A DNA stretch of 64,000 nt from Antedon mediterranea. Its lineage: Eukaryota; Echinodermata; Crinoidea; Comatulida; Antedonidae. A program made the translations under genes and the position numbers. Numbering within the stretch: the first letter of the stretch is position 1; the number at the start of each line of letters is the position of its first letter. Where the stretch lies: positions 5,371,001 through 5,435,000 of the forward strand of contig NC_092680.1 of NCBI RefSeq assembly GCF_964355755.1, in the 5' to 3' direction. This document shows, piece after piece, positions 1 to 64,000 of the stretch. Below the pieces are notes generated by a model. That model ran no database searches. It was not told where the DNA came from and worked only from the letters and a program-made list of their open reading frames with translations.

Positions 1-526
1 ATACCTCCATAATTTGCATACTGACAAATGACAAATGCATGAATGATGTATATTGAAATATGGATGGCAGATGTGTTTGGCTTCAAGATCTAGGTCACAT
101 ATTTTCAATGCTATTAATTTTAAACTTTAGAATATGGATTTTTTTCTTAATTGTTCATGCATTGTTTTATCATTTCTAGTAATTAAGGATATACTGTTTT
201 ATTTCCATTTATTGAGAAAATTATTAACAGGTACCAAGTACTACTCTATTAATACAACTGAAATTTATACATTGAAATATTAAATATTGTTGCCATACAG
301 TAAAATCTTTCTTTTATTTGGGCACACTTTTTATTGTCAAACTAGTTTAAAACCAAAGTTAATGTTCCTATTTATGTAAAACAGTGGTGGCGCTATTTAC
401 ATTTTTCCCACATTTTGTGTGAGGACACAACTATTAATTTGTTATATAAAATGTTCATTTCTTTAGTCAATTTAATTCCTTGTAATTATGTTTTACATTA
501 ATATATTTTTTTTGGTTTTTTTTCAG

Positions 527-3500
527 TGATTTACGTTTTAATAGAATAGATGCAATTCCACCGGGATCGTTCAGTAATCTACGAGATCTCAACACACTTT
601 TACTAAGTAATAATGACATTCGTAAAATAAAAAATGGGGCATTTGATGGGTTGCACCAGTTACGTTACCTGTAAGTTTTTTTTATGATTTGTTTTTTGAA
701 CTATGACATATTGTTCAAATACTGTAGGTAAAACTTCTTAAACCGAAGAGCGACCTATAACTTTTTAAAAGGAAAATTTAGTTGAATTAATTCAAACATA
801 AGCTAGCTAGTTTTGAAATGTTCAATTATCCATTATGAAAAAAACTAATAGCAAAATGTAGTTTACTATAAAGTAGTGTGAATTTTTAGCCTTGTAAAAT
901 ATTCTTTTGTACATATGAACCTGTATCCTCAGTATGTATAATTACAATAAATATATTATATATTAAACAAAAAACATATTTCTTTAAATATTTTGCACTT
1001 AGTTATTTATATAAGAATCGAATCTCAGAGGTGGAGAGTAAAGCATTTTCTGGTCTGCGGAATCTGGAGCAGCTTTACCTTTATTCTAACATGTTGGCCA
1101 CTATGCATACAAATACGTTCAATGACTTACCTGCGCTTGAAAGATTGTAAGTATATATTTTTTTCAAATAATTTTAAGAAAATTGAAAAATTTGTTTTAA
1201 AATTTAATTATTTCTACTTGGCGACCAAAAAATTAAGTTATTGGAAACAAATAAATCACATCAAAAAGTCGAGCAGTGTTTTTTTAAAAGAATTATTGTT
1301 TAATCTCAAATTCAAATCCATATTTTACTAGAAAATATGAACCGTCAGTATGTTTTTTTTTTCAAAACAAACTGAAGAAAATTGTATGAAAAAAAAACCA
1401 GTAAAACTGTAACTAAAAGTAAATATATTTCAATGTAAATAAATCAATAATGGTAATTATAAAATATGGAATTAATAGTTAAATGATTATCTTTAAATTG
1501 TGTTTTCTGATGAATTCATTTTTCATTACATTTTTAATTTTCATTTATAGTGTTTAGCTTTCCCAGTTTGTTCCCAGTTTGTTGTGTTTAATAACATTTG
1601 CTTGGGTGCTTAATTTTTTTTTTTTTTGGTTTAAGAAATGCTTTTATAATTTGCAAACTTGCTATTAACTCTCACCAAAAGCCATAGAGTTAGTTGTATA
1701 TCTTAAATCCACAAACAACATATAGAGCTAATCTTGCTGATTCTCTAGAGAGTTTGAAGAAACTTGACAGTACCATTTTTGTTCATTGCTGAAAATCCAA
1801 ATATTGCAGCAACAAACAAATTCTAAACTATGGAACATAAAGTTATTGGTTTCAGTATAAGTTACAATTTTGGTTCTGCAAACTTAAATACTGACATGGA
1901 AACCATTATGGCCATAATGCGTTGAATGGTTGTGTTCTGGATGGAGAACCATCTGGGAATCGGGACGGGTGCTGTATTATGCATATACCAGAGAGTGATG
2001 GTTTAATGATAATATCAGACTAGCATTTGATAGTGGGTTTGATCTGTGCCATACTGATTGCATCTGTAAGAAAGATGGATTACTCTCATTGCCTCGTCCT
2101 TCGGAAGGGATGTAAATATATATATAGCGCATGTTGAAGAACTTGGTACACTTTCTGAAACGAGTAGGGGATTGATTTCAACAACATTTAAAATTCACAA
2201 GCTTATTTCACCAAGGTGTTAACTTAGGTCTAAACTGTGTTTTACCACTGAAACAGTTGATTTCACGCCAATAGCATGCTTCACCATGCCAACAGTATTC
2301 TCGCTTCACAGCACTTGCTTTACTTGTTTTTATAATAACAATGTATTAGTAACTATACATAGATAAGTTAAACTTACAGAACTTTTTAACACTATTTTAA
2401 GCGTAGACTCTACAACTACAGTACATAAATTTAAGGTAATAGTTTTGTAGGCCCATACTGTAGTATACACAGAAGTCAACTAATGTAATTAAGTTACGGG
2501 AATGGATCTATTGATGTCTACAGCTCTTACTACATTAGGTATTTTAACTACCGTACAGAAACGTTCATCAAACTAAGTACATGATCAAAACAAAGAGGCT
2601 CTACAACAACACAATGATTTTTGCTAAAAGTGTCACATTATTTGGTGCTATTTTGTGTCATGGGAAAAACGTAACTAATTAGGAAATGGTACTGTAGATG
2701 AGTGGAAATTTCACATAAAGTCATAATACATTACCAACAATGGGGTCAGTAATCTTAGAATGTCGTGCAATATTTCCTTGCCTCCACTGGACACAAAAAT
2801 ATCAATTTAAATCAATTTGATATCTATCCAAAACAAAATTAAGGTTTATGTGAAAGGAACACCCTTCCTTCAAGGATTCTTCATGGATGTTTTCCAATGT
2901 TTTGGCATTATTAGTGTGATCTTTCTAGAACTAGCCCTATACATAACGTATACTAGTTCTGTACTTAACATTTAACTAATATTCTCAAATAGCCCTTGTG
3001 TTATGTATAATCTATAGTATCTAGTCCTTTGAAGGTATTTCCACATTGTCAACTATACGTGCCAAAAATAAAATTATATTATTAATAATAAATTTATATT
3101 TATTATTTAATTACAATTGTGTGCTTCAAAAAAATCAATATTGACAATCCATGGCAATATGCCTAAAATAAAATTATATATATATGATATTAAGAAAAAT
3201 GTTGATTATATTCTGCTACAAAACACTAACAACTGTTGTGTACAATTTGGTTAACTTGCTGATTATTCTCTTAATAAAGTTAGTAGGGGCAGATTCAGCC
3301 TGAGTATTAGCTTAGTATAACTATTGTTACACTAAAGAATAGAATGGAAACATGTGATTACTCCAAAATTAAGTGGACATTATAGACTTTTAATTCTATT
3401 TTAAGGTCATAACATGTTTAAATTCTATTAATTGGCTTGGTGAAAATCATATTGGTTATGGATATATGGATATTTAGGGCAGCCTAAGGGAACTAATAAA

Positions 3501-6231
3501 GGGTTTAATTTTTTTAACTCAAACATCACCAATGCTAGAATAATATTTTGAATGGATTTTAGAAACAAATGTTACCTAACTTTAATAAAAGTGTCTTATT
3601 TTGTTTAACTACTGTTTTTAATGTTTAATTTAATTTCTAATTTAAAAAAAAAAGCTAAAAATTACAGATAATGACAAATAATTTGACAGTTGCTAGTTAT
3701 CATAATAATATAATATTTTGAAGAATTCACTTTTGAAAATTGTAATTTGTTGGCATTAATTAACATTAAACAATAAAGAAAAAATTTTAAAGTATTTTCT
3801 TCTGTTATCATCAGGTTAATTTAAACTTTATCATCTTATTCATGTCATGATTCTAATTCTCTATTGTGTAACCATATAAATCAGTGTTTGGTATCGTGAG
3901 TTTGATCTTTTTCTCCTCCTCGCTTTTAAAAAGGTTTCTTAATAACAACAACATTTCCCATATTCCACTTGGTACATTCACGGAACTTCGGAATCTTAAA
4001 CGATTGTAAGTTTTCATTCATTTTTATTTAAATCATTGTTTATTTCATAATTTCATTTTTCGTTTTTGCCCGATTCATCATGTTTACGCATGTACATCCT
4101 CATTTATGCATGTTAAAAATAACATCAACTTTTTGACCGATTTTAATTTTTGATATTATAATTATGATATACAGTAGGCTTATTATGTTATTATGTATAT
4201 AACCTATAGTGCAAAACTTTAACATTTTCAGTGATATTTTAAGGCAACTTTAGGGAATTTAATTGTTAAAACACCAACATTGTATTTTATTTTTTATTAA
4301 AAATAAAAACGCTCTGTCTATACTATCAAACTTTATGTGACAAAAAAAATGTGATGTGCCCATGGACATGATGATGTCATATCACTACCATATTTGGGCA
4401 CATAACACTTCGTTTGTGTCAATCTTTGAGTTTGATAGTGTAGACAGCTTAAGAACATATATTTATTTTATCAAATGAAAAGTAATTAATATTACATAAT
4501 AATTACCATTTACAGTTAGGTTACTGTATTTCAGAGAGTTTTACAGAAATGTTTAGAGATTTTGGGCACAAGTATAGTACCTTTTAGTAACTCAATTTGG
4601 AAGTCATTACTTTGGCATCTTAATGAATTTTTAGCTGATACCATTTTAGTTTATTTTATTTTGTACAAAATAACAAACTTATCTGTGAATAAATTCATTA
4701 TTTTTTTAAAAAATGTATGAAAAACCAATATCTTTGAATACCAGTAAGTACTCTCTACTAAGTACAATAGTACTTAAAAGCACACTCTAATAGAGATTTA
4801 TTTTATTAAGTACACTCTACATGCTCAATAAGCTAAGTACTTTCTCAATAAAGCACTTTTGTCAATATCACTTTGCTCAAATAGCACTTTCTTAAAAGTA
4901 CTTATTTCAACAAGTTTACTTTAAATAAACTAAAAAAGTACTCACAAAATAACTGTTACTATGTCTGCATACATTATTTTAATTTAAAAAATGATTTTCT
5001 TGCCTTGCCTGCTTGTATTATCTTTTGTCAAATTACGCTTTTAGCAGCTTGTTCTAAGTAAATGTAGATAATTATGCACCTGTTACTTTGTAGACAATGT
5101 GAATTATAGAATTATGTATTTGTTGTTGATGATGCAATTGCATGTTGATATTTATTATATTTAAATTAAATGCATCATGTTTAATTTAGAACCTTCATTT
5201 ATAGCTTTGTATTTGTGTATTGTATTTTTCCGTGCTGTTTAAAAAAAAATATATATATATATATGGCATCTTGAAATTTACTATACATATTAAATTATTT
5301 GCATATTATTTTATATTTTAATTAAATGTATTCTATTTTATATGAATGTATAATAAATATAAATACACTACAGTTTACTACTTTATTTAATTCTTCTCAT
5401 TATATTAAAATTAGCATTAATGTATTATACTGATGTACTGTACATCATCGGAATGTACTGTAGTGGCATTACTTATGCAAATGGTTGTTATACTGATTTT
5501 TACATCCTATAATTTTTGTTTTTAATTATTCAGTGTAAGATAAAATGATAATATTATAAATGAACAATAGAGGTATAAAAATATATTATTTTAAGACCTA
5601 GTTGACTAATCATCATTGATTAATCATCAGATTATTTAATGATATAAAATCAATTATAGGATATTTAGTACTGACCATGATTTGGGGGATTTCAAATGGT
5701 TTGAAATAAAATATAGATCATTATTTATTTTACAAATTCTTTTTTAGTTAAAATTAATATATTTTATATTACATACTTTAGTTTTGCCATACTCTACCTT
5801 AAAGAACCAATTACATCAGAAAGTAAACATTTGACCAACCAACTTAGCTCCCTGATGCAAAGCTACCATACTCCACACATACAGTAGTACTATGAGTTAT
5901 GCAATTAATCTATATCATCCTGTTTATTTTATTTTATACAATATGTCTATCTTTATAAACACAATTTTTCTGTAGGCCTACAACATATTTCATATCTGGA
6001 ATTCACTTAACCCATTTGCACTTTGTAATTAGTGATTCACTTTTCTTTTTAATTCTATTAGACGTTTGGATTCCAACCGATTAGTTTGCGATTGTAAAAT
6101 GATGTGGTTAGTTCAGATGTTACAAGAAGCTGGTCGGTATGGACACACACAATCGGCGGCGGCGTGCGAATACCCTAAAGAATTACGAGGCAAAAACCTC
6201 ATCTCACTGACTCCGATACAAATGAATTGCC
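527..6231 (+). CDS. PXDN: peroxidasin leucine-rich repeat exons and LRR cap
   Basis: Four exons encode the LRR block. 527-670 and 1003-1146 are each 144 bp (two 24-residue repeats) and 3934-4005 is 72 bp (one repeat), the classic one-repeat-per-72-bp layout. All split a leucine codon in the same phase. Repeats read as LxxLxLxxNxI, for example [19 protein letters not shown]. Exon 6062-6231 is the C-terminal cap with its cysteines (VCDCKMMWL, then SAAACEYP, ending MNC). Five full repeats are visible. In the family this region is extracellular and mediates protein contacts. Confidence 0.94.
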
Positions 6232-9200
6232 GTAAGTCCTGTTAAAATAACATGTAATCCTTATAGACAAGTGTATACCTAAATATTTAAAGTAGGATAA
6301 TTGTAGATGATAATTTGATAATCAAGTCTGCAAATGGTAGGTTTATAGACTTTTACTAAGACTCTTTGACTCCAAACATTGGTATTAGTCTACTGTACAA
6401 AAGTTCAGTTTAATTTTTATAGCTTTATAAAATGTTGTTGAAAGGTTTGTATGGAGAATGATCAATAGTACAGTTAGGTTTGCCGTACACCATGTGATGC
6501 CAATACGAAATAAAGTATGTTTTGATTTGGTTTCGGTTGTTAAGATCTGTCTACACTATCAAACTAGTTTGACAATTGTGAGGTTTCCAAATATCGTAGT
6601 CATATACTTAAATATGGTAGCGATATGACATCATCATGTCCATAATGGGCACACCACATTTGTCTAAAGATACATAAAGTTTGATAGTGTAGACAGAGCT
6701 TTATGCTACAAACGTCTTCTGAAGAATGCAGTAAGTAATGATAAGTCAAATATAGTAGCACCATCTAGCGTCACACATATAGACTGTCAAGGCATGAACC
6801 GAACTAGACTACGCTTATTAGTTTACACTAAAGCTCTGTCTACACTATCAAACTAGTTTGACAAAAAAGTGTGCCCAAATATGGTAGTGATATGCCCAAA
6901 TATGGCAGTGATATGACATCGTCATCATGGACACATCAAATTCTTTTGTCACATAAAGTGTGATATTGTAGACAGAGCTTAAAGACAAATCAAGTACAGC
7001 CGAAAAAAATGTTCTCAATTCTTTGAGATGTTAGGGTACTCAAAATAAGCACAGGAAAATCAATGTTTATATTCTAAAAGCTATATTTGTTATTACTTTG
7101 TATAATACTTTAAACTCAATCGAAATAGCAAAACATGTTCTAATTCTTATTTATTTGAAATTGAAAGTTATTTTAATGTATAAAGATATGCAACAAGCAT
7201 TGTTTTAAAACATACATATAGAGTGAGACAGGTTTTAGTTCTTTTGTCTGCAAACAAACCTCATGGGTTGTATGTTATTAAATTGAAATATGACAGTGTT
7301 CTATTTTCATCAGGTTTCAATTTAATAGCAACACTGGGATTTAATTTGTATTTAATAATTTTATGAGTTGTCAATGAAAAACAGCTAATCTTCCCTTTCT
7401 TAATTTTAATGTGTAATATTATTTTTTCTATTGTTATGAAAATGTATTTGTATTTCTTCAAATACAATGTGTTCTGTATTATTTTTTACAGTCAGTACTG
7501 TATCTAAATTTGTCAAATATCATAGGTAAATTTGGCTATATAGCATCTCATGTGTTTCAAGTGATTATTGTATCATAGACTGTAACCTACAGTATACCCT
7601 ATATCTAACCTTCCTTGATACAGGCACCACACGTGATACACATGAAATGCTGTATTGCAGAATTGGCTTTTGATGCTGGACAAACGTCACTACTGTATGT
7701 GGAGATGCAGTGCTAAGTATCTGGTGGTTCATGTTTTTAGGCCTTTTTTATTCCTTTCCAAAATAACTACAATCCTGGTCATTAGTACTTGTTTAATTAA
7801 AAATATATCGGTAAAGTAGCGAACCCAACTTAACAAATAAACACCTCACTAAAACCTTGATTTTCTTTAATAGCGACTCGAGACACGATACTGAACATAT
7901 TATCCACACATTTAGAATATAGTCGCTATCCCTTTTGTAAAGCAGACCCCTACAATGTTTCCCATGTTAGTCTACAGATGGGCGCAACCTGTGTCCACTC
8001 TGGATAGATAAGAGAACTGAACGTTGGGTCAACTTACTGGTCACCGCTTTAGAAATAACATTGAACATTTTGGTAACATGTGTTGTTTAATGCACAAGGT
8101 CTGAAAACTGAGTTTAAAATACACTTTTATTTTTTTAAGAACGTAGGACTCGGCTTTTAGTATAATATAGGTAGAATTAAAATAAAATAAATGAGGAAGG
8201 CATGCTTTGTTGGTATATACTACAGTGTAGCTGTTATTCTGTAAACAACATTAATTGAAAATTTGACAAATTGTGAAGAATTCAAGTAAAAAAACATACA
8301 TACATTGCTGCTTTATTTTGCTGTTTAAGATTTTATTTGTATCTGAATTGAGATCCTGCCACTGATACCCACAGCATTGTCTTGTTTTTGACTTTGTACA
8401 AAATATAGTATTTACATACAAAACAATTTAAATGACATAATTCGTAAATACTGTACGTATTAAGAGAATTTGTGCTTTGGATCAAAGCACAAATGATGCA
8501 CATGTACTAACAACAGGAATGAAAATCATTTTAATCTCTATTTCTAAAGAATAAAGAACAATTTGAAATCAAATTATAAAAAGCTTCTTTTGAAAAACAA
8601 CTGGGACGTTGTTAGGTCTTAAGTGGATTGACAATTATCTGTACATAACTTCAATCCTCGATTACAATTAGGATACGTTGGCCGCTTTTCAGATTTCAAT
8701 CAGCAGAAAATAATGCCTCTTTGCAGTGAATAGATTAAGGACACAGTACTACTTTTTATACTTGTTGAACAGTGCACATATAAATGTACTGTTTTAACAT
8801 ACAGTTATGTTTTCTCTCCCAAGATAGTGTTAATATGGTGACCATAAATATAATTGTTGATGATATCAACTTATGAGATTAGAAACATTCCTTTTTACCA
8901 ATGGGAGATAACATAGTAGTTCAATTTAAGTTTATACTTTGACAGTTAGGTCTAGGCCTATTGGTTGCTGAACATTAGTAAGGTGTGAGAGTGAACATTT
9001 AACCCTTAGATTATAAGTCTATGCTTGCTACTTAGATTATAGTGTTGGAATAGTCATCTAGTTTTTTTTTGCGTCTTTGGACTTTTTCCGAACTGTTATG
9101 TCTAATGTTATGACAGTGTTAACTATAAAAATAGGTACATGTCTCCTGACAGTGTCTCGTAAGGCTTGTTTCTACAGAGCAGGAGATTACGGATTTAAAT

Positions 9201-12200
9201 TATACCATATTTTTCCAGAAGTGAGTCCACATAAAAATAACCGATTTTAAACTCTAATTGGTTCCAGTCTTAATCATTAAAGAGCAATTTTTAGGAAAGC
9301 ATGATTATACAAATGTGTAAATCTCTGTCTACACAATCAAACTACTTTGATTGTGTAAATCTCTGTTTACACAATCAAACTACTTTGACAAAGAAAGTAT
9401 GATGTGCCCAAATATGATAATTGATATGCTTAAATATGGCAATGATATGACATCATGTCCATATATGGGCACATCACATTTATTTGTCACAAAGTTTAAT
9501 AGTGGACAGTGTCTACTACTATAATGAAAAGAATAACTAATAATAATATTGTTGTGATTTTGCTTTTCTTTTCTCTTCCAGAGAGACCTCATTTTGTGTT
9601 AGAACCTACGGATGTTGAAGTTTCTCAGGGAAAAAGTGTTTACTTTACTTGTCGTGCTACAGGTGATCCTGAGCCCAGTATTACATGGCTTAGAAACAAG
9701 TAAGTAATAATAATATGATAATAACTTTAAAAATCTAATAGAAACTAAATTACTTAATGATGAATATGTCTATGATAAACTAAATTATTCTTTGAATAAG
9801 TTGGTTTAAAATACTTAATGAAAAAATAAATAATAAATACGATAATTTAATATTACAATATTCATTTAAAGGATGTTTAATGAAATGTTGAAAGTTTATA
9901 TAGAATTTATTTATTCAACTTCTCACTAAGAACTTATTAGTAAATTGGATAGGACCAATAAACACCTATAAAACGGTCCAATCCAAATTTCACAAAGAGC
10001 CCAGTTATGAACAGTGGCTGTGTGTACTATATAGTGTACTAAGTATTTTGATCAGATACAATTCATGAACTATGGTAACAAAAATGAATACCACAATGCT
10101 TCATTAAATTATGATGGGTAAAATAGTGTTACTTTTGTAATTATAGCAACAGTATAAATTGTAAAAACTGTATTTCTATCAAGCGAGATTTACGCACTAG
10201 TTTCATTCTATCAATCATCTTTGATAAACCTCTATAATATTTTGATCTCTCAATCTGAAGCCTGTCTTATAGCAATTATCATACTTAGTCTTTGTTAATG
10301 CTTATAATCTTGCTCTAATACACTGTACTTACTTTGTAATATCTAGTATGTTAAGGACGTTTTTATTGCTAGTACACATTCCAACCATGTTCCAACAAAT
10401 ACTCTACTTCATTTAGTCTTGTTTTCATGAATTAACAAAACACAACTTGAAACAAAAATAAGAAACAACTATGTTTTTGTTTATTAAAATTGGGTATTTT
10501 ACCTACAATACAGGCCCATTTAACAGTTTTTAGAACTTTTTAGAATAAAAAAAAAATTGATTTTAACTCTTTACTGTTTACACATTATTTAGATTCGTAA
10601 CAAATAAACGTGTAAATGTAAAAGATTTAAATCCAATTTAGCTGTGTTGTTTTCTTGGTGAACTTACATCCCTTTGGTTCACTTAACAGTAATTTATATT
10701 TATGTTTACTTTTTTGTTAAAGAAAACTTATTTTTGTTTGTTGTTTGTAATTAGATTTAAATTTTTAAAATAATTTAACTTTAAATCTTTTTAATTCAAT
10801 CAATACCTGATTCGGAAAATAAATTTTGTTTTTTAATGTTGTGAACAAAATTAGGCTTTAAATTAACGTCTATAGAGATAGCAAGTTTAACCGTCTCTTT
10901 AAAACACATTCATGTCTCATGCATGAAATGTTGCACTAAACAACCGTGACCTCTGACGACCTTTACAGCTGTGTCATTTTGTAACACAGGAAATAAAGCC
11001 TAATAACTACATTATTTCACAGTTGAGCGACGGTGCCTTTAGAGTGTCTGTATCCAGATATTTTATTAGAACTGAAACATTCGTGTTAATTTACAAGTTT
11101 ATTTTCACCAAAAGCAATTGGTTTGTTGTACACTGCCAAGGCTGTACTTCAAATGGTGTCATCTTTAATTTAGCGATCCCTTGAAATTCTATTTTCAATG
11201 ATATGTTTTTAATGCCTCTTCTTCCATGCCATGTTAAATCTTCCATTATAACTAATTGGTCTGTGAAGAAGAGTATGATTAAGGTTGCCTTTCATTTAAA
11301 TGATTTCCAAATAAGTACAAAAACTTTTATTTATTTATTAAAAACACATGTTGCTTCATTATGCTTAAAGTATCTAAATTAAAAAATAATAAATCTATCA
11401 ATTTTTTGTCTTCAAAAAAGTTAATGCAGCATAGTTAAATAAACAAGCTGTAAGCAAATAGCTGTCGTTTTGCATTGCCAACATAAAAGTTGTTGAGTGA
11501 TAATTTGTTAAAACTCACAACCGTTATTTTTAAATCATCATTTAACCAGCTGAACCAATCTCACGTTTGAATCCTCACTCAATTTTGTTTTACCAAATTC
11601 TAAAGCTCTGTCTACACTATCAAACTTTATGTGACAAAAAATGTGATGTGCCCAAATACTGTGGGCACATGATGATGTCATATCACTACCATATTTCGGC
11701 AACATCACACTTTTTTTGTCAAACTAGTTTGATAGTGTAGACAGATCTTAAAACAGGATTTATAAGCTTTTTCCAAGTTATTAAGGTTGATCAGGTTGAT
11801 AGTTCAAAATATCAACAAAAAACATTAAAAAAAATTCTCAGACAGACATTTCTGAAATCATTGTTGTGTTTAAAAACATTTATGTGTTTCCAACTAAAGT
11901 AGTTAACCAGCTGTGATTTATTGGAACGTTAAAGCTCTCTTTAACAGCTGACATGAAAGAATGTTGTTGCTACTAGTAACATGATCGAAGACACACATTA
12001 GGAACATAAGTGCAGAATTAAACTTGATTAACATTGGATGGATGTATTAAGAAATATTAGTATAATTTCATTTAATTCATTATTTATTTGGTCTTTTTTT
12101 GTATAATTGGGGAGACCAGGGTCAACTTAAGTGAACTAAATCACTGTGGCAGAGCTGGTTGACCTAGCCCAAATTCAGTTTACACCTTAAAACAAAACAA

Positions 12201-15200
12201 ACTACGGTAATGAAAGTTATCAAAAGGCAAAAAATAAATTCTTTTGCTTTGCATAAGCCATCCAATCATTAAACTTTACAACTAATTATGTTTTAAAATA
12301 ATTAATTAAACAATGGTTATCCTTATAATGTTAAAACAATTATAAAGCTCTGTCTACCCTACCAAACAATATGTGACAAAAATATATGATGTGTCCATAT
12401 ACAGTATGGATACGATAATGTCATATCACTACCATATTTAAGCATATCATTACCATATTTGGGCATATCACACTTTTTTTTGTCAAACTAGTTTGATAGT
12501 GTAGGCAGAGCTTATACTAAATCTGATTTCTTTTGTGGTGGCACTGTGACGTTCTTGCGTATAAATAAAGGTCTTTGGTTCAAATCCTGTGTCATGACTG
12601 TCATGGTTTATTGGGATCAAGTACATGTTTGAATATAATATTGTCTTTCTTTTCAATGTTGGGTTTATAAATCGTATTATAATAAAGTTAAAGTAGTAAA
12701 GAAACTGAAAGTAAAATTACATTGTTTTGAAGAGTTGAGATTGAAACCTCAATTGAACAACAGCCAGATGCCAAGTACACAATACTGACTGATGGGACGT
12801 TGATGATCTTGGATGCATCGGGAGAAGATGAAGGCGATTATGAATGTATGGCACGCAACGCTGTCGGAGAAGCTGTCACAAGAACTGCAAGTCTCAGCTA
12901 TTTTGGAGAACCAAGTATGTAGGCCTATAGCTTAAATCATGGTGTACAATTACTATGTGCCAGTATCAATTTACACTCAGTTTCATAGGCCTTCCATGTC
13001 CATGACTGTCAGAGAAAATTAAGCCTAACTTTGTCAACATACCAAGAAATATTTCTCTGTAGTTTATTTTATGCGCAAAAATTGAATGCCATTTATAAAA
13101 AATCAGTTGATTTTTTTTATCAATATAATTGTGTCTGTTTTTATGTTATTTTCAGAAGCCCCACAGTTTGTCAAGGAACCAGACAATATTGATATACGAG
13201 CTGGAGACAATGTTGAAATACAGTGTGCCGTCAGTGGTCATCCACGGCCAATCATTACATGGACAAAGAATGATAAACAAGTGGTAGAGGATAACCATAT
13301 TAGACTCCTGTCATCCGGATCTCTACACATATCAGAAGTTCAATTTGATGATCGTGGCATCTATGAGTGCTCTGCCACTAACCAAGAGGGCATTATTTCA
13401 ACTACTGCAGTACTCACTGTTTTTGGTAAGGATATGGATAGGAACAATTATTTGATAGGCCTAAAGCTTTGTCTACACTGTCAAACTTTATGTTGCAAAC
13501 AAATATGATGTGCCAATACATGGACATGATGATGTCATATCACGACCATATTTGGGCACATCACGCTTTTTTTGTCAAACTAGTTTGATAGTGTGGACAG
13601 AGCTTTAGCAACAAAGTCAAACTTAGTGGAGTTATTCTGTTTAATATTTACCGTGTATTTTCTATATTTATTTCAGTTCCACCCTCTTTCATTCAACGAC
13701 CAGAATTTCAAGCAACGATAGAGGGCAGTACAGTAGAGTTTCATTGCACCGCTGAGGGGAATCCATCTCCTGTTATTGCATGGAAGAAGAAAGGTAACCG
13801 GTTCAAAACAAATAATTTAGAAATATGTTTTTGATATTAAATATATAAATATTTAAGCTCTGTTTATATTATCAAACTTTATGTGACAAAAAAAGAGATG
13901 TGCCTATTGTTATGAACATGATGATATCAAAGCACTTCCATGTTTGGGCTCATCACATTTTTTTTGTCACATAAAGTTTGGTGGTGTAGACAGAGCTTTA
14001 TAAAAGATCTATTCAAAGTATACACACATTAATAAATATATATGATTGATTTGTTTAGGATTACAGTTACCTGATGATCGCCGACATGTTGTTTTATCAT
14101 CTGGAACTCTGAGAATTGTTCGGGCAACTAGAGCAGATGAGGGCAACTATGAATGCCAAGCATTTAATAGTGCTGGTTCTAGCCAAGCTACGGCACAACT
14201 GGAAGTGAGGCCTAGAAGTGAGTAACTTTATTTTCCTTAAGCTCTGTCTACACTTTCAAATTTTATGTGACAACAAAATGTTATGTCATGCCCATATATA
14301 GACATGATGATGTCATATTACTACCATATTTGGACACATATCACACTTTTTTTGTCAAACTAGTTTGATAGTGTAGACAGAGCTTTATACTTGGTATTTT
14401 TCACTACAACATAGCACCCTTCCTTTGTAACTTCCCTATTCACAGTACATTCAACTCTATTAGGGGACACATTTATATAAAATAAAACATGAGACAGCAA
14501 TATAATCTTTTATCTTATATATAACTCTTTTAAAGATATATTGTTCCCCTGAAAAATTTTTTTCCAATTTTTGTTGTTGAATGTGCCATTTTGATATTCC
14601 ATAATATTCATGTTTTAGAAAATTAGATTGAAAAAAAATTATTTACCTGAAAACCTGTAATTTAAAGCAAACAAATAGTCAAATTGGCTTCCAGCCAATG
14701 AGTTTTTGGTTGAATTTAACGATTTGGTTTGTCTTTTTATAAGTGAAAACATTTTTGTTTTCTTTTATGCGGAAGTGATAACCTTTATTTGAAAAAAATC
14801 ATTCCATATGTTTTAAATGTAGTTCATTTTCACTATGCAAATTATTTTGTCCTTTGTTTAGTCCCACCAACATTTGAGGTAACACCCTCTGACCTCACAA
14901 TCGTCACCGGGGGAACTGTTGAATTACTGTGCAGCGCTCAAGGGGAACCTACCCCAGTGATTACATGGAGTAAAGATGGCGTACAGATCACTCCGTCAGC
15001 CAAGTTCTTGATTAGCAACAATCACAAGCTTGTTATAACTGATGTTGGTCGAGTTGATGAAGGCAGGTATGATTGTGCTGCTAGGAACAGTATTGGGTAT
15101 GCATCAACGTCAATGGAGCTTAAAGTGGCAGGTAAGGTTGGTGATATGTATGCTCTTAGCATAAATTTAAATAAATTTACAAAAACTGTGTATTTCATAA

Positions 15201-18200
15201 TTGAATTAAAGTGAAATGTAAGAAATTTTATAAAAAATAATGAATGTACTAATTGGCTTCCAACATATTTTGATGAGATACAAATTCATGAACTACGGTA
15301 CCAAAATAAACACCAAAATGCTTTATGAATATTCATTAAATTATGATGGCTAAAAAAGTGTATCAATTCAATTCTTGTTACTACCAAAGTCTATCATCTC
15401 CATATGCATCATTTGCAGACATTTTCAAGTCTTCATTTAGCTGAATATAACAATTATTTTTAAATGAAAAATGTGTATATATGTGGATATCCAAGTTTAC
15501 TTTACATTATAGATTCATTACTTTCATTTTTGTTTTTACCTATTTTCACATAAATAATATATGTTGCGTGTTTAAATCTGCATAATAATTTTGATTCTGT
15601 ATTGTTGATGGGAATAAAACCATTCATTACAAATTTCTTTGCTTTGTAGATTTTGAAGGTCCTCGAGAAGGCAATCAGTATGTGGATCAGTCAATTGACG
15701 AAGCAGTTAAGATTGTTGACAAGCGTATAAATGAAACGATTAGTATTCTCTTTGATACATCCAAGCCACGTTCTCCAAGCGATCTTTTGACGTTGTTCAG
15801 ATTTCCTTCTGATGAAGCCGTCAATATTGCGAGGGCAGCAGAGATTTACGAGCAGACACTGCTTCTAATTCATGAGAGTGTTGAACGAGGAATTCTGGTT
15901 AATATGACCGGTATTGGTAGGTTTTGTTTATTTTTCTCTGTAAAAATGCAATATTGTCTTCATATAAACAGATCTATAAAGTTAAATTTATTTCTGAATA
16001 TATTATATTTCTAATAAATAAAATTGATTTTATTTTCCAGATTACAACTACAATGAGTTACTTTCTCCATCATTTCTAAATGTAATTGCTAATAAATCTG
16101 GTTGTATAATGCATAGGAACAATATAAACTGTTCTGACATGTGCTTTCACAAAAAATACAGAAATTACGATGGTACATGCAATAATCTACGCAATCCTGA
16201 ATGGGGTGCATCGTTGACACGTTTTAATCGTATTTTAAAACCAATTTACGAAAATGGATTCAATACCCCGGTTGGTTGGAATGTCTCGCACTTATACAAT
16301 GGTTTTCAAAAACCAAGTGCACGAAAAGTTTCACTGGAAGTTATAAGTACGCACTCGGTGACGCCCAATGAGAAGTACTCGCATATGGTCATGCAATGGG
16401 GGCAATTTTTAGATCACGACATGGACTTTACCGTAACAAGTTTAAGTAAAGCTCGTTTTACTGATGGAGTTGAATGCAAAGACACTTGTGAAAATGCACC
16501 TCCCTGTTTTCCGATCCGTATTCCCGAAGGTGATCCACGTATACGAAGGTCACAGTGCATGGAATTTACACGTTCTAGCGCCATATGCGGTAGTGGAATG
16601 ACTTCGGTATTTTTCGAATCACCAATGCCACGTGAGCAAATTAACCAGATTACATCGTATATAGATGCGTCTAATGTTTATGGTAGCATTCAAGTTGAAG
16701 CTGTCAAATTGAGAGATTTCACAAACGATAGAGGACTTTTAAAGGAAGGACGTCTTGTTGAATCTTCAGGTAAACGATTATTACCCTTCAATCACGATTC
16801 ACCGATTGATTGCGAACGAGATCTTACCGAAAGCACAATTCCATGCTTTTTGGCGGGTGATTTTAGAGCGAATGAACAACTTGGTTTATTGTCAATGCAC
16901 ACAATATGGATGCGAGAACATAATCGTATTGCCCAAGAGCTTCTTAAGATTAACCCGCATTGGTCCGGTGAGCAAATTTATCAGGAAACCCGTAAAATAA
17001 ATGGAGCACAAATGCAGCATATCTCATACAATCACTGGTTACCGAAGGTTCTAGGACCTGAGGGGATGAAACAGTTAGGAGACTACGCAGGATATGATCC
17101 ATCCATAGATGCTTCTATTATTAATGTGTTTGCAACAGCTGCCTTTAGATTTGGACACAGTTTGATAAACCCATTTATACAAAGGCTAAACTCATCATTC
17201 TTAGAAGCGGAACATGGACATATACCTTTGCACAAAGCATTTTTCTCTCCATTTAGGATTGTGGAAGAGGGCGGAATTGATCCAATCCTTCGTGGTTTAT
17301 ATGGCACTCCGGCAAAAGAAATAAACCCGGGAGAATTAGTGAATCGTGAGTTGACGGAGCATCTTTTCCAAATGGCACACTCGATAGCTCTTGATCTAGC
17401 TGCGCTTAACATTCAGCGTGGTAGAGATCACGCTATTCCTAGCTACAATGACTGGCGCGTTAAATGTAATCTGTCCGCCGCTGAAACGTTTGATGATGTA
17501 ACAAATGAAATTTCTGATCACCGATTACGAAGAAAATTGGAAGATTTGTACAAACATCCTGGCAACATTGATTTATGGGTTGCTGGATTAGCGGAAGACC
17601 CTCTAGATGATGGACTATTAGGACCTACATTTACATGTATTATTGCAGAGCAGTTTAAAAGGACACGTCAAGGAGATAGGTAAATGTATACTAATGTTTT
17701 AGTCGTTGAAGGCCTATGTCATCCCAAATATTAGCATCCCATTTCAATAAGCATTTCCTTTTAAGAATTTTCTATTTTTAAACTTGTTTAAAATGTGGAA
17801 ATATGCAATATGCTTTTGCAATAATTGTAGTTGATACATTTTTGCTCGATTTTCAGACTATGGTATGAGAAGCCATCCGTATTTGAGCCAGCACAACTAC
17901 AAGAAATCAAACAAACCTCATTGAGTGCTGTTATATGCAACAATGCAGATGACATCAAAGAAATTCAGAGAGATGCATTCTTGAGGGCAGACTATCCTCA
18001 TGGATATCTAAAATGTGACTCCATCCCTAAAATTGATTTAAGAATGTGGACAGACTGTGAAGCTGGTAAGTCATCGCCATAATGATGGTTGTCATGCAAT
18101 CATAATATGAACAATTTACACTAAGCCCCGCCTACTTTTAGACTGCACATGTCCCAATCTCCCGTCCACAATTTTCTAGAATCGATAAACTGCATATTTG

Positions 18201-19604
18201 CCATTGTCTCAAAACATCAAGTTGAAAAACTCATTCTTAAGTACCGCAATGCAATTCTAATTTGAATTGAACTTTTTTAACATACTGTAATGTCTTAATG
18301 TTGTGTTTACAAAAAGGAACATTTCAATACCATAAACTGATTTGTAAAGGGTAAAACAGTGCTAGTTGGATGGTTATTCATCAATCGCTAGGCTCAAGGA
18401 ATAACATTTTATGTGATAAACACAGGCGCTCTGTTCACCACCCTGCTCCCGTCTTGATGCATATAGTCCCTGGTTATTATATCATGACAGTTACCATGTA
18501 GTCATGTTATCATAATCAAGTTTATTATTATCATATCAAGATGGTGGTTATAATGTTTTTAAGGATGGATATTCATATTCATTCATACATTTTACTACAA
18601 CTTTATCATTAGTAAAGTTCAGGTTGCTGTACACCATGTTTTTCCATGTTGTACCACAAGCCTAACATTACTAGTGTTTATTCCCTATACAAATCTTAAA
18701 CCATCATCAGTGTCATTATCCTTGTGTTCATCATTATAACACCATCCACATCATATCCTGTCTATTTTCATCATCATAACACTAACAGCATCATAAAAAA
18801 ACCAAAATATAACAAAAAAATTGTTTTTGTTCTTGACAGATGGACCTGCAACCGTAACAAATATTTTTAGACGAAAACGATCAGCTTCTGAATCAGCCAA
18901 TAAACAAATTGCAACTGGGAATAAAATAAACAGTGATATCTCAATGGAAATACGAGGTGCACAGTTGGAAGAAACAGTTAATGAAATGCAATCAACAATT
19001 AAAATATTACAGAAAAATGTAGACTCACTAACACAAGAGGTATGTATAATAGGTGCATATTAATCAGTGGTAGGTCTTGGATTTTCAAATAGAGGTTGAG
19101 TGGGAGGAGGACACTAAAATCCAAACTAGGTTAACCCAATGTTTTATCTTTTGGATTGTATTTCCTGAGCCGGGTTAATCCCCAATCTTGGTCCCACCTA
19201 CAGTATGTAATATGCAATGTTTGTACATTTGTTTTTACTTAAATCCTTTTAAACAAACGAAAATCTAAATTTATATATAATTATTGAGTTCAAATTATAG
19301 GCCTACTATACACAAAATTGTTTGTTTCATTTAAATTGAAATAAGAATATATTATAAGGTTCTAAATAGACAAACAATAAGTTTTATTGAAATGTCTTGA
19401 CTGTATGCCTGCAATATTTGCATTTAAGTCAAATAAAACAATTCAATTTCCTATTAGCAGTTTATTTATTAGGAAATGTCCTATTAAGTAATAAAAGTAA
19501 TGCAGACAGATTTGTCAGACACATATTTCCTTGTTTAACCTATGTATTCAATAATCTTTGTTTTTCAGGTTAAAAGACTAAAGAGGAAAAAGCGCCATAA
19601 CTAA
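527..19604 (+). CDS. PXDN: peroxidasin, 3' part (15 coding exons seen)
   Basis: Extracellular haem peroxidase that, in the known family, makes hypobromous acid to form sulfilimine cross-links in collagen IV of basement membranes. Exons: 527-670, 1003-1146, 3934-4005, 6062-6231, 9582-9699, 12733-12914, 13156-13425, 13677-13793, 14059-14217, 14862-15131, 15650-15916, 16041-17679, 17857-18065, 18840-19039, 19569-19604 (stop). Joined, they keep one open frame of 1332 codons including the stop. Domain order is leucine-rich repeats, LRR C-terminal cap, four Ig domains, animal haem peroxidase, short coiled coil. The signal peptide, LRR N-terminal cap and first repeats must lie left of the window, because exon 527 opens in mid codon. 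Introns carry many MITEs. No C-terminal von Willebrand C domain is seen, unlike vertebrate PXDN. The family call is secure; the first and last exon limits are less so. Confidence 0.96.
671..3933 (+). other. peroxidasin introns between LRR exons (left part)
   Basis: Apart from exon 1003-1146 this is A+T-rich intron. The open frame starting at 993 is an accident of reading through that exon in another frame. I see no further gene or clear repeat. Confidence 0.6.
4310..4451. mobile_element. MITE copy 1 (AAGCTCTGTC family)
   Basis: Begins GCTCTGTCTATACTATCAAA and ends with the inverse, TTTGATAGTGTAGACAGCTT. The core carries the family's diagnostic GTGATGTGCCC, GATGATGTCATATCACTACC and TTTGGGCACAT blocks. 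It lies in a peroxidasin intron. Confidence 0.85.
6541..6703. mobile_element. MITE copy 2
   Basis: TAAGATCTGTCTACACTATC at the left, ATAGTGTAGACAGAGCTTTA at the right. The core is inverted relative to copy 1 (GATATGACATCATCATGTCC). Confidence 0.85.
6829..6982. mobile_element. MITE copy 3
   Basis: Left end TAAAGCTCTGTCTACACTAT, right end GTAGACAGAGCTTAAAG. The block TGCCCAAATATGG is duplicated inside. It lies only about 130 bp after copy 2. Confidence 0.87.
9321..9510. mobile_element. MITE copy 4, with duplicated left end
   Basis: The left terminal motif (ATCTCTGTCTACACAATC) occurs twice in a row, at about 9321 and 9359, before a normal core. The right end is degenerate (GTGGACAGTGTCTAC). 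Confidence 0.75.
9582..15131 (+). CDS. PXDN: peroxidasin four Ig-like C2 domains (six exons)
   Basis: Ig1 is split over 9582-9699 and 12733-12914; Ig2 is one exon, 13156-13425; Ig3 is split over 13677-13793 and 14059-14217; Ig4 is one exon, 14862-15131. The two single-exon domains are both exactly 270 bp. Each shows the I-set pattern: a first cysteine (FTCRATG, IQCAVSG, FHCTAEG, LLCSAQG), a core tryptophan (ITWLRN, ITWTKN, IAWKKK, ITWSKD), and D-x-G-x-Y-x-C near the end ([36 protein letters not shown]). Four Ig domains match vertebrate peroxidasin. Confidence 0.96.
10058..10130. repeat. dispersed repeat, copy A
   Basis: The stretch around AATTCATGAACTATGGTAAC and TTCATTAAATTATGATGG recurs at about 15280-15352 (AATTCATGAACTACGGTACC, TTCATTAAATTATGATGG). 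Both lie in peroxidasin introns. Element type unknown. Confidence 0.6.
11601..11750. mobile_element. MITE copy 5
   Basis: Near-intact copy: TAAAGCTCTGTCTACACTAT at the left and AGTGTAGACAGATCTTAAAA at the right, with the full core and CAAACTAGTTTGATAG at the right arm. Confidence 0.88.
12342..12514. mobile_element. MITE copy 6
   Basis: Ends ATAAAGCTCTGTCTACCCTA and GTGTAGGCAGAGCTTATA. The inner block CATATCA...ACCATATTT is repeated, so this copy is longer than average. Confidence 0.85.
13462..13607. mobile_element. MITE copy 7
   Basis: Ends TAAAGCTTTGTCTACACTGT and GTGTGGACAGAGCTTTA. It sits in the short intron after Ig2, starting about 36 bp from the splice donor. Confidence 0.87.
13852..14000. 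mobile_element. MITE copy 8
   Basis: Ends TTAAGCTCTGTTTATATTAT and GTGTAGACAGAGCTTTA. It makes up more than half of the 265-bp intron inside Ig3. Confidence 0.85.
14237..14387. mobile_element. MITE copy 9
   Basis: Ends TTAAGCTCTGTCTACACTTT and GTGTAGACAGAGCTTTA. It begins about 20 bp after the donor of exon 14059-14217. Confidence 0.87.
15259..15352. repeat. dispersed repeat, copy B
   Basis: Partner of the repeat at 10058-10130, with a small insertion (TTTATGAATA). It lies in the intron after Ig4. Confidence 0.6.
15650..18065 (+). CDS. PXDN: peroxidasin haem peroxidase domain (three exons)
   Basis: Exons 15650-15916, 16041-17679 and 17857-18065; the middle one, 1639 bp, is very large for this gene. 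Catalytic elements are present: [14 protein letters not shown] holds the haem-ester Asp, the distal His and a calcium-binding Asp; GDFRANEQ holds the distal Arg and the haem-ester Glu, with Gln where myeloperoxidase has its sulfonium Met, as in known peroxidasins; [10 protein letters not shown] holds the proximal His; [18 protein letters not shown] is a family signature. A typical cysteine pattern ([11 protein letters not shown]) and the end block ending WTDCEA agree. All key residues are present, so the enzyme is probably active. Confidence 0.97.
18840..19604 (+). CDS. PXDN: peroxidasin C-terminal tail: dibasic site and coiled coil
   Basis: Exon 18840-19039 encodes a linker with FRRKRSAS, a furin-type R-x-K/R-R site, then a heptad-like segment ([20 protein letters not shown]) predicted by eye to be a coiled coil. 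Exon 19569-19604 adds [11 protein letters not shown] and stops. Known peroxidasins are cleaved by proprotein convertases near this point, just before a von Willebrand C domain. Here the protein ends in a basic tail instead. An alternative downstream exon is possible, but I see no cysteine-rich one before 26 kb. Confidence 0.85.
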
Positions 19605-19746
19605 AGTATCTATTTGTTGAAAGATTATTTTCATAAACTATATATCATGCATTGTGATGTCCAACTGATGACTGAAATGCTGTTGAAATTGTTTTTATGT
19701 ATTACATGCGAATCATGTATTGTTAATAGGGATCTTTTGATATATC

Positions 19747-20385
19747 AGTGACAACCTGGACTCGGGTGACATACTGGACTCGGTGTCAACTTGGACTTGG
19801 TGACAACCTGGACTCAGTGTCAACTTGGACTTGGTGACAACCTGGACTCGGGTGACATACTGGATTCAGTGTAAACCTAGACTTGGTGACAACCTGGACT
19901 TGGTGACAACCTGGACTTGTGACAACCTGAACTTGTGACAACCTGAACTTGTGACAACCTGAACTTGGTGACAAACTGAACTTGGTGACAACCTGAAATT
20001 GGTGACAACCTGGACTTAGTGACAATCTGTAATCAGTTACAACCTGGACTTAGTGACAACCTGTAATCAGTGACAACCTTGACTTGGTGACCACCTGGAC
20101 TTGGTGACAACCTGTAATCAGTGACAACCTGGACTTGGTAACCACCTGTAATCAGTGACAACCTGTAATCAGTGACAACCTGTAATCAGTGACAACCTGT
20201 AATCAGTGACAACCTGTAATCAGTGACAACCTGGACTCACTGTCAACCTGGACTTTGTGACAACATGTCATTTGTGACAACCTACATTATATGACAATCT
20301 GAACTCACTGGCAACCTGAACTCCGTTACAAACTGGAATCAGTGACAACCTAAATTTGGTGACAAAGTAGATTCGGTGACAATTT
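19747..20385. repeat. minisatellite, about 17-19 bp unit
   Basis: More than 30 imperfect copies of GTGACAACCTGGACTTG and variants such as GTGACAACCTGTAATCA, starting about 140 bp after the peroxidasin stop codon. It may therefore lie in the 3' UTR. The variant units are clustered (a run of TGTAATCA units near 20155-20230). Open frames here are artefacts of the repeat. Confidence 0.93.
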
Positions 20386-21386
20386 AATTGATCTATCCTG
20401 GAAATGAATTTTTTTTTGGTGGGGGGAAGGGGGGATTTAGTCAGCTACGTCCACTTTACAACTTACAAAGGTATACACTGTGTTGTGGTCGTCTACTCCT
20501 GTTATACAAATAGTAGGTAAATAGGAGCTAATACTTAATTACCTCATTTGCATAAGACCTTGGTTTTGGTTGTCATGTGACTGAAAGCGCCCTTATAAGT
20601 GACTGGTGTTGATTTTAATCAAGATGTTTGATAATCGACTTAAACCTGAAATTCATGTAAATTAATTTTAAAGTTTAGTTTATAAATACATATTGTAACA
20701 TATTATTTTGCTAACTGCCAATATCACATATATTATTTTCAGTGAATAAGTTTTATGTTCAATACTTTTTAAGGCAACGTAATTTTAATATTTCATTGGT
20801 GAACTAATTTTCAGAGCTTCATTGATCATTACCCACGATTATTAAATGGATTTGTTGCTTGATTGTGTGATGATCAATTTGATATCAGATTGATAACTTG
20901 TAGACCTATGTAATATTTCTAATCTATTTCAGAAGCATTCAAACTTCAGGAAAAATGTCAATTTTTGTCATGTGTTTATAGCAATTTAAATAACATGTAG
21001 GAAAAGACTTAGAAATTTAGGAAAATAAAACAATTATCAATTTTATTTATGCAAATACTTGTAACTATTGTTTAAGCATGTTGACAAGCAAATTGTGCTA
21101 TGCAAAAATAGTGTAGACTGTATTTATAGAATTTTAAAAAGAACCTTTAGTGTGGCATTTGAAAATCATTTAGAACTTATTTATTTAAATTCAAATATAA
21201 ACTGTTTTTTTTTTACTCTTTTTATAACAAAATATTTTAATACAGAAAAAAAACTATTCAAAAATCTCAGTATTTACATTTCTATGTAAAAAAATAAATG
21301 AATTAAGAGGTACAGTAAGAGGGCAGTGTTTGCAATGTCTTTCAGGGAATTCTATTGGTTCAGATAATTAAAAATAAAAATGCTCA

Positions 21387-21515
21387 TAAAGCTTTGTCTA
21401 CACTACACTATCAAACTTTGTAAAAAAAAATGTGATGTGCCCATAATGGACACTATAATGTCACACCATATTTGAGCATATCGCTACCATATTTGGTAGT
21501 GTAGGCAGAGCTTAA
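21387..21515. mobile_element. MITE copy 10
   Basis: Intergenic. Left end ATAAAGCTTTGTCTACACTA, right end GTGTAGGCAGAGCTTAAG. The right arm has lost the CAAACTAGTTTGA segment. Confidence 0.8.
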
Positions 21516-21580
21516 GAAGACCTACAATATCCATATCCAAATATATGGTGACACAAACAATAAATAAAAGTGTTACGGTA

Positions 21581-21806
21581 AATCCTCTATTAAGGGGACA
21601 CCTACCATAGTAGAACTCCTATTAAGGGGACACCTACCATAGTAGAACTCCTATTAAGGGGACACCTACCATAGTAGAACTCCTATTAAGGGGACACCTA
21701 CAATAGTAGAACTCCTATTAAGGGGACACCTACCATAGTAGAACTCCTATTAAGGGGACACCTACCATAGTAGAACTCCTATTAAGGGGACACCTACAAT
21801 ACCTAA
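21581..21806. repeat. tandem repeat, 32-bp unit, about 7 copies
   Basis: Near-perfect units containing AGGGGACACCTACCATAGTA spaced 32 bp apart. Two units carry an ACAATA variant. It is intergenic, about 65 bp after MITE copy 10. Confidence 0.93.
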
Positions 21807-23441
21807 CAAAATGTCCCTAAAATAGGCATTGACTCTAGTGTTTAAATGTAAGATATTGACCCCTCATTCACTTGGTGAAATAGAGGTGTCTGAGTAATGG
21901 TGTTTCAAATGAGGAGTTCTAATGCATTATAATAAATAAAATATAGCTACTGTACTACCTATCTACCTGTACACAAATACTGTATATCTAATTTGTTATC
22001 GCATTGATGTTATTCTATGACCATGTTTGGTATAGACATGCAATATAACAATTATAAAACTAAATATTATTTAATTAGTTTTGATATTGAAGGAAAAACA
22101 GTAAAAGTAAACATTGCCATTTGCTATAACTCTACTCTTTATTGAGTCCTAATTTGAATTTCCTGACGAAAATTACAAGCAATAATACATGTACATATGT
22201 GAATTGTACAGTAGTTAAGATAAATGGTTTTGGCTAAACATTAGTAAAAGAAATGTTTTATGCTTAGTTTACTAAAAAGAAAACGTTTGTGTTAGCATGG
22301 ATTGCATACAGGAGTGGTGTGTAAGGTGTGTGTGTTGATTTTTGTGTATACTCAATTGTGCACCACCACACACAGAATGTACATGTGCTCAACACAAACG
22401 CGTCTATTTGCTGTTTTAAGAACCATTGGTGTACAACTTCAATCATTTTACATTGTGTGAGAGAATGATGTTAAGACAAAGAGCCTTCTCATGTTTACGT
22501 TATGTCACTTTATGTTAAGAACATTCTTGCATATTAAAATTTTTATTTCAAAATCAAAGGTTTTTTTTTTTGTGTCAAATAAGAAATATTTTAATGGTTT
22601 GATGATAATGACAATTGCCCCAAAAAGTTACTAGCATTTATTATTATATAACTTTTAATGTAATATAAAAATATTGATATAGATGTGGTTTGTGTAATGC
22701 GCTGTATAAAGTAAAATAATTTAGAAGCGTAGATTTCTAAACAAAAAAACAACACAGTAAAACAAAGATACATGATCTGATCGTCACATTGTTTCAGTGT
22801 AGAGGAATTAGTTTAATGCAGATGAGTAGCCCAACAGATAATAAGGAAAAATAAAAATGAACACCAAGAAAGTTTGAATGTGTTGTTGGAAAGGTAGGTT
22901 TTTATTTTCTGCTTTGAATAATGCATGTTTCATCTCGCATATCAGAGAGAAGTGAATTTCACAATTAAACATCTTTTGAGGAAACAAAACTTCAGAATAC
23001 AACAGATATTAAATTGCTGGTGCTAATACAATATACAGTATAGGATTCTAAAGTAAAGGTGGATATTGGCTGATTCAAACCGATACAGAAAAAGGGAGAA
23101 ATAAAATAAAATCCTTTAGTTAAAAGTGCAGGCTTACATCATAATGCATTGTGGTATGTTCCATAACTGTTCAGTTTTTTGTGGATAAAGAGAATGAGAA
23201 ATCCCGAGAAATCAAACGTATTGTAGTTGGTACCAAATCGGTTCCACAAAATGTGGTCACTAATCACATTACAACTCGGATTGGGTACCAATTTTGTACC
23301 AAAAAGATACCTGCGGGAGTTTAGTGTTTACCGGACCGTTTACGCCACAACACACATGGCGAAATGTTACAGTGTTTTAACCTAATTTACCCATTTTTAC
23401 TCTGGAATTGTGTTTTAAGTTCTTTTAGTATTATAAATAAA

Positions 23442-25492
23442 GGATCAGGTGCCGTTTTCGGCCACCTCAACTTGTATGGACTATACCATTATAAAAAGAT
23501 GGGAAAATAGGGGTGTCACATTTATTAATTGAGTGTGTTAATGTGTTAAAATACTGCTTCTTTTGTTCTTTTGTTTAGTGCATTATGTTTTAGCAACAAA
23601 GGGAAAACAACTACGCCCTGCACGCTGTAGAATTAATTTCAGTTTTCAAGTTAATACAGTATATTATGGTTCTAATTATTTCTATATCATTTTTAGGTAT
23701 CCTTTCTTAATATATTAGGTGGATTCCCTAAGGTGGATATTGAATAATTTTTACGGATTTATAGATATAGTATATAAAGAAATTAGTTTTTATTCCAGTT
23801 ACAAATAAGAAATATAATTTATCTAACGATAACACAGTAGTACATTTAATAAAGATGACAGTAGTACATTTAATAAGATCTATAACATACTGATTATTAG
23901 GTAATCAGTAAAACAAATAAACATTATAATTTTGTCATTGAATCTGTACCATTTTGTTCCCAGAAAACACAGCGTTTGACATTGCGTGTTTTTAGGTTTG
24001 GTTTTTCTAAAACGTTTGAAACACGTTTTTAAACGTTTCTGTAGTGTGTATAAATACATGTTCTAATTGAACAACGTAGCACACCTTTTCAATTCGGTCT
24101 TTATCCCCTTACATTTCCTTACTGATATTCCCAGCCCAATATACAATATGCCCAAATAGAACATCACTGATTAGTAAAACATAAACATTCTATAGTACAA
24201 ATATCCTACTTTACCCCAAAGAACCGAGTTTCCTTTTACAGTCTAATTGTATTTAAGTTCTTAACTATGACCAACATGTCCACCCATTTACTTATATTTG
24301 TTAACAGTCTCCTTTCATTTAATTGATGTACTGTCAGACCAATTATGTTTTCGAAAATCAATCCTTATTTCTTTTGTTTTATTTATGTTTAGTTCAAGAA
24401 AATTGTTGCCATAATCGGTAAATCGAATAATCTCAGAAAGGTACAGAGAATAATTGTTGTTATAAGTCCAACTATAGCCGAGTCGTCGTAAAATAAAAAT
24501 ACATATAATTATGTCGTCAATTAATCTGTTACCATTTTGTTTCTGTATCTACAATCGTTTCTGGATCTGGATGAATACTGACGAAGGACCACATGGGTAT
24601 TTGCGCCAGGGGGTGCGTCTCTCGGTGTGCAAACATCATACTTAACTGAATTTGTTTTATAATTTGTTATTATTTTTTTTTAATTTATTAATTTCACAAC
24701 TTCACAAAACTGACCAAACAATGACAAAAAAAAAGAAAACGTTTCTGTCAATGAATCTTCAATTATGTTCGTCTCACTGTGCCATTTCTTGGGTTCAAAT
24801 TCATGTTGTTGGGATTTATCTCTTGCAAATAAAAAATATAGTTTATCTATACCGATAGGATTGGGCCGATTAGAATGCATTTGCCAACATTCTTTTAAAT
24901 ATTTCACAACATTATAGAGTTTAGGTAATTTAACCGATTGTAATGTAGTATTTAGGATGTTTGAATTCTGTTCTGTACTGTAGTTTTAAATATGTTTTGA
25001 TTCCGATTGTACTGTAGTTTAACATGTTTTAATACCGATTGTATTGTAGTATTTAAGATTAATTCTAATTTTGAATCCGATTGTACTAAAATTTAATGTG
25101 TTTAAATCTAGATAGGCATAACATAGGCCTAGTATTTAATATGCTTTAATTTTGATTATACTGTAGTGTTTAGTTTTTATCATGGAGTAAAGATTACTCC
25201 ATGGTTTTTATATATAATAAGTAAGTATACTTAATAATAATATAGTAATATTGTTACAAAATCTTGGCATTCCCTAACACAGTACCTAATAATAACATGC
25301 CTTATAAAAAGTACATGCTTGCTAGTTGTTGATGTTTTGTATTGTAGTTTGTACTGCTGTAGGTTACATAACAGAACAATTGTATTGTCTTCCCATTTGA
25401 TAGACACCCTTCTCTACATAAAACACCACACCCCTATCATAATAATGGTATAGTCCATATAAGTCGAGGTGGCCGAAAACGGCACCTGATCC
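23442..25492. mobile_element. 2.05-kb DNA element with inverted ends and 9-bp target duplication
   Basis: Left end GGATCAGGTGCCGTTTTCGG and, inverted, the same sequence at the right end (CCGAAAACGGCACCTGATCC). Similarity extends about 70 bp inward, through TATGGACTATACCATTAT and GGGGTGT. Both ends are flanked by ATAAATAAA (23433-23441 and 25493-25501), a 9-bp direct repeat. The interior has no transposase-like frame, so it looks non-autonomous. Target length fits Mutator-type (9 bp) or possibly hAT (8 bp). Confidence 0.82.
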
Positions 25493-26265
25493 ATAAATAA
25501 ATATCAAGCTTAGTTGTAAGTAATCCTAGTTTCGTGCAAAACCTAGGTTAGTTGGCTAGCTAGGCCGTGTAACTGTAAGCTAGGCTACTATAGGAGTAGA
25601 GGCCAGCACATGTGGCAGGGAATCAGTGAGGGACAAGAAAGGCTGCCTAGCCTCAGGCCTAGTAACTAGTAGGCCTACAGTACTAAGCCTAGCCTCTATA
25701 ATAGAGAAGAGGCCTAGTACCTAGCTTGGCCTAGTACAGTTAGCCAGGAGGACAGGTCTTGTTAGACCTTATTTTATACTTTTCGAAGGTTGAATTGCAT
25801 TGCCATTGCGACCAAACTTTAGCCTGTAGCCTGTAGAGGCCTAGCTAGACTGTACTTTATATCCAGCAGCAGTGTTTGTTAACTCTACTATTTATTTACT
25901 TCTCTACTACTGTATAATTCAGTCTACAGTACTACATACAGTCTCACAGACAGGCTCAGTTGATCAGGACCATGAATGGAATGGATGGAATATCGAGGCT
26001 ATAATTTCAAAAAGATTGGCTATTTCAAGATGATTTCATGTAGGCCTAGACTTTTTGCTCCCAACTTTGTTATTGTTAAAGATCATTTTAAAAATCTTGG
26101 ATAAGAAGATGAAATATTACATTAAGTTTAGTCCCCAGTGCAGAAGGAAAAATCATCTTACACTACATACAGTAACCAACTTGATCTAAACAATAAATAA
26201 ATAATAAAGTTCCACCAAAATTAACAATTGAATGAGGTAGGTTTTACAATAAATTGATTTTGCAG

Positions 26266-26272
26266 AATTAAG
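26266..26272 (+). promoter_or_regulatory. ELP1: ELP1 5' UTR splice acceptor just before the start codon
   Basis: TTGATTTTGCAG ends at 26265, seven bases before ATG, so a non-coding first exon probably lies upstream (somewhere in 25.6-26.2 kb). I cannot place the transcription start. Confidence 0.55.
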
Positions 26273-29200
26273 ATGAGAAATCTTCAGTTGCAAACGTGTC
26301 GTCGAACTTCGCAAGTTGCCGAGCTTATTGGAGTTGTATGCTCGACTGTGGACTGCGACACCGGAAGGTTGTACACCAGTAATTCAAGATCCGTAGTTGG
26401 ATTAGACCCAGTTACAAACCAGGTTAACTTTTGCGTTATTCCTAATTTTATAAAGTTCACCCCAAACTCTTACTAATTAATACATCAGACTAATTATGAT
26501 GCTTGTCTACACTATCAAACTTTGTGACAAAATATGGTGATGTGCCCATATATGGACATGATGATGTCACATCACTACCATATTTGGGCATATACCGCTA
26601 CTATATTTGGGCACACTTTTTTTGTAAAACTATTTTGATAGTGTAGACAGAGCTTTAAGCTACCCTAGCCCAACAAACCACTATTTGAAAACCAAACTTT
26701 CAGAATCAAGTTTCCAAGAACCAGGAACCATACCCATATCATTATTGACAAAATTGTTTTCTAAATTTTAAATTTCTTTTAAGGTGTCGCTGAATGTTTC
26801 TCTAACAACAGAAGGATACATCCAACCAAATAGTACAGATCATGTGATTGGTCTACAGCACATACCCGACCAACAGTCAGTGTGTGCTGCCACCAATAGA
26901 GGCGATGTACTACTTATAAACACCATCACAAATGAGGTAAGCACTTGTGTGTTCCATACTAATTATAGATGACACATGAAATAGTGTGTTTTAAATCCAT
27001 AGGAAAATTACTGGAAAAATGACAATGATAATGTCCAGTGGCTGGATCCCAATGGAGATACTATACAAAAGAAAATAAACAAATAGCTAAAAATAAACGT
27101 AAAGTAAAACAGTTATTAATCCAAAGGAGCTTGTTAAGCCATACAGATCACCATTTGTCTGGTAAAAGGCTCTCAATTGTAGAGAAGGGTACTTATTTTA
27201 ATGTAAGTTTATTAATTAGGAATAAATTATGTTTAATCAATGTTGTTTTGTAGATTGAATGCATTGGTAGTGTTGACCAAGGTTTAAAAGCAGTATCATG
27301 GAGTCCAGATCAAGAACTAGTAGTCCTTGCCACAGGTGAATGTACAGTACTTTCCCATCCAATGTCTAGTACAAGCCAAACAAACAAACAAACCCCTTTT
27401 TAGTACTTTTTAGGCTAGTGAGAATAAGTACTAGTTTCACACCACATTAGGGTAATTTCACACAAGCAAATCGACAGATCACATTTTATCTGCCAATGTT
27501 TTGCAAGAGCCGACGTTTTTGCTTCGAATAATAGATGGGTAATCAGTAGGCACTCATAGCATTAGATCAGCTTCGGGATCCCCTGACCTGAAGGGAGAGT
27601 ACCCATCAGGGTTACTGGCAGCTTGATTATCTGTACAATATAAATATTTTGATAAATAATGTAGCTCTTATTCTCAATGTTTATAAAAAAAAAATTGAAA
27701 TAAAAGTGTATAGCATTATTTAAACGTAGATCTATCTATTTAAGCCACTGAACTAGTGAAATAAGGAAAGATGCAGAATATATTATAACTTTATGAATAA
27801 AATAATATAAAACTGATTATAAAGATAAGATTGTTTTTATTTAATGAAAGGTCAAGATACTCTAATTCTAATGACGAAAGACTTTGACCCCATCACGGAA
27901 ACATCCTTGCATCCAGAAGAATTTGGAGAAGGTAATCAACTCTTGGAGATATTACATTTTGCCCCTGATCCTTTATTTACATGTTTTTTATGCTGTATCC
28001 TCTAAAGCTCTGTCTCGCCATCAAACTTTATGTGACAAAAATATGTAGTGTGCCCATATATAGACATCATATCACTACCATGATGTCATATCACTACCAT
28101 GATGTCATATCACTACCATATTTGGGCATATTACTACCATATTTGGGCATATCACTAACACATTTAGGCATATCGCTACAATATTTTGGCACAGCCGCAC
28201 ATCACACTTTTTTGTTAAACTAGTTTGATAGTGTAAACAGAGCTTTAAGGATGTCCTATCATACAGACTACAGCGCAATGCATAATTCTTGACAAATCAT
28301 TTATTTACAATGTTGCTCTTTTGTTATAGTGATGTATTTTGTTTTGCATACTGATTGTTTTACAGGTAAACCAGTAACTGTAGGCTGGGGTAAGAAAGAG
28401 ACCCAATTTCACGGCTCAATGGGCAAGCAAGCTGCTACATTAAAACCTGAAGCTGTCACTCAGTCTACAGAATGGGATGATGCCAAAATAAGAATATGCT
28501 GGAGGGGAGATGGTCAGTTCTTTGTGGTCAGTTGTATAAGTCCAGTTACTGGTAGGTGGAAATATGAAGGCGTTTAAATTTTCTGTAACGATGTGCAACT
28601 TATTTTCAATGTTGTATTTAAATATTTATATTTTTGAGTAATTCTTAAATTTAGCTTTTCTTGTATATTATGTTTGATATTTCAATATCTACTTTCTTAA
28701 CTTTAGGTGCCCGGAAATTACGTGTTTGGAACCGAGAGTGTATTCTACAGTACACTAGTGAAGATGTCAATGGACTAGAACATTCATTATACTGGAAGTG
28801 AGTAGCGTAGTGCAGTAGTTAAGTACAGATTTATTTCTACACACTACCCCAACCTGGTGGTAGAAGAAGTCTTCTCGAATAAGGACTATAAACTGTAGGT
28901 CCAGTGTACACAAAGAACCTGGTACATCTTTTAAGATGAGTAATCTGTTTTCCCGATGTACAGTACTAGTTCACACAGCCACTGTCACAAACAGCCACTA
29001 CTTTAAAAGTAGGCTTTCTTGTAAGCCTCCTAGTTCCGTAATAATCAATTGTTTGATTGTGGAACTTATGATGATGAACCTCTAATTGCAGGATGTACTC
29101 TTATGAGGCGTGGATATTAATACCGTAAAACCGCGAAAACAAGCCCATCTTGAAAATCAAGCCTACTGAACTTCTTTAAAAAAAATGTATGGTGTTTAGT

Positions 29201-32200
29201 GAGATGACGTAATTATGCCAAAATACATTATACATTTTGAAAGTTGTTTTTCTTGGTTCTTAATTTGTACGTAATTTTCAGACCTTCTGGCAGCCTAATA
29301 GCCTCTAGTCAGCGCCTACCACATCGTCATGATATTGTTTTCTTTGAGAAGAATGGTCTACGACACGGAGAATTTACCCTTCCGTTTGGGAAGCAGGAAG
29401 TGAAGGTCGGATATCCGATAGTTATTTAGCTTTTCATCTGGATTTATATTAATTTCTTTATACAATTCTTTACGATAAAAACCAGTAAAAAATATGTCCA
29501 GTCATTGCAAGATGAAGACTTGTTGACAACGTTATTATTAAAACTGTACATCCTATATTTTACTGCGTTATAAGAGGGCCTTGTAATTTATTTATATTTA
29601 TTATTTTAAATAAGTGAAGACTTGTTGACAACTTCGCACACATTTACTGGTTTAGCGTAAAGAATTGTATACAGATATTTAAGTTAAAGTCTCCCATTGT
29701 ATCTTTCAGTGTATATTTTATTATCAACCTGTCATTGGCGCTTTGCACTGTTGATAGCAAGAATAAAAAATAAATTTAACCATAGACAGGTCTTGACCAA
29801 CTCATTTTTTGAATTTTTACAGTTATGCATATAATTAAAAAATTAATCCTCAGGTAATTGAAGTACAATGGAACTTAGACTCGCATGTACTTGCTGTTTG
29901 GCTTGAAGATATACCAACAACAGACAATGTTATCCCTAAATCATACGGTAAGCTTAGGTATCAGATTGCTAAAATATTAACCTACAGCAGGTTAATTGTA
30001 CACAATAGATTACTGTTATAGCTTGTGTAGTACTAAGGATATAGTTTGAATCAAATAATGTAAACAGCAAGGATAGTTAAATACTTTTCAATGAGAAGGA
30101 GTTTTTATTTTTTATTTTTTTAATAGCTGTGGTAAGTACAGTAAAAGAAACAAAATGTATATTTGAAATTTTTCCGGGGTTTTTTACATACTAACTTCTT
30201 ACATTTTAATTCACTACAAAACTATGAGATTTTTTTCATATTTTTTAGAGTTATCTATTCATTATATCTACTTATTTTTCTATTTTGGTTGCTGTAGTGC
30301 AATTGTGGACAGTTAACAACTATCATTGGTACTTGAAACAAAGTCTCAACTTCAAGGGAACTTCAACTGATAGAATAGTAACCATGGAATGGGACCCTGA
30401 ACAAGCATATTGTATGCATATCATAACAAATGGTGGCGATTACTATCAATATACATGGTACTGGGCTACGAATCACAGCAGAGGTATGACGCAACAGAAC
30501 CAGGCTAATGTTGCTGTTATTGATGGAAGTAAGTGTTTTTAATATAGGCCTACAATTGAATAGACACTCTCGTATTTAGGAAAAATTGTTTGCTTATGAG
30601 CGACTATTTAGAATGCATACTGTACAGCCGATATTTTACTGTGTTATAAGATTGCGTTGTAATTTATTTATATTTCATTAAATTATTTTAATTAAGTTTA
30701 ATTAAATTATATTCTTGTCACAAAGATTGCAGATGTAAATTATACAAAAAAAAATCAAAATTTCACTTATGGTTGTGTTGCTTACTAAACATACCCAAAG
30801 TAAAGCACATACTGGTATTTAGTTATTATGTAAATCAATTGTGTTGAGCACTGTAAATTATATATAAATCATACTGTTATTGAAACAGTGCTCATACTGT
30901 ACATAGTTACATGTTATTTGTCATGCTATAGCCAATCCTGCGCCTTAGTATTGTCATACCCCAATGAACTGATTCAGTAGGAATTATACCAAACATTCTG
31001 TTAGACGACTGTCATGTGAGGTGTCCATTATGGGAGGTGTACACTCTGCATTTAGGAGGTTCAACTATATAGTAGAATTGATACAAATACATTTATACAA
31101 ATACATTTATATTTGAAGTAACTGAATTATATATAAATTGCTTTGCCTTCAGACCAAGTGTTAATGACTCCATTTAAAACAATGGTTGTACCACCTCCAA
31201 TGTCAGCATATACACTCAAGCTACAATCGTCTGTCAATCAAATTGTGTTTGCTCCGCCTCCAATCTGCAACCAGGTGGCAGTTGTTCTATCAGATGGTAG
31301 ACTTGCATTTTATGGAATTGGTAAGGAGATTTTGTAGAATACAATATTCATAAATAGATTAATCTTACATGTAGAGAATACACATAGATATAATTCTTAT
31401 ATCAGATGTCATTGTAGAAAAGACTCAAATTTTTGTTTGCTATTCAAGTAACGTTGTTTGTACAATTGTTAAAAGATTACAAATTTTCTAACAATTTTGA
31501 TCCACTTTCTTTTGAAAATTTTTTGACAATTTTGAAAATGATATGGTAATTTAATCTTTGACTTTTGATATACATATATAGAATTTGTTGTGCCTGTGGT
31601 GTTTTTATATACATATATCCAATCTGCAGACAGTGTTGTTTCGATCTTATTAGATCTCATCAGGGCAGCTCATGTTTCGAAACGATATGCACCGCAGAAC
31701 TGGCACAATATAAAGGCTATGTGAGACATGGTCCACTGATTATGCAAAGAGTGCACAAACTCAAAGAGTGTACTATGCAAAATGCTAATAGTATTCACAA
31801 CAAAAATGCACCTATTTCGAACATAAGAGTACTCGTATATATATATATATAATTATACACAAAATTGTGTTTAATTAAATTACTACAGCATAATGATCAT
31901 GGCCTTCTATTTGTTTGTATTTGATTATAGATGTTGATGCATTAGAAGATGAGAAGGTTGATGCAAGTGGGGGCACTGGTTTTAAGGGGATAGCAAGACC
32001 ACATGTGTTAAAGAATATCCTAAGGTTAGAATTGTATATGATCTTGTATTGATTGTATAGTTAGATGATTTCGGTTCACATTGCTCACCATGTCAATTGA
32101 AATACAAAATATGATTGTGGGTAAGGCTAATCTAAAAAAAGTGGTATTAGCTCATGATTACTACGTTAATAGCATTTTTTAGACCCGGACTTTCAGCTAG

Positions 32201-35200
32201 GTGAAGCAAAACGAGATGTCCCTGTGATACTCCAAATAGATGAATACGAAATTTATAGGTCATGCATTTTAAAAATAATATTTTGCATATATAGAGTTCT
32301 GAATTAGAAAACGTGATGCCAAAGCTCGTCAATAATTTCGGACATTGTTTCTTCAAATTAATGTAAATGTTTTCTTCTTCTTCTCCCATCGTTGTTTCCA
32401 CTTATTATATAGTATTAAAAACATAAAATATATGTTAATTATTTTATTGTTTAATTACTAGTATCGAAGATGAAAATGGTGAACCGGTTCTCAGCAAACA
32501 TCCTATCAGTTTCAGTCATTTCCATTGGCTAAACCAAGACACGATTCTTGCAATAACTAAGTCTGATGAGACCAATGACACAACTTGTGTTGTCCATCTT
32601 GGCATAAGTCGTATTGGTACCGAACAATCTTCACTTAAAATCAAGTAAGCAAAGTTTATGTTAAAAGATTTGCATTGCAGATAAACACTAGCAATGTCAG
32701 TGTTGCAATACATTGTTTGTTTCCATAAGGGAATATAGTAAAATTGAGAATATTGTTATGCTATAAGAAGATCTGTGTGTGATACGCCCAAATACGGTAG
32801 TGGTATGATGTCATCATGTCCATGTATGGGCACTTCACATGTTTTTATCACAGATAGTGTAGACAGAACTTAACAATCACAATTATTGTTTTATAGTTAT
32901 AATGACCAGAGAATTTCATATTAACCTTTTGTTCTCATTGGTTTCTTTTGAACAGGTCCAGATCGACCATATTTGGAGATGTATATCACATGACCAGCAA
33001 CTCTTGCACAGGTACCATAGCTGTGCAGTTATCAGATGGTCAGGTGACTAATCTGGAGAATGATTTCACCACTAAATTACCACAAACTTGTACACAGATG
33101 GAACTGTGCAAAATAAATGAGGAAGTAAGTTACTACTTGTATAGTGTGTATTATCACATATCTCATCCATCGCTTGTGATCATCAATTAATCACAATCAC
33201 ATGCCTTATTGTTTGCCTTTAATGTTTGCATGGTACACCACCAGTATATAGTTATAGTGAAAAGAACTGTTGAGTGTTTCGATCAATATACTTCGATAGT
33301 CCTAATTCTCGCTCCTGAGGATGGTCGCAGTTTATTGATCGAAACGTCGAGAAACTCAACAGTTCTTTTCAGAACCAGATATACGTGGTGTACCGCAAAC
33401 TTTGTATCCTCACATGCCTTTATTGCAGATTGCGTATGATGCCTCACTGTGTTTTGAATAGACCAAAGGATTTTTAATGCACCACTGGAAGTGGTATTTT
33501 GTAATACATGTAACTATGAATGAATCGCTTTTATTTGTCATAATTGTTTAGGTTTATTTCTGTTGTAGTAAATCATTGAAATTATGTAATATTTCTACAG
33601 GAAGTTGTTCTTGGGCTTACAGAGCGTTATCGTTTTTACATTAATGAACAAGACGTTGCTAATAACTGCACATCCTTCACTGTTCATGATGAATTTCTCT
33701 TGCTAACCACTCACAGTCACACCTGTCGTTGTATTAGTCTACAAAACTCTATCAAAGGTATATTTTGTCAAAAAATAATAATATTAATTATTTTACGTAT
33801 TATTAGTATTATTATTTTACATTTCGTTCCCAGACCCCATGATCTAGGACATTTATTCGTAATTTAGGCATTTGGCTCCTTTACATAACAAAACTAGAAA
33901 GCCACTCCGAGAGTGCATACCTCCGCCTACTGTAAAATTCTCCTTACATAAGATTTCTCCGGTAAAAAAAAATATATATTTGTGTGTGTCTTAATGCTGT
34001 TTGTGATTAAAGCTAATTTCACTACAAGCATGTGTATGCGAGTTTGGTGTAATGGTTATGTAACAAGCCTTTCAATTAACAATAGCTTCAGTTGACTAAC
34101 AATAGAACAACAACGCAATAATCAAACGAGTGAATTTGAAAAGAAATAGGTTTTTTAAACTACTCGCATCAAAAAACGTGCACATTAAATCAAATTATCT
34201 TTTAAAATTACAAATCACAAATTATAAGTCTTGCCTCTTGTACAAAAATGAAGTTTTTTGGACAAGTAGTTCTCGAGAAAATGCAATTTCACTTTACTTG
34301 TTACTTTAAGACTGCTCGCCGGCTTTTGAAAACTTCTGTCCTATCTTTTAACACTAGCAGGTCTGAAAAGTATACTAAAAAGTGGTCCAGAATTAAGACC
34401 ATGGTCTCAAATGGTCCCAAAATTTAATGGAATGGTCCTTGACCACATATCTATCTGTATATTCATTTTGGTAAAGATCTTGTAATTACTTTTTAAGTAA
34501 TCCTGCTAACAAACAAACAGACAAACAAACACACGCTACCGATTACATATACCTCCTTGGCGGAGGTAAATAACATTTAGCAAAATATTATTATTTAAAA
34601 GAAAATATATTTAAAATTAAATTCAGCTAAATACATAAAGCATTTGTTAGGAAGAGCCAAAGTTGAACTCTTTTTTCCCCCTAAAATTATCTATAAAGCT
34701 TACTTCTCACTTGGATGCAACGCAATGATATAGGTGCAATACAAGTGAGGAATGTGGAACTGCAACGGTTATGACCGATCAATCACATCATGATGATGAT
34801 GCTTGTAGTGAATTTAGCCTAAATCACAAACAGCATTAAGACACACACAAATATATATATATTTTTTCCCGGAGAAATCTTATGTAGGGAGAATTTTACA
34901 GTAGGCGGAGATATGCACTCTCAGAGTGGCTTTCTAGTTAGTTATTTTAACTAAACCTATTGTGCTTTTGTTTTTTTTTAATGTAGATCTAGCTTTATCG
35001 GCAAACTCAAGTCAGTTAGATGAAAATATTCGTCGTGTTGAACGAGGATCCAGGATTGTTGTAGCTGTGCCTGGAGAAACAAAACTTGTTCTTCAGATGC
35101 CTCGTGGTAATTTAGAAACAATTCACCCGAGGGCGCTGATCTTATCGACAATTAAAAAGTACCTGGATACGCTGGATTACAAAAAAGCATTTGATGTTGC

Positions 35201-35249
35201 TCGCAAGCATCGCATAAACTTGAACATACTTTTTGATGATAATGCAAAG
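26273..35249 (+). CDS. ELP1: ELP1 N-terminal WD40 double propeller region
   Basis: The first 15 exons encode about 742 residues corresponding to the two beta-propellers of ELP1. Signature blocks include [91 protein letters not shown] and [11 protein letters not shown]. The last exon carries [10 protein letters not shown] and [12 protein letters not shown], the junction with the helical half. Here the sequence reads as continuous and conserved, with no frame break. Confidence 0.95.
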
Positions 35250-38200
35250 GTATCATTGTTTTCTTTATGCTTACTTGACTGATGTTGTACTAAGTGTATT
35301 TTGATCTTGATTGCTGCAGTAAACATAATGATTAACTAGGAAATCTTGATCTTGAATCTTGATTGCTGCAGTAAACATAATGATTAACTAGGAAATCTTG
35401 ATCTTGAATCTTGATTGCTGCAGTAAACATAATGATTAACTAGGAAATCTTGACCTTGAATCTTGATTGCTGCAGTAAACATAATGATTAACTAGGAAAT
35501 CTTGATCTTGAATCTTGATTGCTGCAGTAAACAATGGTTAACTAGGAAATATACCTATCCCATAGAAGAAACCAAATTCAACCACCCCAACCATTTCCCA
35601 GTGCAAATTTTGATTTTTTTACCACTTATTTATTATATTAATATTTATACTGGGTGACCTCTTCACTGGACTCCCAAAGGGCCCAGTTATGATCAGTGGC
35701 TGTGAGTGACAATGACTGTGTGTGTACTAGTACACCGGAGTAACCCCTTACTCGTCTCAAAAGATGTAATAGGTTCTTAAAAATGCACATGACCTTTAGA
35801 ATTTAGACACAAAGGGTGCAGTTATATGGAATATTTGAACAAGTAAAAAACAGATAAATGTTATAAACTTGATCAATTTCAATTTGTTTTCTTAAAAATG
35901 CATCAAAATTTATCATAATATATAATGAATACATTATTATTTTTCAGGTTTTTTATGAAAATACAGATGTGTTTGTGAAGAAAATTGAGAATGTAACGCA
36001 CCTGAACTTATTCCTAACAGAATTAAAGGACGAAGATGTAACAGAGACAATGTACTCCTGGGCTTACAGGTCAAAGGTCAAAGATACAAATAAACCTGGA
36101 AGCAAGATTGATGCTGTCTGTGATGTAATACGTGAAAGCTGTATACGAATTAATCCAGAAAAGTAGGTTTTTATTTTGTCAAATGTTTCTAAAGCTATCT
36201 AAGTAGTCTGATGTGCCCAAATATGGTAGTGATATGACATCATCATGTCTATATAAGGGCACATCAAATATTTTGTCACAAGTTTGATAGTGTAGACAGA
36301 GCTTCATATTGAAATGGTTGCATTTTAAAATGGGGTCTTTCATTTGTTCGAACATTATTTATTAATGGTTGATTTATACAAGAACAAAACTATATAAGCA
36401 CAAAAACAATTTAAACCGTCATTGCTAAATGTTTTATAACCACAAACTTATTCACAGCAGGCATGCGAGAAATGATATAGACATTCAACCATTATTAGGT
36501 ATTTTACACTAAAAGAATTAAAAACCATTATAATTTCAACAAAAACGATACCTGTGTATACCACCATATATGAACTGAGTCAATCTTTGACCTAGATATA
36601 CTTTGCCCGATGATCACCAGATAAGAATCTAAACCATATTATTCTAACAATATTACTCAATTTGGTTACTTAGATATTTGTTGTCTATCCTAACAACGCA
36701 TATAAAAAAGACAACTCCAGAGTTAGAGACTGCCCTCAGATGTGTTCTTGATTTGAGGAGTAATCAATCATCCAACCACGAACAACCAACTCCTGATCAA
36801 GCCCTCAAGTACATCATGTATCTTGTGGACGTAAACAAACTTTTTGATTTAGCTCTTGGAACATATGATTTTGATCTTGTTTTAATGGTAGCTGCAAAAT
36901 CTCAGAAGGTAAAATTGAGTTTTTAGGAGTTTGGTTCAAGCGTAACATGCTTTTGATCAATGTCCTGTACTGTATATCAGTTGAATTATTATTACTATAC
37001 TCATTGTGCTTGGAAAAAGAACCCACATTTAAAAAATAGAACAGTCTTCCTTGTACCTTTTGTTATTATTTACAAATACTTGGATATAAATACAAATTTC
37101 AAATTCAAAGGACATTGTTTGATATGCTGTGCATAGTGCTTGATGCAAAGCAAAATATTTTATATATTATTTTTGTATAAGTATTTTAAAAATGTCCTTA
37201 ATTAAAAATATATGTGACCATACCATATAAATGAATAATTACTAACGTAAGCTTTTAAACAATCATTTAATGAATAAAGAACAATAATAAAAACTGTCAA
37301 AAAGTCGAGCGGCATTTTTTTTTGTAAGAAATGTTTCGTGATTATTTTTTTATTCAAAACCAACCAATTCGCCAATAACAGGAGGGTTAAAACAAATTCA
37401 ATGGCCTACATAAAATATTATATAGGCCCGTATATAATAACTATTATATTTATTACATTATTACACTTAAACGTTTTGTATTAAGTTTCTTATTGTTTTG
37501 TTATCACAGGATCCAAAAGAATATCTCCCGTTCCTAAACAACCTTAAGAATTTGGAAGCAAACTATCGAATGTACAGCATTGATAAACATCTTGGCAGGT
37601 TTAGCAAAGCGCTAGACCACATTAGTAAATGCCCAGAGCACTTTGACGAGTGCCTTGCACTGATCAAGGAACATAAACTACACAGCCTAGCCCTTTCATT
37701 GTTTACCTATAATACAGATAAATACAAGGTATGTTGTAATATATTTGTTATAAGACATAACATAAATTTGAAATCCAAATTACTAATAGACTATTCTTTA
37801 ACTGTATTTATTTAGGCAGTTGCAACTTCTTATGCAGAATATCTTACTGAAAAGAATAGACATGAGGAAGCAGGAACACTGTACACTCTTTCTGGGGAGT
37901 GGTCAGATGCCTTGGAGGCCTACGTCAAGTGTGGCAATTGGCAACAAGTGTTCTGCCTAACAGCCAGGCTAGGCTACGGGCAAGATAAGGTTTCTATGCT
38001 AGCCAGGAAGCTAGCCGGCTACCTGACACAGCATCGAAGACATGCTGAGGCTGCTGTTGTGCTAGAAGAGTATGCAGATGATCATGAGGATGCAATCGCT
38101 ACTCTTATTTGTGGTGCTGTTTGGGAAGAAGCTCTTCGTTTGGTTAGTTTTTATCTATACCTGAATATTATGCTTTTATAGTCATTTTTACATTGAAGAT

Positions 38201-41200
38201 TTAGAGAAATCTCAAAGCTCAACACACCATAAACTGTTTAGAAATATATCTTTGTATCGAAATATGAATGTATTAACTGAGCATTTTGATCTATTTATAC
38301 ATATTTCTGTGCAACTAATTGGAATGGATTGAACAGTGTGAACATTTGAAACTCTAAAGCTCTGTCTATCAAACTAGTTTGACAAAAAAAGTGTGATGGG
38401 CCTAAATATGGTAGTGATATTCTTAAATATGGTAGTGATATGACATCATGTCCATATATGGGCACATCACTTTTTTTTGTCACAAAGTTTGATAGTATAG
38501 ACAGAGCTTTATATTTATTTTTAAATAATTTACTTTTAGATGTACAAGCACAAAAGAACAGATATCATTGAAACTAATCTAAAACCAGCACTTAAAGAAA
38601 GTAAGTATATACTAAAGATGAGTTCTTGCCAGGTATGGCAAACCACATAAAAGCACAATATTAGAATAATGGAATGGTTGTGTACCTCCTGAGAGGTATG
38701 TATGTAAAATGTTAAATTAAAACCACACATCTCTAAGAATTATTTTGTGGTACTATGTTATGATTCCTTTTTATTGTTATTCAAGACAAAAAAAGGAATA
38801 TTAAATTATGAATATATATATAGTATATATATTTTTTCTTTAAAATTGCAGGATGCCAAGAACATGTAGAATCCATTGTAAGCGTTAGAGAAGAGTTTGA
38901 AAACCACAAGGCGCGTCTTGCAGTTGTACGTGAAAACAAAGAGCGTGTGCAAAATGATTTGCTTGATGATGTAGCAGGCAATAATCCAGACACAGATTTA
39001 TACTCGGAAACAAGCAGCATAACGGGAAGTACGTTTGCCGGGAGTACAGGAACGCGATCTACATTTACTGCCTATAGTGAGGCTAACTCTAGGATATCTG
39101 GGTATTTATATTTTCTTCTCTTATATGTATATCTTTCATCAACACAGTAGCCTATTTGTTTGATATATATATGACATATAAATCAACACATTGCTTTACA
39201 GTTTATATTAGAGGAATAGTTATAAAAATATTCTGAAAATCTACACTTTAAAGATTATAGGAGATGCTGATTCGTAACAAAATAGTACTGTGTGACAATT
39301 AGCTAAATTTTTCTATACCGCTACCAAAAACAGAGTGACTTCTGTTTTACTCACAAAATTGTTACATTACAGGACACATAGTAACTTTACAGAGTATAGT
39401 GGTGCCTACCGACATCACTAGGCCAGTAGACACAACAAGTTATCTGTTAACAGTACAGTGTATTTAGGCCTAGACTCACTTGCCCTACTGTAAAATAGGA
39501 TAAACTAAACCTTGTGCTTAATTCCACCATTTGTAGTGATGCAATATGGGTTTAATAATTGTTTAGAAAGTGGAATAACTAATGTAAATTATAAAGAGGT
39601 TCACATTTTTAACATTATTTATATTCTATTTAGATAATTAATTGTATTAATTATTAATTGTTTTTAATGTTATTTGATAACCATCAGGAGATCGGCTAAA
39701 AACAAGCGGAAGGCAGCGAGTAAAAGGAGAAGTTTAAGGCAAGGTAGCGAAGAAGAAGACTTGGCATTATTGGAGGAATTGCAACAAATTTATAAGAATA
39801 TAGATGGACTGAAAGGTTACATGAAATTAATTTTTTTTCTAATTTTGCTCATTAGGATTTTTGATTCGTAACAAGACTGATTATTATTGCTATAAAGCAT
39901 GGTTCCCACTAGCGACGCAACGCAGTGACGCAAAGTTCTGTATTGCGTAATAACAAGTGGGAACCGACAACGCAAAAGTGCTGTAAACATCACAGGTTCG
40001 ATTTCACAGAGGCATAAGTAAACACAAATATTGGAAGGAAATTTTCTTGCGTTGCGTAGGTTACGTTGCGTCGCTAGCGGGAACCAAGCTTTAGAAAACA
40101 AATTTCATTATGTGTCACTACTGTATCATTATGACAAATAAACTTCTGTATTCCGTGTCCAAATTTCTCTAATAGACCTGTATGGTAGCCTAGGCTGTAG
40201 TAGACAGCTTTTAAATCTGTGACATGTCTCTTTACTTGGGCATACACCATCATTTTTATTTCTTGTGAATTCCGTTCTAAAATATATAAAGGTCACCACT
40301 AAGAATTATATAAAGCAATAGCTCGAAATACCAACATTACTAAAACTGACCAGAGAAAGTTTTGATTTTTTTTATTGGAAACTTACATTGTGTGACTTTA
40401 ATAATGATTCAAATATTATTTAAATATTTTAGGTGAGATTGGAAGTCTACTAAAAATGCTAGTTTTGTTTCATTTTGAAAAAGATGCACAAATACTACAA
40501 AGTAGCCTATATGATATGCTCAAACTTCTAGAGAAATCAACTTGCGAAATTTGGCCAAAAACAGATGAAAACCAATCAACGGTATGTATTGAATTGAAGA
40601 TTGAGAGGATAGATAGGAATGAACAGTGGAGCAATGAGAGATATGACATAGAGTACATTAAAACAAATATAAAGCAATTGCACTGTTTTTAATTAGATTT
40701 ATTACTTGTTATAACATGCCTATTCTTGCCATTTGGTTGGTTTATTTTGTATCACATGTCGTGCATTATTTCATCCTATTTCAATACAGTATATGCACTC
40801 TAAGCATTATGTAAATGCTTATTGCATGACAGGAAACCTACCTGTTGAGTGTAATAACCATCAATTACTACTCTGCTCCTGCATCCAATATCTCGGTTTA
40901 GATAGCCTAGCCTTCTAAATTTGATTTGGGGTGATGTGGGCTAAAGTTTATTTAGTATGCATTAGGAAAGTTTTGTATTTTGTTAAATGCAGAGAATATT
41001 TTTACATAAAATAGTCATAAAAAAATGTAAAAAAGTCAGTCTTCCAACTCATGCAAATATTCTCTCCATTCACCTCAACTCATTCATTATTTGTATACTA
41101 TTTATTATTATTTTTTTTTTCAATTCAGCAAAGCTTTGGTCCACAAGCAACATCAAATACAATTGCTGCAGCACTGATGCAAGGAACTTCACAGATCTCA

Positions 41201-41296
41201 ATAAAACAATCTGATCTTGCTTTGTTTGTGCCATCAAAGCTGTCAAAAGATGACAAATGGCGAGTTCATCAATTGGAAACTAAAATTGACAAATAG
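26273..41296 (+). CDS. ELP1: Elongator complex protein 1 (IKAP), complete, 24 coding exons
   Basis: Scaffold subunit of the Elongator complex, which starts cm5U modification of wobble uridines in cytoplasmic tRNAs. Exons: 26273-26422, 26784-26936, 27254-27335, 27851-27931, 28366-28551, 28707-28797, 29282-29405, 29854-29947, 30298-30528, 31153-31320, 31931-32024, 32462-32644, 32956-33124, 33601-33757, 34987-35249, 35948-36162, 36674-36908, 37510-37728, 37816-38142, 38540-38600, 38852-39101, 39688-39815, 40433-40581, 41129-41296. All junctions keep phase and give 1325 residues, close to the roughly 1330 of vertebrate ELP1. It starts MRNLQL, like the vertebrate MRNLKL start. AATAAA signals lie at 41437 and 41697. 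The gene is intact. Confidence 0.97.
26500..26657. mobile_element. MITE copy 11
   Basis: In ELP1 intron 1. The left end is worn (GCTTGTCTACACTATCAAAC), the right end intact (AGTGTAGACAGAGCTTTAAG). Confidence 0.85.
28002..28247. mobile_element. MITE copy 12, internally expanded
   Basis: In an ELP1 intron. Ends CTAAAGCTCTGTCTCG and AACAGAGCTTTAAGG. The internal ATCACTACCATGATGTCAT and ACCATATTTGGGCATAT blocks are repeated several times in tandem, making it about 245 bp. Confidence 0.85.
29546..29613. repeat. short dispersed repeat in ELP1 intron, copy A
   Basis: The segment around ATATTTTACTGCGTTATAAG and TTGTAATTTATTTATATT recurs at 30621-30690 as ATATTTTACTGTGTTATAAG. Both are in ELP1 introns. 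Origin unknown. Confidence 0.6.
30621..30690. repeat. short dispersed repeat in ELP1 intron, copy B
   Basis: Partner of 29546-29613, with about 80 percent match by eye. Confidence 0.6.
31588..31708 (-). ncRNA. hammerhead ribozyme candidate, type I
   Basis: Read on the minus strand, the core is complete: CTGATGA (31663-31657), stem II GATC-TAATAA-GATC (31656-31643), GAAA (31642-31639), stem III of three pairs closed by an ACAC loop, and the cleavage triplet GTC ending at 31629. Stem I is open-ended and built from nested pairings: CUGC/GCAG, AUAUC/GAUAU, GGUG/CACC and UUGUGCC/GGCACAA, separated by internal loops. The nucleotide next to the cleavage site is a U-C mismatch. Short stem III and long stem I resemble hammerheads carried by Penelope-like retroelements and retrozymes. 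It lies in an ELP1 intron, antisense to the gene. Confidence 0.72.
32765..32873. mobile_element. MITE copy 13, decayed
   Basis: Only the core (ATACGCCCAAATACGGTAGT, ATGATGTCATCATGTCC) and a right end (AGTGTAGACAGAACTTAA) are recognisable. ELP1 intron. Confidence 0.7.
33259..33370. repeat. hairpin element, hammerhead-like remnant
   Basis: Arms GAAAAGAACTGTTGAGT (33259) and its inverse ending at 33370 pair perfectly over 17 bp. Between them the plus strand holds CTGAGGA, GGTC...GATC, then GAAACGTC, the order of hammerhead core elements. However, one extra base separates CTGAGGA from stem II and stem III would have no loop, so a single copy is unlikely to fold. Probably a retroelement end. Confidence 0.55.
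33897..34934. mobile_element. 1.04-kb element with long inverted repeats, TA flanks
   Basis: The left end GAAAGCCACTCCGAGAGTGC is mirrored at the right end as GCACTCTCAGAGTGGCTTTC. The inverted similarity continues for about 140 bp (AAAATTCTCC, AAGATTTCTCCGG, AATGCTGTTTGTGATT, CACTACAAGCAT). TA flanks both ends (33895-33896, 34935-34936), as in Tc1/mariner-type insertions. The interior contains AACAAACAAACAGACAAACA and CCTCCTTGGCGGAGGT. No transposase is seen. It lies in the ELP1 intron before exon 34987. Confidence 0.82.
35301..35545. repeat. tandem repeat, 52-bp unit, about 5 copies
   Basis: TTGCTGCAGTAAACATAATG recurs at 52-bp steps (35311, 35363, 35415, 35467, 35519), nearly identical in sequence. 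It is about 50 bp after the ELP1 exon ending at 35249. Confidence 0.93.
35948..41296 (+). CDS. ELP1: ELP1 C-terminal helical and dimerisation region
   Basis: Nine exons encode about 583 residues of TPR-like helical solenoid, which in known structures dimerises ELP1. Blocks include [66 protein letters not shown] and WEEALRL. Exon 38852-39101 has a Ser/Thr-rich stretch ending SRIS, and exon 39688-39815 the basic [16 protein letters not shown] patch, which matches the basic tRNA-binding/nuclear-signal segment of the family, followed by [11 protein letters not shown]. Exon 38540-38600 is a 61-bp mini-exon. Confidence 0.95.
36190..36304. mobile_element. MITE copy 14, left arm truncated
   Basis: TAAAGCTATCT at the left jumps straight into the core (GATGTGCCCAAATATGG). 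The right end is intact (GATAGTGTAGACAGAGCTT). ELP1 intron, starting within about 30 bp of the donor. Confidence 0.78.
38353..38511. mobile_element. MITE copy 15
   Basis: Ends CTAAAGCTCTGTCTATCAAA and GATAGTATAGACAGAGCTTT. It ends about 30 bp before the acceptor of the ELP1 exon at 38540. Confidence 0.87.
39895..40092. mobile_element. second MITE family (AAGC-GGTTCCC ends)
   Basis: Left AAGCATGGTTCCCACTAGCG and right, inverted, AAGCTTGGTTCCCGCTAGCG. The inverted similarity covers about 35 bp, including GACGCAACG. TA dinucleotides flank it. About 200 bp, in the ELP1 intron after exon 39815. Only one copy is seen in this window. Confidence 0.8.
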
Positions 41297-41302
41297 ACAG
41301 AT

Positions 41303-42597
41303 TAAAGTGCTGCAACAAAAATTACAATTGTATGCAAGCATTTAATCACATATTACCATTCTTATGACAATGATTTATAATATGTCGCAGACAATATCAT
41401 CACTATAAGTGTGCTAAATTTAAACATTGTGTTTAAAATAAAAATCAACAATCAGGTCTGAAATATAAATTTCAAATTTGTTTTAAATATGATAAATATT
41501 CAGCCATACCTCATCAAGTTCTATTTATGTAGATTGTAAATAGTCCTGTACAACATTTTACTATTTCTATAGTTTCTCATTAAAATTGAGGTAAAAAAAA
41601 CTGCATTTTAAATGTTCTCAAAATATTGATCAATTTGATAATAATCAATACATGTCCACAAAAGAGAAGAACAACATCTGTGAAACATGGGAAAATAATA
41701 AACTTTTGCAGGAAATCATGTAAAAAAAGATTTTAATATTATTTCATAATATAATTAAATATGAAGCACTCAACGAGAATATGAAGTTTAGCCAATTGCT
41801 ACATTATATATTTTAAGGTTTACAATTATGTAGAATGGCTAGAACTAGACCATCAATGTAATTAAAAAATGTACTACTGTACTTTAGAAGTGTACACTAA
41901 TGTTACATTTACACTAGGCTAATAATCTTTGTTTTTACTTTTACTATCTAATCGTGGCAGACCACAGACGCATGACAGATTGCTAATATACCATGCTTGG
42001 TGTTGTATATTCTGGAAAAGTTAATTCATAACCTCATTTTCTCATAAATATTAATACTAAAAAATGTTATTGTTAATAGATACCATCATTTTATTGATGA
42101 TTAAATATATACTATCTAAATAATTAACCAACACACATGTTATACTAACAAATATTATATATATATTATTTATGATAATAATCTATTTTAATGATATGTG
42201 CATTTTATCACAAACATAACAATTAAAATGGTAGGCTACTATTAAAAGACATCATATAACTATTCTAAAAACAATGAATAGTCATGTTATAGGACCATTC
42301 TATTGTCACCATCACCACTTGACCAGTACTTATATTAATGGATAGTTGATAGCTGGAATATTACTTGATTGAACCCAGTACCGTTTTGATTTTGCGATCA
42401 GGTCTACAGATACGAACTCGCTAATATTTAATATACATAATGGGACCCTCACCTAAAGCCAAATAACAAACAGAATAGAATTTCACATTATTAAATGTAC
42501 AAACAGATTTTTGCTCAAACAGTTACGAAAAATTATAAAACATATTTAAAAATGTGAACATAACTACGGCAAAGGGAATATTCAGAGCTTTCACGTT
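41303..42597. other. 3' ends between convergent genes
   Basis: ELP1 (plus) and the death-domain/TRIM gene (minus) converge here. ELP1 polyadenylation signals lie at 41437 and 41697. The rest should be the 3' UTR of the minus-strand gene and A+T-rich spacer. No gene seen. Confidence 0.6.
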
Positions 42598-43685
42598 TCA
42601 TTTTTTCTTTCCTCCTGAAACTGGCTTGGATCCGCCTTGAAATAGCGCTTCTAAAGTGGTATTATTGTATTCCAAAACATTTGGCGCACGCATATCATCA
42701 GTTACATTATTTTGCTTTAAAAGTTCATCCATTCTTTTGGAAACGTCAGAACTTGACCTCAGTGCCATAGCATGGTTTGGGCTTTGCATCAGAGTATGTG
42801 TAATTCCTCGCAAACTGGAAAATTTAGAAGTAGCTAATTCAACATCACTGGCACCGTCATCAAGTAACTTCAGATTGTGTTGGTAAGTTGATTCAAGAAC
42901 TTGTAGTTGGTCTCTCTTATAATCTTCAATTCGTTTTTGTAATTTGTCAGCTTCTTCTTTGATTTTAAGTTCACGCTTTTTGTAATTGGACATCTCCAAT
43001 TCCTTTTTTCTTTGAAGCTGTTCTGCAAGGTCTTCAAAGCCAACTATTCTCTCATCTGCTTCTTTTATCAAGGTTGTTGAAATGGTGGTGAATGCTTCAA
43101 ACGCAGTTTTTACTTCTACTATGGTGTGGCCATGTTTAGGATGTTCAACCAGTGTACAACTAACACAAACTGGAATCTTGCACAAGTCGCAGTAGAAATG
43201 AAGAGGCATACTATTATGTTTGGAACAATACACAGATTTAGAAGCCAACCGCTCAGAAGGACTGATTGCTGTGTATTCTTCCATTGTAATAATGCAGTGA
43301 TGTTGTAACACCTTCATTTTTGTATGATCATTTCTGTGCAATGTGCAATATACTTCATCACAGTCTTGACAGAAAAAGGATGCCGCAGTACTACAAAGGC
43401 TACAGGTTGAAGCAGTCTTCTGTTCCAGTGAAGTGACATAGTCTAACATGCCACTGATAAATATGTTGTTCTTCAGGTTTTGAAGCCCTCCTTCTGGAAT
43501 CTGGCAGACGTCACGACAAGTTGGGCAGCTGAGTACACCATTGCTTTTCTTCACCCATCCATCAAGACACTCAAGACAGAATGAATGAACACATGTCAGA
43601 ATCTTAGGTCTTGTAAATCGATTCATACATAACGGACACTCAAGTGCTGCGGCTTCAATTCCTTCAATGACTTCTTCAACAAATT
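42598..43685 (-). CDS. RING, two B-boxes and coiled coil exon
   Basis: RING of C3HC4 type: CPLCMNRF, LTCVHSFCLECL, LSCPTC. B-box 1: CSLCSTAASFFCQDC...CTLHRNDH. B-box 2: YCSKHNSMPLHFYCDLC...CVSCTLVEHPKHGH. A charged heptad-rich segment (RIVGFEDLAEQLQRKKELEM onward) gives the coiled coil. It ends with ALFQGGSKPVSGGKKK and has no SPRY, NHL or other C-terminal domain. Structural cysteines and histidines all appear present. Confidence 0.93.
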
Positions 43686-46600
43686 CTGAAAAGTAAGATC
43701 TTTATATAATTCGTAATATCATGTAAAGTGTCTCAATAGTGGCTGGCATCATGCATGTTATGTCCTAAGGTACTCCTCCTTTACAAGCAAAGAAACAGTA
43801 ACAGTGGTTTAAGTAAATCATTAGATTAAAGTTAATAATAACAGCAGTACAGTAAATTACAATATATGTTTATTGATGAATGATATGTCACACATAAAAA
43901 TAAAATAGAAATATAATAATGATTAGAAACAGCTCATATACTTATTTTTGGTTGATTTGATTATATTTGAGTTTTGGTGGGGTGGAATTATCCAGTGTGA
44001 TTACAAATCTTACTTTAGGAAAGAAAAGAAAACACTTGATAACTACTTTTTTTTTCTTAATCTCTGAAGTATCCAATTTCCAAGAATATACCCAAAACGT
44101 TTTTTTTAGAAGCAAACAATAAGATGCTATAAATGTGCTTTGTGATAAGAAACAGAAGGAATTCTTACTTGTATCTGGTCTGGACATTTTTCCTGATTGA
44201 TAAATCTCGCCTTCACGGTCTAAAGATTCTTCTGTAAATAAATAATTGAATTTTAGTCAATAAATAAACTAGTGATTAATAAGAGTGAAAATGGAAAAAT
44301 AAAATGAGAACCCAGATTGTAGTTCATGTTAAAGTTTTATTGGATGCAATGATTTACAATTTTGTTAAAATAATAGGACCAGCCAATAGGTTCCGTGACC
44401 AACTTTATAGAACAAAGGTTTGAAAGTGTCTTTGATCAATACTGAACAAATTTAGCTTGGGCTCGCCTCCCGAGAGAGGAGTCAATTAAGGTCACATAGG
44501 GGTCAACATGCTTTAAATATGTTATGTAATATACATATATATAGTAGTAGCATATAATAAGTAAGTTGCTATAGAATGTTCCTTATGATAAAAAAAACCC
44601 AAATAGTTCTTACTTGTATCTGGTTTGGATTCTTGTCCTGTTTGAGAAATGCTTTTTATATGGTCTAAACATTCTTCTGTAAATATATAAATTGAAGTTA
44701 ATTATTGAAAAGAACTAAAACAAAATAATAAATTGACACTAAAATTTAGTTTTGACTGTACAAATGTTGATTCGAAAGGTAAGAAAGGGGGAAAATGCTG
44801 CCAGTTTTGTTTTGTTTTATTTATTTACATAGCAAGCACGATATCATCTATTTCACTTGACTTGGTATATAATAAAAATATTTAAAAAATGTAATTCTAT
44901 TAACAAAAGTAATGTATCGACTTACTTGAGAAAACCTCTTTCAGAATTGAATCAAAACCATATCTGCTCAATACAGTTATTAACCTTTGTTTCTTGTCTT
45001 CAGTACCATGTAATTGCTGTGCTCTCCATGCTAAAATCATTGCTTTTATTTTAGCAAATTTATTTCCATATTTCATGTCAAAATATAGCATATTTGAAGG
45101 TTGAAAATTTAGTGCTTTAGATACAGTATCATGATGTTGCAGCAGCTTGATTGTAAGTATGTGGATATCCCCATCCTGCAGATCTGTAATTGACAACATA
45201 CTTTGTTACATGCAATTTGAGATTTGCAATTATGCATTTTTTTCGCTACCCCTAGACCCCTATTGTTTTATGATTATTTATGTCGATTTATTGTAGTATT
45301 GTAATATATTAAGTGTTTAATAGGCTACCTGCATTCATACAGTGCTACTTGGTATACAGTAAATCTCTGATATTCAAAAAAACAACATTTGAGAATTTGT
45401 TATATTTTAAATCTAATTAGTACATAGTTTGTTTAAATACATATATAGTATAGAAATTGTATGCATCATACCACCAATCAAGTGGGTGGCTAGGTCATCA
45501 TAGCCACATTTTTTCAGAGCCCTTGCTAGTGTACCAAGATTATCCATCTCTGAAGGCTGTTGTTTTTTCCAAGTCATGAATGCTTGGTAGGCCTGTTTGG
45601 ACTTATCAGGAGATGATTTATAAATTTCTCTGATCTCTTCTTCTGTCAGGCGGAGCTGTCTTGCAATATCTTGCCATGATTTTGAAAGTTCAACAGAGAG
45701 TTGTTCTAGGAGGTTACTATCAAGTCCTGTAAAATAAACAAGCCAACTAAGAGCACGAGATGTTTAAAGTATAACCAACCAAGCAACAGGGAGATCTTTT
45801 TTAAAAATAGATTACCTTTAATCAGAAATGTTGACACAGTTCTTAAATTAATCTGATCGAGAGCAGATGCAAGAAATGAAGCTTTATCCGATGCATGTGA
45901 TTGGTTTGTTCTCCAAATCATCAGTACTTCTATGCACATTGCTTCCTGATCACCACCTCTTCTTTTTCTAATCTGTTCAATGTTAGATACATTCAGCTTT
46001 TCAGCAAGACTCTCCCAGCTGCATTTAGCTTCTTGTGCTATAAATCTTAAAATATCATCATCCAAACCTTTGTAAAATTGTAAAATAAAATCAAATTATA
46101 ACAGTATCAGTAGCATACAAACAAAGGCCTTCATAGAATTTGTAAACATTTTTTTTTTACCTAGGTAGATGACCGACCAGAATAACATATTAAAATTGAT
46201 TAAATAATCGATCAATAATAATATTTTTTCAGTCACCAAAAAATAATAACCAGGAGTGAGAATATACGGATTTTGCACTCACTCCATATAATACAGTAAA
46301 CAAACTATTACAATTAAACCTTATATATACGATAGATAGCCACTATGGAGATCTAACAATTAGGATGTTAATTAATGCAAAATCATATGGCCATTAATTT
46401 TGCTGTATTCTACATAAATCTGAAAATTAATGAAAATAATAAACATAATAAACATATACCTTGGAGTATTTCATTACACAGCTTGTCTTTTCCCAATTCC
46501 TTACAGATTCGTGCAAGTACTCCAAGCTTGTCTGTCTCACCCAAATTGTCTTCTTGCCAATCGTGAAGCATATGCAAAGATTTCTCCTTAAAAGTGTAAG

Positions 46601-48040
46601 TCTTTCTATTTAATGTATCAAGTTTCTTTGGGGCTATTTTCAGCTTTTTTCCAAACTCGAACCATCTTAGAGACAGATTACTTGAAATCTTCATCAACAA
46701 ATCATCTTCTACCCTTGTGACTGAAAAAAAAAACGTACTTTTTAATTTTTTTTTATTTCATACGCATCCAAAAGCGAGTAACTCGCCAATTACAGGATCG
46801 ATAAACTGTTTTATAATTTATCGTGCTTATAAACCAAGTCTCATTTTAGGCTTAGGGAGTAGAGTTGAAAGAGTCGGCAGTTACAACCCTGGCACTAGGT
46901 CAGGATTGAACCCTAGACCTTATGATTGGAAGGCAAGCATCTTAACGACGAAGCTACTGCTCCACTACAAAAAAAACGTACTTTTTAATTTGTTTTTATT
47001 TCATACGCATCCAAAAGCGAGTAACTCGCCAATTACAGGATCGATAAACTGTTTTATAATTTATCGTGCTTATAAACCAAGTCTCATTTTAGGCTTAGGG
47101 AGTAGAGTTGAAAGATTCGGCAGTTACAACCCTGGCACTAGGTCAGGATTGAACCCTAGACCTTATGATTGGAAGGCAAGCATCTTAACGACGAAGCTAC
47201 TGCTCCACTACAAACTTTAAATAACTATTGCCACTGTTCGTTTTTGGAATGATCTGTGTTGCACCACTACTCCTAGAAACAATCCTACCAGTTAGTAGTT
47301 GTTGCTAATCTTACTACAAATTCAATATTTTGCAAACCTGTTTCTTCCTCATTCGGTGCTGAGGGCACTTTTTCCCACGACGAATAACCTAGGATTCAAA
47401 TAAAATGAATGGTGAGTGTTGAATCAGTAAGAATTTAAAGAACATTTTCCTGAATTATTTCCTAAATATACAGTACATTTGTATAAAGGTGTTTACAATT
47501 TTGCAGCGACACAGTTGTTATTGTAGCTTAACAAATTCCTCTCATCCTCTTCATGCAATTTATAACTTATCAAATCAATCCAAACTAGCATAAGCAACTA
47601 CAACAATTATTGTTTTATGTATTCTATTTTGATATGTCAATGCCAATTACACATAATTATTTGTTTTGTATGTTTGAGGTTTGTTTTATAATGTATAGTA
47701 TTTTTGCAAATATTGATGATAATTTTTTTTTAATGAAATGGTTTATTTTAAATATTGATATTACTAAACCATTTTAATACTAATACTGTAATATTGTTCT
47801 GTCACGGAAAACATTCAGTGTTTTTAGTGTACTTTATTTCTCTATAAACAATTTAGTGTAATTTTTGTAAACAGAGACACCTGTGTCGTTAGCTATACTC
47901 CACAGATAGGACCCTGATTTGCTCTATACGACCACAGTAAGTACAGTAGTAGTATTATTAATACCTTTTCGTGGCTTGATGCTGCTGTTTGTTCCCTTAG
48001 ATACAACTGCAGATTTTTTTACATCACTGGCAAAAAACAT
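42598..48040 (-). CDS. four-death-domain TRIM-like protein (nine exons)
   Basis: Exons in transcript order: 48040-47965 (ATG), 47388-47338, 46720-46460, 46067-45816, 45726-45472, 45183-44926, 44676-44614, 44231-44169, 43685-42598 (stop). All junctions have splice consensus and every intron is in phase 1; joined length is 2367 bp, 788 residues. Domains: short N-terminus (1-42), death domains (about 43-129, 130-213, 214-298, 299-384), two 21-residue repeats (385-426), RING (443-483), two B-boxes and coiled coil to the end. No signal peptide or membrane segment. By family, death domains recruit partners and RING proteins ligate ubiquitin, so a signalling E3 is inferred. That all exons form one transcript is my model. 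The alternative is several overlapping transcripts, for example a short one starting at the last exon. Confidence 0.85.
44169..44231 (-). CDS. 63-bp linker mini-exon, copy 2
   Basis: Encodes KESLDREGEIYQSGKMSRPD plus T. Shared with copy 1: K-E-x-L-D, Q-x-G and P-D-T. Both splice sites are intact and identical in form to those of copy 1. Confidence 0.8.
44614..44676 (-). CDS. 63-bp linker mini-exon, copy 1
   Basis: Encodes KECLDHIKSISQTGQESKPD plus T, between acceptor TTTACAG and donor GTAAGA. Same length, phase and pattern as the next exon, so they are a tandem exon duplication. No known domain. Confidence 0.8.
44926..45183 (-). CDS. death domain 4 exon, divergent
   Basis: 86 residues. ILTIKLLQHHDTVSKALNFQ lacks the usual helix-2 tryptophan, but AMILAWRAQQL and LITVLSRYGFDSILKEVF keep the later pattern. 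Same length class and phase as the other three, so it is counted as a degenerate repeat. Confidence 0.7.
45472..45726 (-). CDS. death domain 3 exon
   Basis: 85 residues and the most typical of the four: SWQDIARQLRLTEEEIREI, FMTWKKQQ, LGTLARALKKCGYDDLATHL. This matches the canonical death-domain profile almost throughout. Confidence 0.9.
45816..46067 (-). CDS. death domain 2 exon
   Basis: 84 residues. CSWESLAEKLNVSNIEQIRK, then EVLMIWRTNQS and FLASALDQI, a clear death-domain pattern (W-x-x-L-A-x-x-L, a later L-x-x-W, and a hydrophobic final helix). Confidence 0.85.
46460..46720 (-). CDS. death domain 1 exon
   Basis: 87 residues. VEDDLLMKISSNLSLRWFEF and LGVLARICKELG follow the six-helix death-fold pattern: helix 2 with the WFEFGKKL tryptophan and LHDW before the last helices. 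The splice acceptor's polypyrimidine tract directly abuts the neighbouring SINE pair. Confidence 0.83.
46733..46968 (-). mobile_element. tRNA-derived SINE, copy 1
   Basis: On the minus strand a tRNA-like head begins near GTAGCTTCGTCGTTAAGATG (A-box region) and continues to GGTTCAATCC (B-box consensus), followed by a tRNA-unrelated body and an A-rich tail. It lies in the intron between exons 47338-47388 and 46460-46720, its tail touching the splice acceptor tract. Confidence 0.8.
46976..47211 (-). mobile_element. tRNA-derived SINE, copy 2
   Basis: Tandem second copy, same orientation, only a few base differences from copy 1 visible by eye (for example AGAGTCGG against AGATTCGG). The period is 243 bp, with ACAAAAAAAACGTACT at the join. 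Confidence 0.8.
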
Positions 48041-48046
48041 TGTTTT

Positions 48047-49630
48047 CTAAATAAATAAAATATTTAAAAAAATACTTAATTTGGCATTATTTACTATATA
48101 CTAAGCCTACTCTAGATGTGCTCACTTACTCTGTAGTAAGTGTACACAGCAACGATTTCGTATTTTTATTTACTTTTTTCAATTGATCATTCGGATTTTT
48201 AAAAATCAATTATGCAATAATGAAAAATGTCTTTAGTAACAGAAAACAGATACACTAGATATTATTTGTGGCTCTGTATTGATTTACTCAATTTTTCTGA
48301 TTTTTACAATGTCTGAAATAATCTCTGTCTTAAAAGTAACTCACAAAATCAACTGCAGTTTTGATGTGTTATGTGCTTCACCACACCTTATTTCCCTTTA
48401 TCACCTGTCTCAGTTTATTCCTTGAATTAAGTTGCTGTACTTACGAAAAAGGAACCACTACAAACAGATGAGGCTCGATGTATCAACAGAGTTTCGGTCA
48501 AAAGAAGTCAAACATGGGTTTTGTATTCTAGTACTGTAGTATAGTACCAGTCCAAGCGAAAACATACGAAAGCCATTGCAAATATACAGAGAGCTAAATG
48601 TTAAACTTTGGACTGATGATTAGGCCTATTACTTCATCAGTTAGAACAAATATGATTATTGTCTCCAATCTACATCATATCATTGTTTCAGAGGTTATCA
48701 CTATGTTACTTTGATAGACGTGTTTATTTATACCATGAAAAAAACATGTATTTGTTAATGTGGCCTGGAACTGCATTGAGGTCCAAAAGTCTACATATAT
48801 TAATCTAAGAACCAACATATTGAAAAAGGCAATACTGTATAATGTTTAACAAATATTAAATAAAAGTCGAACTTACGAATATATTGTAATTTGAACAATT
48901 ATGTTCACACATTTTTTTCTTGGAAATAATTCGGTAGACATTTTTTTCTTAGAAGAAATTCTGTCCACAGAATTTTTTAAAAGATAAAATCATGTACATC
49001 ATCATAATGGAACTAATGGTTTATAAACGAAAAAGATTGAAATATGCAATACAATTCAAGGTTTTATTCAATAAAACGAAAATTTACATTGTAGCCAAAG
49101 ACTAAATTGTGTAAAATTTTACAAAATATTGCACATATAAAAAAGTTATCACATATAAAGAACATCTTATATTAAAATGTAATTAGATAAAGTACATAAA
49201 ATGAAAATGAGAAAGACATTGACAAATCAAAAAAATTGTTACGAATCATGGCCTAATAAAATATCTGTATTAAAACTTATATATTATTTGTTTATTATTT
49301 TACATTGGTTGATGACGGCAACGTTGGCTTAAAATTGCAAATTGCTTAATTTTACATTTTAAGGTACCTAAATGATCAGCTATACTGACATAAAACACGA
49401 ACACAAAAACGAAGCAAACCATTCACAAGTTCACTAAATGTACAAACATCCGTATTTATTTTGTTCCAAAATAATGAAATGTTGCACTGCCTTCTATGTC
49501 ATGAACATTTCAGCATAATTTATTTAAATGATTTCTTCTAAACAGGTCCATTTTAATCACAAGATAGACGGACAATTGTGTGTCGGACTATATATTATCC
49601 TCTTCATTTTCCGACTATAGTTTGTTCTCC
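48047..49630. other. spacer between the two RING genes
   Basis: Contains the 5' side of the death-domain gene (a 5' UTR acceptor lies at 48047-48048, minus strand) and the 3' UTR of the paralogue, with a minus-strand AATAAA at about 49455-49460. No further exon recognised. Confidence 0.55.
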
Positions 49631-50752
49631 TTATCTTTGTTCATTTTTTTTTTTTGCCTTTAGAACATGAGGCCTTGGATTCGTATCAACTCCACCTCTG
49701 GCTTTAAAAAGCGCTTCTAATATGGTATTATTATATTCCAAAACATTTGGCGCACGCATATCATCGGTTGCACTGTTTTGCTTTAAAAGTTCATCCATTC
49801 GTTTGGAAATGTCAGAACTTGACCTTAGTGCCATAGCATGGTTTGGACTTTGCATCAAAGTGTATGTAATTTCTCGAATACTTGAAATTTTAGAAGAAGC
49901 CAAGTTAACTTCCTTTACATGGGTGTTAAGTAACTTCAGATGATGTTGGTGAGTTGATTGAAGGTCCTGTAATTGGTCTTTCTTGTAACCTTCAATTAGT
50001 TTGATTAAATTATCGGCTTCTTCTTTTATTTTCACTTCACACTTTTTGCAATTAGACATCTCCAATGTCTTTTTTCTTTGAAGCTGTTCTGCAATGTCTT
50101 GAAAGCTAACCAATCTTTCATCTGCTTCTTTAATCAAGGTTGTTGAAAGGACTGTGAACGCTTCAAAAGCATTTTTTATATTTATTATGTCATGACCATC
50201 ATTTTTAGGATGCTCAACCTGTATGCAGCTTACACAAACTGGAATCTTGCACGAGTCGCAATAGAAATGAAGTGACATATTATGTTCGAAGCAATACACA
50301 GATTTAGAAGCCAAACGCTCAGCAGGACTGATTGTTGTGTATTCTTCCATCGTAATTATGCAATGATGTTTTGACATCTTCATTTTTGTATGATCATTTC
50401 TGTGGAATGTACAATATAGTTCATCACATTCTTGACAGAAGAAGCATGCCGCAGTACTACAAAGACTACAGGTTGAAGCAGTCTTCTCTTCCAATGAAGT
50501 AACATAGTCTAACATGCCACTGATAAATATGTTGTTCTTCAGGTTTTGAAGGCCTCCTTCTGGAATCTGGCAGACTTCACGACAAGTTGGGCAGCTGAGT
50601 AACCCGTTGCTTGTCTTCACCCATTCCTCAAGACATCCAAGACAGAATGAATGAACACACGTTAGAATCTTTGGGCTTGTAAATCGATTCATACATACAG
50701 GACACTCGAGTGCTGAGGCTTCAATTCCATCGATCACTTCTTTAGATGCCAT
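49631..50752 (-). CDS. TRIM-like RING/B-box protein, single coding exon
   Basis: 373 residues from ATG at 50752 (MASKEVIDGIEASALECPVC). The start is preceded by TTTTTTAG, a splice acceptor at 50763-50764, so the open frame upstream to 50818 is intron or UTR, not coding. RING (CPVCMNRF...CVHSFCLGC...CPTC), B-box 1, B-box 2 (CFEHNMSLHFYCDSC) and coiled coil align nearly residue for residue with the last exon of the neighbouring death-domain gene. The C-terminus differs: LEALFKARGGVDTNPR then a basic KAKKKNEQR. No death domains or C-terminal ligand domain. Predicted cytosolic ubiquitin ligase. Confidence 0.9.
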   Translation of the reverse strand: MASKEVIDGIEASALECPVCMNRFTSPKILTCVHSFCLGCLEEWVKTSNGLLSCPTCREVCQIPEGGLQNLKNNIFISGMLDYVTSLEEKTASTCSLCSTAACFFCQECDELYCTFHRNDHTKMKMSKHHCIITMEEYTTISPAERLASKSVYCFEHNMSLHFYCDSCKIPVCVSCIQVEHPKNDGHDIINIKNAFEAFTVLSTTLIKEADERLVSFQDIAEQLQRKKTLEMSNCKKCEVKIKEEADNLIKLIEGYKKDQLQDLQSTHQHHLKLLNTHVKEVNLASSKISSIREITYTLMQSPNHAMALRSSSDISKRMDELLKQNSATDDMRAPNVLEYNNTILEALFKARGGVDTNPRPHVLKAKKKNEQR

Positions 50753-50762
50753 AATAGTAATA

Positions 50763-53700
50763 CTAAAAAAGAAACGGTAGATATAATTTGTGATTGATAC
50801 TAAGTCTATGTTGACCATTGATTCAGTAGACTTAGTCTTTCACATCTCAATAAAAAACAGTTTGGCCTACAATTTTCATTCGATTAACACGCTGATACTT
50901 ACCGAATGTAGCAGCCACTATAAGCCAATTTATCTGGAAGCGTTACTACCTTTGTACCTTATAATTTGAATGGATATGTTTGAACTGGTTCGTCTAACTA
51001 ACTAAGACTATGTTAATATATAACATAATCAATATGTATTGATATCATTGCATTGGTGGCACTTCAATCAACGCAATGTGCGTCGAAACATAAAGAGAAT
51101 TAACATGGTCGAAGTAATAGGCCTATTGATGTATAATGTGGAACAAAGCAATGAGAATTGTTTTCAAAATAATTTACTCGGATTAAACAATATGTCACAC
51201 GTTCGTTTGCCGTAATGTTTTATAAATAATCATCTTAGTTGGTGTTTTTTTCTGGTATAAAACTATGCTTCATCGCAATCGTCGTATTGCGAATGATGTG
51301 TACGTTGAATTTGTGATAAAGTGCTGAGTAGTAAGCTCTTTTTGCTAACAGATACTTCTCTAATACATACTGAAAACTGAGGACACTGATGTAACGGACC
51401 CACAACAGCCAGTGCTGCACCTCGGTACGGTACCCATAGTAAATCTCTACTCCTTCACACTTCGACAGATAAATAAAAATGAAATGTATCATTCTATATT
51501 AAACCTATTTATAGAATATTTATATATGAATCTACACTCTTCTTTTTATATCCATTGTTTAAATATATATTTAAACACTTGCTCTGACTGATTATAATAA
51601 TTGTATAACCACAGTATATCCGGTAGGTTGACATCCAGTATTGGTTCTGTCTATTATATCGTAGATTTGCATTACAGTCATACTGTTTACACTGAACCTT
51701 CAAAGAAAATAAAAGACAATACACTTTTTCAAACACTCATCGATCGCTATAATTCGTCATTATTTTGACTATCCCGACACCTGTCATGACATAATGAGTC
51801 ATAACCACTTTAGACTCGGTTACAGACTGCAAACAAGTCCGGCATTTAAATGATCAATGTTTGGAATCATTGTGAACATCTGGGAGAATAAGCCTACGAA
51901 TTAGGCCTACTTTTTTTTAATCATTCGTTGGTATTTATTCATAAAACAAAAAGATTGAAACATGGCAGCAAAAATGGTGAAGTCCGTTTCAATTTACAAA
52001 ATATGTATAGGCTAAAATAGGTTAAAAGTACTTTAAACATTGTTTTTAAAAAAGGCTGCTATTATTATATAGGTCATAAATAACAAATTGAACATCAAGA
52101 AAACAGTAAAGCTACATAAAAGGGCAGGGGGTTTTTTTTCGGTCAGAATGTTTAAAATTGATAATCCAATTACAGTTCAATTATTTCAATGATTACTGAT
52201 CTGTTTTATATTTAGCTGGTCTTCATCAAAGTATTATTTAAAAAATATTCTGTTTACACTCTCTTTTAATAAGACAGGTTGAGAGGTGTAACATGGGCTG
52301 ATAAATCAAATCACCATCATCATGACTTACAGTTTTATACCATTTTCCTCATGGTGTTGTGTTTTGTCTGTATAGTTTTCAATAAAATACACCGCTGTCC
52401 GATTTATGACACGTCACATTATATCAGTAGGCTAATATTATAAGTTCTTTTGTCGTATAATTAACCGCAATAATTTTGCGTATGACTCGAGTTTTTGGTA
52501 GGTTTTACCATAATAAAGAGTAACGCTTTGATCGCTGGTTTATTTTATTATTAAGTTTATGCTACAATATTATAGCACTTTTGTTTTGTTGTGGTTTTAA
52601 TATTCCTTTTTGTAGGCCTACAGGTGAATGGTACGAAGAGAATGTCTTTAACGTTACGTTAGACATAACAACAACTAACAACCTTTGCTGATGATTGATC
52701 CTAAAACTCTAAATTATACCTATATCTAATTTACAAATCTAATGTTTTCTATATTAAATAATCAAATTAATGTAGTTTGTTACAAATTTCACAAGAGAAA
52801 ATCCTGATATAACCTGCATTATAGTTAATATTTATGAAAGGAATATATTTTCCCCCTGAACAAATAATTTAAAAGAATGTTTTGTTGAGTATGCCATTTT
52901 AATGTCATATAATAGTTTTGTCGATAAGTCAGACAATTGTTTTGTTAAATGTAATCCTTTTGTCTTTTTATAAGTTAAATCATTATTTTTGTTTGGGTTT
53001 TTTTTTTCTGCAAAACTTCATAAAAACTGCAAAATTGCCTCATACAAAATTCGATTTTATGCAACTATATTTTGATGTTTTTAGAGGACAATTAAGATTT
53101 AGATTCTTCTTTCGTGATATAATATATTAATAAGCGTATTGGTTGGAATCTGCACAAACATTGACAAATATTGCTTCTCCGTGGTATTAAGTTAAAATTA
53201 TATACGTTCGAATCTGCTCAAACAGTAATAGCCGAACTTAGTGCAGTATACCATGGACAAATATTGTTCTAATCTGCTCAAACAGTACAGTAGGCCTAGT
53301 ATAGTCAGATAGATTAGTACAGTACCATGGACAAATATTACTTCCCCGTGATATTACGTAATGGTATAGGTACTCAGTAATTAACTCTCTCTATGACCAG
53401 GTTGATTGACCCGTAATTTAAAATACCACTATTTCCATAAAGACGTCTTTTCCGTAAAGGTATTCAGCCTTTAGGGCTGTGCCAGTCTCCATTGTTATAC
53501 TGTTTGCTCCGTCATTGGTCGGCGGATTTTCATGATCGAATGCCTTTGAATAGCTGTCAATGGATTCTATTGTTATTCAATTGCTTATTCATCACTGCTT
53601 CGGTGGAACACCCTGTTATTATTCAGTTTTAGTTATCACAAATACATTGCAACTACACACATAGAGTACAACTTCGTTCCATTTGGCTTGGCTATAATAC

Positions 53701-53841
53701 GAAAAAATTGGGATCGCTGCAGAAGCATATAAATATATTTTCCCGTTACAACAACCCTAATTATTGTGGATTTATTTGTGGATATGTTAAGGATTTGAGT
53801 TGATATACACCTGCTGTGAAATTCGTGTCATTTGTTACATA
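50763..53841. other. divergent intergenic region
   Basis: Between the minus-strand TRIM-like gene and the plus-strand Reeler-EGF gene; it must hold both promoters. I see no exon with recognisable content. A cluster of diverged repeats lies at 53143-53360. Confidence 0.55.
53143..53360. repeat. diverged local repeats
   Basis: AATCTGCTCAAACAGTA occurs at about 53213 and 53271 (and as AATCTGCACAAACA at 53147). ACAAATATTGCTTCTCCGTG resembles ACAAATATTACTTCCCCGTG at about 53330. Old tandem or transposon-derived repeats. Confidence 0.55.
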
Positions 53842-56807
53842 ATGGATACCGTTAGGAAATACACCTTTCTGTTAACAATTGGAGCTATATTTTTTACTGG
53901 AAGGGTGAATTGCTATAGTACAGGTGGTCCGATACAGGCTTGTAGTAATATGCTGCCTGGACATTATAATACACCTGAACAAACTGTGCCATCTCCATAC
54001 ACTGTTACTGCAAGTACGACTATGTATTCGCCTGGAGATATCATTTCTGGTGAGTATATTGTGACTAAGTGGTGATTTTAGTTCTGTATGACAGTACTGA
54101 CAGCTAAGGAAACCCAACCCAACTGGCACTGGTCAAATTTATTCCCACTTCTGCTTACGTTTTCCTTTTAAAAAGGCACTTTTCGTAAAAAAAATAGGTT
54201 CGTTTGTACCCCTTCCCTCTTTTATAGATAAAATAATGTTCAGTAACTGATAATGCTTGTTGCTCTTAATTGTGTAATTAAAATAATAGTTTATGTACTA
54301 TAAAAGAAAAAAAAACACCATGTTTGAAAATGTCTACAGTGAAGGATTTACCAATTGACATTATTTCGTTATTATTATAATATATTAATGTAGGCCTACA
54401 GTACCTTCAAGTACACGTCATTATTTGCGCCATTGTCTACTGATGCATGTACAGTACTGCACAGTAATTTGTTTATGTAACAACTTAATACAGGTATATC
54501 AGTATTACAAAAACGTATGTTTAATGGAAAGCATTTTAATCTCTCACCGGGGATAAGTTTCAATCATTTGCTACTTTTGCACTTATATATAAACTTGTAG
54601 AAATTGTCGGAATAGTTTTTTTTTTAAATAATCAATACTTTCTTTTTTACAATTGTCAAATCATATGGTTTTTACCGTTGATTTAGCACTTGTCTGTGTG
54701 TCTTTTGTTAGATCCTAGAGTGAATAATCTGGTTAATAAGGACCTGTACAATAGCAAAAACCCTGAACAACACTGACTGTGGCGTGTGCTGTATGAGTCA
54801 TTTAAGTACCTCACAATGTTACTCCCACTTAAAATGTGAATGATAACTCCCACCGTGTCTACCTACAGGTAGTATATAGGGATTTTATATTGTTAATGTA
54901 ACACCGATAATATAAGTTTTTCTACAAGATTTATTTTTCAATGATATGTAATTGTTACCCATGTAAATATTTGTAATAAAAATTCGGAATAATATGTAGT
55001 AATAATTGATTTAAATTTTCTTTAAGAAAAATACTTAAAATGTTTATAAATAACAGTAAATTCTGATTGATTGTCTATCTTTCCTAGAGCAACCTATTTT
55101 TAATTTTTAAACTTTGTCACGTTTGCAATCATTATACTGTACATTGCCGCAGTTCGCCTGAATATTTTGTTTCGTATGTTACTGTATTATGGAACAGGTT
55201 AATTTTAGGCCTATATACTATTATGAATAGTATTTATCCCAATAACATACATCGCCATTAGTAAATAAACATTACGTTTCTGGGGTAAAGATTTGCAAAA
55301 CGTATTTGTAGGCCTATTAATAACTGAAGGCGCTTGGGGTAGACTCATCATAGAACCAAGACCTTCAGTAAACTAGGCCTGTACGTAGATTTTAATTGGA
55401 AAACTGCAAGAAGTATAGGAAAAGTCTCCATTTAAATTGGTTTTGCAATCGGTTGGAAATGAAAATGTTCTCGCACTTTACAGTACAGTAGATCCTAACC
55501 TTTATTTGTTACTTTAGCACATGTACTGTAGCTAGACCATACATTTACCTTCCTCAATGAAAATGTTTTCAATTAATTGTAGGTGAAACCATCATAACGC
55601 AACAGTTTTTGAGTATTTTTTTAATCGAGGAAAATAAAAAATTGGAATGGGAGAATAAGAGTGTCATACCTTCATTAAAATAAAAATCATTGTAATAATA
55701 AATGCAATATGTTGATTTTGCTATTGTTGATATATAGTTTTCGTACATAGTCCTGGAAAGATCTTTTAAGTTTCTCGACGTTTCGATCAAACATACTTTG
55801 ATCGACGTCCGCGGGTTTGAGAATGTAGAAAGCTAAGGAATCCAGTAGAGTTTGCTATTATTTTGAGAAATACAGAAAAATGTCTCTGAATTCCTACAAT
55901 TTTTCTTGTTTATGGTTTAATTAGTTCAAAATTGTTATAGAATGGGCTTACACTAATGCAAGTTTATTTTTCTTTTTACATTTCAGTGAGTCTTTCTGCG
56001 TCTAGCACTCGCCCATTTAAAGGAATGATGGTACAGGCTAGAGAAATAATGGGCTCAGAAGCTGTAGGTACATTTCAAAACGTTAATCAAGAGAACGAAT
56101 ATTTTGTCCATTGTAATGGACATTTCAGCGCACTCAGCCATAATAGTAATAAGAGTAAATATTCCTTAACGTATCAGTGGAAATCTCCTATTGATTCTAC
56201 AACTGATATTGAATTCTTGTAAGTACTATTTATAAATTATTATTATTGATGATTATATATGATTGGAATATGCCATAAATATCCGACAAACCTGGTTACT
56301 GTAGTTCTACCCAGCATTGACCTCTGTACTGTATATAACTAGGGGCAGGGAAGAGTTAACTCTTCCCTGTAATTTAACTCTTCCCTGCTAGGGGTTACCG
56401 TACGTTAATTCATAGAGGTATAATTGAAAGTATTATCTTCTTCATGTTTGACTAGGGTGTTTGGTCTTATAGATTGTTAAAAAATAATTCGAATTATAAG
56501 CTTGATTGATTGATTTGGAGTATACTATACAGTATACTATATTGTCTTTTTACTCTGCTCATAGTGCCATGTTAAAGCTCTATCTACACTGTGCCCAAAT
56601 ATGGAAATGATATGACGTCATCGTGTCCATATATGGGCAGATCACCTTTTTTTTCACATAGCGTTTGCTAGTGTAGACACAACTTAACATACAGTACTGT
56701 AATTTTTAACAAATTTACATTAAATAATATTTATATTTTCAGAGTTACGTTTGTAGAAGATTTTTCTACATTTTGGGTTAAACAACGATCAGCTACAATC
56801 AAAATTG
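53842..56807 (+). CDS. signal peptide and Reeler domain exons
   Basis: Three exons. After the signal peptide come [67 protein letters not shown] and YQWKSP, then [11 protein letters not shown], the ordered blocks of a Reeler domain including the two conserved cysteines. The middle exon boundary falls inside the domain. Confidence 0.88.
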
Positions 56808-59800
56808 GTAAGCAAATACACCACAGATAACGATTCATTTAGTATTTTTCTCAGTTTAAACAACATCTTCACCTCTTACAAAGTACTGTACAGTGTATTG
56901 AAATGTTTACATTTAAATACGACTAACATGTCACAGTTTTACCATGCTTGTATTGAGTTAAACCAATACAAAATAATAAAATGATCTATGATGAAAACGG
57001 ATTTGGCTTTAAAATATGGTTTTGTACTGTTAGGCCTACAGTATATTGTAATAATATAATAACAAAATTTATTGTAATAAAAATTACTTTTAAAGAGCCT
57101 TGTACTTCAAGTCCGTGTCAAAATGGTGGAACATGTTTTAACAGTGCCACCTTTGAACATTATTTCTGTAATTGCGTCGATGGATACACAGGCGCTAACT
57201 GTGACCAAGTCATTGCTGCTACGACTCCACAACGTAAGTTATTCACTTATTTAATATGTATACGTATGTATTTGTCTGTCCTTTATACAGTAATTCTCTA
57301 AAATCTATACACTTTCCTTTTAATTCAATATGCTAAACAGTTTTCATTTTTAGAGAATACGGACGGCATTTAGTAAATCTGAATTGTCGTTTTATCGATA
57401 TCGAAGTATTTCGATTCTTTTCTAAACATTACAACATAGTACTCGGTGGCGCCAGGATTTGCTCGAAGGAGGGGTATGAGCGTGAATCCATTGTCGGGGC
57501 TGTCAAGGAGGTGGGGTTGGGGGTCGGTATTAGATTTTCCGCTCTCGCTACCACTGCATTAAATCTGATATAAATACTATATTTATTATACTTTTTTGTA
57601 TGTACTTTTTTTCACTACATGCCTTCCTTTCTACCAATGTTGCATAGCTGATGCATGCACTGTGTCGCTTTGTTGGAATGGAGGAAGTTGCATTGATCAG
57701 AGTACAGGGGACATTTCCAGCTTTATCTGCATTTGTCCCCCAGGTTTCGAAGGACCTTTGTGTAAAACAGAAGGTATTTTAACCTTAACCCAAACATTCA
57801 CTCCAATTCATAATTTGATTCATTGTTTTATCATTGGTTGTATCTTAGAGGTTGTTTTACATTTATAGCTTGTGTTTGCTTGTTTGTATTCATAAACTTA
57901 GTGAACATTTTGTCATTTGTAGAAATAATTCAAGGGCGGATCCGGGATTATTTTAATGGGGGAATAGTATGGTAAAAATAGACAGTAGTTTTTAATGTTA
58001 CTGCTGTCATAGAGGTGGGGGAGCGCGTACCACAGTCACTTCAGGATCCGCCCTTATCATTGAATTGTATGCTGTGACATTACTTAGTTATTATACACAT
58101 TAGTTATTCTATGTTGCTCTTATATAAAATAAAAATCAATTGCATTTCATGAAATAGTGCATGCAGTTCTTTCACAATACATCTGAACTGGTAACAAGCG
58201 AACTTAATAAAACAAATAAAATTGAATTATTCAAGCTGGCTGAATTGTTTCACCTACAGTATGTACTACTAATATATTATTAGCAGTTCTATACTGTACG
58301 CATAGAAAGATAAAATAACTGACAGTTGTATGTCACAAACTTGTTGCGCAAACTTAAACAAGGAACAATACAAAGACAAATTATATATATTCATTTGAAT
58401 GAGTATTTGATTTGATAAGGCATTTTTAGCATCTAATTATTTTTCAAAACATTTTAAGTACTGCTTGTTCTTCACGTTATGTCATACATTTTTCAGTGAC
58501 GTATCTTCTTCCTAAACACGAATTTCTCTTCTGATTCTTTTACATTTTTTATTCTGAATATTTTTGATAGCAGTTTTGCTTTGATAGTTGTTTTATTAGT
58601 ACTGGTCCTCAAACACACAATGTCTTTGTTTGCTATTATTTATCTACCACAAGGCACTCTTTGTTGAATGGTATGTTATTACTTATTCATATATACGGAT
58701 TAAAGCAAGTTGGTCAGAAGGAATAGGAAAGTACAGATTGGGTTTAGTTTCTCATTCAAAGGTTTATTATGCAGAAAGTAAAGTACACTACATATACTGT
58801 ACACTGTACTGTATAACACCTAGACAATTCAGAGCACGTTGTGAACTTTTTCTTAAACGTACAGTAGTAATAAAATAAGTCATTCAGGTGTTTTTAAATA
58901 ATGGTTTTCTCTCACTTTCATTTCAACTTTAATGGAAATCACGGAATTTACTCAACATCTCAATACAATGTAATTGTGATATACTACAATTTGTGTTATG
59001 TGAATAATGATTATAACCCACAGTACCGATATTGCCATGCGATTCGAACCCATGCTTTAATGGTGGTATTTGTGATCCTCTCACTGGAAACGAGGGATAT
59101 CAGTGTTTCTGCCCTGTGGGTTCTGGTGGCTCTCATTGTGAATTGTATTCAGGTAATTTACATCATTCAGGGTTTGTGTTTTTTCGATGACAATTGCTAC
59201 TGGTCTAAGACTTAAGTAAATGTGTAGGCTTATTGGGAAAAATCACCTTGTTTATTATGAAACCGATTAAACTTTTGAATAATCACAGGAGTAAGCAATA
59301 TAAAAAGGTAATGACAAAAAAACATTGTTAAATATAAAAAAGAAAACTAAAGCATGATTTAAAATGAAATAGTGTATGTGATTTGCATAATTGACGGGTT
59401 TAAATGCTTGTTAACGCTCTTGCATTGTTTTAGCCTGATTTTGTACAACAGTATCATCAAATCAATGTTTTACCCATATTTTTAATGTGAATGCTGCTCT
59501 GATTTTGTTGACAGCCCCTTGTGATTCTAGTCCATGTATGAACGGGGGTTATTGTGAAAATACATCAGGGGGAAGTGGATATCAATGCTTGTGTTCAGGA
59601 GGTTACTTTGGCCAACTATGTGAACTCGAACCAGGTGATTATGAAGAAGGATTATGATAAATGTATAATGTATTACCACAGTAGCTATAAAATAATTCTC
59701 GCCACATAACAGTGTTTTCCCGCAAAACATCATTTTTTAAATTAGAATTATGGACCGAATTTGGCCTGTCAAAAGTTAATAGTTATTGGTTTTTTTGATT

Positions 59801-62800
59801 GGAAAAGAAGTAAATTGTAAAAATTTGCGCAGTTGAAATATTATGGAATGCCCGGAGCACATAGTGAGAACAGTTTCGCCAATCAAATAAAATTAAACAG
59901 GATAAATATATTCCTAATCCGAGGCACATATATAACCACAATTAGATTCAAAACTCTTACGTCCACTGGCGCACATTATAGATAATCTCGAAAGGTGCAA
60001 CTTCAGGGATAGTAATTGATTGATTTGATTGATTGATTCATAATATATATTTTACCATTACTGGTATTATTAGATATACATGCAGACCCCTGTGCCTCGT
60101 ACCCCTGCTACAATAATGGTATTTGTGAGGTAATTTACTACAGTACTAGTACTTTCCAGTGTTCCTGTACTTCTGAACATTTTGGTGTTCGTTGTGAATT
60201 TCCACAAGGTAAATATTCGTGAGGTACACTGTAGCTTACAGTATATTTTTTTGATTCATGCATTTTCTCATACTGTACATAGTAACCGAGGTTTAATGCA
60301 TGATCTTTCTTAAGATAATTTTGAGAATTGAGCAAGCCAATATTCCAAAAGAAGAAGACTACAGTATGTCTGGTCCACTCACCCGGGTCTTGTTTGCATG
60401 TAGGTCTATTATGGATATTAGAAGTGTGTGAAGTTTGCCTGGAGTAGACCAATTATACGCAAATATGTCTATATTCTAAGTCAACCATTTTAGTATCAAT
60501 ATCTCAGTGACCTGAGTTTGGTAACCTCTTAATAATGATAATAAGACCAGTCTGAAAAGGTCCATTTTGATATAATCTACTCTGATTCTTAACAGCCTCT
60601 TGTGAATCCAACCCGTGTCTGAACGGGGGTTACTGTGAAAACACAGCAGGTGACAGTGGATACCAATGCTACTGTATAGGCAGTTTCTTTGGCCAACTAT
60701 GTGAATTAGAGCCAGGTACAGTCCTATTTACATTTCATAGGATATCTGGGGACGCAGCACCTTAACAAATTAGTATCAACTAAACTGCATATTGTACTGT
60801 AGGCCTATATAATCCTGTAAAATGTGCGGTAAACTAATTGCTGCTGTAGTGTTGTTGCAACAAAAGTCATATAATATAACCAGCTATTATTTGATAGAAT
60901 GTGAAAGCCTAGAAAACTGCTACTTCTTTTCATAATCATAAAAGAAAATATATTGTACAATTATTATACTCTGCAGTTGATTCACCATATTGTAATAACT
61001 AACATCCTGGTTTCATTAGATAACTTTGCTGAGCCTTGCTCCTCTTCTCCTTGTGTGAATGGTGGGTACTGTCAACACTTGTATCAGATTGATACCACTG
61101 CTTATCAGTGTTTCTGTACAGCAGGTTTTTCTGGTACTCTTTGTGAAATTCCACCAGGTAATTATCCTTCTATCTTACCTTAATTGGACAGTTTTTAGAG
61201 GAAGGTTTTCCAAGCATACGGGTAAACTAAAGACATAGTATTATAACAACATTTATAGCACTGCTCAGCTTAAAAAAAAACCATGTAAAGTTACATTAAA
61301 TACTAATATACAGATAATATCGGTTTAAAAGCCATTAGTGTTAAAAAAATCATGTTGGTAATAACGTAATTAATTTATCAAGTCGTTCTGTAAACCACCA
61401 GACTTTTCAAAAATTTTACGCCAAAGCATCTGTTGATTCTATTGTTCCTAAAATATTATTAATTTTTAAATGAGTCACATCAGGCAAGAGTTAAATATCA
61501 CTCTTCCCTGGTCACATGCACCATATTTTCTACAGTTTTTAGTGTTTTTGTAAATGTATTTAATAATGCTGTATTGAAACACATTCAGTGGATCCATGCG
61601 ACTCAAATCCATGCCTTGGTGATGCAAGCTGTCAAATGGAGGTTCTAGGCTACACCGTTGGTTACTTATGCCATTGTTCTGACAGCTACACAGGCTTGAG
61701 ATGTGAACAGGGTCCGGCAGGTACAAATAGTAAATTCGGTTTATATATAAATCTATGTTTGCCTATGCAAACTGTACAAATATCTCCACGTTCTATTTTG
61801 AAACTAGTATTAAAGGTTCTTGTTTTTATAATTTAAAGACATTCAGTACTATGAATTATTTGAAGCATTACATATTGTATATTTCATCATACAATTTAAA
61901 TTTATAGGCCATGGTTACAAAAAAAAAGATTATTAATAATATTTATGAATATGAATGCCCTTTTAACTGGTTGTAATAAAAAACAATACAATACACTATA
62001 TCTAATTTTTGTAATCAATGAATATACTGATTATTCCTTTGGCATTTAATTCCTTTAATTAACATTCAGTGGCCTAAATAGAATAATCAATTGTGAATAA
62101 TTAATTCATATGAATTAATTTAGTAGTTTAACTTTTAAATAATGCTTGTTCCAAACAATAGACTATTATAATTATATAATTATTAGGATATTCAATGGAC
62201 AATAATATATTTTTTTAAATATTTATCAAAGTACACAATGACTTTCATATATATGAATAACTTAATTCGCTACTTTTCGTTTGATATGAATTTAAAAAAC
62301 AAACCGAAAAAGTTAAGTTATATAAAACAAGGCCATATAGATGGCTGCAGTCGCGTGCTTAGTGTTTACCGACCGACCGACCAACCTACCAACTGACCAA
62401 AATTACTGAACATGTTTAAAAATGTTGAAATGTTTAAAAACAGTTATATTTTTTTAATTTACGCGTGCGTAGCCTGTCACTTTTGACGTGCTCGTATAAC
62501 ATAATTTCGAGTTGAAAAGTAAGTCAAGAAAACAGAAATCGGGCAAAAAGAGTGCGCAACAACATTTAACGCGCAGTGCGCGCGCAAAAATCTGCGCACT
62601 CATGGCAATTTTGTAAACGCTTAAAATTGCCTGAAACGTACTCTTATTTCGTCGAAAATAAATTTTGAAAATTTTAAGCGCGCCTACGCATGCGTTACAT
62701 GCGCTACGCACGTAATTGTATTTCCATATGATGATTTATGCCCTGAAATTTATGAGTACCAAATTTTATTTAATTGTGATTCATGGTTGTGAAGATATGA

Positions 62801-63413
62801 TTACAAACGTGATTTCGTTAAATCGTGCGTAGACCGCGTAATTTTTTATTGCGCACCGTGAAAACATAACCACATCGATTCCTGGCCATAAGGAATATAC
62901 TGTGATTAGCTAGCTTAAACTGATATCAAGATAAGGTCAGAAAGCGATAAAACGCATAGTGATACCAGACCGACCGACCGACATAGTGAACTATTGAGTC
63001 GCTTCCACGCGACTAAAAACTAAATTCCAAGGATTGTTGAAATGAACTTAACACGGTTAGACTTTCCTAATTAATTAATTAATCAAAGAAACAAACATCC
63101 GAATGATTGAAACAAATGTTGAATACAAATTAATTGTTGATTACAATTAATATTTATTTTAAAAAGGACAGATATTTATTAAAGAATAATATATTCAGTC
63201 TATATTATTATAGTTTATTATTTAATAACCATAAACAGTAAACACAATATATTATAAACAATATAAATAGATACTGTTTAAATAACTTTTAACCTTCACT
63301 TACTTGCCCATTTCAATCTAAAAAACAGTTATTGTTATATAGGATTTTAATAATGTGTTTTTAATATTTTGTTGTTATGAAAGGTTCAACAACAGAACAA
63401 AGCTTAACTATTG
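53842..63413 (+). CDS. secreted Reeler-EGF protein, 5' part
   Basis: Exons: 53842-54049, 55987-56218, 56743-56807, 57096-57233, 57648-57773, 59024-59152, 59515-59634, 60074-60208, 60596-60715, 61020-61157, 61589-61720, and possibly 63384-63413. The signal peptide is [20 protein letters not shown], then a Reeler domain to about residue 168, then eight EGF repeats, one per exon. EGF exon borders are all phase 1. The gene continues past the right edge, so the C-terminus and any membrane anchor are unknown. Reeler domains occur in secreted matrix and defence proteins and EGF arrays in matrix and cell-surface proteins; function here is not known. The start is chosen at the ATG that opens the signal peptide. 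Confidence 0.87.
55731..55805. repeat. fragment related to the 33259 hairpin element
   Basis: AAGTTTCTCGACGTTTCGATC matches the inverse of the 33337-33360 segment (GATCGAAACGTCGAGAAAC). A second GATC arm (TTTGATCGACGTC) follows. The CTGANGA part is missing. In intron 1 of the Reeler-EGF gene. Confidence 0.5.
56571..56698. mobile_element. MITE copy 16
   Basis: In the Reeler-EGF gene, intron 2. Ends GTTAAAGCTCTATCTACACT and AGTGTAGACACAACTTAACA; the left arm is shortened. Confidence 0.78.
57096..61720 (+). CDS. eight EGF-like repeats, one per exon
   Basis: Exons 57096-57233, 57648-57773, 59024-59152, 59515-59634, 60074-60208, 60596-60715, 61020-61157 and 61589-61720, each 120-138 bp. All have six cysteines in the C-x-C spacing of EGF, most with the P-C-x-N-G-G motif (for example [24 protein letters not shown]). 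The last repeat has CLGDASC in place of the N-G-G loop. No clear calcium-binding D-x-D/N-E signature at the starts, so these look like non-calcium EGFs. Repeats 4 and 6 are near-copies. Confidence 0.9.
57932..58054. mobile_element. short inverted-end element (AAGGGCGGATCC)
   Basis: AAGGGCGGATCCGGGA at the left and TCAGGATCCGCCCTT at the right, about 123 bp, in the intron after EGF2. The ends resemble those of small hAT-like elements, but the target duplication is unclear. Confidence 0.55.
62349..63014. mobile_element. CpG-rich inverted-end element, about 665 bp
   Basis: Left AGTCGCGTGCTTAG then CCGACCGACCGACC; right GACCGACCGACCGAC then CCACGCGACT. It has many CpG-containing words (GCGCAGTGCGCGCGC) against an A+T-rich background. 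No coding capacity. Likely a mobile element, family not recognised. Confidence 0.6.
63384..63413 (+). CDS. possible 30-bp Ser/Thr exon
   Basis: AAAG then GTTCAACAACAGAACAAAGC and on to a GTATGT donor. In phase with the last EGF exon it would add [10 protein letters not shown], a linker. Only phase and splice sites support it. Confidence 0.3.
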
Positions 63414-64000
63414 GTATGTGCCAATTATAACATTATGGGTATATCTCTGCACCCCACACAAAAAAAACAAACTTTTGTTTATATGTATGTAAGGTGTATT
63501 TAGCATGACGTTTGCACATTCTATTTAACCAGTTTACAGTATCTGGGATTGGAACAATTTGTACAACACTAGATATACAAGCTTTCCCACATTTGTTGGC
63601 TTGATATTCTCTGGAAAATTCTCTGATTAAACATTACATAAATTTACATATTTTGAAATAGAAATATTAATCACAAGTTTCTTTGAAATATGATGTTTAA
63701 AACAAATATTAAATTAAAATGTCTACATCTGTTTATTCTATTGTTATGCGTGGTATTTATACACTGCATATAATAATACGGTATCCAAGGTTATATATAA
63801 ATTAATACCCATGCATGTGTAATACAAGGTGCTATTACTGTTTCGTTATATATTATTAGTGTTCTGTATTACCGTACAATTTAGCCTGGTACTTTATTAG
63901 CATCATTTATATACCAGCAGGAATGCATAAATATAATTATTAGTTTATCGTCATATTCTGAATTATGAAAGAGGTGTAGAGGAGAGCATTATTATTTTAT

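Follow-up and report, generated by a model that had tools for sequence, protein, structure and literature searches.

Pyrin (TRIM20, the product of MEFV) has one PYRIN domain N-terminal to a B-box and a coiled coil, lacks a RING and ends in a B30.2 domain. The initial annotation of the locus described here had set it apart from vertebrate TRIM proteins, stating that these lack N-terminal death domains; the N-terminal death-fold (PYRIN) domain of pyrin means that this statement should be corrected. Vertebrate CYLD reaches the death-domain scaffolds of TNF-receptor complexes via SPATA2 and HOIP, and vertebrate cIAPs reach TNF-receptor death-domain scaffolds via TRADD and TRAF2. In passages of PMC3137616, Pyrin appears among the TRIM-family domains and the trim20 gene is named. 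Passages of PMC8195603 describe invertebrate TRADD-N proteins of the DEDD2 clade, usually with a DED, that are fused to TRIM domains, and passages of PMC8917759 describe a death-fold domain and a RING ligase within one protein for oyster BIR-DD-RING proteins and for cIAP1/2 (BIRC2/3). Among the matches listed from open-licence titles and abstract openings, no death domain–TRIM or death domain–CYLD protein appears; subscription papers lie mostly outside this set, and absence is not proven. Passages from PMC2246300, PMC5094078, PMC9334734 and PMC11788884 contain no death domain–TRIM case.

A phased nine-exon gene

Nine exons on the minus strand (48040–42598) of the 64,000-nucleotide stretch analysed, referred to here as the window, join into one 2367-nt frame encoding 788 residues and a stop. 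The predicted protein, DD-TRIM, has the order DD-DD-DD-DD-linker-RING-Bbox-Bbox-coiled coil, with the coiled coil probable. The exons, strand, coordinates and phases are as initially described: all eight introns are GT–AG and in phase 1. Splice sites were scored with generic consensus weights, the background being every minus-strand GT or AG in the window. All eight donors lie in the 85th–99th percentile and seven of the eight acceptors in the 91st–100th; the remaining acceptor, that of exon 4, reaches only the 62nd percentile and is weak.

Exon 1 (47965–48040), which supplies the proposed start ATG and comprises 25 codons plus 1 base, is the weakest exon of the model, and tblastn detected no homologue of it in the C8 loci that contain the related array discussed below. 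An AG lies just upstream of this exon, which could thus be internal. Exon 2 (47338–47388; 51 bp, phase 1-1) also has no tblastn match in the C8 loci; by eye, its SSWEK...NEEE stretch recurs in the exon that precedes the first C8 death domain. Four death-fold exons of about 85 residues each follow: exon 3 (DD1, 46460–46720), exon 4 (DD2, 45816–46067), exon 5 (DD3, 45472–45726) and exon 6 (the divergent DD4, 44926–45183). A 243-bp direct repeat adjoins the DD1 acceptor, and ARAGORN finds no tRNA in it. The two 63-bp linker exons, exon 7 (44614–44676) and exon 8 (44169–44231), are duplicates of each other, with 77% DNA identity over 141 bp of exon and flanking intron. Exon 8 contains an in-frame ATG (GKMSRPDT), and exon 7 matches only this locus in a genome search at E ≤ 10. 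Exon 9 (42598–43685) encodes the RING, both B-boxes, the probable coiled coil and the stop.

Domain content and the lost TRIM start codon

The Pfam scan covered five segments of the gene, with exons 1, 2, 7 and 8 (17–25 codons each) left out. Two of the four death-fold exons exceed the Pfam Death (PF00531) cut-off of 22.6 bits, DD1 with 29.1 bits and DD3 with 52.3; DD2 scores 22.5, 0.1 bit short, and DD4 gives no match. DD3 also has sequence matches in the PDB to the death domains of RIPK1 and THOC1. AlphaFold2 returns six-helix models for the other pair, with best-model mean pLDDT of 92.5 for DD2 and 91.5 for DD4, for which one of five models reaches only 61.8. The ten best Foldseek matches in the PDB are death domains in each case, with E-values no better than 0.0035 (DD2) and 0.0054 (DD4). 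Both are thus predicted, from these models, to adopt the death fold. The initial reading of four death-domain exons thus has to be qualified: it is supported by profile for DD1 and DD3 and by modelled fold for DD2 and DD4. In the profile comparison it had proposed, the cut-off is passed for Death by the first pair, and for RING and B-box as well. DD1 and DD4 are basic (net charge +3 and +4), and DD2 and DD3 are mildly acidic (–1 each).

The TRIM-type module of exon 9 is borne out. Pfam matches the RING (zf-C3HC4_4, 34.5 bits; cut-off 30) and the B-box (zf-B_box, 30.8 bits; cut-off 24.1), and the zinc-ligand patterns are complete at protein positions 443–483 (RING), 521–556 (B-box1) and 580–613 (B-box2); these patterns are the basis on which ubiquitin ligase activity is predicted. 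The exon has sequence matches in the PDB to TRIM2, TRIM3 and TRIM28. Beyond the B-boxes, where a coiled coil is probable, a phmmer alignment to the TRIM28 (TIF1-beta) structure extends through residue 664. In the joined model the RING starts at residue 443, not at the very N-terminus as in TRIM/RBCC proteins. Pfam finds no SPRY or NHL domain in exon 9, where no C-terminal substrate domain was matched, and no PYRIN, SPRY, BIR, TRADD-N, USP or CAP-Gly match in the scanned segments. An NCBIfam search with four proteins gave no match, and a second ORF, close to where ELP1 ends on the plus strand, has no PDB match.

A control for the fused copy is the solo TRIM paralogue at 49631–50752 (minus strand), which has retained an ATG at 50752. 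The two share 80% amino acid identity over query residues 4–351, with dS 0.369 and dN/dS 0.315. The start codon is kept in the solo gene and in all seven TRIM starts examined on C5, and is absent from the fused copy, where exon 9 begins at a splice acceptor instead. DNA homology between the two starts at 43676/50742, which is 10 bases into the solo coding sequence. In exon 9 no ATG occurs until after the first two RING cysteines, and intron 8 has no in-frame ATG after its last in-frame stop. Changes assigned to the fused lineage number 13 synonymous and 14 non-synonymous over 226 and 857 sites, respectively (P 0.0014 against neutrality), indicating purifying selection on the fused TRIM exon. 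Several of the C5 TRIM relatives contain stops.

Neutral simulations seldom leave the frames open. With 2000 runs at each rate, the four present death-domain exons all remained free of stops in 12 runs at 0.10 substitutions per site and in 1 at 0.15. When the solo copy was the starting sequence, the TRIM exon remained so in 11 of 2000 runs at 0.10 and in none of 2000 at 0.18. Both sets of exons are therefore open beyond what chance would allow.

Taken together, the phases, the splice sites and a TRIM exon that has lost its start codon and yet appears to be under purifying selection make it very likely that the locus encodes a single DD-TRIM protein, as initially proposed. This support is indirect, and the ATG in exon 8 would permit a product made of the TRIM part alone. 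We consider it unlikely that the locus yields two products, one from a transcript that carries only the death domains and stops in intron 6, the other from a TRIM transcript that starts within the locus and uses that ATG. An AATAAA at 44825/44821 in intron 6, about 100 bp beyond the DD4 donor, would suit such an arrangement; AATAAA or ATTAAA is frequent here, with 35 occurrences in 10 kb of the minus strand. The C5 TRIM relatives also fit separate transcripts, since no death-domain exons were found in the six stretches searched upstream of them (the partial relative at C5:8733038 was left out), where the sole match, in one stretch, spans 28 residues at E 3.8. Against two products, the DD4 exon ends at a strong donor (99th percentile) that is common to the C8 copy, and the minus strand showed no alternative 3′ exon: its six ORFs of 72–104 codons, five downstream at 38298–40688 and one in introns 7–8, have no Pfam match above cut-off.

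A sister array in front of CYLD

The death domains of DD-TRIM are a diverged copy of an array on contig C8 that lies in front of a CYLD gene, with 60–84% amino acid identity per domain. The C8 array is a collinear DD1-DD2-DD3-DD4 block with the same phase-1 exon boundaries. Identical residues number 61 of 85 for DD1 (dN/dS 0.39), 70 of 83 for DD2 (0.29), 64 of 84 for DD3 (0.41) and 50 of 84 for DD4 (0.95). Parts of the array, namely DD4 and the linker exons, may be weakly constrained, given this last ratio and the dN of 0.44 against a dS of 0.10 in the linkers, measured on 60 nt. The C8 copies of DD2 (16.5 bits) and DD4 (no match) both miss the Pfam Death cut-off. Death-domain relatives beyond C8 are weak (best E 0.003), and no partner is named by them.

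Assignment of the C8 gene to CYLD is based on its predicted USP and CAP-Gly domains. The USP matches the CYLD structure 2vhf (E 6.6e-90) with NSCYLDST and SHYVAF aligned, segments that we take to contain the catalytic Cys and His of CYLD, and the CAP-Gly domain matches the CYLD structure 1ixd (E 4e-17). All five CYLD matches in the genome search are exons of this gene, the only CYLD gene detected. Its junction with the death domains is deduced from exon phases; the joined DD-CYLD gene showed no ATG-bearing first exon. In the three stretches searched, no TRIM or linker exon was matched downstream of the C8 array; one chance-level TRIM match (54 residues, E 5.0) falls within the DD1 region.

Among the matches listed, the only death-domain and B-box places on the same strand within 100 kb of each other are DD3 of the window with the fused and with the solo TRIM exon; in three further pairs within that distance, one on C2 and two on C3, the two members are on opposite strands. 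No other DD-TRIM locus was seen among the 149 death-domain and 150 B-box places listed, for which 150 of 181 and 150 of 382 candidates, respectively, had been scored.

Synonymous divergence is alike in both halves of the gene, with dS of 0.26–0.37 in the death-domain exons and 0.37 in the TRIM exon, as expected if the two duplications are of similar age. The same array values argue against a haplotype duplicate, and with them against an assembly artefact or a pseudogene, for which the stops in the C5 relatives and the direct repeat beside the DD1 acceptor might be cited. The window and the fetched loci contain no N, the nine exons are intact and simulated neutral copies seldom remain stop-free, and we regard an artefact as very improbable. 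The array is very probably shared with the CYLD locus through duplication, and the copy probably went from CYLD to TRIM rather than the reverse.

Proposed function and relation to known systems

The explanation that we favour, by a modest degree of confidence for the whole, is that DD-TRIM is a chimera that acquired a CYLD-derived array and acts as a scaffold-recruited ligase opposed by DD-CYLD. The four-domain block would derive from the N-terminal array of CYLD, a gene that today lies on C8, and its copy would have come to sit upstream of a tandem duplicate of the solo TRIM gene on C11. Its phase-1 exons would have allowed it to splice onto the TRIM exon, whose start codon was lost. If confirmed, this would show clearly how a new signalling protein can form when a symmetric phase-1 exon block is relocated ahead of a duplicated gene.

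A link between death-fold assembly and ubiquitin ligation is plausible. The tandem death domains would dock DD-TRIM on a death-domain scaffold, for instance an oligomer formed by a receptor, an adaptor or a kinase. Along with the TRIM coiled coil, clustering at that site would bring RINGs together and promote local ubiquitin transfer to scaffold components. DD-CYLD, through its sister array, would be drawn to this scaffold or to one related to it, where it would remove ubiquitin, making the two proteins writer and eraser on one platform. Recruitment, ligase activity and antagonism are deduced steps here, and that DD-TRIM is a death-domain-recruited ligase seems to us slightly favoured.

Two other roles would use the same arrays differently. 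DD-TRIM might act on DD-CYLD itself, the arrays pairing so that CYLD becomes a ligase substrate or is held in check. The domain-by-domain identity of the sister arrays fits this, and the basic DD1 and DD4 could make heterotypic contacts with the mildly acidic DD2 and DD3; a third partner bound by both arrays is an equal possibility, and we think direct action on CYLD improbable. A decoy that mainly competes with DD-CYLD for a death-domain partner, with any ligase activity incidental, would suit a TRIM part that has no matched C-terminal substrate domain. Intact RING and B-box zinc-ligand patterns and the purifying selection on the TRIM exon speak against a decoy, which we find more doubtful still.

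Returning to the recruited-ligase reading, we offer only tentatively the further idea that the sister arrays serve as a shared address tag, with competition between them setting the balance of ubiquitin writing (TRIM, C11) and erasing (CYLD, C8) without separate bridging adaptors. Unlike the vertebrate enzymes, which depend on adaptors, both enzymes here appear to bear their own, sister death domains. If so, they would be a natural pair in which to study how the recruitment of a ubiquitin writer versus an eraser depends on the identity of the death domains.

DD-TRIM resembles pyrin/TRIM20 in that a death fold precedes the B-box and, probably, the coiled coil of a TRIM module; it differs by its four death domains in the strict sense, its complete RING pattern and the lack of a B30.2 match. 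Like the TRADD-N–TRIM proteins, it couples animal death-like domains to TRIM ubiquitin-ligase domains, but its scanned segments have no TRADD-N match and its array is sister to a CYLD-linked block. The cIAP1/2 and oyster BIR-DD-RING proteins are defined by BIR and, to our knowledge, have no B-boxes, whereas DD-TRIM has two B-boxes and no BIR match. Its RING-Bbox-Bbox-probable coiled coil order, with SPRY and NHL unmatched, is that of a class V-like TRIM protein lacking a C-terminal domain, except that the RING starts about 440 residues in, behind four death domains. We know of no death domains in vertebrate CYLD; the C8 gene carries the sister array, and the window gene has neither of the CYLD domains sought. 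DD-TRIM is therefore a variant on a known theme, the joining of a death-fold domain to a TRIM or RING module, for which pyrin/TRIM20, the TRADD-N–TRIM proteins and the cIAPs are precedents.

Gene model and death-domain exons

The predicted DD-TRIM gene runs along the minus strand from 48040 to 42598 and reads as nine exons separated by GT-AG introns. All junctions are in phase 1 and the joined reading encodes 788 amino acids followed by a stop, bearing out the single phased exon set proposed in the initial annotation. Among GT places on the minus strand of the window, all eight donors rank in the 85th–99th percentile. Among AG places on that strand, seven of the eight acceptors reach the 91st–100th percentile, and the acceptor of exon 4 (DD2) the 62nd. 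An Elongator complex protein 1 exon (PDB 8avg, E 1.1e-28) is located on the plus strand at 37816–38181, and its gene is probably arranged tail to tail with DD-TRIM; a search for the 3' end of that gene did not find it.

Exons 3–6 each encode one death-fold domain of ~85 residues (DD1–DD4; residues 44–129, 131–213, 215–298 and 300–384, respectively). The initial annotation described four death domains, and against the Pfam Death cut-off of 22.6 bits this holds for DD1 (29.1 bits) and DD3 (52.3 bits); DD2 falls marginally below (22.5 bits) and DD4 has no match. AlphaFold2 models of DD2 and DD4, computed with the four window domains aligned as input, contain six helices each (mean pLDDT 92.5 and 91.5), with one of the five DD4 models being poor (61.8). 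In Foldseek searches of the PDB, the ten best matches of each were all death domains, including FADD, Fas–FADD, ankyrins, THOC1/p84, RIPK1 and p75NTR, with query TM-scores of 0.74–0.86 for DD2 (best E-value 0.0035) and 0.68–0.81 for DD4 (best E-value 0.0054). A four-domain profile placed RIPK1 death domains first among solved structures (2.9e-9). DD4 is only 15–20% identical to the remaining window death domains.

Directly upstream of the DD1 acceptor, a 243-bp unit is present in two tandem copies that are 99% identical (46726–47211). Related copies of part of this unit occur near 4224–4296 of L008, a stretch of contig C8, and the unit looks like a dispersed repeat; ARAGORN identified no tRNA within 46726–47211. 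Elsewhere in the genome, large clusters of death-domain exons lie at C3:19.3–25.7 Mb and C5:12.3–14.5 Mb. Their scores are partly identical or near-identical, which suggests a lineage-specific expansion.

A TRIM exon lacking its own start codon

In exon 9, the zinc-ligand patterns of a C3HC4 RING and of two B-boxes are complete, and the exon matches TRIM2, TRIM3 and TRIM28 at the sequence level. Pfam detected no C-terminal SPRY or NHL domain in the TRIM part. Close relatives are found on contig C5, together with one solo copy in the window (49631–50752, minus strand). One C5 relative (L006:7318–9300) continues in frame into a long serine-rich tail with FG-like motifs, and Pfam gives nothing for it beyond the RING and B-boxes.

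An M-[A/T]-S-K start is present in the solo copy and in all seven C5 starts examined, and is absent from the fused copy. DNA similarity between the fused and solo copies begins at 43676/50742. On the solo side this point is 10 bases into the coding sequence (ATG at 50752), and on the fused side it is 9 bases past a splice acceptor of the 95th percentile. Read in the TRIM frame, intron 8 contains stops, and no ATG lies between the last of these and the exon 9 acceptor; initiation at the first ATG of exon 9 would remove the first two RING cysteines. The TRIM exon is nevertheless conserved as protein despite the missing start codon. Its dN/dS between fused and solo copies is 0.315, and the fused lineage alone has 13 synonymous changes over 226 sites and 14 non-synonymous changes over 857 sites (P 0.0014 against neutrality). 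Neutral simulations started from the solo copy (2000 runs per setting) kept the exon free of stops 11 times at 0.10 substitutions per site and never at 0.18. Indirectly, these sequence features suggest that the DD and TRIM parts form one protein. Separate DD and TRIM products are a rival reading, for which linker exon 8 still leaves room: it contains an in-frame ATG from which a TRIM-only product could be made.

A sister array upstream of CYLD

Across the 354-Mb genome, the DD half of the gene, which lies on contig C11, has one other strong match, C8:10916466–10923050. This region holds DD1, DD2, DD3 and DD4 in the window order plus a second DD3-like exon; no linker or TRIM exon was matched in the stretch. 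Identity between C11 and C8 is 61/85 residues for DD1 (dN/dS 0.39), 70/83 for DD2 (0.29), 64/84 for DD3 (0.41) and 50/84 for DD4 (0.95). Three of the five C8 exons exceed the Pfam Death cut-off, with DD2 (16.5 bits) and DD4 (no match) below it. The array is followed by one more death-like exon, whose bDLD3 score of 17.5 bits is under the cut-off, by a CAP-Gly domain that matches the one in CYLD (1ixd, 4e-17) and by exons of a CYLD ubiquitin-specific protease (2vhf, 6.6e-90; NSCYLDST and SHYVAF aligned). The putative DD-CYLD gene (C8:10915286–10930183; L007:3287–9130 and L008:891–8283) appears to place five death-domain exons and the death-like exon upstream of CAP-Gly and protease. Fourteen of its 16 placed exons join without an internal stop; the two left out are DD3-type exons of 255 bp each, with open frames and the expected phase. 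Because the genome search yielded five CYLD matches, all of them exons of this gene, the array appears to belong to the sole CYLD gene detected, and the window gene appears to carry diverged versions of the first four domains in that array.

Six stretches examined at C5 TRIM relatives lack upstream death domains and the array precedes the single CYLD gene, making copying from CYLD to TRIM the simpler history. Every DD exon is flanked by phase-1 introns on both sides, so the block could splice in without breaking the frame. Values of dS are alike in the two halves (0.26–0.37 for DD exons, C11 versus C8; 0.37 for fused versus solo TRIM), which fits duplications of similar age. Identity between the TRIM copies is uneven (92% in one 300-bp stretch, 84% in another), and gene conversion between them may blur this dating.

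Possible function and precedents

The aspect most worth pursuing is that one array appears to be paired both with a ligase and with a deubiquitinase. In the most likely mechanism, the tandem death domains of DD-TRIM would dock onto an assembled death-domain scaffold, where clustering would draw the RINGs together and lead to scaffold ubiquitination. DD-CYLD, through the sister array, would reach that scaffold or a related one and strip the ubiquitin. Action of CYLD on death-domain assemblies, RIPK1 complexes among them, is established in vertebrates. Alternatively, the sister arrays could pair directly, with CYLD as the substrate, or DD-TRIM could serve as a decoy; the fast evolution of DD4 and the linkers argues mildly against a tight function for every part.

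No DD-TRIM or DD-CYLD protein was found in titles or abstract openings of the open-licence literature, among the matches listed. The combination of a death-fold domain with a TRIM or RING module already has precedents, including the pyrin/TRIM20 architecture. Pyrin is named as a TRIM-family domain, and trim20 as a gene, in a work in which zebrafish TRIM genes acquired new domains through exon insertion (PMC3137616). Two further cases are the TRIM fusions of TRADD-N proteins in invertebrates (PMC8195603) and oyster IAPs that combine a death domain with a RING (PMC8917759).
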